A stretch of 32,621 bases of DNA from a virus (IMGVR_UViG_3300021963_000420:1-32621), one strand, 5' to 3'; positions 1 through 32,621 are shown, numbered from the stretch's first letter. The notes: generated from the letters alone by a model not told the origin. Translations and numbers: made by a program.

Positions 1-12
1 GGTCTTTGCCAT
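1..12. repeat. Left copy of 12-bp terminal direct repeat (putative cos or circular overlap)
   Basis: The first 12 bases (GGTCTTTGCCAT) are identical to the last 12 of the window. Either the genome is circular or circularly assembled, or it has 12-nt cohesive ends that were filled in. The position between the last minus-strand gene and the small terminase gene is where lambda-like phages carry cos. Confidence 0.75.
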
Positions 13-51
13 CGCGGCTTGTAACGCAAAATTAAAAGATTCCTTAGCCAT
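1..51 (-). CDS. Small ORF running across the genome junction (N-terminal part)
   Basis: On the minus strand an ATG at 51-49 opens a frame that runs to base 1. If the ends are joined through the 12-bp repeat, it continues from 32609 to a TGA at 32576-32574, giving a 28-residue protein. It begins MAKESFNFALQAAMAKT and its tail is KTQKH. The codons covering the repeat read Met-Ala-Lys-Thr. No function is recognised and the ribosome binding site is weak, so it may be spurious. It matters mainly because an open frame survives the join. Confidence 0.3.
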   Translation of the reverse strand, partial: MAKESFNFALQAAMAKT

Positions 52-78
52 TTTGTCATATCTCGTTAGCAATAGCCC

Positions 79-543
79 TTAGGCGCTATCCTTTAATTCG
101 TTGTAGGTCTTAACGATTGGCTCGGCCTCGGCAAGAAATTGCGCACGCAATCCCTTGTCCTGTGAAATAAATTTCACGCCTCTCGATGCTAGCCATTGCC
201 TTGCTTGCATGATTGGAAAGAGGAAGTGCTTGGGCTCACTTGGCTCACTCATCGTGATGGGGTCGGGGAGGAATCCGATACGCAAATATGTTTGGCGCAT
301 CAGTCCGGGGTCAGCGTCGCCATTGGCTAACTTGTGCTGTGCTGCAGCGACTTTCTCATATCGCTTGCCCACCTCCTCAGTGATCCCTGCTTCCTCACAG
401 ATAGCCACAATGTCTTGGCCATCTGCTCTTGCCTGCTGGATGATTACACCTGCATCAGACGCTAAGCCGATGGTCTTGCCGATCAGCTCCAACGCCTTGT
501 CGCGTGTGTTGTTTAGTTTTTCTATTACTGGTTTTAGCTTCAT
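79..543 (-). CDS. Hypothetical protein, mostly helical (154 aa)
   Basis: I do not recognise this protein. It is charged and predicted largely helical, with a segment resembling a small helix-turn-helix bundle near residues 45-75 (ICEEAGITEEVGKRYEKVAA), which may suggest DNA or partner binding. Its ATG overlaps the stop of the preceding helix-turn-helix gene as ATGA, so the two are probably translationally coupled. It is the last full gene before the genome junction in transcription order. There is no signal peptide or membrane segment. Confidence 0.7.
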   Translation of the reverse strand: MKLKPVIEKLNNTRDKALELIGKTIGLASDAGVIIQQARADGQDIVAICEEAGITEEVGKRYEKVAAAQHKLANGDADPGLMRQTYLRIGFLPDPITMSEPSEPKHFLFPIMQARQWLASRGVKFISQDKGLRAQFLAEAEPIVKTYNELKDSA

Positions 544-1013
544 TTGTTCATGCCTTTCATTAGTGCGGCGTTATTAAACTTAGGCGCCTCACGCCGCCGC
601 TTGGCGTGTACGCGGTATGCTCGCTTGCGGTAAGACTCACGGGCCTTCTCGCTTTTCTGTGATCGTGCACGTATGCCCAACCGATCGTGTATCTCGGTAA
701 CCTTCTTGCTGACCGCCTGCTTAGTTAGATTAAATCGCTTGGCCACGGCTGTCATCGATTCGGGCGATCGGTTAAGCGATATGTTCAGCACGGCATGGCT
801 AAGGGTATCGGTGCGGTTAGCCATGGCAGGATGATCCGCCGAATGCTGGAAAAGATGCTCTATCACCTTAGTCATAGTCGCAACCGATGACGTGGTGACC
901 GTGATCTTCAGATCGCTACACGACTCCCAAACCAGATCTTGCAGGCTATCTATGATCATAGAAGGGTGAGGGATTACCGCTGGAATACGTTCGATTGCTT
1001 CCTGATCTATCAT
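540..1013 (-). CDS. Helix-turn-helix DNA-binding protein (157 aa)
   Basis: A likely DNA-binding protein. Residues about 90-115 (SMTAVAKRFNLTKQAVSKKV) match a sigma-70 region 4 or resolvase-like helix-turn-helix. The C-terminal 40 residues are strongly basic (many RR, KR), as in a DNA or RNA contact tail. The gene starts right after a 149-bp intergenic region carrying six copies of GTGCARTAA. An inferred role is binding those repeats as a regulator or replication initiator; the sequence does not show this directly. ATG start; the downstream gene begins inside its stop codon. Confidence 0.75.
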   Translation of the reverse strand: MIDQEAIERIPAVIPHPSMIIDSLQDLVWESCSDLKITVTTSSVATMTKVIEHLFQHSADHPAMANRTDTLSHAVLNISLNRSPESMTAVAKRFNLTKQAVSKKVTEIHDRLGIRARSQKSEKARESYRKRAYRVHAKRRREAPKFNNAALMKGMNK

Positions 1014-1162
1014 ATTAAACTACTACTCCGTTTTCCCACGCTTGGTGCAGTAATGTTTTAGCCGTCTGCATTAGTGCAATAATAGGCTCTAAGGAGCCTT
1101 TATTACTGCACCAACATGCTACCCAATACTGCACTAGTGCAATAAGGGTTACTGCACTAACT
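1014..1162. repeat. Intergenic cluster of six GTGCARTAA repeats (operator or origin candidate)
   Basis: This is the longest gene-free stretch of the window. Copies of GTGCARTAA lie on the plus strand at 1045-1053, 1074-1082 and 1137-1145. On the minus strand they lie at 1103-1111, 1126-1134 (one mismatch) and 1149-1157. Copies 4 and 5 form the palindrome TGCACTAGTGCA (1130-1141). Copies 2 and 3 flank a perfect 6-bp hairpin. The region lies between the primase-helicase gene and a helix-turn-helix gene, a placement typical of an origin with iterons or of an operator array. Confidence 0.7.
1084..1099. terminator. Short perfect hairpin inside the repeat cluster
   Basis: AGGCTC-TAAG-GAGCCT forms a 6-bp stem with a 4-nt loop, flanked by A/T-rich bases and by inverted copies of the GTGCARTAA repeat. 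On the minus strand it follows the primase-helicase stop and could be a weak terminator. It could equally be part of a larger palindromic protein-binding site. No long T tract is present, so termination is uncertain. Confidence 0.35.
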
Positions 1163-3127
1163 TTAAAAGGGTTCATTTGTCACCTTTTTGCTGAATAAAC
1201 CGTCGCTAGATTCCTCAATAAATCCGTCATCCTTAGCTTGCTTAATGCGGGACTTAGCCTGACGTTCCTGTAGCCCGGTCACCTTCTGCACATAAGCTAC
1301 CACTTGGCTATATTTAGCCCCTTCGGGTAGCTTGCCCCAATCGATCGCACTAGCTTTGCGACCTACCGTCTTTTCAGGTGCGCTTGATTCGATCCACGCC
1401 AGCCCCACTTGCGAATGCTTTAGGTGAACACACGGCTGGACGTTAGACGCTATGAAATCGCTCGCAGTTCGGTTAGGACGCAACCCAGACCGCTTCCCGC
1501 GCTTAGTCACCTCCAACTTGTAGGTGTACGTGCCTTCCTCATCCTGGCCGCAAGGCGCTAGGGTTAATACGCTCCGCGCCCAGTTCGTCAGTTCCGACGA
1601 TCCGAATCCGCTGTAGGCTTTGTCGTGGCCCTGATATCCGCTGCCGTCCCGCGTAGGCTTAGGCGTGTGATGCATCAACATCCACGCAAACCCACCGGCT
1701 AGCGCTAGGGGGTTAAGCAAATTACGCAGGAATCCGCCGGCCGTCTCTTGGCTGGATAGATCGCCACCGATGAACGCCAGCAACGGATCTACCCAGGCTA
1801 AATGCGGTTTATGCCTTTCAGCCAATCTACGCATCCGATCGACAAACCGTTCGCCTGTAGAGGTACAGTCACGCACGATGACTATGTTTTCTTTAACCAT
1901 TTGAAGCTCCGCTGGCGTTAGATCTAACGCCTTGAGAATACCCTGCAGCGCCTCGGCCACGTCGCCCTCGTCGTTCTCAGCTTGGACGATCAGCGACTTC
2001 AGCGGCTTGCCATGTGGCGATATGCCAAACAGATCACGACCGCACGCCCAGGTAATCGCGGCCTGCAAGCACAGCACGCTCTTACCCAACCCGCTACTAC
2101 CCACCCACAGCGCCGATCCGCCCCGACAGATCCAGCGCTTACCCAGCAGCTGCGTCGGGTCGCAATCCTCTTTAAAGTTTACCAGATCCTCCCACTTGTA
2201 CGGCTCAGGCAAATCGCCGTACATAGTGCGCTCCTGCCATTCGATGTAAGTCAGTGTCGGCGCACCACACTCGACCAACTCCTGCTGCAGGCCAGTGGCG
2301 GTACGCATAGCCCCTGGCAACCGGGACAACCGGCCGGCGTCCTTGTTAGCGCTGTCAGGCTTCGAGTGTTCGAGGTGCTTGTAAATAAAATCTACACGCT
2401 CGGCAAACTCCTTGGCATTGGCCGCCCTCACGTCCACCCACGCATGCAGGCTCCGGGCACCGCTCTTAATAATTGACGACGTGGGCAACCCACTGCGCTT
2501 AATAATGGCCCACTGCTCCTGCAGAGTGCTTTCATCAAACTCAATTAAGCAGTGGCGAAACTTGGTGATCGATTCGGCTTTGCGGTTCTTACCGTTGTTC
2601 GCGTTAATCGACACGTAGACTCCAACGGCATCGCCTTGCCACATTGCCAACCCGTCGCCTTTAAACAGCTCGAGCCATTCCTCGCGGGTACGAGTCTCGC
2701 CCGCACCGTCCGGCCGCTCGCGGTCGCCGTCCTTAATGGATCGGCAGATGTTGATACTATCACCCACGTCGAAACAGGTGGTTAAAAACTTGTCGACCGG
2801 CCCACTTTCCACGCTGATCGGCATGGGTGGCACCGGCAGATCCTCCCGCACGATCGCTCCGTTCTGATAGCCGTACTTGGTTTTTGGCCGCCACGCCTCC
2901 CTAGCTGGCTTGCTGTAAGCGGATTTTACGGCCGCCACGCATTCGTTCTGCGTTAGTCCATTTTTGAAGCCCCAGATCTCGGCCTCTGACTCCGCATCAA
3001 ACTGCGACAAGCCCTGATCACGGAATTGCAACGCCATACGGAATAGCTGATTGTTGCGCTCACCTTCCGGCGCCCCGTTGTGATAAACGGCCTCGGTAGC
3101 TGGGGGCAGTGCAATCACCGTTTGCAC
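1163..3127 (-). CDS. Primase-helicase: AEP-like primase fused to RecA-like ATPase
   Basis: A probable replication protein of 654 residues. Residues about 20-80 resemble a primase C-terminal (PriCT) helical domain. Residues about 110-290 look like an archaeo-eukaryotic primase of the RepB' kind: an acidic CLIEFDE strand, then SGARSLHAWV, then a GRLSRLPGAMR motif. Residues about 330-560 form a RecA/RepA-type ATPase with Walker A GSSGLGKS, an acidic LAWVD strand and a conserved MLMHHTPKP segment. The C-terminus (ERQAKSRIKQAKDDGFIEE) looks like a small winged helix. The GTG start overlaps the upstream 64-aa gene by 13 nt. No phage DNA polymerase was found, so host polymerase is presumably recruited. 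Confidence 0.85.
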   Translation of the reverse strand: MQTVIALPPATEAVYHNGAPEGERNNQLFRMALQFRDQGLSQFDAESEAEIWGFKNGLTQNECVAAVKSAYSKPAREAWRPKTKYGYQNGAIVREDLPVPPMPISVESGPVDKFLTTCFDVGDSINICRSIKDGDRERPDGAGETRTREEWLELFKGDGLAMWQGDAVGVYVSINANNGKNRKAESITKFRHCLIEFDESTLQEQWAIIKRSGLPTSSIIKSGARSLHAWVDVRAANAKEFAERVDFIYKHLEHSKPDSANKDAGRLSRLPGAMRTATGLQQELVECGAPTLTYIEWQERTMYGDLPEPYKWEDLVNFKEDCDPTQLLGKRWICRGGSALWVGSSGLGKSVLCLQAAITWACGRDLFGISPHGKPLKSLIVQAENDEGDVAEALQGILKALDLTPAELQMVKENIVIVRDCTSTGERFVDRMRRLAERHKPHLAWVDPLLAFIGGDLSSQETAGGFLRNLLNPLALAGGFAWMLMHHTPKPTRDGSGYQGHDKAYSGFGSSELTNWARSVLTLAPCGQDEEGTYTYKLEVTKRGKRSGLRPNRTASDFIASNVQPCVHLKHSQVGLAWIESSAPEKTVGRKASAIDWGKLPEGAKYSQVVAYVQKVTGLQERQAKSRIKQAKDDGFIEESSDGLFSKKVTNEPF

Positions 3128-3309
3128 ATTTCTAGTAGTGCCTTTTTAAACACGTACTCGATGACTGCTTCCCGATCATGCTTTAAAGCGATTAACCCAA
3201 GCCGATAGAGTTGGTCGCCTGTTTCGTCGCTCATCTCAATATCCACCTTTACGTACTTCGTTCGGTCGGGTCGTGATTTGCCAAACTTAATTTCACCCAG
3301 ATGTTTCAT
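3115..3309 (-). CDS. Small hypothetical protein (64 aa)
   Basis: The start is placed at the ATG at 3309. It overlaps the preceding stop as ATGA and has AGGAGA about 9 nt upstream; a longer in-frame extension to 3369 would run deep into the previous gene. The protein has a basic N-terminal strand (KHLGEIKFGKSRPDRTKYVKVDIEM) followed by helices, a layout seen in small ribbon-helix-helix or accessory DNA-binding proteins, but the family is not recognised. It sits directly upstream of the primase-helicase. Confidence 0.6.
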   Translation of the reverse strand: MKHLGEIKFGKSRPDRTKYVKVDIEMSDETGDQLYRLGLIALKHDREAVIEYVFKKALLEMCKR

Positions 3310-3482
3310 TTGCGTTTTCTCCTTTTGCGGGGTTTGACTTCTTTCCAGACGTTGAAGTCCTTGTCGCATTCAACCGACCAGAGCATAAGCTTTTGATAGA
3401 GCGATCCGGCTAAGCCCCAGCGGCAAAGCGTCCTGCTAACCAGATCTCCTAACCAGTACAGAAGCCAAGATAGCGCCCTCAT
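3306..3482 (-). CDS. Small basic hypothetical protein (58 aa)
   Basis: Translation of 3482-3306 gives a 58-residue protein with a hydrophobic tryptophan-rich N-terminal half (MRALSWLLYWLGDLVSR) and a very basic tail (KPRKRRKRK). The hydrophobic part may associate with membrane. Start and stop both share ATGA overlaps with neighbours, which supports a real coupled gene. The basic tail also encodes the AGGAGA ribosome binding site of the next gene. Function unknown. Confidence 0.5.
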   Translation of the reverse strand: MRALSWLLYWLGDLVSRTLCRWGLAGSLYQKLMLWSVECDKDFNVWKEVKPRKRRKRK

Positions 3483-3655
3483 TTTTTCTTCTCCGCGTCT
3501 CGCTTCTGGTATTTGAGCGCCCGGGCTAGTAGCTCCTTGGCGATGAGCAGGCCCAGCTCCACCCGAGTCAGCGCAGCCGGGATCTGCCCTTTGCGTAGGT
3601 TAGCGCTGGCACGATCCAGCACGTGAATGATGGCGCGGTGGCGTTTTACTGACAT
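3479..3655 (-). CDS. Small hypothetical helical protein (58 aa)
   Basis: Translation of 3655-3479 gives a 58-residue helical protein with charged ends (MSVKRHRAIIHVLDRASANL; tail RDAEKKK). The ATG lies inside the end of the putative nuclease gene (10-nt overlap), and its TGA overlaps the next ATG. Function unknown; it is part of the run of small genes upstream of the primase-helicase. Confidence 0.5.
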   Translation of the reverse strand: MSVKRHRAIIHVLDRASANLRKGQIPAALTRVELGLLIAKELLARALKYQKRDAEKKK

Positions 3656-4101
3656 TTACGCTCCTTAAACTTTGAAAAAGCTATTTCAAAAGTAGTCAAA
3701 GAATTTTCCAGAGTAAACATTTTGGGTTCAGCAGAAACGTGCTTCCTGTCCTCTGTGGAAATATGAAAATATAACGGCCATAACGACTCAATCCAAACCA
3801 AGGCAAGAATATCTATATCAAATTCGCTATATTTTATTTTTTCAATTCTTCCACCACAGGATAAACCGCGAACCATTCCATCTTTAATTTGCCCAGAACT
3901 CTTTACATTTAATCGGCAAAGGTACTTACCGTAGCCGATCCATATGTCTGACTTTTTTTGACCAGGAACGGGTATGGCCTCATGACCGTTTTTTAATAAC
4001 CAGCCAAGTACTAAAGTTTCAGATGCATACCCCTGATCTAAGTTGTTAGAGGTTGAGGCCATTATTTCAGCCTTTTCTAAAAATAATAAATCCTGAGTCA
4101 T
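3646..4101 (-). CDS. Putative PD-(D/E)XK nuclease in an AT-rich islet (151 aa)
   Basis: Start chosen at the ATG at 4101, which overlaps the preceding stop as ATGA; an in-frame ATG at 4134 is possible. The layout resembles small restriction-like nucleases: an early Glu in GYASETLVLGWLL, then VPGQKKSDIWI with the Asp, then RLNVKSS as the (E/Q/N)xK strand. This fits PD-(D/E)XK homing or restriction-type proteins, with Asn in place of the usual acidic residue. Base composition is clearly more AT-rich than its neighbours (long A/T runs), suggesting recent acquisition with the 56-aa gene upstream. The fold call is tentative. Confidence 0.5.
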   Translation of the reverse strand: MTQDLLFLEKAEIMASTSNNLDQGYASETLVLGWLLKNGHEAIPVPGQKKSDIWIGYGKYLCRLNVKSSGQIKDGMVRGLSCGGRIEKIKYSEFDIDILALVWIESLWPLYFHISTEDRKHVSAEPKMFTLENSLTTFEIAFSKFKERKCQ

Positions 4102-4268
4102 TTTTTTTTCTTTCTTGAAAAGACCAGAGTCCACTGTTTTGGCCTATAATTAAAATCCTCTATTAATTCGTGCACATCGTAACCAATCGCTTCGATTGCA
4201 GACAAAATTTTTCCAGCCTCTACCCACTTAGCTTTTTCTTTTTTTGTGTTTTTAAATTCTTTTTTCAT
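4098..4268 (-). CDS. Small lysine-rich protein (56 aa)
   Basis: Translation of 4268-4098 gives a lysine-rich protein: a basic N-terminus (MKKEFKNTKKEKAKWVEAGK), a central helix-strand unit (LSAIEAIGYDVHELIEDF) and a tail ending RKKKK. It shares the AT-rich composition of the putative nuclease downstream, to which it is joined by an ATGA overlap, so the pair probably arrived together. It might be a cognate partner or regulator, but no family is recognised. Confidence 0.5.
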   Translation of the reverse strand: MKKEFKNTKKEKAKWVEAGKILSAIEAIGYDVHELIEDFNYRPKQWTLVFSRKKKK

Positions 4269-4272
4269 ATTT

Positions 4273-4401
4273 CTACCACTGCCCCATTCCCCATCGCATC
4301 CGGTTGTTCCGGGCGACGATGACTTGCTCGGCGTATTGCTCCAGCGTGTATGTGCCGATCACCTTTCCTTCAAACATGGCGAGGAGATCCTGCAGGCTCA
4401 C
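4273..4401 (-). CDS. Small hypothetical protein (42 aa)
   Basis: Translation of 4401-4273 from a GTG that overlaps the previous stop as GTGA gives a 42-residue protein ending RMRWGMGQW; an ATG at 4377 would give 34 residues. Its layout (QDLLAMFEGKVIGTYTLEQY) suggests a small helical protein. Function unknown. The AT-rich islet begins just after it. Confidence 0.45.
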   Translation of the reverse strand: MSLQDLLAMFEGKVIGTYTLEQYAEQVIVARNNRMRWGMGQW

Positions 4402-4679
4402 AGCACCGCTTTCGGCAGCGGCCCTGCCAGTTTGTAGACGTACTTGTTGCGATCGTATTCGAGCGGATAGCCAAAGAAATTGCGCAGCAGATCAATGTCC
4501 CGCTGGATCGTCTTGTAACTACATTCAAGCTCTACGCCCAACCGAGCAGCGCTTGGCAGGCACAGATCCCGGCGCAGCTTGCCAACGATCACGCCTAGGC
4601 GGCGTAACGTGGGCCGGGTATCGCCAAGGCCAGCAGCCCGATTGCGTTTAGATGCGAAGATCGCGGCTGTCGTACTCAC
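4398..4679 (-). CDS. Winged helix-turn-helix regulator (93 aa)
   Basis: Residues about 30-85 match the DeoR/HTH_11 winged helix found at the N-terminus of WYL-type regulators: RRLGVIVGKLRRD, then SAARLGVELECSYKTIQRDI as the turn and recognition helix, then a wing (YPLEYDRNKYVYKL). Unlike WYL proteins it has no ligand-binding domain, so it is a stand-alone DNA-binding module. The GTG start overlaps the stop of the 3D-domain protein as GTGA. It may control early or middle genes; its target is not evident. Confidence 0.7.
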   Translation of the reverse strand: MSTTAAIFASKRNRAAGLGDTRPTLRRLGVIVGKLRRDLCLPSAARLGVELECSYKTIQRDIDLLRNFFGYPLEYDRNKYVYKLAGPLPKAVL

Positions 4680-5092
4680 TTCATCACCTCCACCATCGCC
4701 ACCTTCGGTAAGCGCATCGCGTTAAACTGCTTTTCACTGGCGGCAAACACGTCCACCACCGGCAACTTTCCACCGCTCGCCTTCTTGCTTTTAACGGCAG
4801 TGCCCGTATCCACCGCCACCCACTCCCGCTTGCCGTTTAGGATGCGGATCTTGCTCCAGAGCGGAATGATATCGGGATCGACGGCGCAGTGGCGACCAGC
4901 TCGCAACCTGGTGCCTGTGCTGGATTGATAGCGGCTCGACCACTCATCTTCACCGGGCCAGTAGCCAGTGATACGTACCTTAATTTTCTTAACGTCGATC
5001 TTCTTGGCGATCGGGCGCAAGTCGATCAGTGCGTTGCCTAGCTTGCCAGTGCTAAAGCCAAAAACCGCTAGGATTGAAAGGAGTGTTCTCAT
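4676..5092 (-). CDS. Secreted 3D-domain cell wall enzyme (138 aa)
   Basis: The N-terminal segment MRTLLSILAVFGFSTG looks like a short signal peptide. The rest matches the 3D domain (MltA/RpfB/YuiC family, double-psi beta barrel): ITGYWPGEDE near residue 45, CAVDPDIIPLWSKI near 75, VAVDTGTAVK near 97 and PVVDVF near 115, with the conserved aspartates present. Family members are lytic transglycosylase-like enzymes acting on peptidoglycan. It lies in the replication block rather than with the lysis genes, so it may act on the wall at another stage. ATGA overlap with the upstream coiled-coil gene. Confidence 0.75.
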   Translation of the reverse strand: MRTLLSILAVFGFSTGKLGNALIDLRPIAKKIDVKKIKVRITGYWPGEDEWSSRYQSSTGTRLRAGRHCAVDPDIIPLWSKIRILNGKREWVAVDTGTAVKSKKASGGKLPVVDVFAASEKQFNAMRLPKVAMVEVMK

Positions 5093-5241
5093 AGCCCGCT
5101 CCTAATCCGATCAATCAGATCGTTCTCGCGTCCTTCAGCAGCCGCCAGCGCGGCCTTCGCCTCCGCCAGCTCACGGGCCAGCGATCGCACGCGGTTGAGC
5201 AACTGCTCGTGGGTGGTCTCGTCTGGCAGTACCTCAATCAC
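5089..5241 (-). CDS. Small coiled-coil protein (50 aa)
   Basis: Translation of 5241-5089 from a GTG inside the end of the exonuclease gene gives an alanine-, glutamate- and arginine-rich helix (residues about 10-48, for example LARELAEAKAALAAAEGREN) with coiled-coil spacing. The next gene starts within its stop (ATGA). Function unknown. Confidence 0.5.
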   Translation of the reverse strand: MIEVLPDETTHEQLLNRVRSLARELAEAKAALAAAEGRENDLIDRIRSGL

Positions 5242-6001
5242 TCTGCACCTCCCGCGGGTCGTACTTTTTTAGCCAGCGCCACACCTTGCAGATGGACGTG
5301 AACGCCTCAAACGCCTGGGCAACTTGCTCGGCGGTGTAACGCACTTCAGCCAACTGGCCCGTCACTGGATCGATAAGCACGTTCCGGCAGGCCATGTGCT
5401 CGTCCGTGAAAGCGTACGCATAGGCGGATAGCTGAAGCAGATCGGTTTCATAGCCAGCCGCTTTCCCGTTCTTAAATTTTCGTGTCTTAAAATCCACCAC
5501 TTCAATCTCGCCGTTAATGTCGCAGATTAGATCCACTCGGCCCGCGTAGCCTTCAACTTCGTTTACCATTACCGATTCACTTGCGTGCACTTTGCTCACG
5601 TCTTTGTGCCATTCCTTCAGCGATTGAAAGTGAGGCTCGAAGCCCTTCACTAGCTCACCCGGCTCCTCGCCGTTAATTATGATTTCAGCCAGGGAGTGAA
5701 CGTGAGTTCCGCGAAGTGCAGCGGCCTCCACTTCCTTTCTGCTGTCCAATACAACCCGCTTGGCAAAGTCGCCGTCCGCCTCTCCTTCATTCCTCGGTAG
5801 CGACAAAGCGGATAGAATCGCCTGCTCCTCTTTCCAATTCATTAGACCCTGTTTACTAGGGCCAGCGGCTCCGAGGATTGTGGTAACCGACGGAAACGCC
5901 CCCACCTTGCGGGCGGATCGCAGATCTCCGTGGCACGACTCACCTGACCTTAGGTAGTAGTGCGCCGATTCAGTTTTAGCGGTGACGATGATCGGTGCCA
6001 T
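5234..6001 (-). CDS. PD-(D/E)XK exonuclease, Cas4/RecB-like (255 aa)
   Basis: A probable exonuclease acting in phage recombination or replication. The core is visible: GYAGRVDLICDINGE (catalytic Asp), EVVDFKTRKFKNG (the D-x-K motif) and a later QLSAYAYAF (QxxxY motif), at roughly residues 150-195, as in RecB/Cas4/YqaJ nucleases. Start taken at the ATG at 6001, which shares TGATG with the preceding stop; a GTG at 6010 is the alternative. With the ssDNA-binding protein two genes upstream, it resembles a phage exonuclease plus single-strand-binding pair. Confidence 0.8.
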   Translation of the reverse strand: MAPIIVTAKTESAHYYLRSGESCHGDLRSARKVGAFPSVTTILGAAGPSKQGLMNWKEEQAILSALSLPRNEGEADGDFAKRVVLDSRKEVEAAALRGTHVHSLAEIIINGEEPGELVKGFEPHFQSLKEWHKDVSKVHASESVMVNEVEGYAGRVDLICDINGEIEVVDFKTRKFKNGKAAGYETDLLQLSAYAYAFTDEHMACRNVLIDPVTGQLAEVRYTAEQVAQAFEAFTSICKVWRWLKKYDPREVQSD

Positions 6002-6096
6002 CAGTTCCACCTTCCGATTGCGTGCATCAGCTGAAGCCCCAGCGCGACAGCTACCAGCGGCAGCATTATTTGAATTACGATTGATAGGATTTCCAT
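6001..6096 (-). CDS. Tiny single-pass membrane protein (31 aa)
   Basis: Translation of 6096-6001 gives a 31-residue peptide that is almost entirely one hydrophobic helix (MEILSIVIQIMLPLVAVALG) ending GRWN. It lies between a stem-loop and the exonuclease start, with which it shares TGATG. Such peptides can be membrane effectors; the function here is unknown, and it may be only a leader for the exonuclease. Confidence 0.4.
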   Translation of the reverse strand: MEILSIVIQIMLPLVAVALGLQLMHAIGRWN

Positions 6097-6107
6097 AAAA
6101 TCTTTCT

Positions 6108-6136
6108 GGCTAGGGTGGGAATTGCCCACCCCAGCC
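6108..6136 (-). terminator. Stem-loop after the ssDNA-binding protein gene
   Basis: Arms 6108-6119 (GGCTAGGGTGGG) and 6125-6136 (CCCACCCCAGCC) pair over 12 positions with one G-U wobble and a 5-nt loop. It starts 7 nt after the stop codon on the minus strand and is followed by AGAAAGATTTTAT. The T tract is short, so it could be a partial terminator or an mRNA stabiliser. Confidence 0.55.
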
Positions 6137-6142
6137 AAATGG

Positions 6143-6619
6143 CTAGAACGGGACGGGGTTGCCGTCGTGATCTAACTCGGTTGCGGTTGTCGCGCCGTTG
6201 CGGTTTATTTTCCGCACGAACGCCTTATCTACAGTCACTTTCTTTGCGCCGGCTGGCAGTACCGCCTGCACGTTCGCATAGGTAGATCCGTCACGCTCCA
6301 CGTGCACCACAAGGATCGTGCACGGCTTACCGATGAGCGTTTCCAAGTCCAGATTCTGCGGTGGCGCTTTCTTGGCGTAAGATTTGAGATCTTTAAAGAG
6401 CGCTGCCTTTTCGTGCAGGCTCAAGCCATAACGCCGGCCGATGGTAAACGGGCGGCCGTCCTCCATCTTGTCAGCGATTTGCCACACCAGGCGAATCTGA
6501 TGCTTCTTTCCGTACATGGTTTCAATGACGCCAAGATCTTCTACGTCGCAGAATACTGCGTCGTGCGATCCTTCGGGGGCTGGCGTATACGTTCCCCCTC
6601 TGCTTGCTACTATTGGCAT
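6143..6619 (-). CDS. Phage ssDNA-binding protein-like (158 aa)
   Basis: Resembles the phage single-strand-binding family related to DUF669. The N-terminal APEGSHDAVFCDVEDLGVIE is followed by KKHQIRLVWQI and GRPFTIGRRYGLSLHEKAALFKDL, then GKPCTILVVHVERDGSTYANV, a beta-rich OB-like layout, and an acidic C-terminal end (TATELDHDGNPVPF). It presumably coats single-stranded DNA during replication or recombination. AGGAAA lies upstream of its ATG. A stem-loop follows its stop, separating it from the downstream exonuclease. Confidence 0.65.
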   Translation of the reverse strand: MPIVASRGGTYTPAPEGSHDAVFCDVEDLGVIETMYGKKHQIRLVWQIADKMEDGRPFTIGRRYGLSLHEKAALFKDLKSYAKKAPPQNLDLETLIGKPCTILVVHVERDGSTYANVQAVLPAGAKKVTVDKAFVRKINRNGATTATELDHDGNPVPF

Positions 6620-6664
6620 ACTAGGATTTCCTTTCTTTGTTTTGGTTTCTTGGTTTTGCTTTGA

Positions 6665-6871
6665 CTATTCGTCATCGCAAAAATCGTTGTTCCGATGCGG
6701 TTGGTTAAGGGTTTGAAATTCACGATCGGCCAAGTGCCACGCGATCTCGTGCTTGCGAGCCAGTTGCTTTGCCTGGTCGATCTCGCCACGGTTCAGCGCT
6801 TTGACCACTCGCTCGGCTGAATTGCGGCAGGCCATCACTTCGATGTTCTCAATCAGGCGGAACTCACTCAC
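6665..6871 (-). CDS. Hypothetical helical protein (68 aa)
   Basis: The start is uncertain. A GTG at 6871 overlaps the upstream stop and is preferred; a TTG at 6889 or an internal Met (MACRNSAERV) are alternatives. The protein is helical, with a central VVKALNRGEIDQAKQLARKH unit that looks like a single TPR-like hairpin, and ends in an acidic CDDE. Function unknown. Confidence 0.5.
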   Translation of the reverse strand: MSEFRLIENIEVMACRNSAERVVKALNRGEIDQAKQLARKHEIAWHLADREFQTLNQPHRNNDFCDDE

Positions 6872-6983
6872 TGCTCTCGTCCTCCTCAATGCGTGCTGAC
6901 TCCGCCTCGTCTAATTCGTAGTGCACCTTCAACGCTGCCTTTTCCATTTCGGCTTCTTCCTCGGGCGTGTGGTTGATAATCAT
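6864..6983 (-). CDS. Tiny acidic protein (39 aa)
   Basis: Translation of 6983-6864 gives a strongly acidic 39-residue protein (EEEAEMEK; tail RIEEDESSE). Its ATG overlaps the nuclease stop as ATGA and it runs 8 nt into the next gene. It could be an inhibitor or DNA mimic by charge alone, but nothing more supports that. Confidence 0.45.
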   Translation of the reverse strand: MIINHTPEEEAEMEKAALKVHYELDEAESARIEEDESSE

Positions 6984-7315
6984 TTTGCACGCTCCTTCAT
7001 GGATAGTCGGAATGACTTAGCGGTCATCGCGACGGTTTCTTGCGTAATGCACTTGGTGGTAAATCGCCAGATGCGCCAGCCGAGGTCGGCGGCGGCTCGA
7101 TACTTCTCACAATCCTTTACCATTCCCATCCCGCGGCCGTGTCTGCCTCCGAATGGCAGAAACGCACCTCCGTCTAGTTCGATCGCACAGCGGGCGGATT
7201 TACAGGCAAAGTCAAAACGCCACTTGCGGGTCGGGTGGAACGTGTGCTCGGCCACTAGCTCCGGGCCACCAGCCACTTTCCAAAGCAACTCAAACTTGGC
7301 GGCTAGGGCGCTCAC
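6980..7315 (-). CDS. VSR/resolvase-like endonuclease (111 aa)
   Basis: A small PD-(D/E)XK-fold nuclease of the VSR/DUF559-like phage type. Visible motifs are FHPTRKWRFDFA (catalytic Asp after a basic pair), CAIELDGGAF (the E-x-D strand), GRHGRG, and the C-terminal KYRAAADLGWRIWRFT, which is typical of VSR-like proteins. Such proteins in phages are thought to cleave mismatched or branched DNA, possibly as Holliday junction resolvases. GTG start with GTGA overlap; the next gene begins in its stop (ATGA). Confidence 0.7.
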   Translation of the reverse strand: MSALAAKFELLWKVAGGPELVAEHTFHPTRKWRFDFACKSARCAIELDGGAFLPFGGRHGRGMGMVKDCEKYRAAADLGWRIWRFTTKCITQETVAMTAKSFRLSMKERAK

Positions 7316-7506
7316 AGATTTGCCCCCTGCTTTTCGATTAGGCCTTTTAGGATATCTTCGATTTTTTCTACGCGATTGCGTAGTTCGCGGTTCTTAACCT
7401 GCAGATCGATCAGCGCAGTGGTTTGGGATAGCTGAGCCGACCCGTAGCTCTGGCTGGCAGTAGCTGGCAACACGCCCTCTTTCTCTAGGTCGCGAATCAC
7501 AGCCAC
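7312..7506 (-). CDS. Small coiled-coil protein (64 aa)
   Basis: The GTG start is within the preceding gene's end. The C-terminal half (LIDLQVKNRELRNRVEKIED) has heptad spacing for a coiled coil, after a Ser/Gln-rich linker. No family recognised. It links a small membrane protein upstream to the VSR-like nuclease downstream by overlapping ends. Confidence 0.55.
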   Translation of the reverse strand: MAVIRDLEKEGVLPATASQSYGSAQLSQTTALIDLQVKNRELRNRVEKIEDILKGLIEKQGANL

Positions 7507-7658
7507 TCCTTGAAATGTTTTTTAACCACGTCGATCACCCAGCAAAGAGTGAGCAGACAAACCACAAGGCCGCCGATTCCGGCTCCGACAAACAGCGCCC
7601 AGCCAACGATAAAGCCAGACAGTTGTGATAGATCGCGCATTAGCTCCCAGCTAATCAT
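7497..7658 (-). CDS. Small membrane protein (53 aa)
   Basis: Translation of 7658-7497 gives a 53-residue protein with one long or two short hydrophobic segments (SGFIVGWALFVGAGIGGLVV and CLLTLCWVIDVV) and a basic, amphipathic tail (KKHFKEWL). Start overlaps the upstream stop as ATGA; the end overlaps the next GTG. The size would suit a holin-like or superinfection-blocking protein, but it lies in the early block and has no recognised family. Confidence 0.55.
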   Translation of the reverse strand: MISWELMRDLSQLSGFIVGWALFVGAGIGGLVVCLLTLCWVIDVVKKHFKEWL

Positions 7659-7870
7659 TTGCGGCTCGCCTCGTGCTGCTTAGCCCGCATCCGAGTTACC
7701 GCATGATTAGGGTGCCAAAGGAACGCTTCGGCGGGTGCGTCGTAGCCACCTCGCAGGGCAAGGCTAGTCGTCACGTACGACTTTTTTCCCTCGGTGGGGA
7801 TTGTAGCAGTTACTAAATAATTATCGGTTTTTTTGTCGCGTGCACTAAATATTGTATCGAATTTGTCCAT
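7655..7870 (-). CDS. Hypothetical protein (71 aa)
   Basis: Unrecognised small protein with a beta-rich N-terminal part (NYLVTATIPTEGKKSYVTTS) and a basic helical tail (TRMRAKQHEASRK). Its ATG lies 25 nt after the upstream stop, and a promoter-like sequence precedes it. The downstream membrane protein starts inside its stop. Confidence 0.55.
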   Translation of the reverse strand: MDKFDTIFSARDKKTDNYLVTATIPTEGKKSYVTTSLALRGGYDAPAEAFLWHPNHAVTRMRAKQHEASRK

Positions 7871-7878
7871 GGCGATTA

Positions 7879-7907
7879 CTAATATTGAAACAGCTTTAAT
7901 CCGTCAA
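7879..7907 (-). promoter_or_regulatory. Sigma70-like promoter candidate
   Basis: On the minus strand TTGACG (7907-7902) is separated by exactly 17 nt from TATTAG (7884-7879). The expected start of transcription would fall only a couple of bases before the ATG at 7870, giving an almost leaderless transcript, which counts against it. The upstream element lies in the end of the previous gene. Confidence 0.25.
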
Positions 7908-8402
7908 CTGTTTTTTTAATTTATTTTTAAGGGCGTGCTTAACTGCCAGTTTTTCTCGGCGCACTTCCCTGGCTTTGGCCAGTGCCTCCAGCTTTACGGG
8001 TGTCCTGCGCGATCCACCCTTCCGACCCATGGCAGCAAAAAAATCAGACACGGCCGGGGTGATTTCTGGGATACGCATTCGGGTCGGGTATATTCGTGCG
8101 CGATATCGCGTCAAGTTTTTTTCTCGAATCGGGCAAGTTGCCTTGCAATTTGCGCAGCCCTTGTTGATCAAAGGGACTGTTGATCGGGGTGGATGCAGTT
8201 CCGAAAAGTGTACCCGGTGAATGGTCTGGGCTTGCGTTCTGGCGCTAAGCACGTATGCGTATTGACCGCCAGCATCCATATCAATGTGCTGGATTTTCAC
8301 AAGCGATCCAGCCGCTAGGCCGCATCCAAACCGCGGCGGCCAAGTCGTCGGGCACCAGCGGCATAAAGCCGCATCGATAAATTGATTATATTTATTACGC
8401 AT
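7896..8402 (-). CDS. Hypothetical protein with Cys cluster and basic tail (168 aa)
   Basis: Residues about 35-75 are beta-rich (GSLVKIQHIDMDAGGQYAYV). Near residue 85, CANCKATCPIREKN carries a C-x2-C-x3-C cluster that may bind zinc or an iron-sulphur cluster. Two further cysteines lie near the N-terminus. The last 45 residues are helical and strongly basic, suggesting nucleic acid binding. No family recognised. It is preceded by a 71-bp gap (8403-8473), in which no gene and no convincing promoter was found. Confidence 0.6.
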   Translation of the reverse strand: MRNKYNQFIDAALCRWCPTTWPPRFGCGLAAGSLVKIQHIDMDAGGQYAYVLSARTQAQTIHRVHFSELHPPRSTVPLINKGCANCKATCPIREKNLTRYRARIYPTRMRIPEITPAVSDFFAAMGRKGGSRRTPVKLEALAKAREVRREKLAVKHALKNKLKKQLTD

Positions 8403-8473
8403 AAAGCTATATTAAAGCAGTTACAGTGCGTAGCTAGGACTAAATTTGACCCATCCCCCCCTGCCTGACCACC

Positions 8474-8755
8474 CTACTTTTTTACTGGTTTGATCAGTTT
8501 GTAATGCGGCACCCTGCGACAATGCCCTACTTTACTGCCCCGATTGCATATCTTAATTCGGATCGAAAATACTTTTCTCTCCGCACCGCCAGATTTCATC
8601 ATTCGCGTTAAGACCTTGTTTGTGTAGACCGGCGTTTTGCCCCACAGCTTTGCGATATCAATTTTCGTAAACCACCCCGGCGGCACTACCTCTTCCCGAT
8701 CCCCGGCCACATAGGCGTCTAGGGCAGCCGCCCAATCTACACCGGGTATCGCCAT
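8474..8755 (-). CDS. Putative winged-helix DNA-binding protein (93 aa)
   Basis: Start set at the ATG at 8755, directly behind AGGAGG (short spacing) and inside the end of the metallophosphoesterase gene; a longer frame to 8839 would overlap that gene much further. The segment WFTKIDIAKLWGKTPVYTNK followed by VLTRMMKSGGAERK reads like a helix-turn-helix and wing. The tail is basic with two cysteines. A regulatory role is plausible. It is the last gene before the 71-bp gap. Confidence 0.65.
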   Translation of the reverse strand: MAIPGVDWAAALDAYVAGDREEVVPPGWFTKIDIAKLWGKTPVYTNKVLTRMMKSGGAERKVFSIRIKICNRGSKVGHCRRVPHYKLIKPVKK

Positions 8756-9480
8756 ACGCCTCCTATGGGCGACAGCACGTTCACCGTACACCCTTCCCCG
8801 CTCTCTACGTACTCGCCCCAGGCTACTCCATGCTGCCACCTAGTAACCGACCGCTGGCGCCGGGCGTAGTGCATGCTGGCTATATCGGCTAAGCAACCGA
8901 TCGACCAGCCCACTGGCGCACCGATGCTCCGGCCAGCTACACGATCGACGCGGTGTAGGTGGCCCATCACAACGGGCTTTCTAAGCATCTCCACATGGTC
9001 ACGCACGGCTGCCTCCGAAAACATAAAACCGTGTCCGAATGCCGTTCCTCCCAGCTCCCGCCAACCTTTCTCGATGTCGTAGGGCACGTACTGCGCCCGC
9101 AGATCCTTACAGGCGTTATGGATCTCGGACAGCGCAGAGGTGCAGCAGTGCGCCACAATGGCCGATGGTGAGTATTGTAGGGACGTCAGGCGGTGCTCAT
9201 GGTTTCCCTCAAATACGATCTGTGGGGCCAGCTCTCGTAGGAAATTTAGCCCTGCGTCAAAGTCCTCCCGTATGCTGGTCGATCGTTCTGGGCTGTCTGG
9301 ATCTTTGCGGGCACTACCCATCAGCCCAGATAGATCCAGAAAATCACCTAAGTGCAGAATGGTATCAGGCTGCCACCGCCTTTTCATCTCGAGCGCACTT
9401 TTGCAAGCCGCCGCGTTCGCTAGGTGACCGTGGGAGCAGCTGACCGCCAGCCACTTTTTCCATTTCCGAATGACCTTCAC
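8737..9480 (-). CDS. Calcineurin-like metallophosphoesterase (247 aa)
   Basis: Family motifs appear in order: a first motif SCSHGH near residue 15, HLGDFLDL near 42, FEGNHEHRL near 95, FGHGFMF near 150 and MGHLHRVD near 175. This is the metal-binding set of calcineurin-like phosphoesterases, which hydrolyse phosphodiesters or phosphomonoesters, including nucleotides and DNA ends. The first motif normally reads D-x-H, but here Cys stands where the Asp is expected, which may change metal use. GTG start with GTGA overlap after the MazG-like gene. Many phages carry such proteins; the substrate here is unknown. Confidence 0.8.
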   Translation of the reverse strand: MKVIRKWKKWLAVSCSHGHLANAAACKSALEMKRRWQPDTILHLGDFLDLSGLMGSARKDPDSPERSTSIREDFDAGLNFLRELAPQIVFEGNHEHRLTSLQYSPSAIVAHCCTSALSEIHNACKDLRAQYVPYDIEKGWRELGGTAFGHGFMFSEAAVRDHVEMLRKPVVMGHLHRVDRVAGRSIGAPVGWSIGCLADIASMHYARRQRSVTRWQHGVAWGEYVESGEGCTVNVLSPIGGVWRYPV

Positions 9481-9791
9481 TTTTTGTCGACTGCGCTAGG
9501 GAATCCTTCGAGCACAGCGAGAATCTGACGGCAGCTCTCCCTGCTGGACGATGCGGCCACGCTCTCGTCACTCGCACCCAGCAAAGCCAGATCGGCAATT
9601 ACCGAAAGCTGCATGCGTAAAGTGTGTAGATAGGTGCATAAGTCTAGGCATTCGTCCCAAGCATCCTTCCACACCGGCCTGCGCCACAACGCTCCCCCGT
9701 GTTGGTCTTGCCCCTTGCGGTACTTGGCATCCACGTCCTTGACTAGATCCGACAAGATGCCGGCCAAGTGCTTCTCGTGTTCGGGGCTCAC
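9477..9791 (-). CDS. MazG-like nucleotide pyrophosphohydrolase family protein (104 aa)
   Basis: The layout DAKYRKGQDQHGGALWRRP followed by AWDECLDLCTYLHTLRMQL is typical of small phage proteins related to the all-alpha NTP pyrophosphohydrolase (MazG) group. A helix with acidic residues (WDECLD) would hold the metal. These proteins may clean the nucleotide pool or lower alarmone levels. The GTG start overlaps the endolysin stop, and the phosphoesterase starts in its stop. The family call rests on pattern alone. Confidence 0.55.
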   Translation of the reverse strand: MSPEHEKHLAGILSDLVKDVDAKYRKGQDQHGGALWRRPVWKDAWDECLDLCTYLHTLRMQLSVIADLALLGASDESVAASSSRESCRQILAVLEGFPSAVDKK

Positions 9792-10306
9792 CGGCTACTC
9801 CACGGCCGGCTGCTGACTAAGCTAGTGGCCTTCGTTTTTTGCGGTATGTCCCTAGCCCTTACTTGTTCCACAGGGTTGCGTGGAATGTCACGCCATGTCT
9901 TGTAAGCACTGATCTGCAAGTGGCCTGTCTCCCAGCTTACGCCGGCCAGCCCAAAGCTCAGCCCCACGTGCTCGCCTAGGCGAAAAGCGGTTTCATCATC
10001 CCAATTTGCGACCCATAGATCCGCATTCTTTGCCGTCCTTTTTAGCGGTACCCAATCAAACGCGAGGCCGTAATTATGATAACTTTCCCCTGGTCTAGCC
10101 TTGGTCACGATCTTGCCTTTGCTCGTCCTACCTTTTTGATAGAGCGCCGACTGCTCCTCCATGGTTCGGCGGCCGCAGTAGATCAGCGGCTCGATCCGGC
10201 TTGTAACCATTTCATTTACCCATCCCCTCACCTGTTTCTGAAAGCCGACGTCTAGTGTGCCGATCGCCCGCATAGTGCGGGAGCCAGCCTCAGTCAGCGT
10301 AGTCAC
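9788..10306 (-). CDS. Endolysin, M15 family peptidase (172 aa)
   Basis: Matches the VanY/M15C L-Ala-D-Glu or DD-carboxypeptidase-type zinc peptidases used as phage endolysins. The motif SYHNYGLAFDW (pattern S-x-H-x2-G-x-A-x-D) gives the first His and Asp ligands near residues 92-100, and WETGHLQI near 143 gives the third His. It should cut peptide cross-links of peptidoglycan at lysis. There is no signal peptide, so a holin is needed for release. The GTG start overlaps the lipoprotein gene stop. Adjacent small membrane and lipoprotein genes complete a lysis cassette. Confidence 0.85.
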   Translation of the reverse strand: MTTLTEAGSRTMRAIGTLDVGFQKQVRGWVNEMVTSRIEPLIYCGRRTMEEQSALYQKGRTSKGKIVTKARPGESYHNYGLAFDWVPLKRTAKNADLWVANWDDETAFRLGEHVGLSFGLAGVSWETGHLQISAYKTWRDIPRNPVEQVRARDIPQKTKATSLVSSRPWSSR

Positions 10307-10548
10307 TGCCGCGCTCGCTCGCGTTCAGTTTCTGCCAAGCTGTCAGATAACGCCTTGAGCGATTCCGCAAATAAGTCTCGGTAAGCCTGTGGGCACGGGG
10401 GGTTGGTGCGCTCGGCCTTGTCCCAGGCGTAGATGAAGTAGCTGATGCTGTCTGGGCTAGGCGGCGGGCCGTCTTGCGTTTGCGTCGTGGCACAGCTGCA
10501 CAGCGCTAAAGCGCTAATCAGTAGGAGGGCGTTTAGTCCACCACGCAT
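10303..10548 (-). CDS. Small lipoprotein, putative outer-membrane spanin (81 aa)
   Basis: MRGGLNALLLISALALCSC is a lipoprotein signal peptide, with lipidation most likely at the second Cys (LCSC box). The mature part has a Pro-rich start (QDGPPPSPDS) and a charged helical end (SLAETERERARQ). The ATG lies out of frame inside the end of the preceding 55-aa membrane protein gene, echoing the overlapping Rz/Rz1 layout. The spanin role is inferred from this and from the endolysin downstream. Confidence 0.6.
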   Translation of the reverse strand: MRGGLNALLLISALALCSCATTQTQDGPPPSPDSISYFIYAWDKAERTNPPCPQAYRDLFAESLKALSDSLAETERERARQ

Positions 10549-10681
10549 CTATATCTCTCTGCCGTCTGCGTCGCTCTAGCTCTATGGCTTCCCAGTTGCG
10601 TTGCAGGGGCGATTTGCGTTTTAAAAACCAAAGCACGATCCCAGTTATCCCGCCCAGCGCCGTTAAGATTCCGGCGATCAT
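10514..10681 (-). CDS. Small membrane protein, putative inner-membrane spanin (55 aa)
   Basis: Translation of 10681-10514 gives one N-terminal membrane helix (GILTALGGITGIVLWFL) followed by a charged tail rich in Arg and Glu and ending WWTKRPPTD. The lipoprotein gene starts within its 3' end in another frame. This topology and overlap fit an i-spanin, although 55 residues is short for one. It might instead be a holin. Confidence 0.5.
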   Translation of the reverse strand: MIAGILTALGGITGIVLWFLKRKSPLQRNWEAIELERRRRQRDIDAWWTKRPPTD

Positions 10682-10687
10682 GGGCGA

Positions 10688-10852
10688 CTACTTTCTCGAG
10701 AATTTACTGAGAAAATCAACTACGGCTTGTAGCGATTTCTCCGGCTGGTCGCCAGGGATGAGAGAAGCGACTGCGATGGCGGCGACAAGTACGGCCGAGA
10801 GGGCGCCGAGGTACGACTGCCAGTTATTGAGTATGTTATTGAGTATGTCCAT
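10688..10852 (-). CDS. Small membrane protein, holin candidate (54 aa)
   Basis: Translation of 10852-10688 gives a protein with one hydrophobic helix (YLGALSAVLVAAIAVASLIP, residues about 14-33) and an amphipathic, basic C-terminus (VVDFLSKFSRK). The N-terminus carries a small internal repeat (ILNNILNN), also visible in the DNA. Position among the lysis genes makes it a holin or antiholin candidate. No family recognised. Confidence 0.5.
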   Translation of the reverse strand: MDILNNILNNWQSYLGALSAVLVAAIAVASLIPGDQPEKSLQAVVDFLSKFSRK

Positions 10853-10868
10853 GCCAGCAGACGAGGTG

Positions 10869-11138
10869 TCAAAAGCTGAGCCGGCGTTTGAGCAGTTCCC
10901 AGATCGTGCTGAACACTGCCCCAGATACCAGAGCCACCAGCCACAGCTTCGTCTTAATCGTGTGGGCGTCGCGCTCCATGTCGGTTAGGCGGCCGTGGTA
11001 CTCGCCTAGGCTGGCTTGGGAGCGTTCGAGTAAATCCAAAATTACTGACTGGCGGGTTTCTATTCTTGCTATAGATTCGCGGACTAGAGCTAATCGTTCG
11101 CTCAGCTCCGCTACCTGGTCTGCACTCACTTCCACCAA
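10869..11138 (-). CDS. XhlA-like coiled-coil membrane protein (89 aa)
   Basis: Residues 1-60 form a coiled coil (AELSERLALVRESIARIETR) and residues about 64-84 a C-terminal membrane helix (KLWLVALVSGAVFSTIWELL) followed by a basic end. This is the plan of the haemolysin XhlA / phage lysis accessory family. It probably works with a holin next door. The ATG lies inside the end of the 57-aa gene (13-nt overlap). Confidence 0.6.
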   Translation of the reverse strand: MVEVSADQVAELSERLALVRESIARIETRQSVILDLLERSQASLGEYHGRLTDMERDAHTIKTKLWLVALVSGAVFSTIWELLKRRLSF

Positions 11139-11299
11139 TCTGCTGAGTCGTTAGATACTAGCTTTGTGATGGCCTTTCTTGCTTCTAACAAGCTAGTAGT
11201 AAGATAGACCGCTGGCTTGCCGTCGATGTAGCCTAACGATATGAAGCCCTCGTCTAATAGATACTGCAGGGCTTGGCAGGCTTGTTCGTCTTTGCTCAT
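11126..11299 (-). CDS. Small hypothetical protein (57 aa)
   Basis: Translation of 11299-11126 gives a soluble 57-residue protein (QALQYLLDEGFISLGYIDG, then SLLEARKAITKLVSNDSADW). Its ATG overlaps the stop of the small lipoprotein gene as ATGA and it runs 13 nt into the XhlA-like gene. Function unknown. Confidence 0.5.
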   Translation of the reverse strand: MSKDEQACQALQYLLDEGFISLGYIDGKPAVYLTTSLLEARKAITKLVSNDSADWWK

Positions 11300-11421
11300 T
11301 TGCTGGGAGTTTTGCCTGCGTCCTCGGCCGCTTGCATCATATCGTAGTTAGGCAGCCCTGTGTTCTCCGCTGGACGTGGCGAGCAGGAGCAGAGCAACAG
11401 AGCGATAAAAAGCAGAGGCAT
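11296..11421 (-). CDS. Tiny lipoprotein (41 aa)
   Basis: Translation of 11421-11296 starts MPLLFIALLLCSCSPRPAEN, a short lipoprotein signal with candidate lipidation cysteines in LLCSCS. The mature part would be under 32 residues, similar in scale to Rz1-type o-spanins or lysis-type lipoproteins. It starts in the sulfotransferase stop (TAATG) and overlaps the next gene by ATGA. Confidence 0.5.
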   Translation of the reverse strand: MPLLFIALLLCSCSPRPAENTGLPNYDMMQAAEDAGKTPSK

Positions 11422-12221
11422 TACAGTTCCTTTATCCACTTAAACGACTCTGCAATCTGGCGAGAAAACTCCTTACCCAACACATCGTCCCAATCTTTTT
11501 TCAATGGCTCAACCTTATTGCGGATAGTGTGATCTCCATAAGGCCAGCCGATTTCGTGTTCTGTGGTATATTGCTCTACATTCTTAAAGTCGTGGGCGGG
11601 TGATTCTAGTCCTAAATAATTCCAGACGGCTTCCATCGTTTCCTTTGGTTCTTCAGTCAAAGATTCAAAGTGAACAAAGTGTAGTTTGTCTTTATACCTC
11701 TTTACCGCATCCGACAATCTTTCTACGGCAATACCAAGTGGAGGTATGTTGAGCCAGCCTTGCGATCTCTTTTCTATCGTTGTCCAGTTTTGCGGGTTTT
11801 GTTTTTCAACGCCCGTAAATGGGAATGGATGCTTCTGCCATTTCTTTTCAAAAGAAGATAGGATGCCACGCATATCGCGAACTGGTACTAGCACTTTTGC
11901 GTTAGGCCAAATAGCAAAGAGCATATCTAAATGCCCAACCCAAGAACGGCATTTGTCGACTACAATAGGGCGGTCGGTTAGCCTATTGAAAGCGTTCTCG
12001 CACCCTCCCTTCACATAGTCATAGAATAAAGTTTCGCCATCTCTGGGGTTGGGAATGGTCTTGAACTCTTCGGTGCTGTGAAATTGTCGAGCTATGTAGC
12101 CAATTTCGTGCAATCCGCTAGTGGCTGTTGAATGGACTTTCTTGTTTTGTGCAAGCAGGTTCATTAATAGGGTTGATCCCGCTCTTGGCAGGCCAGAGAC
12201 AAAGTGAATGGTTTTAGACAT
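11421..12221 (-). CDS. PAPS-dependent sulfotransferase (266 aa)
   Basis: The N-terminal SGLPRAGSTLLMNLLAQN (residues 9-26) is the 5'-phosphosulfate-binding loop of PAPS-dependent sulfotransferases. VPVRDMRGILSSF near residue 112 fits the 3'-phosphate-binding region, and HFESLTEEP near 200 is a further family motif. The enzyme would transfer sulfate from PAPS to a hydroxyl or amine, probably on a glycan. It lies between the adhesin genes and the lysis cassette, so it might modify the host surface or the virion. Its composition is more AT-rich and GATC-poor than the replication genes, suggesting separate acquisition. Substrate unknown. Confidence 0.85.
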   Translation of the reverse strand: MSKTIHFVSGLPRAGSTLLMNLLAQNKKVHSTATSGLHEIGYIARQFHSTEEFKTIPNPRDGETLFYDYVKGGCENAFNRLTDRPIVVDKCRSWVGHLDMLFAIWPNAKVLVPVRDMRGILSSFEKKWQKHPFPFTGVEKQNPQNWTTIEKRSQGWLNIPPLGIAVERLSDAVKRYKDKLHFVHFESLTEEPKETMEAVWNYLGLESPAHDFKNVEQYTTEHEIGWPYGDHTIRNKVEPLKKDWDDVLGKEFSRQIAESFKWIKEL

Positions 12222-12231
12222 ATAAGGATTT

Positions 12232-13125
12232 CTACAAGTTCTTTATGACTGTGACATTTGTATTTCCTTGGAAAGTTAACCCAGTTCCAGCCGTCCAAGA
12301 TGCGTCTGTGCTTCTTGCTCGGATGGTTAATGGCGAGGCAGTTACATAAAATGCGTTACTTCCAATAAAAGCTGATTGTGCAACATAGCAAAGAACTGTG
12401 GCTAAATTGCCACATTCATAGAAAGCATAGCTACCAATACTGTTTACACCAGTTCCGATTGTGACTGTGGCTAGAATATCGCAATTACTGAATGCTTCTA
12501 CCCCAATCGTGGTTACGCTGTTTGGTATTGTGATACTGTTTAAGCTATCGCAATTTTCGAACGCATAATTCCCAATGCTTGTCACGCCTTCGGGGATGGT
12601 GATGGTGAGTAGTGCGGTGCAAGAAGCGAACGTGCTAGCCCCAATACTGGTTACGCTGTTGGGAATGGTGATGCTGGTTAGGCTGGTACAACTTTTGAAT
12701 GCGGTGTATCCAATGCTTAATACGCTTGAAGTTGGCGTAAAGGTAACGCTGGACAAGCTGGCGCATTCATAGAATGCCTCGCTTCCAATATCTGTAACAT
12801 TGGCGGGTATAGTTATGCTGGTGAGTCCACTACTTCTAAATGCGGCACCAAATATGTTGGTTACGCTGTTGGGGATAGTAATATTGGTTAGACCAGTACA
12901 ATAACCGAACGCATAATTCCCAATACTCGTTACGCTGTTGTCGTTTGCAAAGATAACAGAGGTAACTGTAGCTTCGTTTGCTACCCAACTATCAGGGATA
13001 TTTCCAGTATTTGTTGAGCCGACTTGGACATTTGAAGAGTTAAAGGCTTTTGAGGTGGTGATGGGGGCTATTTCTCCACCAGATAATAAGACCGAACGAA
13101 GCCTCAGGCCAAGGCCGAGGTTCAT
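12232..13125 (-). CDS. BspA-type leucine-rich repeat protein, putative adhesin (297 aa)
   Basis: Residues about 55-265 hold eight LRR_5 (BspA/TpLRR) repeats of about 23 residues with the pattern SVTSIGNYAFxxCxxLTxITIP. The short N-terminus (MNLGLGLRLRSVLLSGGE) may attach it to the tail, and the C-terminus (TDASWTAGTGLTFQGNTNV) is beta-rich. Such repeats bind proteins or surfaces, so this is a likely receptor-binding or accessory fibre protein at the end of the tail module. The repeats are also visible as tandem DNA similarity, giving scope for recombination. Confidence 0.75.
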   Translation of the reverse strand: MNLGLGLRLRSVLLSGGEIAPITTSKAFNSSNVQVGSTNTGNIPDSWVANEATVTSVIFANDNSVTSIGNYAFGYCTGLTNITIPNSVTNIFGAAFRSSGLTSITIPANVTDIGSEAFYECASLSSVTFTPTSSVLSIGYTAFKSCTSLTSITIPNSVTSIGASTFASCTALLTITIPEGVTSIGNYAFENCDSLNSITIPNSVTTIGVEAFSNCDILATVTIGTGVNSIGSYAFYECGNLATVLCYVAQSAFIGSNAFYVTASPLTIRARSTDASWTAGTGLTFQGNTNVTVIKNL

Positions 13126-13128
13126 CGT

Positions 13129-13398
13129 TTAGTATCCCCGCGTGTAAGCGATTGCCCTACCAGTAGCGAGCTGAAAGGCGGTGACGGCCGCGAACAGAAC
13201 AAAGCCAGCCGGGAATGTAATTCCAGTCAAGGCAGAGCCAGCAAGAGCGGTTTGACTAACGGACGTAAAGGATGAGTCAGAAATAAACTGAATGGCCTGA
13301 AAGTTGCCTGTGACGGCTGCAGTAGTGGTTGCAACTCTGCCGCCATATTCGCCAACGGTAAGGGATGTGTCTTGATTAATTTGAAGATCGTATGCCAT
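13129..13398 (-). CDS. Small tail fibre-associated protein (89 aa)
   Basis: Contains the pattern GNFQAIQFISDSSFTS...ITFPAGFVLFAAVTAFQLATGRAIAY. This resembles small proteins often encoded next to phage fibre genes in environmental phages: an N-terminal beta segment, then strands ending in AIAY. It might cap or decorate the fibre. It lies between the large fibre protein and the LRR protein. The resemblance is from memory and the function is unproven. Confidence 0.6.
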   Translation of the reverse strand: MAYDLQINQDTSLTVGEYGGRVATTTAAVTGNFQAIQFISDSSFTSVSQTALAGSALTGITFPAGFVLFAAVTAFQLATGRAIAYTRGY

Positions 13399-13423
13399 AT
13401 AACTCTCAAACCCGTGTCAAAGG

Positions 13424-15670
13424 CTAGTAGCCAATGACGGTGATGCGGTAGGTGGCGGTGGGGACGTTAATGCTTGCGTTTTTTGTGTTGCTACATGAAA
13501 TACAAACCGTGTTAGTCTGATACGCAACGCCTTGAATTACTGCCCCGGCAGAAACAACCGATGGCAGTCCTAACAAAACAAGATCATTCACCGCCGCCCC
13601 TGTTACTACGACATCCCGATAATGCTGGTCATTAGCCGCTATCGTTCCAAATGAAATGCTGGTGGAAAGTGTAAGGGTATCGGTACTGGTCGGCAAAACG
13701 CCATAGGTGGTGCCGGTGGCTAGCAGACCAAGGCTAATTAACCCAGAAACTGCGTTAGTATTGGACGGCTGAACGATTGGCGTGCTATTGTAGAAAGCTA
13801 GTTTCTGGGAAGTGGTAGTGCCGATCTTTGTGCCAGAGCTTGTGCCGAGAATTATATTTCTGGAATCAGTAACGCCAACATCATAATAAGCCGTAACCCC
13901 AGAGAATGACCATTCAACAGCGCAAACAGAATTATTTATTTTTAATGCTCGCCCACCATAGTTAATTGCGTGAGCACTATCACTCCCATATAAAATTCTG
14001 TTTGTCGCATCTACGCTTGTAACAGAATTTTGAACATAACCAGATAATCCTCCCGGCGTAACCACCTGCCCCAGCGTGACCGTTGTGGCGATTAGGCCGA
14101 GATTGTTTAAGGCAGAAATTACATTGGTACTTACTGGTTGAACGATAGGGGTGGCGTTAAAGAATCCGATCTTTTGGCTGGTTGTAGTACCAATTTGCAA
14201 TCCAGTCGCCCCAATCGTAACGGTTGTTAATGCTGGGAGTGCGATTGTCGGAGCTGTGAATGTAAATGTAGTAGAAGAAGAACCATCAAAGCCAGCAAAA
14301 GTAACCGCTCCAGTAGCAAGAGATACGCCCGTTCCAATAAGGCCAAGGGCGGAGATGGCGTTGAGTAGTGAAACATTATCCGGCTTAGTAATTGGCGTAG
14401 CCCCATAGAATCCAAGGCCAGCGGATTGGAACTGAACGCCGTTGCGCCAAGAGACAGCGTTATTACCGGCGGCATCTACTAGGTTGCGGGTATTATAGTT
14501 GATCGCTGTGACTGGAGTGGAATCGAGCAACGCCCCTGCGGTAAAATTGAACCCACCGCAAACCGCTGGGAAGAATAGGGCGTTAGATTCTGCCTTTGTG
14601 TAATACTGAGCTTGGTCGCCTGGCACAACAGACCCAGCGGTGATAAGGTCTTTGCGGATTGTAACATTGCCTTGGAACACGGTCTTGGGCGTTCCGTTCT
14701 TTGTAATCTCTATCTCAATCGTGGGGGTGATGGTGTCTTCCCCAGAGACGGCAAACGCATCTTCCACGCCAGAGGTGTTAATGGTCAAAGTTGTCTGTTT
14801 TAAGGGTATAAAATTTACCCCAGACGCATCGAGAACGAGGGGCGTGGTTACATTGACTTGAGCCAAGCGGCCGGTGAATTGAATGGTGTACCCGCCCTTG
14901 CCGTTATCCTCGACAGAAATGTTGCTGGTAATGGTGTTAATCCCAGAGGAGATTGAGGATTGAACGCTCACGGCAGAGGCGAAAGGAGCTATGCCAGTCG
15001 TGGAAGTGCCTCCCCAGTTTAGCGAATAAAGGCCACCCGCTACCAGTTGTCCGAATGAAAGGTCGTAGGTTTCGTTTGTTCCTAGGCCACCTTCCGAGAT
15101 TTGCGTCAGAGCGACCTGCCCTGCGGTGCTTGTGTTAGTGAAGGTATCGGAAAAAACGATTGGGTCACGCACCAGCTTAACGACTTGCTGGGCATATACG
15201 CCTGTCGTGGGATTGCGTCGGGTGTTAATGATAACCGAGCTGGCTGGAAACAGGGTAAAGGAATCCGCTCCAAAGGACATTGCCGTGTTAGGCTGTGTGG
15301 CGGTGAGCAGGTAAGAGCCATAGTCGGATGCTCCGTAAAGCGAGACGGTAGAGACATTGTTAGAAATAGCGGTAAAGACTGAAATGGCTGTGGAGTTGTA
15401 GGCAATCGCCCCAGAGGTAGTGCCGTTACAAGTAAGTTTATATGAGCCGTCGGTAGGTAAATCCTCAATGTTACCTATGCCAACCTTTAGGCTAGTCCCC
15501 GTCGTGTCGATGTCGTTTAGCGCACCAGACGAGCTTTTTTCTAATAGGCGTAGGCGAAGGGTATAGGAATCATTGCGGGTAAGCGTAGGCAACGCCCCGC
15601 CAGCCACACTACCCCCATCGAGCAAAGCCCCTGTGGATGTGTCGATATATAGGTCTAGCGTAGAGGCCAT
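13424..15670 (-). CDS. Large tail fibre or baseplate protein (748 aa)
   Basis: The N-terminus (DLYIDTSTGALLDGG...LRLRLLEKSSSG) resembles BppU-like baseplate attachment domains. The middle and C-terminal parts are Thr/Ser/Gly-rich and beta-type. Three copies of a unit containing (A/S)TPIxxPxxxNxxSAL, then LGLIxTG, appear near residues 430, 520 and 655; two are preceded by TTSQK(I/L). A related unit is known from tail fibres of environmental phages. It is the longest protein of the window and probably forms the main fibre. It follows the attachment-domain paralogues. Confidence 0.75.
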   Translation of the reverse strand: MASTLDLYIDTSTGALLDGGSVAGGALPTLTRNDSYTLRLRLLEKSSSGALNDIDTTGTSLKVGIGNIEDLPTDGSYKLTCNGTTSGAIAYNSTAISVFTAISNNVSTVSLYGASDYGSYLLTATQPNTAMSFGADSFTLFPASSVIINTRRNPTTGVYAQQVVKLVRDPIVFSDTFTNTSTAGQVALTQISEGGLGTNETYDLSFGQLVAGGLYSLNWGGTSTTGIAPFASAVSVQSSISSGINTITSNISVEDNGKGGYTIQFTGRLAQVNVTTPLVLDASGVNFIPLKQTTLTINTSGVEDAFAVSGEDTITPTIEIEITKNGTPKTVFQGNVTIRKDLITAGSVVPGDQAQYYTKAESNALFFPAVCGGFNFTAGALLDSTPVTAINYNTRNLVDAAGNNAVSWRNGVQFQSAGLGFYGATPITKPDNVSLLNAISALGLIGTGVSLATGAVTFAGFDGSSSTTFTFTAPTIALPALTTVTIGATGLQIGTTTSQKIGFFNATPIVQPVSTNVISALNNLGLIATTVTLGQVVTPGGLSGYVQNSVTSVDATNRILYGSDSAHAINYGGRALKINNSVCAVEWSFSGVTAYYDVGVTDSRNIILGTSSGTKIGTTTSQKLAFYNSTPIVQPSNTNAVSGLISLGLLATGTTYGVLPTSTDTLTLSTSISFGTIAANDQHYRDVVVTGAAVNDLVLLGLPSVVSAGAVIQGVAYQTNTVCISCSNTKNASINVPTATYRITVIGY

Positions 15671-15692
15671 TTAGGGTAAGTGGGTGTCAATT

Positions 15693-16643
15693 TTAGCCGA
15701 TGCCGTAGGCTTGAGTGGAAGTGCTACCGGGCACGATTATATCGGTAAATGTTGAACCATTGTATAAAAATCCCCCAAAACTAGAATTGCCAACAATATT
15801 TAAACCTTTTATGCCTCGAGCGTTTGTTCCAGTAGAACCGGGGTAAACTATATCCGTAAAAGTTGAACCATTATATAAAAAGCCTGTGTTAAGTAGACCT
15901 GATCTGTATTGACCAACAATGTTTAAACCATCAATGGCAAAAGCAAATGTTTGCGAAGCTCCGGGAACTACTATATCGGTAAATGTTGAGCCATCATAAA
16001 GAAAGCCTTTCGGGAAGTCTGGGTTACCCGTACGTTGAGCGCTCCCAACAATATTTGAGCCACTAATGCCATAGGCATCTGTGGTGGTTGCAATAGGCAC
16101 AGAAAATGTAGTAAAGGTTGAACCATCGTATAAAAAGCCACCCAAAGTACAATTTCCAACAATGTTTAAGCCCTCAATGCCAAGGGCAAGTGTTTGCGAA
16201 GCTCCGGGAACTACTATATCGGTAAATGTTGAGCCGTTGTAAAGAAAGCCTCGGCGTAAACTCGAGCCGGTTGGAATATAGTACCCAACAATGTTTAACC
16301 CATCAATGCCAAAGGCAACTGTTTGAGAAGATCCGGGAACTATTATATCGGTAAATGTTGAGCCATTATATACAAAACTTCGGAAATCTCCCGGTATGCC
16401 ATAAGTTCCTACAATCCTAAACGAAGGCGTAACCGGCTTTGGCGTCCCACCACCCCCAACTGGCTGAAGATAGCTAACCCTCGTCCCATCGTAATGTGGC
16501 TCGACATACATTTCATTTCCCGCAATCAGCTTGTACTGCTTGAGCAAGTCGCCCGCATATTCCGTGCGCTTGATAATACTATTGACCACATCGACCGATA
16601 GGATTTGCCCATCCTTTAGCAGAGGGATTTTAGGCGTAATCAT
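15693..16643 (-). CDS. HAF-repeat tail protein with attachment domain (316 aa)
   Basis: Residues 1-65 form an attachment-like domain that is paralogous to the whole 63-aa protein encoded just upstream (SVDVVNSIIKR ... LIAGNEMYV). After a Gly-rich linker, six repeats of about 37-44 residues follow the HAF pattern GFLYNGSTFTDIVVPGASQT...GIxGLNIVG, probably a beta-propeller-like array. The protein stops part way through the sixth repeat (AYGIG), so it may have been shortened. It is a candidate receptor-binding or decoration protein. Confidence 0.7.
   Translation of the reverse strand: MITPKIPLLKDGQILSVDVVNSIIKRTEYAGDLLKQYKLIAGNEMYVEPHYDGTRVSYLQPVGGGGTPKPVTPSFRIVGTYGIPGDFRSFVYNGSTFTDIIVPGSSQTVAFGIDGLNIVGYYIPTGSSLRRGFLYNGSTFTDIVVPGASQTLALGIEGLNIVGNCTLGGFLYDGSTFTTFSVPIATTTDAYGISGSNIVGSAQRTGNPDFPKGFLYDGSTFTDIVVPGASQTFAFAIDGLNIVGQYRSGLLNTGFLYNGSTFTDIVYPGSTGTNARGIKGLNIVGNSSFGGFLYNGSTFTDIIVPGSTSTQAYGIG
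15711..16385 (-). repeat. Imperfect tandem DNA repeats encoding HAF units
   Basis: A DNA unit containing TATCGGTAAATGTTGA recurs, with variation, six times at spacings of roughly 110-135 bp inside the HAF-repeat gene. The first two and last copies are closest to each other, so recombination between them could change the repeat number. Confidence 0.6.
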
Positions 16644-16651
16644 TTAGGCTT

Positions 16652-16843
16652 TTAGGTGGTCACATTAATCACCGCACCATCACCAGTAAAATTTACCTCG
16701 ATATTATTTCCCGCTATTGGCTTCTGTCTTTGTGCTGTTTCCACCAAATCCTCAATTCGGTTAATCACTTCGTTAATATATTCAACGCTAATACCAACGC
16801 CGTCTGCCGTTGCCCGGATTGGGCGGAGCGGATTCGTTTTCAT
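16652..16843 (-). CDS. Small attachment-domain protein, paralogue of the HAF protein N-terminus (63 aa)
   Basis: The whole protein (ISVEYINEVINRIEDLVETA ... PIAGNNIEVNFTGDG) aligns with residues 1-65 of the next gene's product: DG...SV(E/D)x(I/V)N..I.R, then K.IAGN and a final DG.V strand. It therefore looks like a stand-alone copy of a tail attachment domain. ATG in a TAATG overlap with the upstream gene stop. Confidence 0.65.
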   Translation of the reverse strand: MKTNPLRPIRATADGVGISVEYINEVINRIEDLVETAQRQKPIAGNNIEVNFTGDGAVINVTT

Positions 16844-17658
16844 TAGAAGTTAAAATTTACATCTGAGAATGCTTCAGCCGCCCGCACATTGATAACTCCA
16901 TCTGCGGTGTAGAAGTTATCCGTGCCACGGAAGTATTCTGTGAACTGCTCCTCAATTTGATTAAATAAACCACGGCGGGTAAAAGAAATTGCGCTCTGTA
17001 CATAACCCGCATAGACCCACTCAATCGTTACTGGATACGGCACGACTGGCCCACCCGCAAAAAATGTACCTCGGGTCGATTTGGCAAAGGCGTCGGCAAC
17101 AAGCACGGCCAGCTCTCCCCTTGTTTTGTTTCTGCGATATTCTCGTTGCCGTGGGTTGGGCGGTAGTAGCGTGTTGTTAATCGATGCAGGCATCAGCCTT
17201 TTTGTAGGAATAACCAAAGCACTATTGGTAAAGTCTAACGAAATTAACCCGCCTTTGAGCAAGTCAAAGTAGCTATCTGTTGTGATATACTTGGCCACAA
17301 TGGACGCATCTGCCCCAAACACGCCTGCCCCTGCTTGTCCCACGGCTGTAACATAAGCACCGGGCAAGCCACTAGCACTGGTCATACCCACATAATTCAC
17401 GACTAGAGAGGAGAGGTCTCCATCTAAAGGCTCTACCCTAGTCGTCTCCACCGCCATCCGTGTGTATTTTGGCGTATAGGAAGAATCGACGAAGTTGCTG
17501 TGGAGCGTGTTGCGGTCTGGCTCAAGCGTCGCCACGTCAGCAGTGCGAATGGTGTAGGTTTCCGACAAGAGCGTAAGGCCGTCGATCTCGGTAGTCATAT
17601 TGGTTTTTCGCAAAACCTTCTGACCGCTAGCTGGCTTGCCAACTAAAACTGCGCTCAC
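16843..17658 (-). CDS. Putative distal tail protein (271 aa)
   Basis: Directly follows the tape measure gene (GTGA overlap), where siphophages encode distal tail or baseplate hub proteins. It is beta-rich with an N-terminal strand block (TEIDGLTLLSETYTIRTADV) and a long central region without recognised motifs. No lambda gpJ-like hub gene is visible elsewhere, so this protein and the large fibre protein may fill that role. The function is inferred from position only. Confidence 0.55.
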   Translation of the reverse strand: MSAVLVGKPASGQKVLRKTNMTTEIDGLTLLSETYTIRTADVATLEPDRNTLHSNFVDSSYTPKYTRMAVETTRVEPLDGDLSSLVVNYVGMTSASGLPGAYVTAVGQAGAGVFGADASIVAKYITTDSYFDLLKGGLISLDFTNSALVIPTKRLMPASINNTLLPPNPRQREYRRNKTRGELAVLVADAFAKSTRGTFFAGGPVVPYPVTIEWVYAGYVQSAISFTRRGLFNQIEEQFTEYFRGTDNFYTADGVINVRAAEAFSDVNFNF

Positions 17659-18716
17659 GATGCCGACCTCAAGATCGGAACGCCCAGGCGTTTGTCCATG
17701 AGATCTTGCATGGCAAAAACCCCTGCTTTAATTGTGCGCACTTCGTTGTAAATGTTGTTAAATACTTCAATCGACATAGTGGCTGGCATGCTGATTGACT
17801 TAGATGCCGCTTGACCTGGCAAACCAGCCGTCGCCTCGTCGCCAGTAATCGCCTCTTCCGCAATCATCTTTGCAGTTGTCTTTTTGGGAGATTCGGTCTG
17901 CATGGCGTAACGGGCGCGAGCTTCGGATCTGTCGATTCCTTGGAAGATTTCTTTTGCGGCTGAGAAATTGCCAGTGCCAAATTCAAAGGCAGCCATGCCC
18001 AACTGAGTGAGCAGATCCAGTATGGTTTGAATCTCCCTTCCAATCGGGAGCAAAACATTACTAATCAAAAACCCGAATCCAATCACTAGATAATTCTGGA
18101 ATGTTTTTAATGCGTCGGAAGCCATGGAAAGTTGGGCGATTGTCTCATCCGACCAAACACCCATGGCGTTGCCCTGCTCAAGAATAGCGGCCGATCCTTG
18201 GTTCATTACCTTGATTAGATCGGTTTGAGCTTTGCCGAGAAGTTCATTAACAATAATAAACTGGCGGCCATCATTTGCCCCACTGGCGAAACTATCGGAT
18301 ATCCTTAAAAAGATATCCTCTGCGCTTAATGTTGAAAGATCCTGAAGTGTGATTCCGACTTCTTTAAAGGTTTCAATCAGCTTATCGTCGCCTGCGATAG
18401 CCTTCTGTTGCGCCAGCGAAAGCTTGTTCAATCCGGCAGATACGGCCTCAACGCCACTACCGAAAACAGAGGCTGCATTGCCAAGGAGCTGTAACTTGCT
18501 GGCCGATATGCCGAACTTTTCAGCAATGTCCTGAAGTTCATCCCCCTTCGCAATGGCCATTGAGAATCCGCTAATAATCTTATCAAACGCAAAAGCGCCC
18601 GCAATCATCGACCCCGCCGTCTTGGCAAATTGAGCGACAGAGGCTTCCGCCCTTTGCAGGCCACGATCAAACGAGGATGCGTCTAAGGCGAGTTTTGCTG
18701 TGGCGACTGCGTCCAT
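17655..18716 (-). CDS. Tape measure protein (353 aa)
   Basis: The N-terminus (VATAKLALDASSFDRGLQRA ... FAKTAGSMIAGAFAFDKI) is the typical start of phage tape measure proteins. It is followed by Ala-rich helices and a hydrophobic segment near residue 215 (VIGFGFLISNVLLPIG). At 353 residues it is short, pointing to a short flexible tail, far shorter than lambda's (gpH is over 800 residues). TAATG overlap with the preceding gene; the chaperone genes lie upstream in the usual order. Confidence 0.8.
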   Translation of the reverse strand: MDAVATAKLALDASSFDRGLQRAEASVAQFAKTAGSMIAGAFAFDKIISGFSMAIAKGDELQDIAEKFGISASKLQLLGNAASVFGSGVEAVSAGLNKLSLAQQKAIAGDDKLIETFKEVGITLQDLSTLSAEDIFLRISDSFASGANDGRQFIIVNELLGKAQTDLIKVMNQGSAAILEQGNAMGVWSDETIAQLSMASDALKTFQNYLVIGFGFLISNVLLPIGREIQTILDLLTQLGMAAFEFGTGNFSAAKEIFQGIDRSEARARYAMQTESPKKTTAKMIAEEAITGDEATAGLPGQAASKSISMPATMSIEVFNNIYNEVRTIKAGVFAMQDLMDKRLGVPILRSAS

Positions 18717-19570
18717 TATAGGCCCGCTTTCTTTCGCTCGTAATTAGCGATGATGGACAAGCGCTTGATCATTTTTATGACCTGTATGTCAATGGATCTC
18801 TGGACGGTCGTCTTGCTAATTACATTTGATATCCACGGGATTGTGTTTGTCATTGAAATGTAAGGCTTTGAAAATACCCCCGCTTTTGTTTGTGACCTAT
18901 CCTGCACACGGCCACCGCCAGTGTGGCGATAGACCCACTTGGGTATGCCTTTAAAACCGCCAAGAATCCCCGCACATACCGCCCAGCCGGACTTTGCGAT
19001 ACCCACGTTTCCTCGCTTCTCCTTGAAATACTTGGCTAAGTCACTTTCCTTTGTAACCACTTGGCGAACGTACTGATTTTTTGGGACTCGCTTGCTTTTG
19101 CCATATCGTGCGCTGGCATGTTTTGCGCCACGATCAAAGTCGCCAATTTCTGTATAAATATACGGCTTATGATTGATTCTGCCTAGAAGCTCTCTGGCCT
19201 TGCCGTGGGTTTGCGCTGCCTTCTTGCCCTTGCCGAATGTTTTGCCAAGCATCAAAGCACCCAAAGCAGCGGCTGCTTGTTTTGCGTTTTGTGTTTTTGT
19301 TCGGCCCCTTGGCAGAGGAAGGTTTGCAATCTCACGGACTGCTGTCGGGCCGGACTTATAAACACGATCAATATCCGTAGTTACGGCTTTTTCTCCCAGG
19401 GTTTTTGCCTTGGCATTAAGCCCAAAAGGTTGCGTCGAATTGGCTAGGCTTACGCAGAGCATGCGGGCCTGAATCCGCATTTCCTTTGCGGCCTGCAGTT
19501 TTGTGCTTCCGACAAAAGCGTTAAGAGCCTTTTGAAGTTTAGCAGGATTGACGGTAAGGCTGGCGCTCAT
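18716..19570 (-). CDS. Basic minor tail protein (284 aa)
   Basis: A basic, Lys/Arg-rich protein between the chaperone gene and the tape measure. The N-terminal third is helical and Ala-rich; later segments (RVPKNQYVRQVV, WVYRHTGGGRVQDRSQTKAG) suggest a folded basic domain. No family recognised with confidence. Its position and coupling (ATGA at the start, TAATG at the end) make a role in tail assembly likely. Confidence 0.55.
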   Translation of the reverse strand: MSASLTVNPAKLQKALNAFVGSTKLQAAKEMRIQARMLCVSLANSTQPFGLNAKAKTLGEKAVTTDIDRVYKSGPTAVREIANLPLPRGRTKTQNAKQAAAALGALMLGKTFGKGKKAAQTHGKARELLGRINHKPYIYTEIGDFDRGAKHASARYGKSKRVPKNQYVRQVVTKESDLAKYFKEKRGNVGIAKSGWAVCAGILGGFKGIPKWVYRHTGGGRVQDRSQTKAGVFSKPYISMTNTIPWISNVISKTTVQRSIDIQVIKMIKRLSIIANYERKKAGL

Positions 19571-20153
19571 AGTCCTAACACTTTCTCTATGTCACGAAGT
19601 TCAGATCCAGAAAGATCCGCTGGGCGTCTTAGCTTTGTGCCGTTCATATACATAAAAACGTGAGCTGCTTGATTTACGATTATCAGAGGCACTTCCCACA
19701 AGATCGTTTCCAGCGACCACCCTGTTTCTTTTGCCAGGATAAACACGCTCGCAGCGGTCGCCCCTGGCGTTACTCGTTTCCCGGTGGCTCTGGTACGCCA
19801 GACGGGATGACGTTTACCCTGGCCTTGTTGGCTTGGTTTAATATGGAAGTAACAAGCAGGGCGGCGTCGTCTCTTTCTTTTTCACTGATATTCTCCGACC
19901 ATTCCAATACCCGCTCGCGGAATGCGTCTTTATCCCAAGCCAGTTTGATGGCTGCTTTCCTATTTTTCGCCAGCAAAACGTGAACATAGACGAAAGAATA
20001 CACAAAGAAAATTGGGCTATCTGACGGATCTCTTGTTTGCAAAATTAAAAGCCGACTGCCTTCTGTATAAGGCGCAAGCTTTTCATTTTTAAAATAGCGG
20101 TCAGGCGCAATAAATGCGTCGTCTAATTCCTGCAATAAATTTTCTTCGCTCAT
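19567..20153 (-). CDS. Tail assembly chaperone long form by -1 frameshift (gpGT-like, 195 aa)
   Basis: The 127-aa upstream frame ends GGA AAC GAG TAA, and the heptamer G GGA AAC (minus strand, 19782-19776) is a canonical -1 slippery site. After slippage, translation goes on for 69 residues (RVTPGATAASVFILAKETGW ... LRDIEKVLGL) to the TGA at 19569-19567. The second frame has no good start of its own until a late Met. In lambda the same arrangement, with GGGAAAG, makes gpGT, a chaperone that brings tape measure and tail tube together. The location between tail tube and tape measure agrees. Frameshifting is inferred, not shown. Confidence 0.8.
19770..20153 (-). CDS. Tail assembly chaperone short form (gpG-like, 127 aa)
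   Basis: The zero-frame product: a helical protein with an aromatic strand (SPIFFVYSFVYVHVLLAK) in the middle and charged helices on either side, ending PSGVPEPPGNE. It should be made in excess over the frameshifted form. It starts within the stop of the preceding gene (ATGA). Confidence 0.75.
   Translation of the reverse strand: MSEENLLQELDDAFIAPDRYFKNEKLAPYTEGSRLLILQTRDPSDSPIFFVYSFVYVHVLLAKNRKAAIKLAWDKDAFRERVLEWSENISEKERDDAALLVTSILNQANKARVNVIPSGVPEPPGNE
19776..19782 (-). promoter_or_regulatory. -1 ribosomal frameshift slippery heptamer
   Basis: On the minus strand G GGA AAC fits X XXY YYZ in the reading frame of the gpG-like gene, two codons before its stop. The -1 frame is open for 69 codons beyond it. 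It differs only in the last base from the lambda G/GT slippery site. Confidence 0.8.
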
Positions 20154-20527
20154 AGTTTTTTTAGGATTGCTCGCTTTAACTCTGGGCTGGCTCGTTGGCT
20201 AACGAGCAAGGTTTGGCCGCCCCGTTGGATGGAAATGATCGGCTCTGCTCGCTTCATAAGACCCAGAAGAGTCTCGCGATTTTCCAGCGCTGCCCGCACG
20301 TAACGGATGGGTGATTCCTCATCAGATTTCATATCCGCCCAGGTGCGTTCCATTTCGGCCTTTGCCTCTTCCCCGCCCGATATTGTGAACCAAAAAGTAA
20401 ACTGCCTTTGGCCTGTGTCCTCCTTGATAATGCAAGTAACTGGATCCATTTGTCGCAACTTTGCGCCAAAGGCTGAAGCGGCCGCAGCCACTTTGATATT
20501 CGTTGTACCCCAAAAACTATCTACCAT
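20150..20527 (-). CDS. Tail module protein of unknown function (125 aa)
   Basis: Lies between the tail tube-like and gpG-like genes. Mixed helix and strand, with an N-terminal segment WGTTNIKVAAAASAFGAKL, a central FTFWFTISGG strand pair and a basic C-terminal helix. Not recognised; it may be a further tail completion or chaperone protein. Coupled to the next gene by ATGA. Confidence 0.55.
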   Translation of the reverse strand: MVDSFWGTTNIKVAAAASAFGAKLRQMDPVTCIIKEDTGQRQFTFWFTISGGEEAKAEMERTWADMKSDEESPIRYVRAALENRETLLGLMKRAEPIISIQRGGQTLLVSQRASPELKRAILKKL

Positions 20528-20557
20528 TTTAGGATCTCATAAACCCGCCGTAGCAGG

Positions 20558-20905
20558 TTAGCTCATGTTAGGGAATCGAGTCGCTGATACGTCCACCGTG
20601 ACGAACCCATCCGAGGCGCGATTTACGGTTACGCTGTCCACGATGATTTTTCCGCCTGTGCTGGTAGCGTTGGCAAGGGTGGTTAGAACAGCGCCTGCGG
20701 TTGTCGCGTAGGAGCCAGTAATAGTCGTGGAAAAGGCGAAGGTGTCTGTGGGGTTATAGATTCCAACCCCAACTACTTCGCCGCTTTGGTTGCGTACTTC
20801 CGCACGCTCTACGTTGCGTGTCTCGGTAAATGATTGAACTAGGCCGCCAGTTTCAGCGGTGATACCAAAAACAAGTCCAGAAGTTCCGACGGTTGTGGCT
20901 GCCAT
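20558..20905 (-). CDS. Tail tube-like protein (115 aa)
   Basis: A compact beta-rich protein: GLVQSFTETRNVERAEVRNQ with GEVVGVGIYNPTDTFAFSTT, then a Thr/Ala-rich central part and a C-terminal strand pair (GKIIVDSVTVNRASDGFVTV). The size and order suit a small tail tube (major tail) subunit, with the terminator upstream and the chaperones downstream. Known siphophage tubes are often longer, so this is a likely but not certain assignment. Confidence 0.6.
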   Translation of the reverse strand: MAATTVGTSGLVFGITAETGGLVQSFTETRNVERAEVRNQSGEVVGVGIYNPTDTFAFSTTITGSYATTAGAVLTTLANATSTGGKIIVDSVTVNRASDGFVTVDVSATRFPNMS

Positions 20906-20923
20906 ATTGCTTTAAATTTTGTG

Positions 20924-21370
20924 TCAACTTGCGATGGAATTAGGCATGGCAATCACTGCCAGCCGGTAGGTGCGACGCATGGTGCGCTCCTCATCGTCGG
21001 CTTCAGGCTCTACAGAATCTACCTTGGCGTTATAGCAACGGGCAGATCCGATGGCGGTGGTGGCATTAAGGCGAGTGGCCAGTGAGCTAGAGTCATAGAA
21101 AGCCTGTAAGATTTTGGAACATTTTTGAGTGTGAGCGTCTAACGTTGTATCGTCATAAGAGTCATCCACTACGATTTCAACTGGTACGCTAAATACGCCA
21201 GATCCTTGCACCGGCTCCTCCGTGCCAAGAGTTGCCTTAATCACTATTGAAGGTGGCACATTCTCAGTTTTATCGTGCGATAAGTGATAGGTCGGCCCGG
21301 TAACTGTGGCGGTTAAAAGCTCTTTAAAAGCGCCTTCAATTAGGCGATCTAGCATGGTGACGGCTGGCAT
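20924..21370 (-). CDS. Tail terminator-like protein (148 aa)
   Basis: An alpha/beta protein beginning TMLDRLIEGAFKELLTATVTG, with VPVEIVVDDSYDDTTLDAHT and a C-terminal Arg-containing strand (RTMRRTYRLAVIAMP), a layout like minor tail / tail completion proteins (gpU or DUF3168-type). It precedes the tail tube-like gene and directly follows the metabolic cassette. Function inferred from fold pattern and order. Confidence 0.55.
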   Translation of the reverse strand: MPAVTMLDRLIEGAFKELLTATVTGPTYHLSHDKTENVPPSIVIKATLGTEEPVQGSGVFSVPVEIVVDDSYDDTTLDAHTQKCSKILQAFYDSSSLATRLNATTAIGSARCYNAKVDSVEPEADDEERTMRRTYRLAVIAMPNSIAS

Positions 21371-21385
21371 ATAATCGTTACCTTG

Positions 21386-22000
21386 TCACCAGATAGGGCG
21401 AATGGATGGATCGAATGTAACCATGGTTTTACAACCCGCCCCACCATGCGGAAACGTTGGGGTGTAGTGGTATCGCTTCACGCAATCGGGCCAAGTCATC
21501 GTGGCTTTTCCCCTGGCTGCCTTCGGCGTATCCACGGATCGATCGTTATCCTCAATAATAAATGTGCAAGGTAAATCTGCCCCAGCCACGTAGTTTACGG
21601 CCTCATAAAAATGCCCCTCATCCTCAGCTCCATCGCCCAGAAAGCACCACACCTTTGCCGTGCTTCCCTGCTCTTTGAGCGTGTGCGCTACTCCAGCCGC
21701 TATCCCGCAAGTGCCGGCCAAGACGCTCGAGGTGTAGAAATTCAGTTTACGGTCAAAGACAAACATAGAGCGACCTTCTCTAATCATTTCTTCAAGCAAA
21801 TTGGGATCTCCGCCAGCGAGCAGATAGTGGTAGTGGGATCTGTGGCTTGAGAAAATCCAATCGCCCGGCTTAATGTCTTTGAATATCTCAATGAGCTGAT
21901 CCTCATTCCCCCCGCATAAATGAATCAGATATGGCAGTTTGCCCTGCTCAAATAGCGCCTTAATCCGCAGTTCAAAATCAATTAGATCCTGTTTGTTCAT
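21386..22000 (-). CDS. TPP-dependent dehydrogenase E1-alpha-like / transketolase N-like subunit (204 aa)
   Basis: Shows E1-alpha hallmarks: GDWIFSSHRSHYHYLLAGGD near residues 46-65, SSVLAGTCGIAAGVAHTLKE near 91-110, and the thiamine diphosphate and metal motif GDG at 122-124 with DND at 151-153. Typical E1-alpha chains are about 320 residues or more; here the C-terminal part is replaced by a short tail (KRYHYTPTFPHGGAG). With the E1-beta-like chain two genes upstream it could form a minimal heteromeric TPP enzyme for 2-oxoacid decarboxylation or ketol transfer. It is last in the cassette, started by ATGA overlap. Substrate unknown. Confidence 0.8.
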   Translation of the reverse strand: MNKQDLIDFELRIKALFEQGKLPYLIHLCGGNEDQLIEIFKDIKPGDWIFSSHRSHYHYLLAGGDPNLLEEMIREGRSMFVFDRKLNFYTSSVLAGTCGIAAGVAHTLKEQGSTAKVWCFLGDGAEDEGHFYEAVNYVAGADLPCTFIIEDNDRSVDTPKAARGKATMTWPDCVKRYHYTPTFPHGGAGCKTMVTFDPSIRPIW

Positions 22001-23088
22001 ACAAAGGCATCGTGACTATCGGTGGCCAGCTTTTCAAACAGTGCGACCTTGGCGTGATTGGCGCATTCGTGCAGGCAACTGACGCCAGGGTTAAAGTTCT
22101 TATGCCATGCCCGCGCTTCTTCGCTAAACCATGCCTCGGCAAAACTTTGGTTTTTCATGGAGGCGATCCGGCCGTGATTGCTGTAGGCGGTGTTGTGACA
22201 GGCGTAGATATCCAGATCCGCACCGACAACGCAAACCGCCTGAGCATAAAGACAGCGATGGAATGGCCGAACGGGCGACTTGCTTGGACTATCCAGATCG
22301 TAGGTGGTGTTAATGGTGAAGTCTGAATCGCAAAATAACTGGCATTCGGCCAGTTGTTCGCGCACACGGGTGGCGATTGGGGCGTGGTACTCTTTGAAGT
22401 TCTGCACGTAGACGGGCGAGAAGCGTACGTTTTCCACGCCGATATCTTTGAGCCGCTTTGCAAAAGGCACTAGCCCCTCGTAGTTGTAGTTTGTAATTAT
22501 GAAATTCACGCCTAGATCACAGGACTGGGTTTTTGTCTTGGCGAATTGCTCGAGGTTGGTGATGACGCCATCGAACCAAGATTCCGGCACGTTGCGACTA
22601 GCGACCATCTGCTCGGAGCTGGTGTAGTCCATCGACACCCTCACCCACTTCGCCTGACCTAATAGTTCCGCCCGCAGGCCGGACAAGCTCTGACCATTTG
22701 TAATCATCGACAGATCCAGACCGGCCTCGATGGCACGGCCCATGATGACGGCGATATCTTTATGCAGTAGAGGTTCGCCACCGCCCGAGAAGGTGATGGC
22801 CTTGGTACCGATGGCGCCAAGATCGTCCATGAGCTCAAGGGCTTTTTCTGTGGGCATAGTGTCCCGCTCGTTCATGGCAGTATGCATGCCTGATTGGAGA
22901 TGAAGATCCGGCCGATCCTTCTTGCGGGTGGAGCCGTCAGAGTAGGTGCAGAAACGGCAAGCGTGTTGGCAGATATTTATGGGCTTTACCCGCACGTAGA
23001 TGGGCGCGGTGATAATATCGTCCCGAAAGCTGGCGATCTTTTCTGGGAAGGAAAAGATTTTGAGGTCGCTGTACTTGTTCTGCTTCAC
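21997..23088 (-). CDS. Radical SAM / SPASM-like enzyme (363 aa)
   Basis: C40-x3-C44-x2-C47 (NICQHACRFCTYSDG) is the canonical iron-sulphur and SAM motif, followed by TFSGGGEPLLHKD as the GGE motif. The C-terminal third carries more cysteines (HRCLYAQAVC, IYACHNT, VSCLHECANHAK) as in SPASM or twitch domains that hold auxiliary clusters. It would generate a 5'-deoxyadenosyl radical to modify a sugar, peptide or cofactor. Start taken at the second of two adjacent GTG codons, giving a GTGA overlap. It sits between the two TPP enzyme subunits, so a common pathway is likely. Substrate unknown. Confidence 0.85.
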   Translation of the reverse strand: MKQNKYSDLKIFSFPEKIASFRDDIITAPIYVRVKPINICQHACRFCTYSDGSTRKKDRPDLHLQSGMHTAMNERDTMPTEKALELMDDLGAIGTKAITFSGGGEPLLHKDIAVIMGRAIEAGLDLSMITNGQSLSGLRAELLGQAKWVRVSMDYTSSEQMVASRNVPESWFDGVITNLEQFAKTKTQSCDLGVNFIITNYNYEGLVPFAKRLKDIGVENVRFSPVYVQNFKEYHAPIATRVREQLAECQLFCDSDFTINTTYDLDSPSKSPVRPFHRCLYAQAVCVVGADLDIYACHNTAYSNHGRIASMKNQSFAEAWFSEEARAWHKNFNPGVSCLHECANHAKVALFEKLATDSHDAFV

Positions 23089-23603
23089 CACTCATCCTTC
23101 CGCTCGACTAGCATGGTGGAAGTTCCGACGCTTAATCTATCCAGTGCGTTTTGATATTCGCTGACTACGCTTTCTTTTTTTAGTTCGACGATTGGGAAAT
23201 CAATCATTTTCCTAAGAGCTTTGGTGAAGTCCTGCGTGTGAGTCGGCCCCGTATAGAGCGGCTTGCTTTTATTTCCTATGACTACCCGTAAGATGGCGGC
23301 CGGCTTAAATTGATTGCAGCTAATGTGCTGGGCTGCGCCTAGGTGATTTACAATGGCGTCCAGTGCGTTCAGAATAAAATCCATCCGCTCAATAAATACG
23401 ACTGGTTTCAGCCCGGCTAAACTCAGGCCCGTGGCTAGTCCTACCATCAGATTTTCAGCGACAGGCGTTTCGATCAGTTGTGAATCCGCAACATTATTGA
23501 GCGTGCCTGCCGCCCGGCCGCCTATCTTCACCCCGTAGCCTATAAACCTAACGGCCGGATCGGCCGCCAGTAAATCCATCGCCTGAGTCAGCTCCTTCCT
23601 CAC
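23085..23603 (-). CDS. TPP-dependent E1-beta-like / transketolase pyrimidine-domain subunit (172 aa)
   Basis: Matches the pyrimidine-binding domain of E1-beta chains: LIETPVAENLMVGLATGLSL with the conserved Glu50 that activates the cofactor, then GLKPVVFIERMDFILNALD and IVNHLGAAQHIS. E1-beta proteins are usually about 325 residues with a C-terminal transketolase_C domain; here that domain is absent. The GTG start overlaps the glycosyltransferase stop (GTGA). It probably partners the E1-alpha-like protein, with the radical SAM gene between them. Confidence 0.8.
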   Translation of the reverse strand: MRKELTQAMDLLAADPAVRFIGYGVKIGGRAAGTLNNVADSQLIETPVAENLMVGLATGLSLAGLKPVVFIERMDFILNALDAIVNHLGAAQHISCNQFKPAAILRVVIGNKSKPLYTGPTHTQDFTKALRKMIDFPIVELKKESVVSEYQNALDRLSVGTSTMLVERKDEW

Positions 23604-24364
23604 AGCAAGCCTTCCTCTTCTAAAATATGAACAGCGTGATATGCGCTCCTAGCCATCTGACCGCGTTTGGTAAATATGACTGTCTCTGTATCCGCGCAGA
23701 GCAAATGAAAGGCGTCTTTGTTATGAACGTTTAGGCATGGCCAGCTCGGCCCGGTGGAAGTTCCGATGACGGCTTTTGCCTTGGCGGCAGTGGCTCCGAT
23801 CCAAGTCACATTTTTGCCATCAAATGCTGGGCATAATCCAGTAGCTGTCGTTGTAACAACCCTATGCCCTTTGGCTATTAGCTTAGAAACTAGGACGCGG
23901 AAATCGTCGGGGTTAAAGTTTGTAAATTGACCAGACAGCCCTGGCGAATTTATCACGACGATGTCGAAGTCTGGAGCCATCTGAATAAAGGAATCTAAGG
24001 CTGGATAATCAAACAGGAGGTCATCGACTTTCTGGATCGGATTCTTGACGCACATCCTGCTGGCCAGTTCCTCAAACCAGTCTAAATGAAATTTTGCAAA
24101 GTTTAATTTATCGGTGTGACGCTCCCAATATCCGCCCGTGTTCCGCCAAGAATCAATACTATCGGCTGGTGCTTCGCTGATGGGTCGAATGCGTAGCCGT
24201 AAAGATATGTCGCTTCGCAAGGCATCAATCTCCTCAAACTTGCACAGCTCTGGATTGTGGTAGTGCGTGATTTCAAGATCTGGATTTTGCAGGCATAGCC
24301 GACGTAGAAAATTTAACTGTACTAGGTTATCGCCCAAACGCAGTGCGTTGTGGGTGTGAATCAC
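23600..24364 (-). CDS. GT9-like (heptosyltransferase-type) glycosyltransferase (254 aa)
   Basis: The N-terminal HTHNALRLGDNLVQLNFLRR is the GDxL start of GT-B enzymes of family 9. The C-terminal half has VVINSPGLSGQFTN, VLVSKLIAKGHRVVTTTATG, then AKAVIGTSTGPSWPCLNVH, resembling the nucleotide-sugar pocket where GT9 proteins read (G/S)xDTGxxHxA. It is shorter than typical GT9 enzymes (about 320-350). It would add a sugar to a surface or virion glycan. GTG start in the stop of the upstream GT2 gene. Confidence 0.7.
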   Translation of the reverse strand: MIHTHNALRLGDNLVQLNFLRRLCLQNPDLEITHYHNPELCKFEEIDALRSDISLRLRIRPISEAPADSIDSWRNTGGYWERHTDKLNFAKFHLDWFEELASRMCVKNPIQKVDDLLFDYPALDSFIQMAPDFDIVVINSPGLSGQFTNFNPDDFRVLVSKLIAKGHRVVTTTATGLCPAFDGKNVTWIGATAAKAKAVIGTSTGPSWPCLNVHNKDAFHLLCADTETVIFTKRGQMARSAYHAVHILEEEGLL

Positions 24365-26046
24365 GGATTTCTTTCCTTAAATATCTTCTCGCCTAGCTCG
24401 TAGTTTTCCTTGGCGTTGTGCCGTTTAAATTCCGCGTCCTGAGTTGCCCCGGTGAAGAGCGGATTATTGTGAGTGAATACGATGTCCTTAGCAGGAATGA
24501 TGACGCCGTCCTTCGCCCCTCGTAAGCTGTACTCGTTGTCGCTAAATATGCCTGAGCATGCGTCGTACTCCGGCGCAAAGAGCGTGCCCTGCTGTGCCAG
24601 CCTGGCTTTCGTCAGGATCGCCATGCAAAGCAGATCGTCCTTACGATGGCCGTCAGAAATTGCGAGCACTGCGGGCTTGCTGGTATCGCCCAGGCGTTCG
24701 GTGATGATTGCGTCCCAGTGCAGTGGAGGATCCCAATCGTCAGATCCTTGTATGATAATCTCGCCCCGGGCTATGGCTGCGGCTCGATTCCAAGCGGCAA
24801 CGCAACCGCCCTCCCCTTTTACTAAATTCCAATTTTTCAGCGGCTCAGAGCTGGGGTCGTTATTGTCGCACGAAAAGATCCACTCGACCGAGGCAGGATC
24901 TGCTGCCTTTTTCATCCATAGGATGCGGGCGTTGATCGCTTCTTGGGGTCGACCTCGGGTGGCGTGGCAGACGCTAATCTTTACCGGCTTCTGAGCTCTC
25001 CACATTTTCTCGATCTTGTCGGCTTCGGTGGTATCGCCCACAGCTCGGCAGGCCGCCAGATAAAGATCGATGCACTCAAAGTCATAGACGGTGCGCTGGG
25101 CGTTCCAGATCTTTAGGCCCGGATCGGGCTGAACCATGGCCGATTTTAGTAAGTGGTAAGCCTGTAACCACGCACCCACGCTGGCTTCTTCCCTAGCTAA
25201 AAAGTAAATGGCTTCCCTGCGCCCAGGATTCATCTGATGCGCCTTGTGGTATAGGCCAATCCTAACGGCGCGATCCTGAGTTGCGGTGGCCTCATTGCAG
25301 GCCGCTTCGTAAGCTAGCGTCGCCTCTTGCCCGGGCCAGATCGCGGCTACGTGCGACCATGGCAGAGACTCGTTCCGCTTATTGCCCAGAAAAAGCTCCT
25401 GCTGAAAGTAGTAAGCATACTTGCCCGCCTCACTAAGCTGGCCCTGCAAGATGCGTAGATTGCGGTCGGCGCTGTTTGGCTTGTAGCCGCCTGGGTGATG
25501 TTCCACCCACACCTGCTGCTCCCCGACAGATTCATAGCCCGGAAGGGGTAGGAGCGCTTCGTGTACTGCGTAGTGCCACCGGCCCGACCACTGCCCATCC
25601 TCTAACCGCTTAACCATTCTTTCCCTTACTGGGGTTAATTTGGCGTTTATAACGTTATAAACGCCTGCGTAGATGCCGAGCTTAGGATTCTGTTCAAATG
25701 CTTCTACAGCCCTTTTAAGAGCGTTTTTGAGGTCTTTATGAGGCAGGTCATCGCAATCCACCCAGAATGCGTAGTCGCCAGTACACGCATTCAATGCGCA
25801 GTTCCTAGCGGCGGCAAAGTTGTCGATGTGTTGCCATGACGCTGCGGCCGGTGCGTTGTGATACTCAACTATTTTGGCACCTGACTTTTCTACTATGGCC
25901 CTAGTGCCGTCATCAGGCCGGCCACCCTGAGCCATGCACACGACTATCTCATCACAAAACTGAAACGCCTTGAGGCAGCGGTCGATAAATTGGGCCTCAT
26001 GGCCGGCAATCAAGTAGAGGGAAATTTTAGGATTTCGAGTGGCCAT
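24361..26046 (-). CDS. Two-domain GT2-family glycosyltransferase (561 aa)
   Basis: The N-terminal GT-A domain (residues about 5-200) has ISLYLIAGHEAQFIDRCLKA, NFAAARNCALNACTGDYAFW and the metal-binding VDCDD at 96-100. A helical, TPR-like middle follows (about 250-345, with YHKAHQMNPGRREAIYFLAR). The C-terminal part (about 350-560) looks like a second GT-A fold: KISVCHATRGRPQEAINARI, CVAAWNRAAAIARGEIIIQG and SDDWDPP near 435. Two catalytic domains could build a disaccharide. It opens the cassette, one base after the head-tail connector stop. Confidence 0.8.
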   Translation of the reverse strand: MATRNPKISLYLIAGHEAQFIDRCLKAFQFCDEIVVCMAQGGRPDDGTRAIVEKSGAKIVEYHNAPAAASWQHIDNFAAARNCALNACTGDYAFWVDCDDLPHKDLKNALKRAVEAFEQNPKLGIYAGVYNVINAKLTPVRERMVKRLEDGQWSGRWHYAVHEALLPLPGYESVGEQQVWVEHHPGGYKPNSADRNLRILQGQLSEAGKYAYYFQQELFLGNKRNESLPWSHVAAIWPGQEATLAYEAACNEATATQDRAVRIGLYHKAHQMNPGRREAIYFLAREEASVGAWLQAYHLLKSAMVQPDPGLKIWNAQRTVYDFECIDLYLAACRAVGDTTEADKIEKMWRAQKPVKISVCHATRGRPQEAINARILWMKKAADPASVEWIFSCDNNDPSSEPLKNWNLVKGEGGCVAAWNRAAAIARGEIIIQGSDDWDPPLHWDAIITERLGDTSKPAVLAISDGHRKDDLLCMAILTKARLAQQGTLFAPEYDACSGIFSDNEYSLRGAKDGVIIPAKDIVFTHNNPLFTGATQDAEFKRHNAKENYELGEKIFKERNP

Positions 26047-26047
26047 G

Positions 26048-26347
26048 CTAAAACTCTCGCAAGCCCAAGACGTAAGATCCGATTGAAGTATCCAAGGTCA
26101 CGATGCGGAAACTGACTGAGTTAGCCACTAATACTGATCCGATCGTCGGGGCCGTAGTGATCGCTGTGATATCAATGGTGAAAGTGCTGTTAAGATCTAG
26201 GTCAAACCCGCCCAGCTCAACCGCTTCCTTGCGTGTAGTCGTGGAAAGAATGCCCGTGACGCTTGTCGATCCGATGGTCGCCGCCGTGCCCGTCTGTTCG
26301 TAAAGGGCGGCCAAACTTTCTTTGAGGCATTGCGTAAATTCAGACAT
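26048..26347 (-). CDS. Head-tail connector-like protein (99 aa)
   Basis: A small beta-rich protein: FTQCLKESLAALYEQTGTAA, then strands with SVTGILSTTT and SVSFRIVTLDTSIGSYVLGL. Position right after the major capsid gene and its stem-loop, plus size, fit a head completion / connector protein of the lambda gpFII kind. The family call is tentative. The metabolic cassette begins immediately after it. Confidence 0.55.
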   Translation of the reverse strand: MSEFTQCLKESLAALYEQTGTAATIGSTSVTGILSTTTRKEAVELGGFDLDLNSTFTIDITAITTAPTIGSVLVANSVSFRIVTLDTSIGSYVLGLREF

Positions 26348-26369
26348 GAGAGGATTTCTTAAAGTGGAA

Positions 26370-26399
26370 AGGGCGGTGAGCCGATTGGCCCACCGCCCT
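26370..26399 (-). terminator. Strong stem-loop after the major capsid gene
   Basis: Arms AGGGCGGTG (26370-26378) and CACCGCCCT (26391-26399) pair perfectly over 9 bp, with a further GCC/GGC pairing inside. On the minus strand it follows the capsid stop codon by 11 bp and is followed by TTCCACTTT. It is probably a partial terminator or mRNA end protector that raises capsid expression over downstream genes. Confidence 0.65.
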
Positions 26400-26410
26400 C
26401 CCCGAGTGAA

Positions 26411-27301
26411 TTAGCTGCCGTTGATACGTACGAGGCTGTTCGGCTCTCCCGCTTTCACGCCGTAAATTAAGGCGTAGGTGCGTTGGAGCTGGCCTTTGAC
26501 CACGTCGTAGTTCTCACGAACTTGGACGGACAGGCCGGTGCGGGGTTCCGTTACCACGCTGATGTCTCCGGGAATCGGGACGCCAGTAGGAACTTCCGGA
26601 ACGCGAGCCGCGATCAACAAGGCTTCCTGCTGGGCGAAGAATCCGCCGAGCGTGATGCTGTTGGAGGGCACTGCGCTGTACTGATTGATGTTGAATCCAG
26701 CCACGTTGCCGATCCCAGCCGTGCGAACGAGATCGCCTGTGATCTGGGGATTGGCCACTACGGTGCTGTCATTCAGCAATGCGCCGTAGAAGCTGGGGTT
26801 AAGAACGGCGTACCGGCCGTTGACCGGGCTGTTGTTATTGTTGAGGGTGATGCCGGCCGACACTACCGAGCGGTAGGAGAAGGCACTGGAAGCAACCGTC
26901 AATGCGCTGGTGAAGGTGGAGGAAGTCACAAGGGCCAACAGATCCCCAACCATTTGCAACCCGAGGGCGTGCGCGGCTGCGCCGGCGAAACGCTCGATCA
27001 GGTTGATGTTGGAGCTGGTGCGCTCTTGATCGTCCACAGAGTACGAAACGTGCTTGAACTTGTTGAGAGTGATCTGCACGTCCGTCTGGGTTGTCGCAGT
27101 CGCTACATAGCCGTTTGCCTGCGAGTAGTCCTGGGCGGTCGTCGCAGAGATGCGGTGGGTGTAGACTGATGCGTTGTATTTAGCCGCTTCGCTGCTGAAA
27201 TCCGTGACGGAGTTTCTGAGGAAGCTGTAATCTGCCACGAGGATCTCAAGAGCCCTCTGAGCGATTACATTGGCATTAGTTGTTCCGATTGTGTTGGCCA
27301 T
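26411..27301 (-). CDS. Major capsid protein (296 aa)
   Basis: An HK97-fold-type coat protein of about 300 residues. The N-terminal arm (VIAQRALEILVADYSFLRNS) leads to the segment TLNKFKHVSYSVDDQERTSS, typical of P22-coat-like and related capsid proteins, then LIERFAGAAAHALGLQMVGD and the C-terminal GLSVQVRENYDVVKGQLQRT. AGGAGA lies 8 nt before the ATG, the clearest ribosome binding site seen. Between the protease/scaffold gene and a strong stem-loop, it has the expected place and expression signals. Confidence 0.8.
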   Translation of the reverse strand: MANTIGTTNANVIAQRALEILVADYSFLRNSVTDFSSEAAKYNASVYTHRISATTAQDYSQANGYVATATTQTDVQITLNKFKHVSYSVDDQERTSSNINLIERFAGAAAHALGLQMVGDLLALVTSSTFTSALTVASSAFSYRSVVSAGITLNNNNSPVNGRYAVLNPSFYGALLNDSTVVANPQITGDLVRTAGIGNVAGFNINQYSAVPSNSITLGGFFAQQEALLIAARVPEVPTGVPIPGDISVVTEPRTGLSVQVRENYDVVKGQLQRTYALIYGVKAGEPNSLVRINGS

Positions 27302-27309
27302 TGTAGTGT

Positions 27310-27315
27310 TCTCCT
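27310..27315 (-). promoter_or_regulatory. Strong ribosome binding site of the major capsid gene
   Basis: AGGAGA on the minus strand, 8 nt before the capsid ATG. Most neighbouring genes rely on start-stop overlaps instead, so this site stands out and agrees with high capsid expression. Confidence 0.7.
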
Positions 27316-27326
27316 AGTGGACTGGA

Positions 27327-28250
27327 TTACAGTCCGAGTTTGCGGAGCAGTTCCGACCGACGGGTCGGGTTCTTTTCCGCGTTGAATTGATTGAGGATTT
27401 CTGCCCGGCCGAGCGGTTGGCTCGATTCAGCGGGAACCGCCACTGCGCCAGCAGCGTCGGCCTTGGCTTTTTCCAAAGTGGTCACGGCCTTGTCGTCGGC
27501 CTTCTCTTCAACCTTTGCGCTCATCTCTTTTTTCGTCATATCTTCAGATGGCATCTCAGGCACTTCGACAACGTCAGAAGCTGCGTCGGCTTTCATCAGC
27601 GCAAGGACTTCTGTGAGCATTGCAGCGATGTCGATCAAAGTAGGTTCGGCCATTTTTTCCTCAGGCTTGTCGGCAGGCATCTCAGCCAGTTCAGCTTTCG
27701 GTGCTTCGACAACGGCGGGAGTTTCAACGGCAGGAGCTTCGGGTGCGGGAACTGCCACAACGGCAGGCTCGCTGAGCTCTTTTTTTACTTCGACAGGTGC
27801 TTTGTTCATTTGAAGTTTTTTCATGTCAACTGCTGTGAATGCAGAAAATAATCCGGCGCTGTTTGCTGCGGGCGAGCTAACTACGGAAATATCGTAAATC
27901 TCGCTTACCCTGGCAAATCGATCGCCTGCTACTTGTTCGGGCACTCCGCTAAAAGTTAGGGATAGGCCGAATCCTTCGGGCAATACGTTGGCTAAATGCT
28001 GAACAAATTGCGCCTCGTTCGTGTTAAACAGAGTGAGATCGCCCATGAGTCGATCGCCTTCAATCTTAAATCCGTCAATATACCCTAAGATTCCAGAGAC
28101 TTCCGCACCGTGGCCCATGGTCACTTTAATGCGCTTCATGGACAACGCCACTGCCAGCGCTTGTTCGAGTGAAGTTTGATCGATCAGTAGGTTGTGCCCC
28201 TTGGCCTCGCCTACTGTTAAAATGGATACGTCAGAGAGTTTGTTGGCCAT
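27327..28250 (-). CDS. Prohead protease fused to scaffold-like region (307 aa)
   Basis: Residues about 30-150 look like a prohead serine protease: a His in VTMGHGAEVSG, a Ser in GFGLSLTFSG and the conserved ending SEIYDISVVSSPAANSAG. The C-terminal half (about 160-307) is Ala/Glu/Pro-rich and charged (VVAVPAPEAPAVETPAVVEA), as in scaffolds. A protease-scaffold fusion would guide capsid assembly and then degrade itself. Start taken at the ATG at 28250 (a TTG at 28259 is also in frame). The ATG lies in a perfect hairpin, and no ribosome binding site is evident. Confidence 0.7.
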   Translation of the reverse strand: MANKLSDVSILTVGEAKGHNLLIDQTSLEQALAVALSMKRIKVTMGHGAEVSGILGYIDGFKIEGDRLMGDLTLFNTNEAQFVQHLANVLPEGFGLSLTFSGVPEQVAGDRFARVSEIYDISVVSSPAANSAGLFSAFTAVDMKKLQMNKAPVEVKKELSEPAVVAVPAPEAPAVETPAVVEAPKAELAEMPADKPEEKMAEPTLIDIAAMLTEVLALMKADAASDVVEVPEMPSEDMTKKEMSAKVEEKADDKAVTTLEKAKADAAGAVAVPAESSQPLGRAEILNQFNAEKNPTRRSELLRKLGL

Positions 28251-28261
28251 GCTGGCCAACA
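28241..28261 (-). promoter_or_regulatory. Perfect 9-bp inverted repeat over the protease/scaffold start codon
   Basis: TGTTGGCCA and TGGCCAACA are separated by 3 nt (TGC), and the protease ATG falls in the arm and loop. In the mRNA this would form a stable hairpin masking the start codon, possibly controlling protease output or making it depend on translation of the portal gene, whose stop lies 10 nt upstream. Confidence 0.5.
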
Positions 28262-28270
28262 GGTGTCAAA

Positions 28271-30037
28271 TTATCGCTTCTTTTTAGCTTTTGTCTTTTG
28301 CTTTTTAAAACCGACGGCCTTGGCAACCATATCCAACTCTTTCGCAGAAAGGTTAAAATCTGCATCATCCCGCATTGTAAAAGATTCTGCCTGTGACTTG
28401 GCAGATAGTTTCATCTGCCGAACGCAAACGGCTGACCTTTGATCGTTTTCTGGAAACTCGGACACCATTGTCGGATTGCCCATGCAGCGAGCCATAAACT
28501 TGTCATCAGTTTCGCCTGCATTTTGTGTTGGTAAATCTAGCTCTACCTTTGCGCTTAGTTCCGCATCTGGGCCGGCATTCGGATCTTTCTCAGGATTAAC
28601 TGGGGTGGGTTCGTCGATTGCGGGCGCTTCTTTGACTACTTCCGCTGGCGCCGCCACGTCGGTCTGCGGGGTGACTGTTCCGATCGATGCGATAAATTCC
28701 CGTTCTTTTGCAATCTGTCTGACCTGCTCTTCCCAGTCCTGTCCTAACTCCCCAAAGTACCCCTGAAGCGAGGATAAGCCCGCTTTATAGTCCTCTCGTG
28801 CCTGCATTGCCTCACGCCCGGCGTCCACAGTCAGCGACTTCGGAGTTTGCCACGTTACCTTTGCGTAATCCTCGACGGCCGGTAGATCACCGTTAGCGAT
28901 TGCGCCGCCGATGAAATAGCGCCATGCGCGGTTGCAGAATCTGTCGATGAGCAGGCGTTGCCGTTGTTCAAATCTGCGCTGCGCCTTGGCAACAATAAAC
29001 CGCATCCCTGCTCCGCCGACGCTTGCTGGGTCGTAAACAAATTCAACAGGCAATCCGAGTCCCATGGCAACGTCACGAATCAGGAACTTGGCGAATGGCT
29101 CAAAGCCTGCATGCGGTCGGTTCGGCCCAATCATCTCAATCTTTTCGCCAGGTGAAAGTCGCGGGATGGTGGCAGACGATGTGATCTCCTCGCGGGCGAT
29201 GGTGCTTTCTCCGCTGTCCTGCGCCTGCACGGTTCCAAAGAATCCACCCTGCCCAGCCAGCTCGTCGCCTTGATCGGTTGTGATGACGGCCGCAATCGAT
29301 CCCTGTAATTTTAACGCATCCTTCTCGAACTCGCCGAGCATCTTTAAATCACGAACGTGGTTAAGTGCGCGAGCTAGTGAAGATCCGCCCCGAATCTGAT
29401 CGGGCCGTTCCAGCTCCATTAAGTGAATCACAGTCTCTGCGCCCAGCTTGCGGTACAGCTCACCAGTTTGAACTAGGTATCCCGTAGGTTCGCCGAGCTT
29501 TCCAAGGAACACGCCGTCCGATGTTCCGTAGTCGTCACCTTCGCAAACGCGGTGGCCTTCCACAATTTGCAGCTTGCCCTTCTCAGTCATAATGACGAAC
29601 ACGTCGCCGTCCACGTCGATCGATCGAGATAGCGCCAGCAGCATATCCGTCCAAGTCATCCGGCCAGTAACTTCAGGCGATGGCACTACCACGTCCCGCC
29701 AGTATTCCTCGCACAGCCTGCCAAAGTCTTGGTCTGCTCCACGATACTGCGGCCGCAGCCCTGGCCCGATCGAATAGGTGGCGATCGAATCCACTGCCCC
29801 TTTGATCAGCCCGACGTTGCGGTACATGTGCCGGGCGAGCTTGAGCAGTTCGACCCGTGTGGCTTCGTTGAGATCCAGCCGTGAATCGCGTGCATGTGCT
29901 CCGTAGATTACGGGCCGTTTGCGTGAAAAGCCTGCGCCCTCGTAGGGTTGGAACGTGCTGATGCCTGCACCGAATCCAGCGCCAAACGCTTTAATGCCTG
30001 CGCCCATCCTAGCCACGAGTGAAAGTTTCTGAGCCAT
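28271..30037 (-). CDS. Portal protein, lambda gpB-like (588 aa)
   Basis: Fits the lambda-type portal family. The N-terminal YGAHARDSRLDLNEATRVEL is followed by ARHMYRNVGLIKGAVDSIAT, then IHLMELERPDQIRGGSSLAR and MGLGLPVEFVYDPASVGGAG, the conserved core. The C-terminal 150 residues are acidic and Pro/Ala-rich, ending in a basic KKQKTKAKKKR. It forms the dodecameric DNA channel at the capsid vertex and docks the terminase. Order terminase, gpW-like, portal matches lambda A-W-B. Confidence 0.85.
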   Translation of the reverse strand: MAQKLSLVARMGAGIKAFGAGFGAGISTFQPYEGAGFSRKRPVIYGAHARDSRLDLNEATRVELLKLARHMYRNVGLIKGAVDSIATYSIGPGLRPQYRGADQDFGRLCEEYWRDVVVPSPEVTGRMTWTDMLLALSRSIDVDGDVFVIMTEKGKLQIVEGHRVCEGDDYGTSDGVFLGKLGEPTGYLVQTGELYRKLGAETVIHLMELERPDQIRGGSSLARALNHVRDLKMLGEFEKDALKLQGSIAAVITTDQGDELAGQGGFFGTVQAQDSGESTIAREEITSSATIPRLSPGEKIEMIGPNRPHAGFEPFAKFLIRDVAMGLGLPVEFVYDPASVGGAGMRFIVAKAQRRFEQRQRLLIDRFCNRAWRYFIGGAIANGDLPAVEDYAKVTWQTPKSLTVDAGREAMQAREDYKAGLSSLQGYFGELGQDWEEQVRQIAKEREFIASIGTVTPQTDVAAPAEVVKEAPAIDEPTPVNPEKDPNAGPDAELSAKVELDLPTQNAGETDDKFMARCMGNPTMVSEFPENDQRSAVCVRQMKLSAKSQAESFTMRDDADFNLSAKELDMVAKAVGFKKQKTKAKKKR

Positions 30038-30039
30038 AA

Positions 30040-30333
30040 TCAGCTATCCAGAATATAAGAAAATGAGGCGCTGGTGCGTGTGACCTGTACGCCGTTTAGG
30101 TAATCGATTGCGGCCTGAAATAGCTCAACCCGTTCTGTCGGTTTAAGATCGATCTGGAAGCTGGCCGATTGCCCGCCCGCTGAAGATCCTACCAGCGCAC
30201 GGCCTGATGCTGCGCCCGTCATTGCCGCATTGCGGTCAGTAGCGAGTTGGACTAGGGCGCTTGCGGTAACACCAGAGGCTTGTGCCAGGTAATTTACAGC
30301 AACGGCCCGCGTAAGTCTGCGGGAAATAGCCAT
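30040..30333 (-). CDS. gpW-like head-tail joining protein (97 aa)
   Basis: A small protein in the lambda W position, between large terminase and portal. The helix-strand-helix layout (YLAQASGVTASALVQLATDR, then SASFQIDLKPTERVELFQAA) resembles gpW, with an extra Ala-rich loop. It would close the portal after packaging. The ATG is in a TAATG overlap with the terminase stop. Sequence similarity by eye is modest, so position carries most weight. Confidence 0.6.
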   Translation of the reverse strand: MAISRRLTRAVAVNYLAQASGVTASALVQLATDRNAAMTGAASGRALVGSSAGGQSASFQIDLKPTERVELFQAAIDYLNGVQVTRTSASFSYILDS

Positions 30334-32078
30334 TACGCCTCTGAAGGTGTCAACGTTTCCGCCATTGAGGCTGTCGGCTTGATCACTTTGCCGTAGACCG
30401 CAAAGCCAGCTAGATATGTTTCGCAGTCGTATAAGTGATCCTGCCTAGATTTTATACGCACCCATTCGTAGAGATCCCTGCCAGTTTTTCGGTTAATCCG
30501 ATGCACCTTTTTGTGGCTGCTCATGTGCTCTTTGTAATCAGGCGAGACGTCATGCGCCACCTCCCACCTCGGCCCCTGCCCTCGACGTAACCATGCCAGC
30601 AGATCTTGGCAGGCCGGTGAGCTAAGGAGCAGAAGCATACAGCCAGCGTCGGTCGGTTGCTCCGATGAGTGCACCGATTTTAACCTGCCCTTCGGCGTAT
30701 CGATCCAGTAGTTAGGCCGCTCCTCGCCCTTCAATGCTTTAAATTTATACCTCGCGCATATGCGGTATGAATCGTGGGCTTCATATCCGCTATCCATCGC
30801 CGTGTGCTGTGGCTGTACACCCAACGCGTTTAGGTGTTGCGCTACGTCCTCGATCGTCCTTGCCCTGCCCTCATCGATCAATCGGCTCTGGCCGTCCCTG
30901 GTAAATGCTCTTACTACATACCAGTACCCGTCGATCTGTCGGTCTATGGCCGCCAGTTTTATATGTTCCACTTCCCATTCCTGCTTTTTGGCAAAGGCAC
31001 CGGCGGGGATGTCGATAGATTTATCGTCGTCGAATTGATCTTCCCAAGGCATCGCACTCCATCCGTTTACGAATCCCTGTAACCCATGCAGATAATGTTT
31101 CTGCGTGAGGAATTGTTTGGCGCAATCCGCGAAGGTGACGGTCGGCGAGTACCAGCTGGGCAGTCGCATGCTACGCCGGCCGCGCTCTGCGTTTGCATTT
31201 GCTGCCACCCACTTGCCCTGCTCGATCGACGTCCTGCGGTTTCCTTCACTCCACGGCTCGTTACATTTAGTGCAGTGATAGAAAGCTGTCTCGGCCACCT
31301 TCTGAAGATCCCATCGACCATCCTCTTGCCTGGCGCTGTCGGCCCATCGCACTTGCCCAAACTCCATGGCCTGAAACTCGCCGCACTTATGGCAGGGCAC
31401 ATGATAGGTTTCTTGCGTGCCCGCTTGGTAGTTCTGCCAGATATCGCCAGTGCTTAGTGTCGGCGTACTGGTCAGTACGTGCTTACGGCTAGGAAAGGCT
31501 TTGGTGCGCTCTAGCGCTAGGTTATACGCGGCAGCCTCCTTTTCTGTCGGTGGGGCAAACTTGTCCAGCTCATCCAGCACCGCAATGCACACCGGCCGCG
31601 AGCTGATGTTTGCTGGCGAGTTCGATCCAACCAGCGAGAGGGTCATGGTAGTAAACTGCATTTCTAAAATTTTAAAGTCGTCGCTATCGTATGGGAACAG
31701 TGCCCGCACCGGTTTGCATTTTTCAAAGATGGGAGTCAGTCGCGTCTCGCTGTACGACCTAGCCAGATCGGCGTTAGGCATGACCAGTAACGCTGGCGCT
31801 GGGTCGTTAGCGATTCGGTATGCCAGCCAGACCGCTAGCGTCAGCGTCTTGCCTGTCTGACTACCCCAGCAAAGCGTTACCGTATGCACGCCCGGATCGG
31901 CCAACGCCTCTAGCACGCCGGCCACGTAGGGTGTGTAGCTGGTTGAGTACAGTCCTGGGCGTGCAGTGATCCGGCTGTCCAGCTGCACGTACTTCTCGGC
32001 CCACTCGATTACGCTTGGTGGTGGCTCAAAGTTCCACCGGCTACGCTCGCGTTTTAGTAACTGCTCGGCCGCCTTCAC
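30333..32078 (-). CDS. terL: Terminase large subunit, GpA family (581 aa)
   Basis: The packaging motor and nuclease. The ATPase part has TLCWGSQTGKTLTLAVW (Walker A, about residue 70) and CIAVLDELDKF (Walker B, about 170). A zinc-ribbon-like insert carries HVPCHKCGEF and YHCTKCNEPW near 235-275. The nuclease part has aspartates in LAAIDRQIDG, TAMDSGYEAHDS and DHLYDCETYL. This is the lambda gpA type, which cuts cos sites, in agreement with the 12-bp repeat at the genome ends. GTG start overlapping the small terminase stop (GTGA). Confidence 0.9.
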   Translation of the reverse strand: MKAAEQLLKRERSRWNFEPPPSVIEWAEKYVQLDSRITARPGLYSTSYTPYVAGVLEALADPGVHTVTLCWGSQTGKTLTLAVWLAYRIANDPAPALLVMPNADLARSYSETRLTPIFEKCKPVRALFPYDSDDFKILEMQFTTMTLSLVGSNSPANISSRPVCIAVLDELDKFAPPTEKEAAAYNLALERTKAFPSRKHVLTSTPTLSTGDIWQNYQAGTQETYHVPCHKCGEFQAMEFGQVRWADSARQEDGRWDLQKVAETAFYHCTKCNEPWSEGNRRTSIEQGKWVAANANAERGRRSMRLPSWYSPTVTFADCAKQFLTQKHYLHGLQGFVNGWSAMPWEDQFDDDKSIDIPAGAFAKKQEWEVEHIKLAAIDRQIDGYWYVVRAFTRDGQSRLIDEGRARTIEDVAQHLNALGVQPQHTAMDSGYEAHDSYRICARYKFKALKGEERPNYWIDTPKGRLKSVHSSEQPTDAGCMLLLLSSPACQDLLAWLRRGQGPRWEVAHDVSPDYKEHMSSHKKVHRINRKTGRDLYEWVRIKSRQDHLYDCETYLAGFAVYGKVIKPTASMAETLTPSEA

Positions 32079-32566
32079 AGCGCCGCCTGCACTTGTCGCA
32101 TCACCTGCCCCACCTCATTCTGCACCTCGATCTGGATCTCGGCGGCCGTGCGGTGGGCGCAGATCGGTGCTAGTCGCTTTGCCATGCCCATCAGAAGCGG
32201 GATAAGGGCGTTATCGCGTCGGGCTAGAATCTTGTCGGCCTCATCGATCGGCACCATTTTGCCCTCTGCTTCATTGATATCAGGGCGATCGCCTTTCATT
32301 TTTCGCAGAGCTTCTACCACTCTAGTGTAGTCGCCGATCAGGCTAGACCGTTCCGGGCCGCTGGCCTCCTTGGCGGCTTCGCCCAAGGTGGCGGCCAGGG
32401 ATTCTAGCCGGTCGATCTCGCCGTCTAACCCTATGCCCTCGATCGGCTTCATTGGTTTTGCGTTGGGCACGCCTTGCTTTTTTTCAAGCTGGCGCCGGGC
32501 CTGCCGCAAACCGACGCCGGTGGCAGCGGCTTGAGCAAGGATTGCGGTATTCGGTCGGCGTCCCAT
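32075..32566 (-). CDS. terS: Terminase small subunit (163 aa)
   Basis: Small DNA-recognition subunit upstream of terL. The basic N-terminus (MGRRPNTAILAQAAATGVGL, then RQARRQLEKKQG) holds a helix-turn-helix-like unit. The central part has coiled-coil character (IDRLESLAATLGEAAKEASG), and the C-terminal helices would contact TerL. It starts 44 bp from the repeat at the genome end, so it probably binds a cos-adjacent site. Identified mainly by position, size and coupling to terL. Confidence 0.75.
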   Translation of the reverse strand: MGRRPNTAILAQAAATGVGLRQARRQLEKKQGVPNAKPMKPIEGIGLDGEIDRLESLAATLGEAAKEASGPERSSLIGDYTRVVEALRKMKGDRPDINEAEGKMVPIDEADKILARRDNALIPLLMGMAKRLAPICAHRTAAEIQIEVQNEVGQVMRQVQAAL

Positions 32567-32609
32567 AGGTCATTCAATGTTTTTGCGTTTTACTCAAGAA
32601 ATCATCGCA

Positions 32610-32621
32610 GGTCTTTGCCAT
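32610..32621. repeat. Right copy of 12-bp terminal direct repeat (putative cos or circular overlap)
   Basis: This exactly repeats bases 1-12. It lies 44 bp upstream of the small terminase start codon on the minus strand, as expected for a packaging site next to terS. Lambda cos also has 12-nt overhangs, but the sequence here differs, so the match is in length and position only. Confidence 0.75.

Follow-up and report, generated by a model that had tools for sequence, protein, structure and literature searches.

The late head-tail operon in a family of phages carries an exchangeable candidate glycan cassette with a minimal TPP enzyme pair and a radical SAM enzyme

The window analyzed here is a virus record of 32.6 kb from IMG/VR, which may be incomplete. 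Five open reading frames are found on its minus strand at positions 21386–26046, where the original prediction had placed five genes. In gene order they encode a double glycosyltransferase (GT2, 24361–26046, 561 aa), a second glycosyltransferase with a predicted GT9 (heptosyltransferase) fold (GTx, 23600–24364, 254 aa), the pyrimidine-binding module of a minimal TPP enzyme (E1-beta, 23085–23603, 172 aa), a radical SAM enzyme with a C-terminal domain that appears to be of the Twitch auxiliary-cluster type (rSAM, 21997–23088, 363 aa), and the pyrophosphate-binding module of the TPP enzyme, which carries a GDG...N motif (E1-alpha, 21386–22000, 204 aa). The length of rSAM is counted from the GTG at 23088, and a further in-frame GTG is present at 23091. 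As predicted, neighboring genes overlap by 4 nt at each of the four internal junctions; the first three overlaps read GTGA and the last ATGA.

The genes on either side, also on the minus strand, define a slot. Upstream, the boundary is the major head protein (26411–27301; phrog_283, 6e-32), and a small protein, gpA (26048–26347), whose position is conserved in relatives, lies between it and GT2. The first gene downstream, T21 (20924–21370), presumably encodes a head-tail or tail protein, and whatever the cassette type, it closes the slot on the downstream side. Together with a portal gene upstream and a tape measure gene downstream, the head protein bears out the proposed location within a head-tail operon. 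The name tail terminator, which had been given to the gene at 20924–21370, found no backing, as searches of Pfam and PHROG returned no family match for T21; they returned none for gpA either.

GT2 matches PF00535 (Glycos_transf_2, 3e-11) in Pfam, and its two halves match phrog_13126 and phrog_14945, one each. The N-terminal GT2-family domain contains a DCDD motif and the C-terminal, second glycosyltransferase-like domain a QxSDDW motif; the acidic DxD-type motifs are invariant in both. A role as a peptide S-glycosylation enzyme was considered, and the match to SunS (NCBIfam, E = 0.008) is too weak to sustain it. GTx gave no match in Pfam, NCBIfam, or PHROG profile searches, and it falls outside the GT9 profile. 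Its AlphaFold2 model has a pLDDT of 92.4, and the best matching folds in the Protein Data Bank are WaaC, TibC, and WaaF, which are GT9 enzymes of the GT-B fold. GTx shares this fold with WaaC and TibC, but the identity is only 11–14%. Two glycosyltransferases had been predicted; GT2 is thus confirmed by Pfam, and the model identifies GTx as a glycosyltransferase of GT9 fold in the absence of a sequence family match.

E1-alpha matches PF00676 (E1_dh, 2e-17), aligning to positions 6–174 of 300 only, and it also matches DXP_synthase_N in Pfam. E1-beta matches PF02779 (Transket_pyr, 2.5e-7). The two proteins correspond to the N-terminal and C-terminal halves, respectively, of a single PHROG of unassigned function, phrog_34187, and in some relatives they are fused into one gene. 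Residues Gly-122, Asp-123, and Gly-124 of E1-alpha, and Glu-50 and His-122 of E1-beta, are invariant across relatives down to 54–58% identity. By its position, Glu-50 is presumably the counterpart of the catalytic glutamate of E1 enzymes. The original prediction of both halves of an E1 enzyme therefore stands for the two TPP-binding modules, and it fails for the remainder: E1-alpha covers part of E1_dh, and Transketolase_C (PF02780) is absent from E1-beta and from the rest of the window record. The E2 catalytic domain (PF00198) and the lipoyl domain (PF00364), partners in 2-oxoacid dehydrogenase complexes, are likewise absent from this possibly incomplete record.

The radical SAM assignment of rSAM is secure (PF04055, 1e-14), whereas the SPASM match that had also been proposed is below threshold. 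In an alignment of 13 sequences, Cys-40, Cys-44, and Cys-47, which form the CxxxCxxC motif, are invariant, as are Cys-279, Cys-297, Cys-338, and Cys-342. The latter four fit a one-cluster Twitch domain, so that both cysteine sets expected of a SPASM/Twitch dehydrogenase are present. The rSAM profile matches BlsE, MoaA, and DesII. Its Twitch part matches BtrN weakly (2.8e-4), and when the Twitch-only profile was compared with the Protein Data Bank, mostly chance matches ranked ahead of BtrN. The predicted model of rSAM is of moderate confidence (pLDDT 80), and its nearest folds are DesII, SuiB, and BlsE. DesII and BlsE are sugar-nucleotide enzymes, but SuiB, a peptide enzyme, scores similarly to DesII. 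BtrN, from the butirosin pathway, is a Twitch-type radical SAM enzyme with a four-cysteine auxiliary cluster that oxidizes a sugar-like alcohol to a ketone (PMC9012708); rSAM resembles it in domain type and differs in its low sequence similarity.

The slot was surveyed by searches with E1-alpha, rSAM, and the head protein, after which the genes were mapped and duplicates removed. The order GT2-GTx-E1b-rSAM-E1a is kept in 44 distinct related contigs, and 4-nt overlaps (counting ATGA, GTGA, and TTGA) occur at the four junctions in 42, 44, 40, and 40 of them. Within this phage family the genes are thus not scattered singly at random places, and the conserved order supports the proposal of one co-expressed glycan pathway. 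Nor have relatives lost catalytic residues, which are intact in E1-alpha, E1-beta, and rSAM. In every comparison that allowed an estimate, namely those with unsaturated synonymous change, dN/dS is 0.01–0.15, indicating strong purifying selection. Together with the conserved order, these values place the cassette far beyond chance and rule out passenger DNA without function. The five genes very probably form a functional glycan cassette.

In the mapped contigs GT2 stands behind the head protein and gpA, and the variable stretch runs from GT2 to T21. The 44 contigs described above, with GTx-E1b-rSAM-E1a, are type A. In type B (4 contigs) GTx and rSAM are kept, and in place of the E1 pair there are a methyltransferase and a transketolase-type split pair that matches Transketolase_N (PF00456, 4e-12) and Transket_pyr (PF02779, 2e-22). 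Types C and D (19 contigs) contain neither a TPP enzyme nor rSAM; they carry methyltransferases, a glycosyltransferase-like protein of 222 aa, and, in some, a DUF5672 protein. Because a profile comparison with GTx gave no homology support, the 222-aa protein is not called GT9. GT2 itself is constant and is found with every cassette type. Since rSAM stays in type B while the E1 pair gives way to another TPP pair, rSAM seems to require a TPP step beside it.

Cassette type changes 18 times on the GT2 tree, compared with 20.5 times when shuffled, and well-supported (starred) branches force at least 7 changes for type A alone. The corresponding values are 18 and 19.6 for the head-protein tree and 15 and 20.1 for the T21 tree; all three trees were built by a quick method and contain many poorly supported forks, which makes the precise numbers of changes uncertain. 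Even so, the distribution of cassette types over the GT2 and capsid trees is close to random, and the cassette has clearly been swapped often against the backbone.

The radical SAM gene is exchanged in its turn. Wider searches gave 173 distinct E1-alpha genes among the matches listed, and a full-flank set of 49 clusters at 90% identity was assembled from those with at least 3.5 kb on either side of E1-alpha. Among the matches listed, these clusters pair E1-alpha either with a Zn-dependent alcohol dehydrogenase (Zn-ADH; 31 clusters) or with rSAM (18), in no case with both and in no case with neither. The 10 listed E1-alpha genes (of 173) with neither partner are all short-flanked. The E1-alpha tree shows four changes of partner, each of them forced by well-supported branches; as the clusters are related, this amounts to four independent switches and not to 49 events. 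The replacement can be followed gene by gene. GT2, GTx, E1b, and E1a occur with ADH in the place of rSAM at two loci (L072 and L074), as do GTx, E1b, and E1a at a third (L067). Conversely, at L350 rSAM and GTx of the window type accompany a fused TPP enzyme that belongs to the ADH clade. Both the E1 pair and rSAM therefore have non-homologous stand-ins or distant replacements. That two unrelated oxidoreductases are used in a strict either-or manner suggests that they serve the same step. In neomycin-type pathways a Zn-dependent dehydrogenase performs the same alcohol-to-ketone step as BtrN, and the replacement of rSAM by Zn-ADH suggests that rSAM is a two-electron alcohol oxidase.

Members of the TPP family are common among phages, with at least 568 viral loci, and they also occur in the "LPS" clusters of cyanophages. 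In cells, a collection of 84,980 species genomes yielded at least 5 true relatives, and a search for more in two phyla, covering 297 and 292 genomes, returned the centre genome only. In large phages and cyanophages the TPP gene lies among other sugar genes. The ADH class includes the cyanophages P-TIM68 and S-SM2, and near the TPP gene of its 31 clusters are found a kinase (23), an HldD-like epimerase (13), GmhA (11), and a nucleotidyltransferase (11). A contig from Nanoarchaeota has an HldE-like kinase/nucleotidyltransferase close to its TPP-family locus. The rSAM matches at three cellular loci (L210, L211, and L214) are more distant paralogues. Taken together, the GT9 fold of GTx and the heptose-synthesis genes near the ADH-type relatives suggest that the substrate is a heptose-type sugar.

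Enzymes that branch sugars provide precedents for both TPP pairs. Of the E1-type alphaKADH2 enzymes, AviB1/AviB2 and Pau11/Pau12 are proposed to place a pyruvate-derived acetyl branch on a keto-sugar, and KbDH-alpha/beta adds such a branch to ketones in vitro. For split transketolases the proposal is that they attach a hydroxyacetyl group once an oxidoreductase has made the ketone (PMC4753412, PMC4425429, PMC12247030). Like the phage pair, AviB1/AviB2, Pau11/Pau12, and KbDH are two-subunit E1-type TPP enzymes in a glycan cluster for which a keto-sugar acceptor is expected. The phage subunits are minimal, with 204 and 172 aa compared with 325 and 345 aa for Pau11/Pau12. Two features of alphaKADH2 are present: PP and PYR modules of the E1 type with the GDG motif and catalytic glutamate, and a neighboring candidate for the oxidoreductase that would supply the keto-sugar (each of the 49 full-flank clusters listed has either rSAM or Zn-ADH). 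A full-length beta subunit with the transketolase C-terminal domain is absent, E1-beta being only 172 aa long. The phage pair further differs from alphaKADH2 in being virus-borne and partnered by rSAM or Zn-ADH, and it is a candidate enzyme known from its genes. The type B pair, beside an oxidoreductase candidate, resembles the split-gene transketolases proposed for the branched sugars of miharamycin and amipurimycin, but it occurs in a phage, is cut down to the PP and PYR modules, and is accompanied by rSAM and a glycosyltransferase of predicted GT9 fold.

C2 branching is favored because types A and B map onto the E1-type and split-transketolase precedents and rSAM is a candidate for the oxidoreductase. 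On this reading the region would be type A of a glycan-decoration cassette that is exchanged within the late head-tail operon in this family of phages. rSAM, with its Twitch domain, would oxidize a hydroxyl group to a ketone on a sugar that is most likely of the heptose type and either nucleotide-activated or already transferred. The minimal E1-alpha/E1-beta pair would obtain a two-carbon unit by decarboxylating pyruvate or a related 2-oxo acid and would add it to the ketone, giving a C2-branched sugar, and GTx and the constant GT2 would build the glycan on the acceptor, a virion protein being likelier than the host surface. Probably, then, the cassette builds an unusual branched sugar that is attached to the virus particle or to the surface of the host. 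Against C2 branching stand the lack in E1-beta of the C-terminal domain that full-length E1-beta subunits have, the weak BtrN match, the moderate confidence of the rSAM model, and the fact that the partner switches number about four. The reading we prefer is that a keto-sugar receives a C2 branch and that the acceptor is more likely the virion, though we hold it at slightly less than even confidence.

A virion acceptor is favored by the late operon, the translational coupling, and the fixed place of GT2 behind the capsid gene. The last of these extends to L072, where GT2 follows a head protein of a different family (phrog_1005). A virion acceptor is not a general rule, however, since at three loci (L406, L410, and L422) the E1 pair and rSAM are found away from head-tail genes. 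The same sugar chemistry could instead end on the lipopolysaccharide or capsule of the host and mask the receptor, either excluding superinfection or keeping progeny off debris. This destination is the less probable of the two but a real contender. It agrees with the TPP relatives in cyanophage LPS-type clusters, with a relative adjoining an ABC transporter and a sigma-54 gene on a Desulfobacterales chromosome, and with the LPS heptosyltransferases among the GT9 structures nearest to GTx. It agrees poorly with the translational coupling of the cassette within a late morphogenesis operon and with GT2 standing behind the head protein even in L072.

A different chemistry, which we consider unlikely, would make the TPP pair a transketolase- or DXS-like enzyme that forms an unusual ketose phosphate for a heptose pathway, with rSAM or ADH acting at a separate step. 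The DXP_synthase_N match of E1-alpha, the transketolase-like replacement pair of type B, and the GmhA-like isomerases and kinases of the ADH class would all suit such an enzyme, but no isomerase or kinase adjoins the pair in the window cassette, and if the steps were unrelated, one would not expect the pair to be so strictly accompanied by an oxidoreductase. The acyl group that had been named as a possible product is less likely: with neither a transketolase C-terminal domain nor E2 or lipoyl proteins in the record, sugar C–C ligation fits the E1 pair better than acyl transfer. Despite its E1_dh family, the pair very improbably acts like the E1 component of 2-oxoacid dehydrogenase complexes in making and transferring an acyl group, even allowing for an incomplete record or for host proteins that could serve as partners. 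Hypermodification of DNA bases ending in glycosylated DNA is the least credible outcome, for although glycosyltransferases modify DNA in T4-like phages, the slot lies in a late structural operon, its alternatives are freely varying methyltransferases and glycosyltransferases, and heptose genes accompany the relatives. The original interpretation is, as a whole, partly supported.

Phage glycosyltransferases are also thought to decorate capsid proteins in mycobacteriophages. In Che8 and Rita glycans have been found on the capsid protein, whereas the window cassette is known from its genes; the glycosyltransferases of Maravista lie near the genome end, unlike the slot described here. To our knowledge, no TPP or radical SAM enzyme takes part in mycobacteriophage virion glycosylation. 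In line with the original prediction, which knew of no described phage system with exactly this gene set, searches of the open-access literature, outside which most subscription papers fall, for phages with this set or related sugar genes found no description of it. The individual parts are all of known kinds, whereas neither their combination nor its exchangeability nor the partner rule was found described in that literature. A broader picture, possible but rather speculative, is of a phage-owned, virus-dominated family of minimal TPP enzymes making C-branched sugars, in which rSAM and Zn-ADH are interchangeable oxidants and E1-type and transketolase-type pairs interchangeable C2 donors. The virion operon would then hold a rapidly exchanged "serotype" slot that gives near-identical virions different sugar coats. 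If so, phages would vary their glycans by cassette exchange, in a manner comparable to O-antigen variation in bacteria, and viruses would be a new source of split C–C ligases for keto-sugars and of radical SAM sugar oxidases.

The LPS clusters of P-TIM68 and S-SM2 contain the same TPP family, fused there and situated beside Zn-ADH. They differ from the window in having heptose-type sugar genes and no adjoining rSAM of this family, and their TPP gene is annotated only as a "transketolase central region-containing protein." Whether the LPS genes of cyanophages are functional or stuffer DNA was not known to Sullivan et al. in 2010 (PMC3037559), a question that becomes testable through the TPP family. 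Several phage lineages carry this family with a strictly recurring oxidoreductase partner, and in the present lineage it is subject to purifying selection, which argues for function.

The radical SAM (rSAM) gene at one related locus, L044, is 94% identical to its counterpart in the window, whereas the genes around it are 64–83% identical. The opposite pattern is found in other relatives, where the rSAM gene is less identical to that of the window than its neighbours are. On the basis of sequence identity, single genes within the cassette seem to have been exchanged by recombination.

The rSAM gene of another relative (L057, 5142–7265) is split by an intein, identified by Hint_2 and Intein_splicing matches and inserted directly after the CxxxCxxC motif. 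At L410, E1-alpha is separated from E1-beta by a putative C5-cytosine DNA methyltransferase gene (7603–8733), the resemblance being judged by eye.

In a Desulfobacterales MAG, the E1 pair is grouped with a GT2 gene and three rSAM genes in an island (L211, 5863–10935), which adjoins an ABC transporter and rpoN and is apparently located on the chromosome. A Prochlorococcus single-cell contig (L213, 1624–6482) encodes a Zn-alcohol dehydrogenase and a fused E1ab, next to genes that by eye resemble gmhB, hldE, and hldD.

The late genes of the window include a sulfotransferase-family gene (11421–12221, minus strand; PF13469, 4e-18; phrog_27463, unknown function), whose product could sulfate the glycan that the cassette is proposed to build. 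It is immediately adjoined by a gene for a BspA-type leucine-rich-repeat protein (12232–13125, minus strand; LRR_5, 5e-65).
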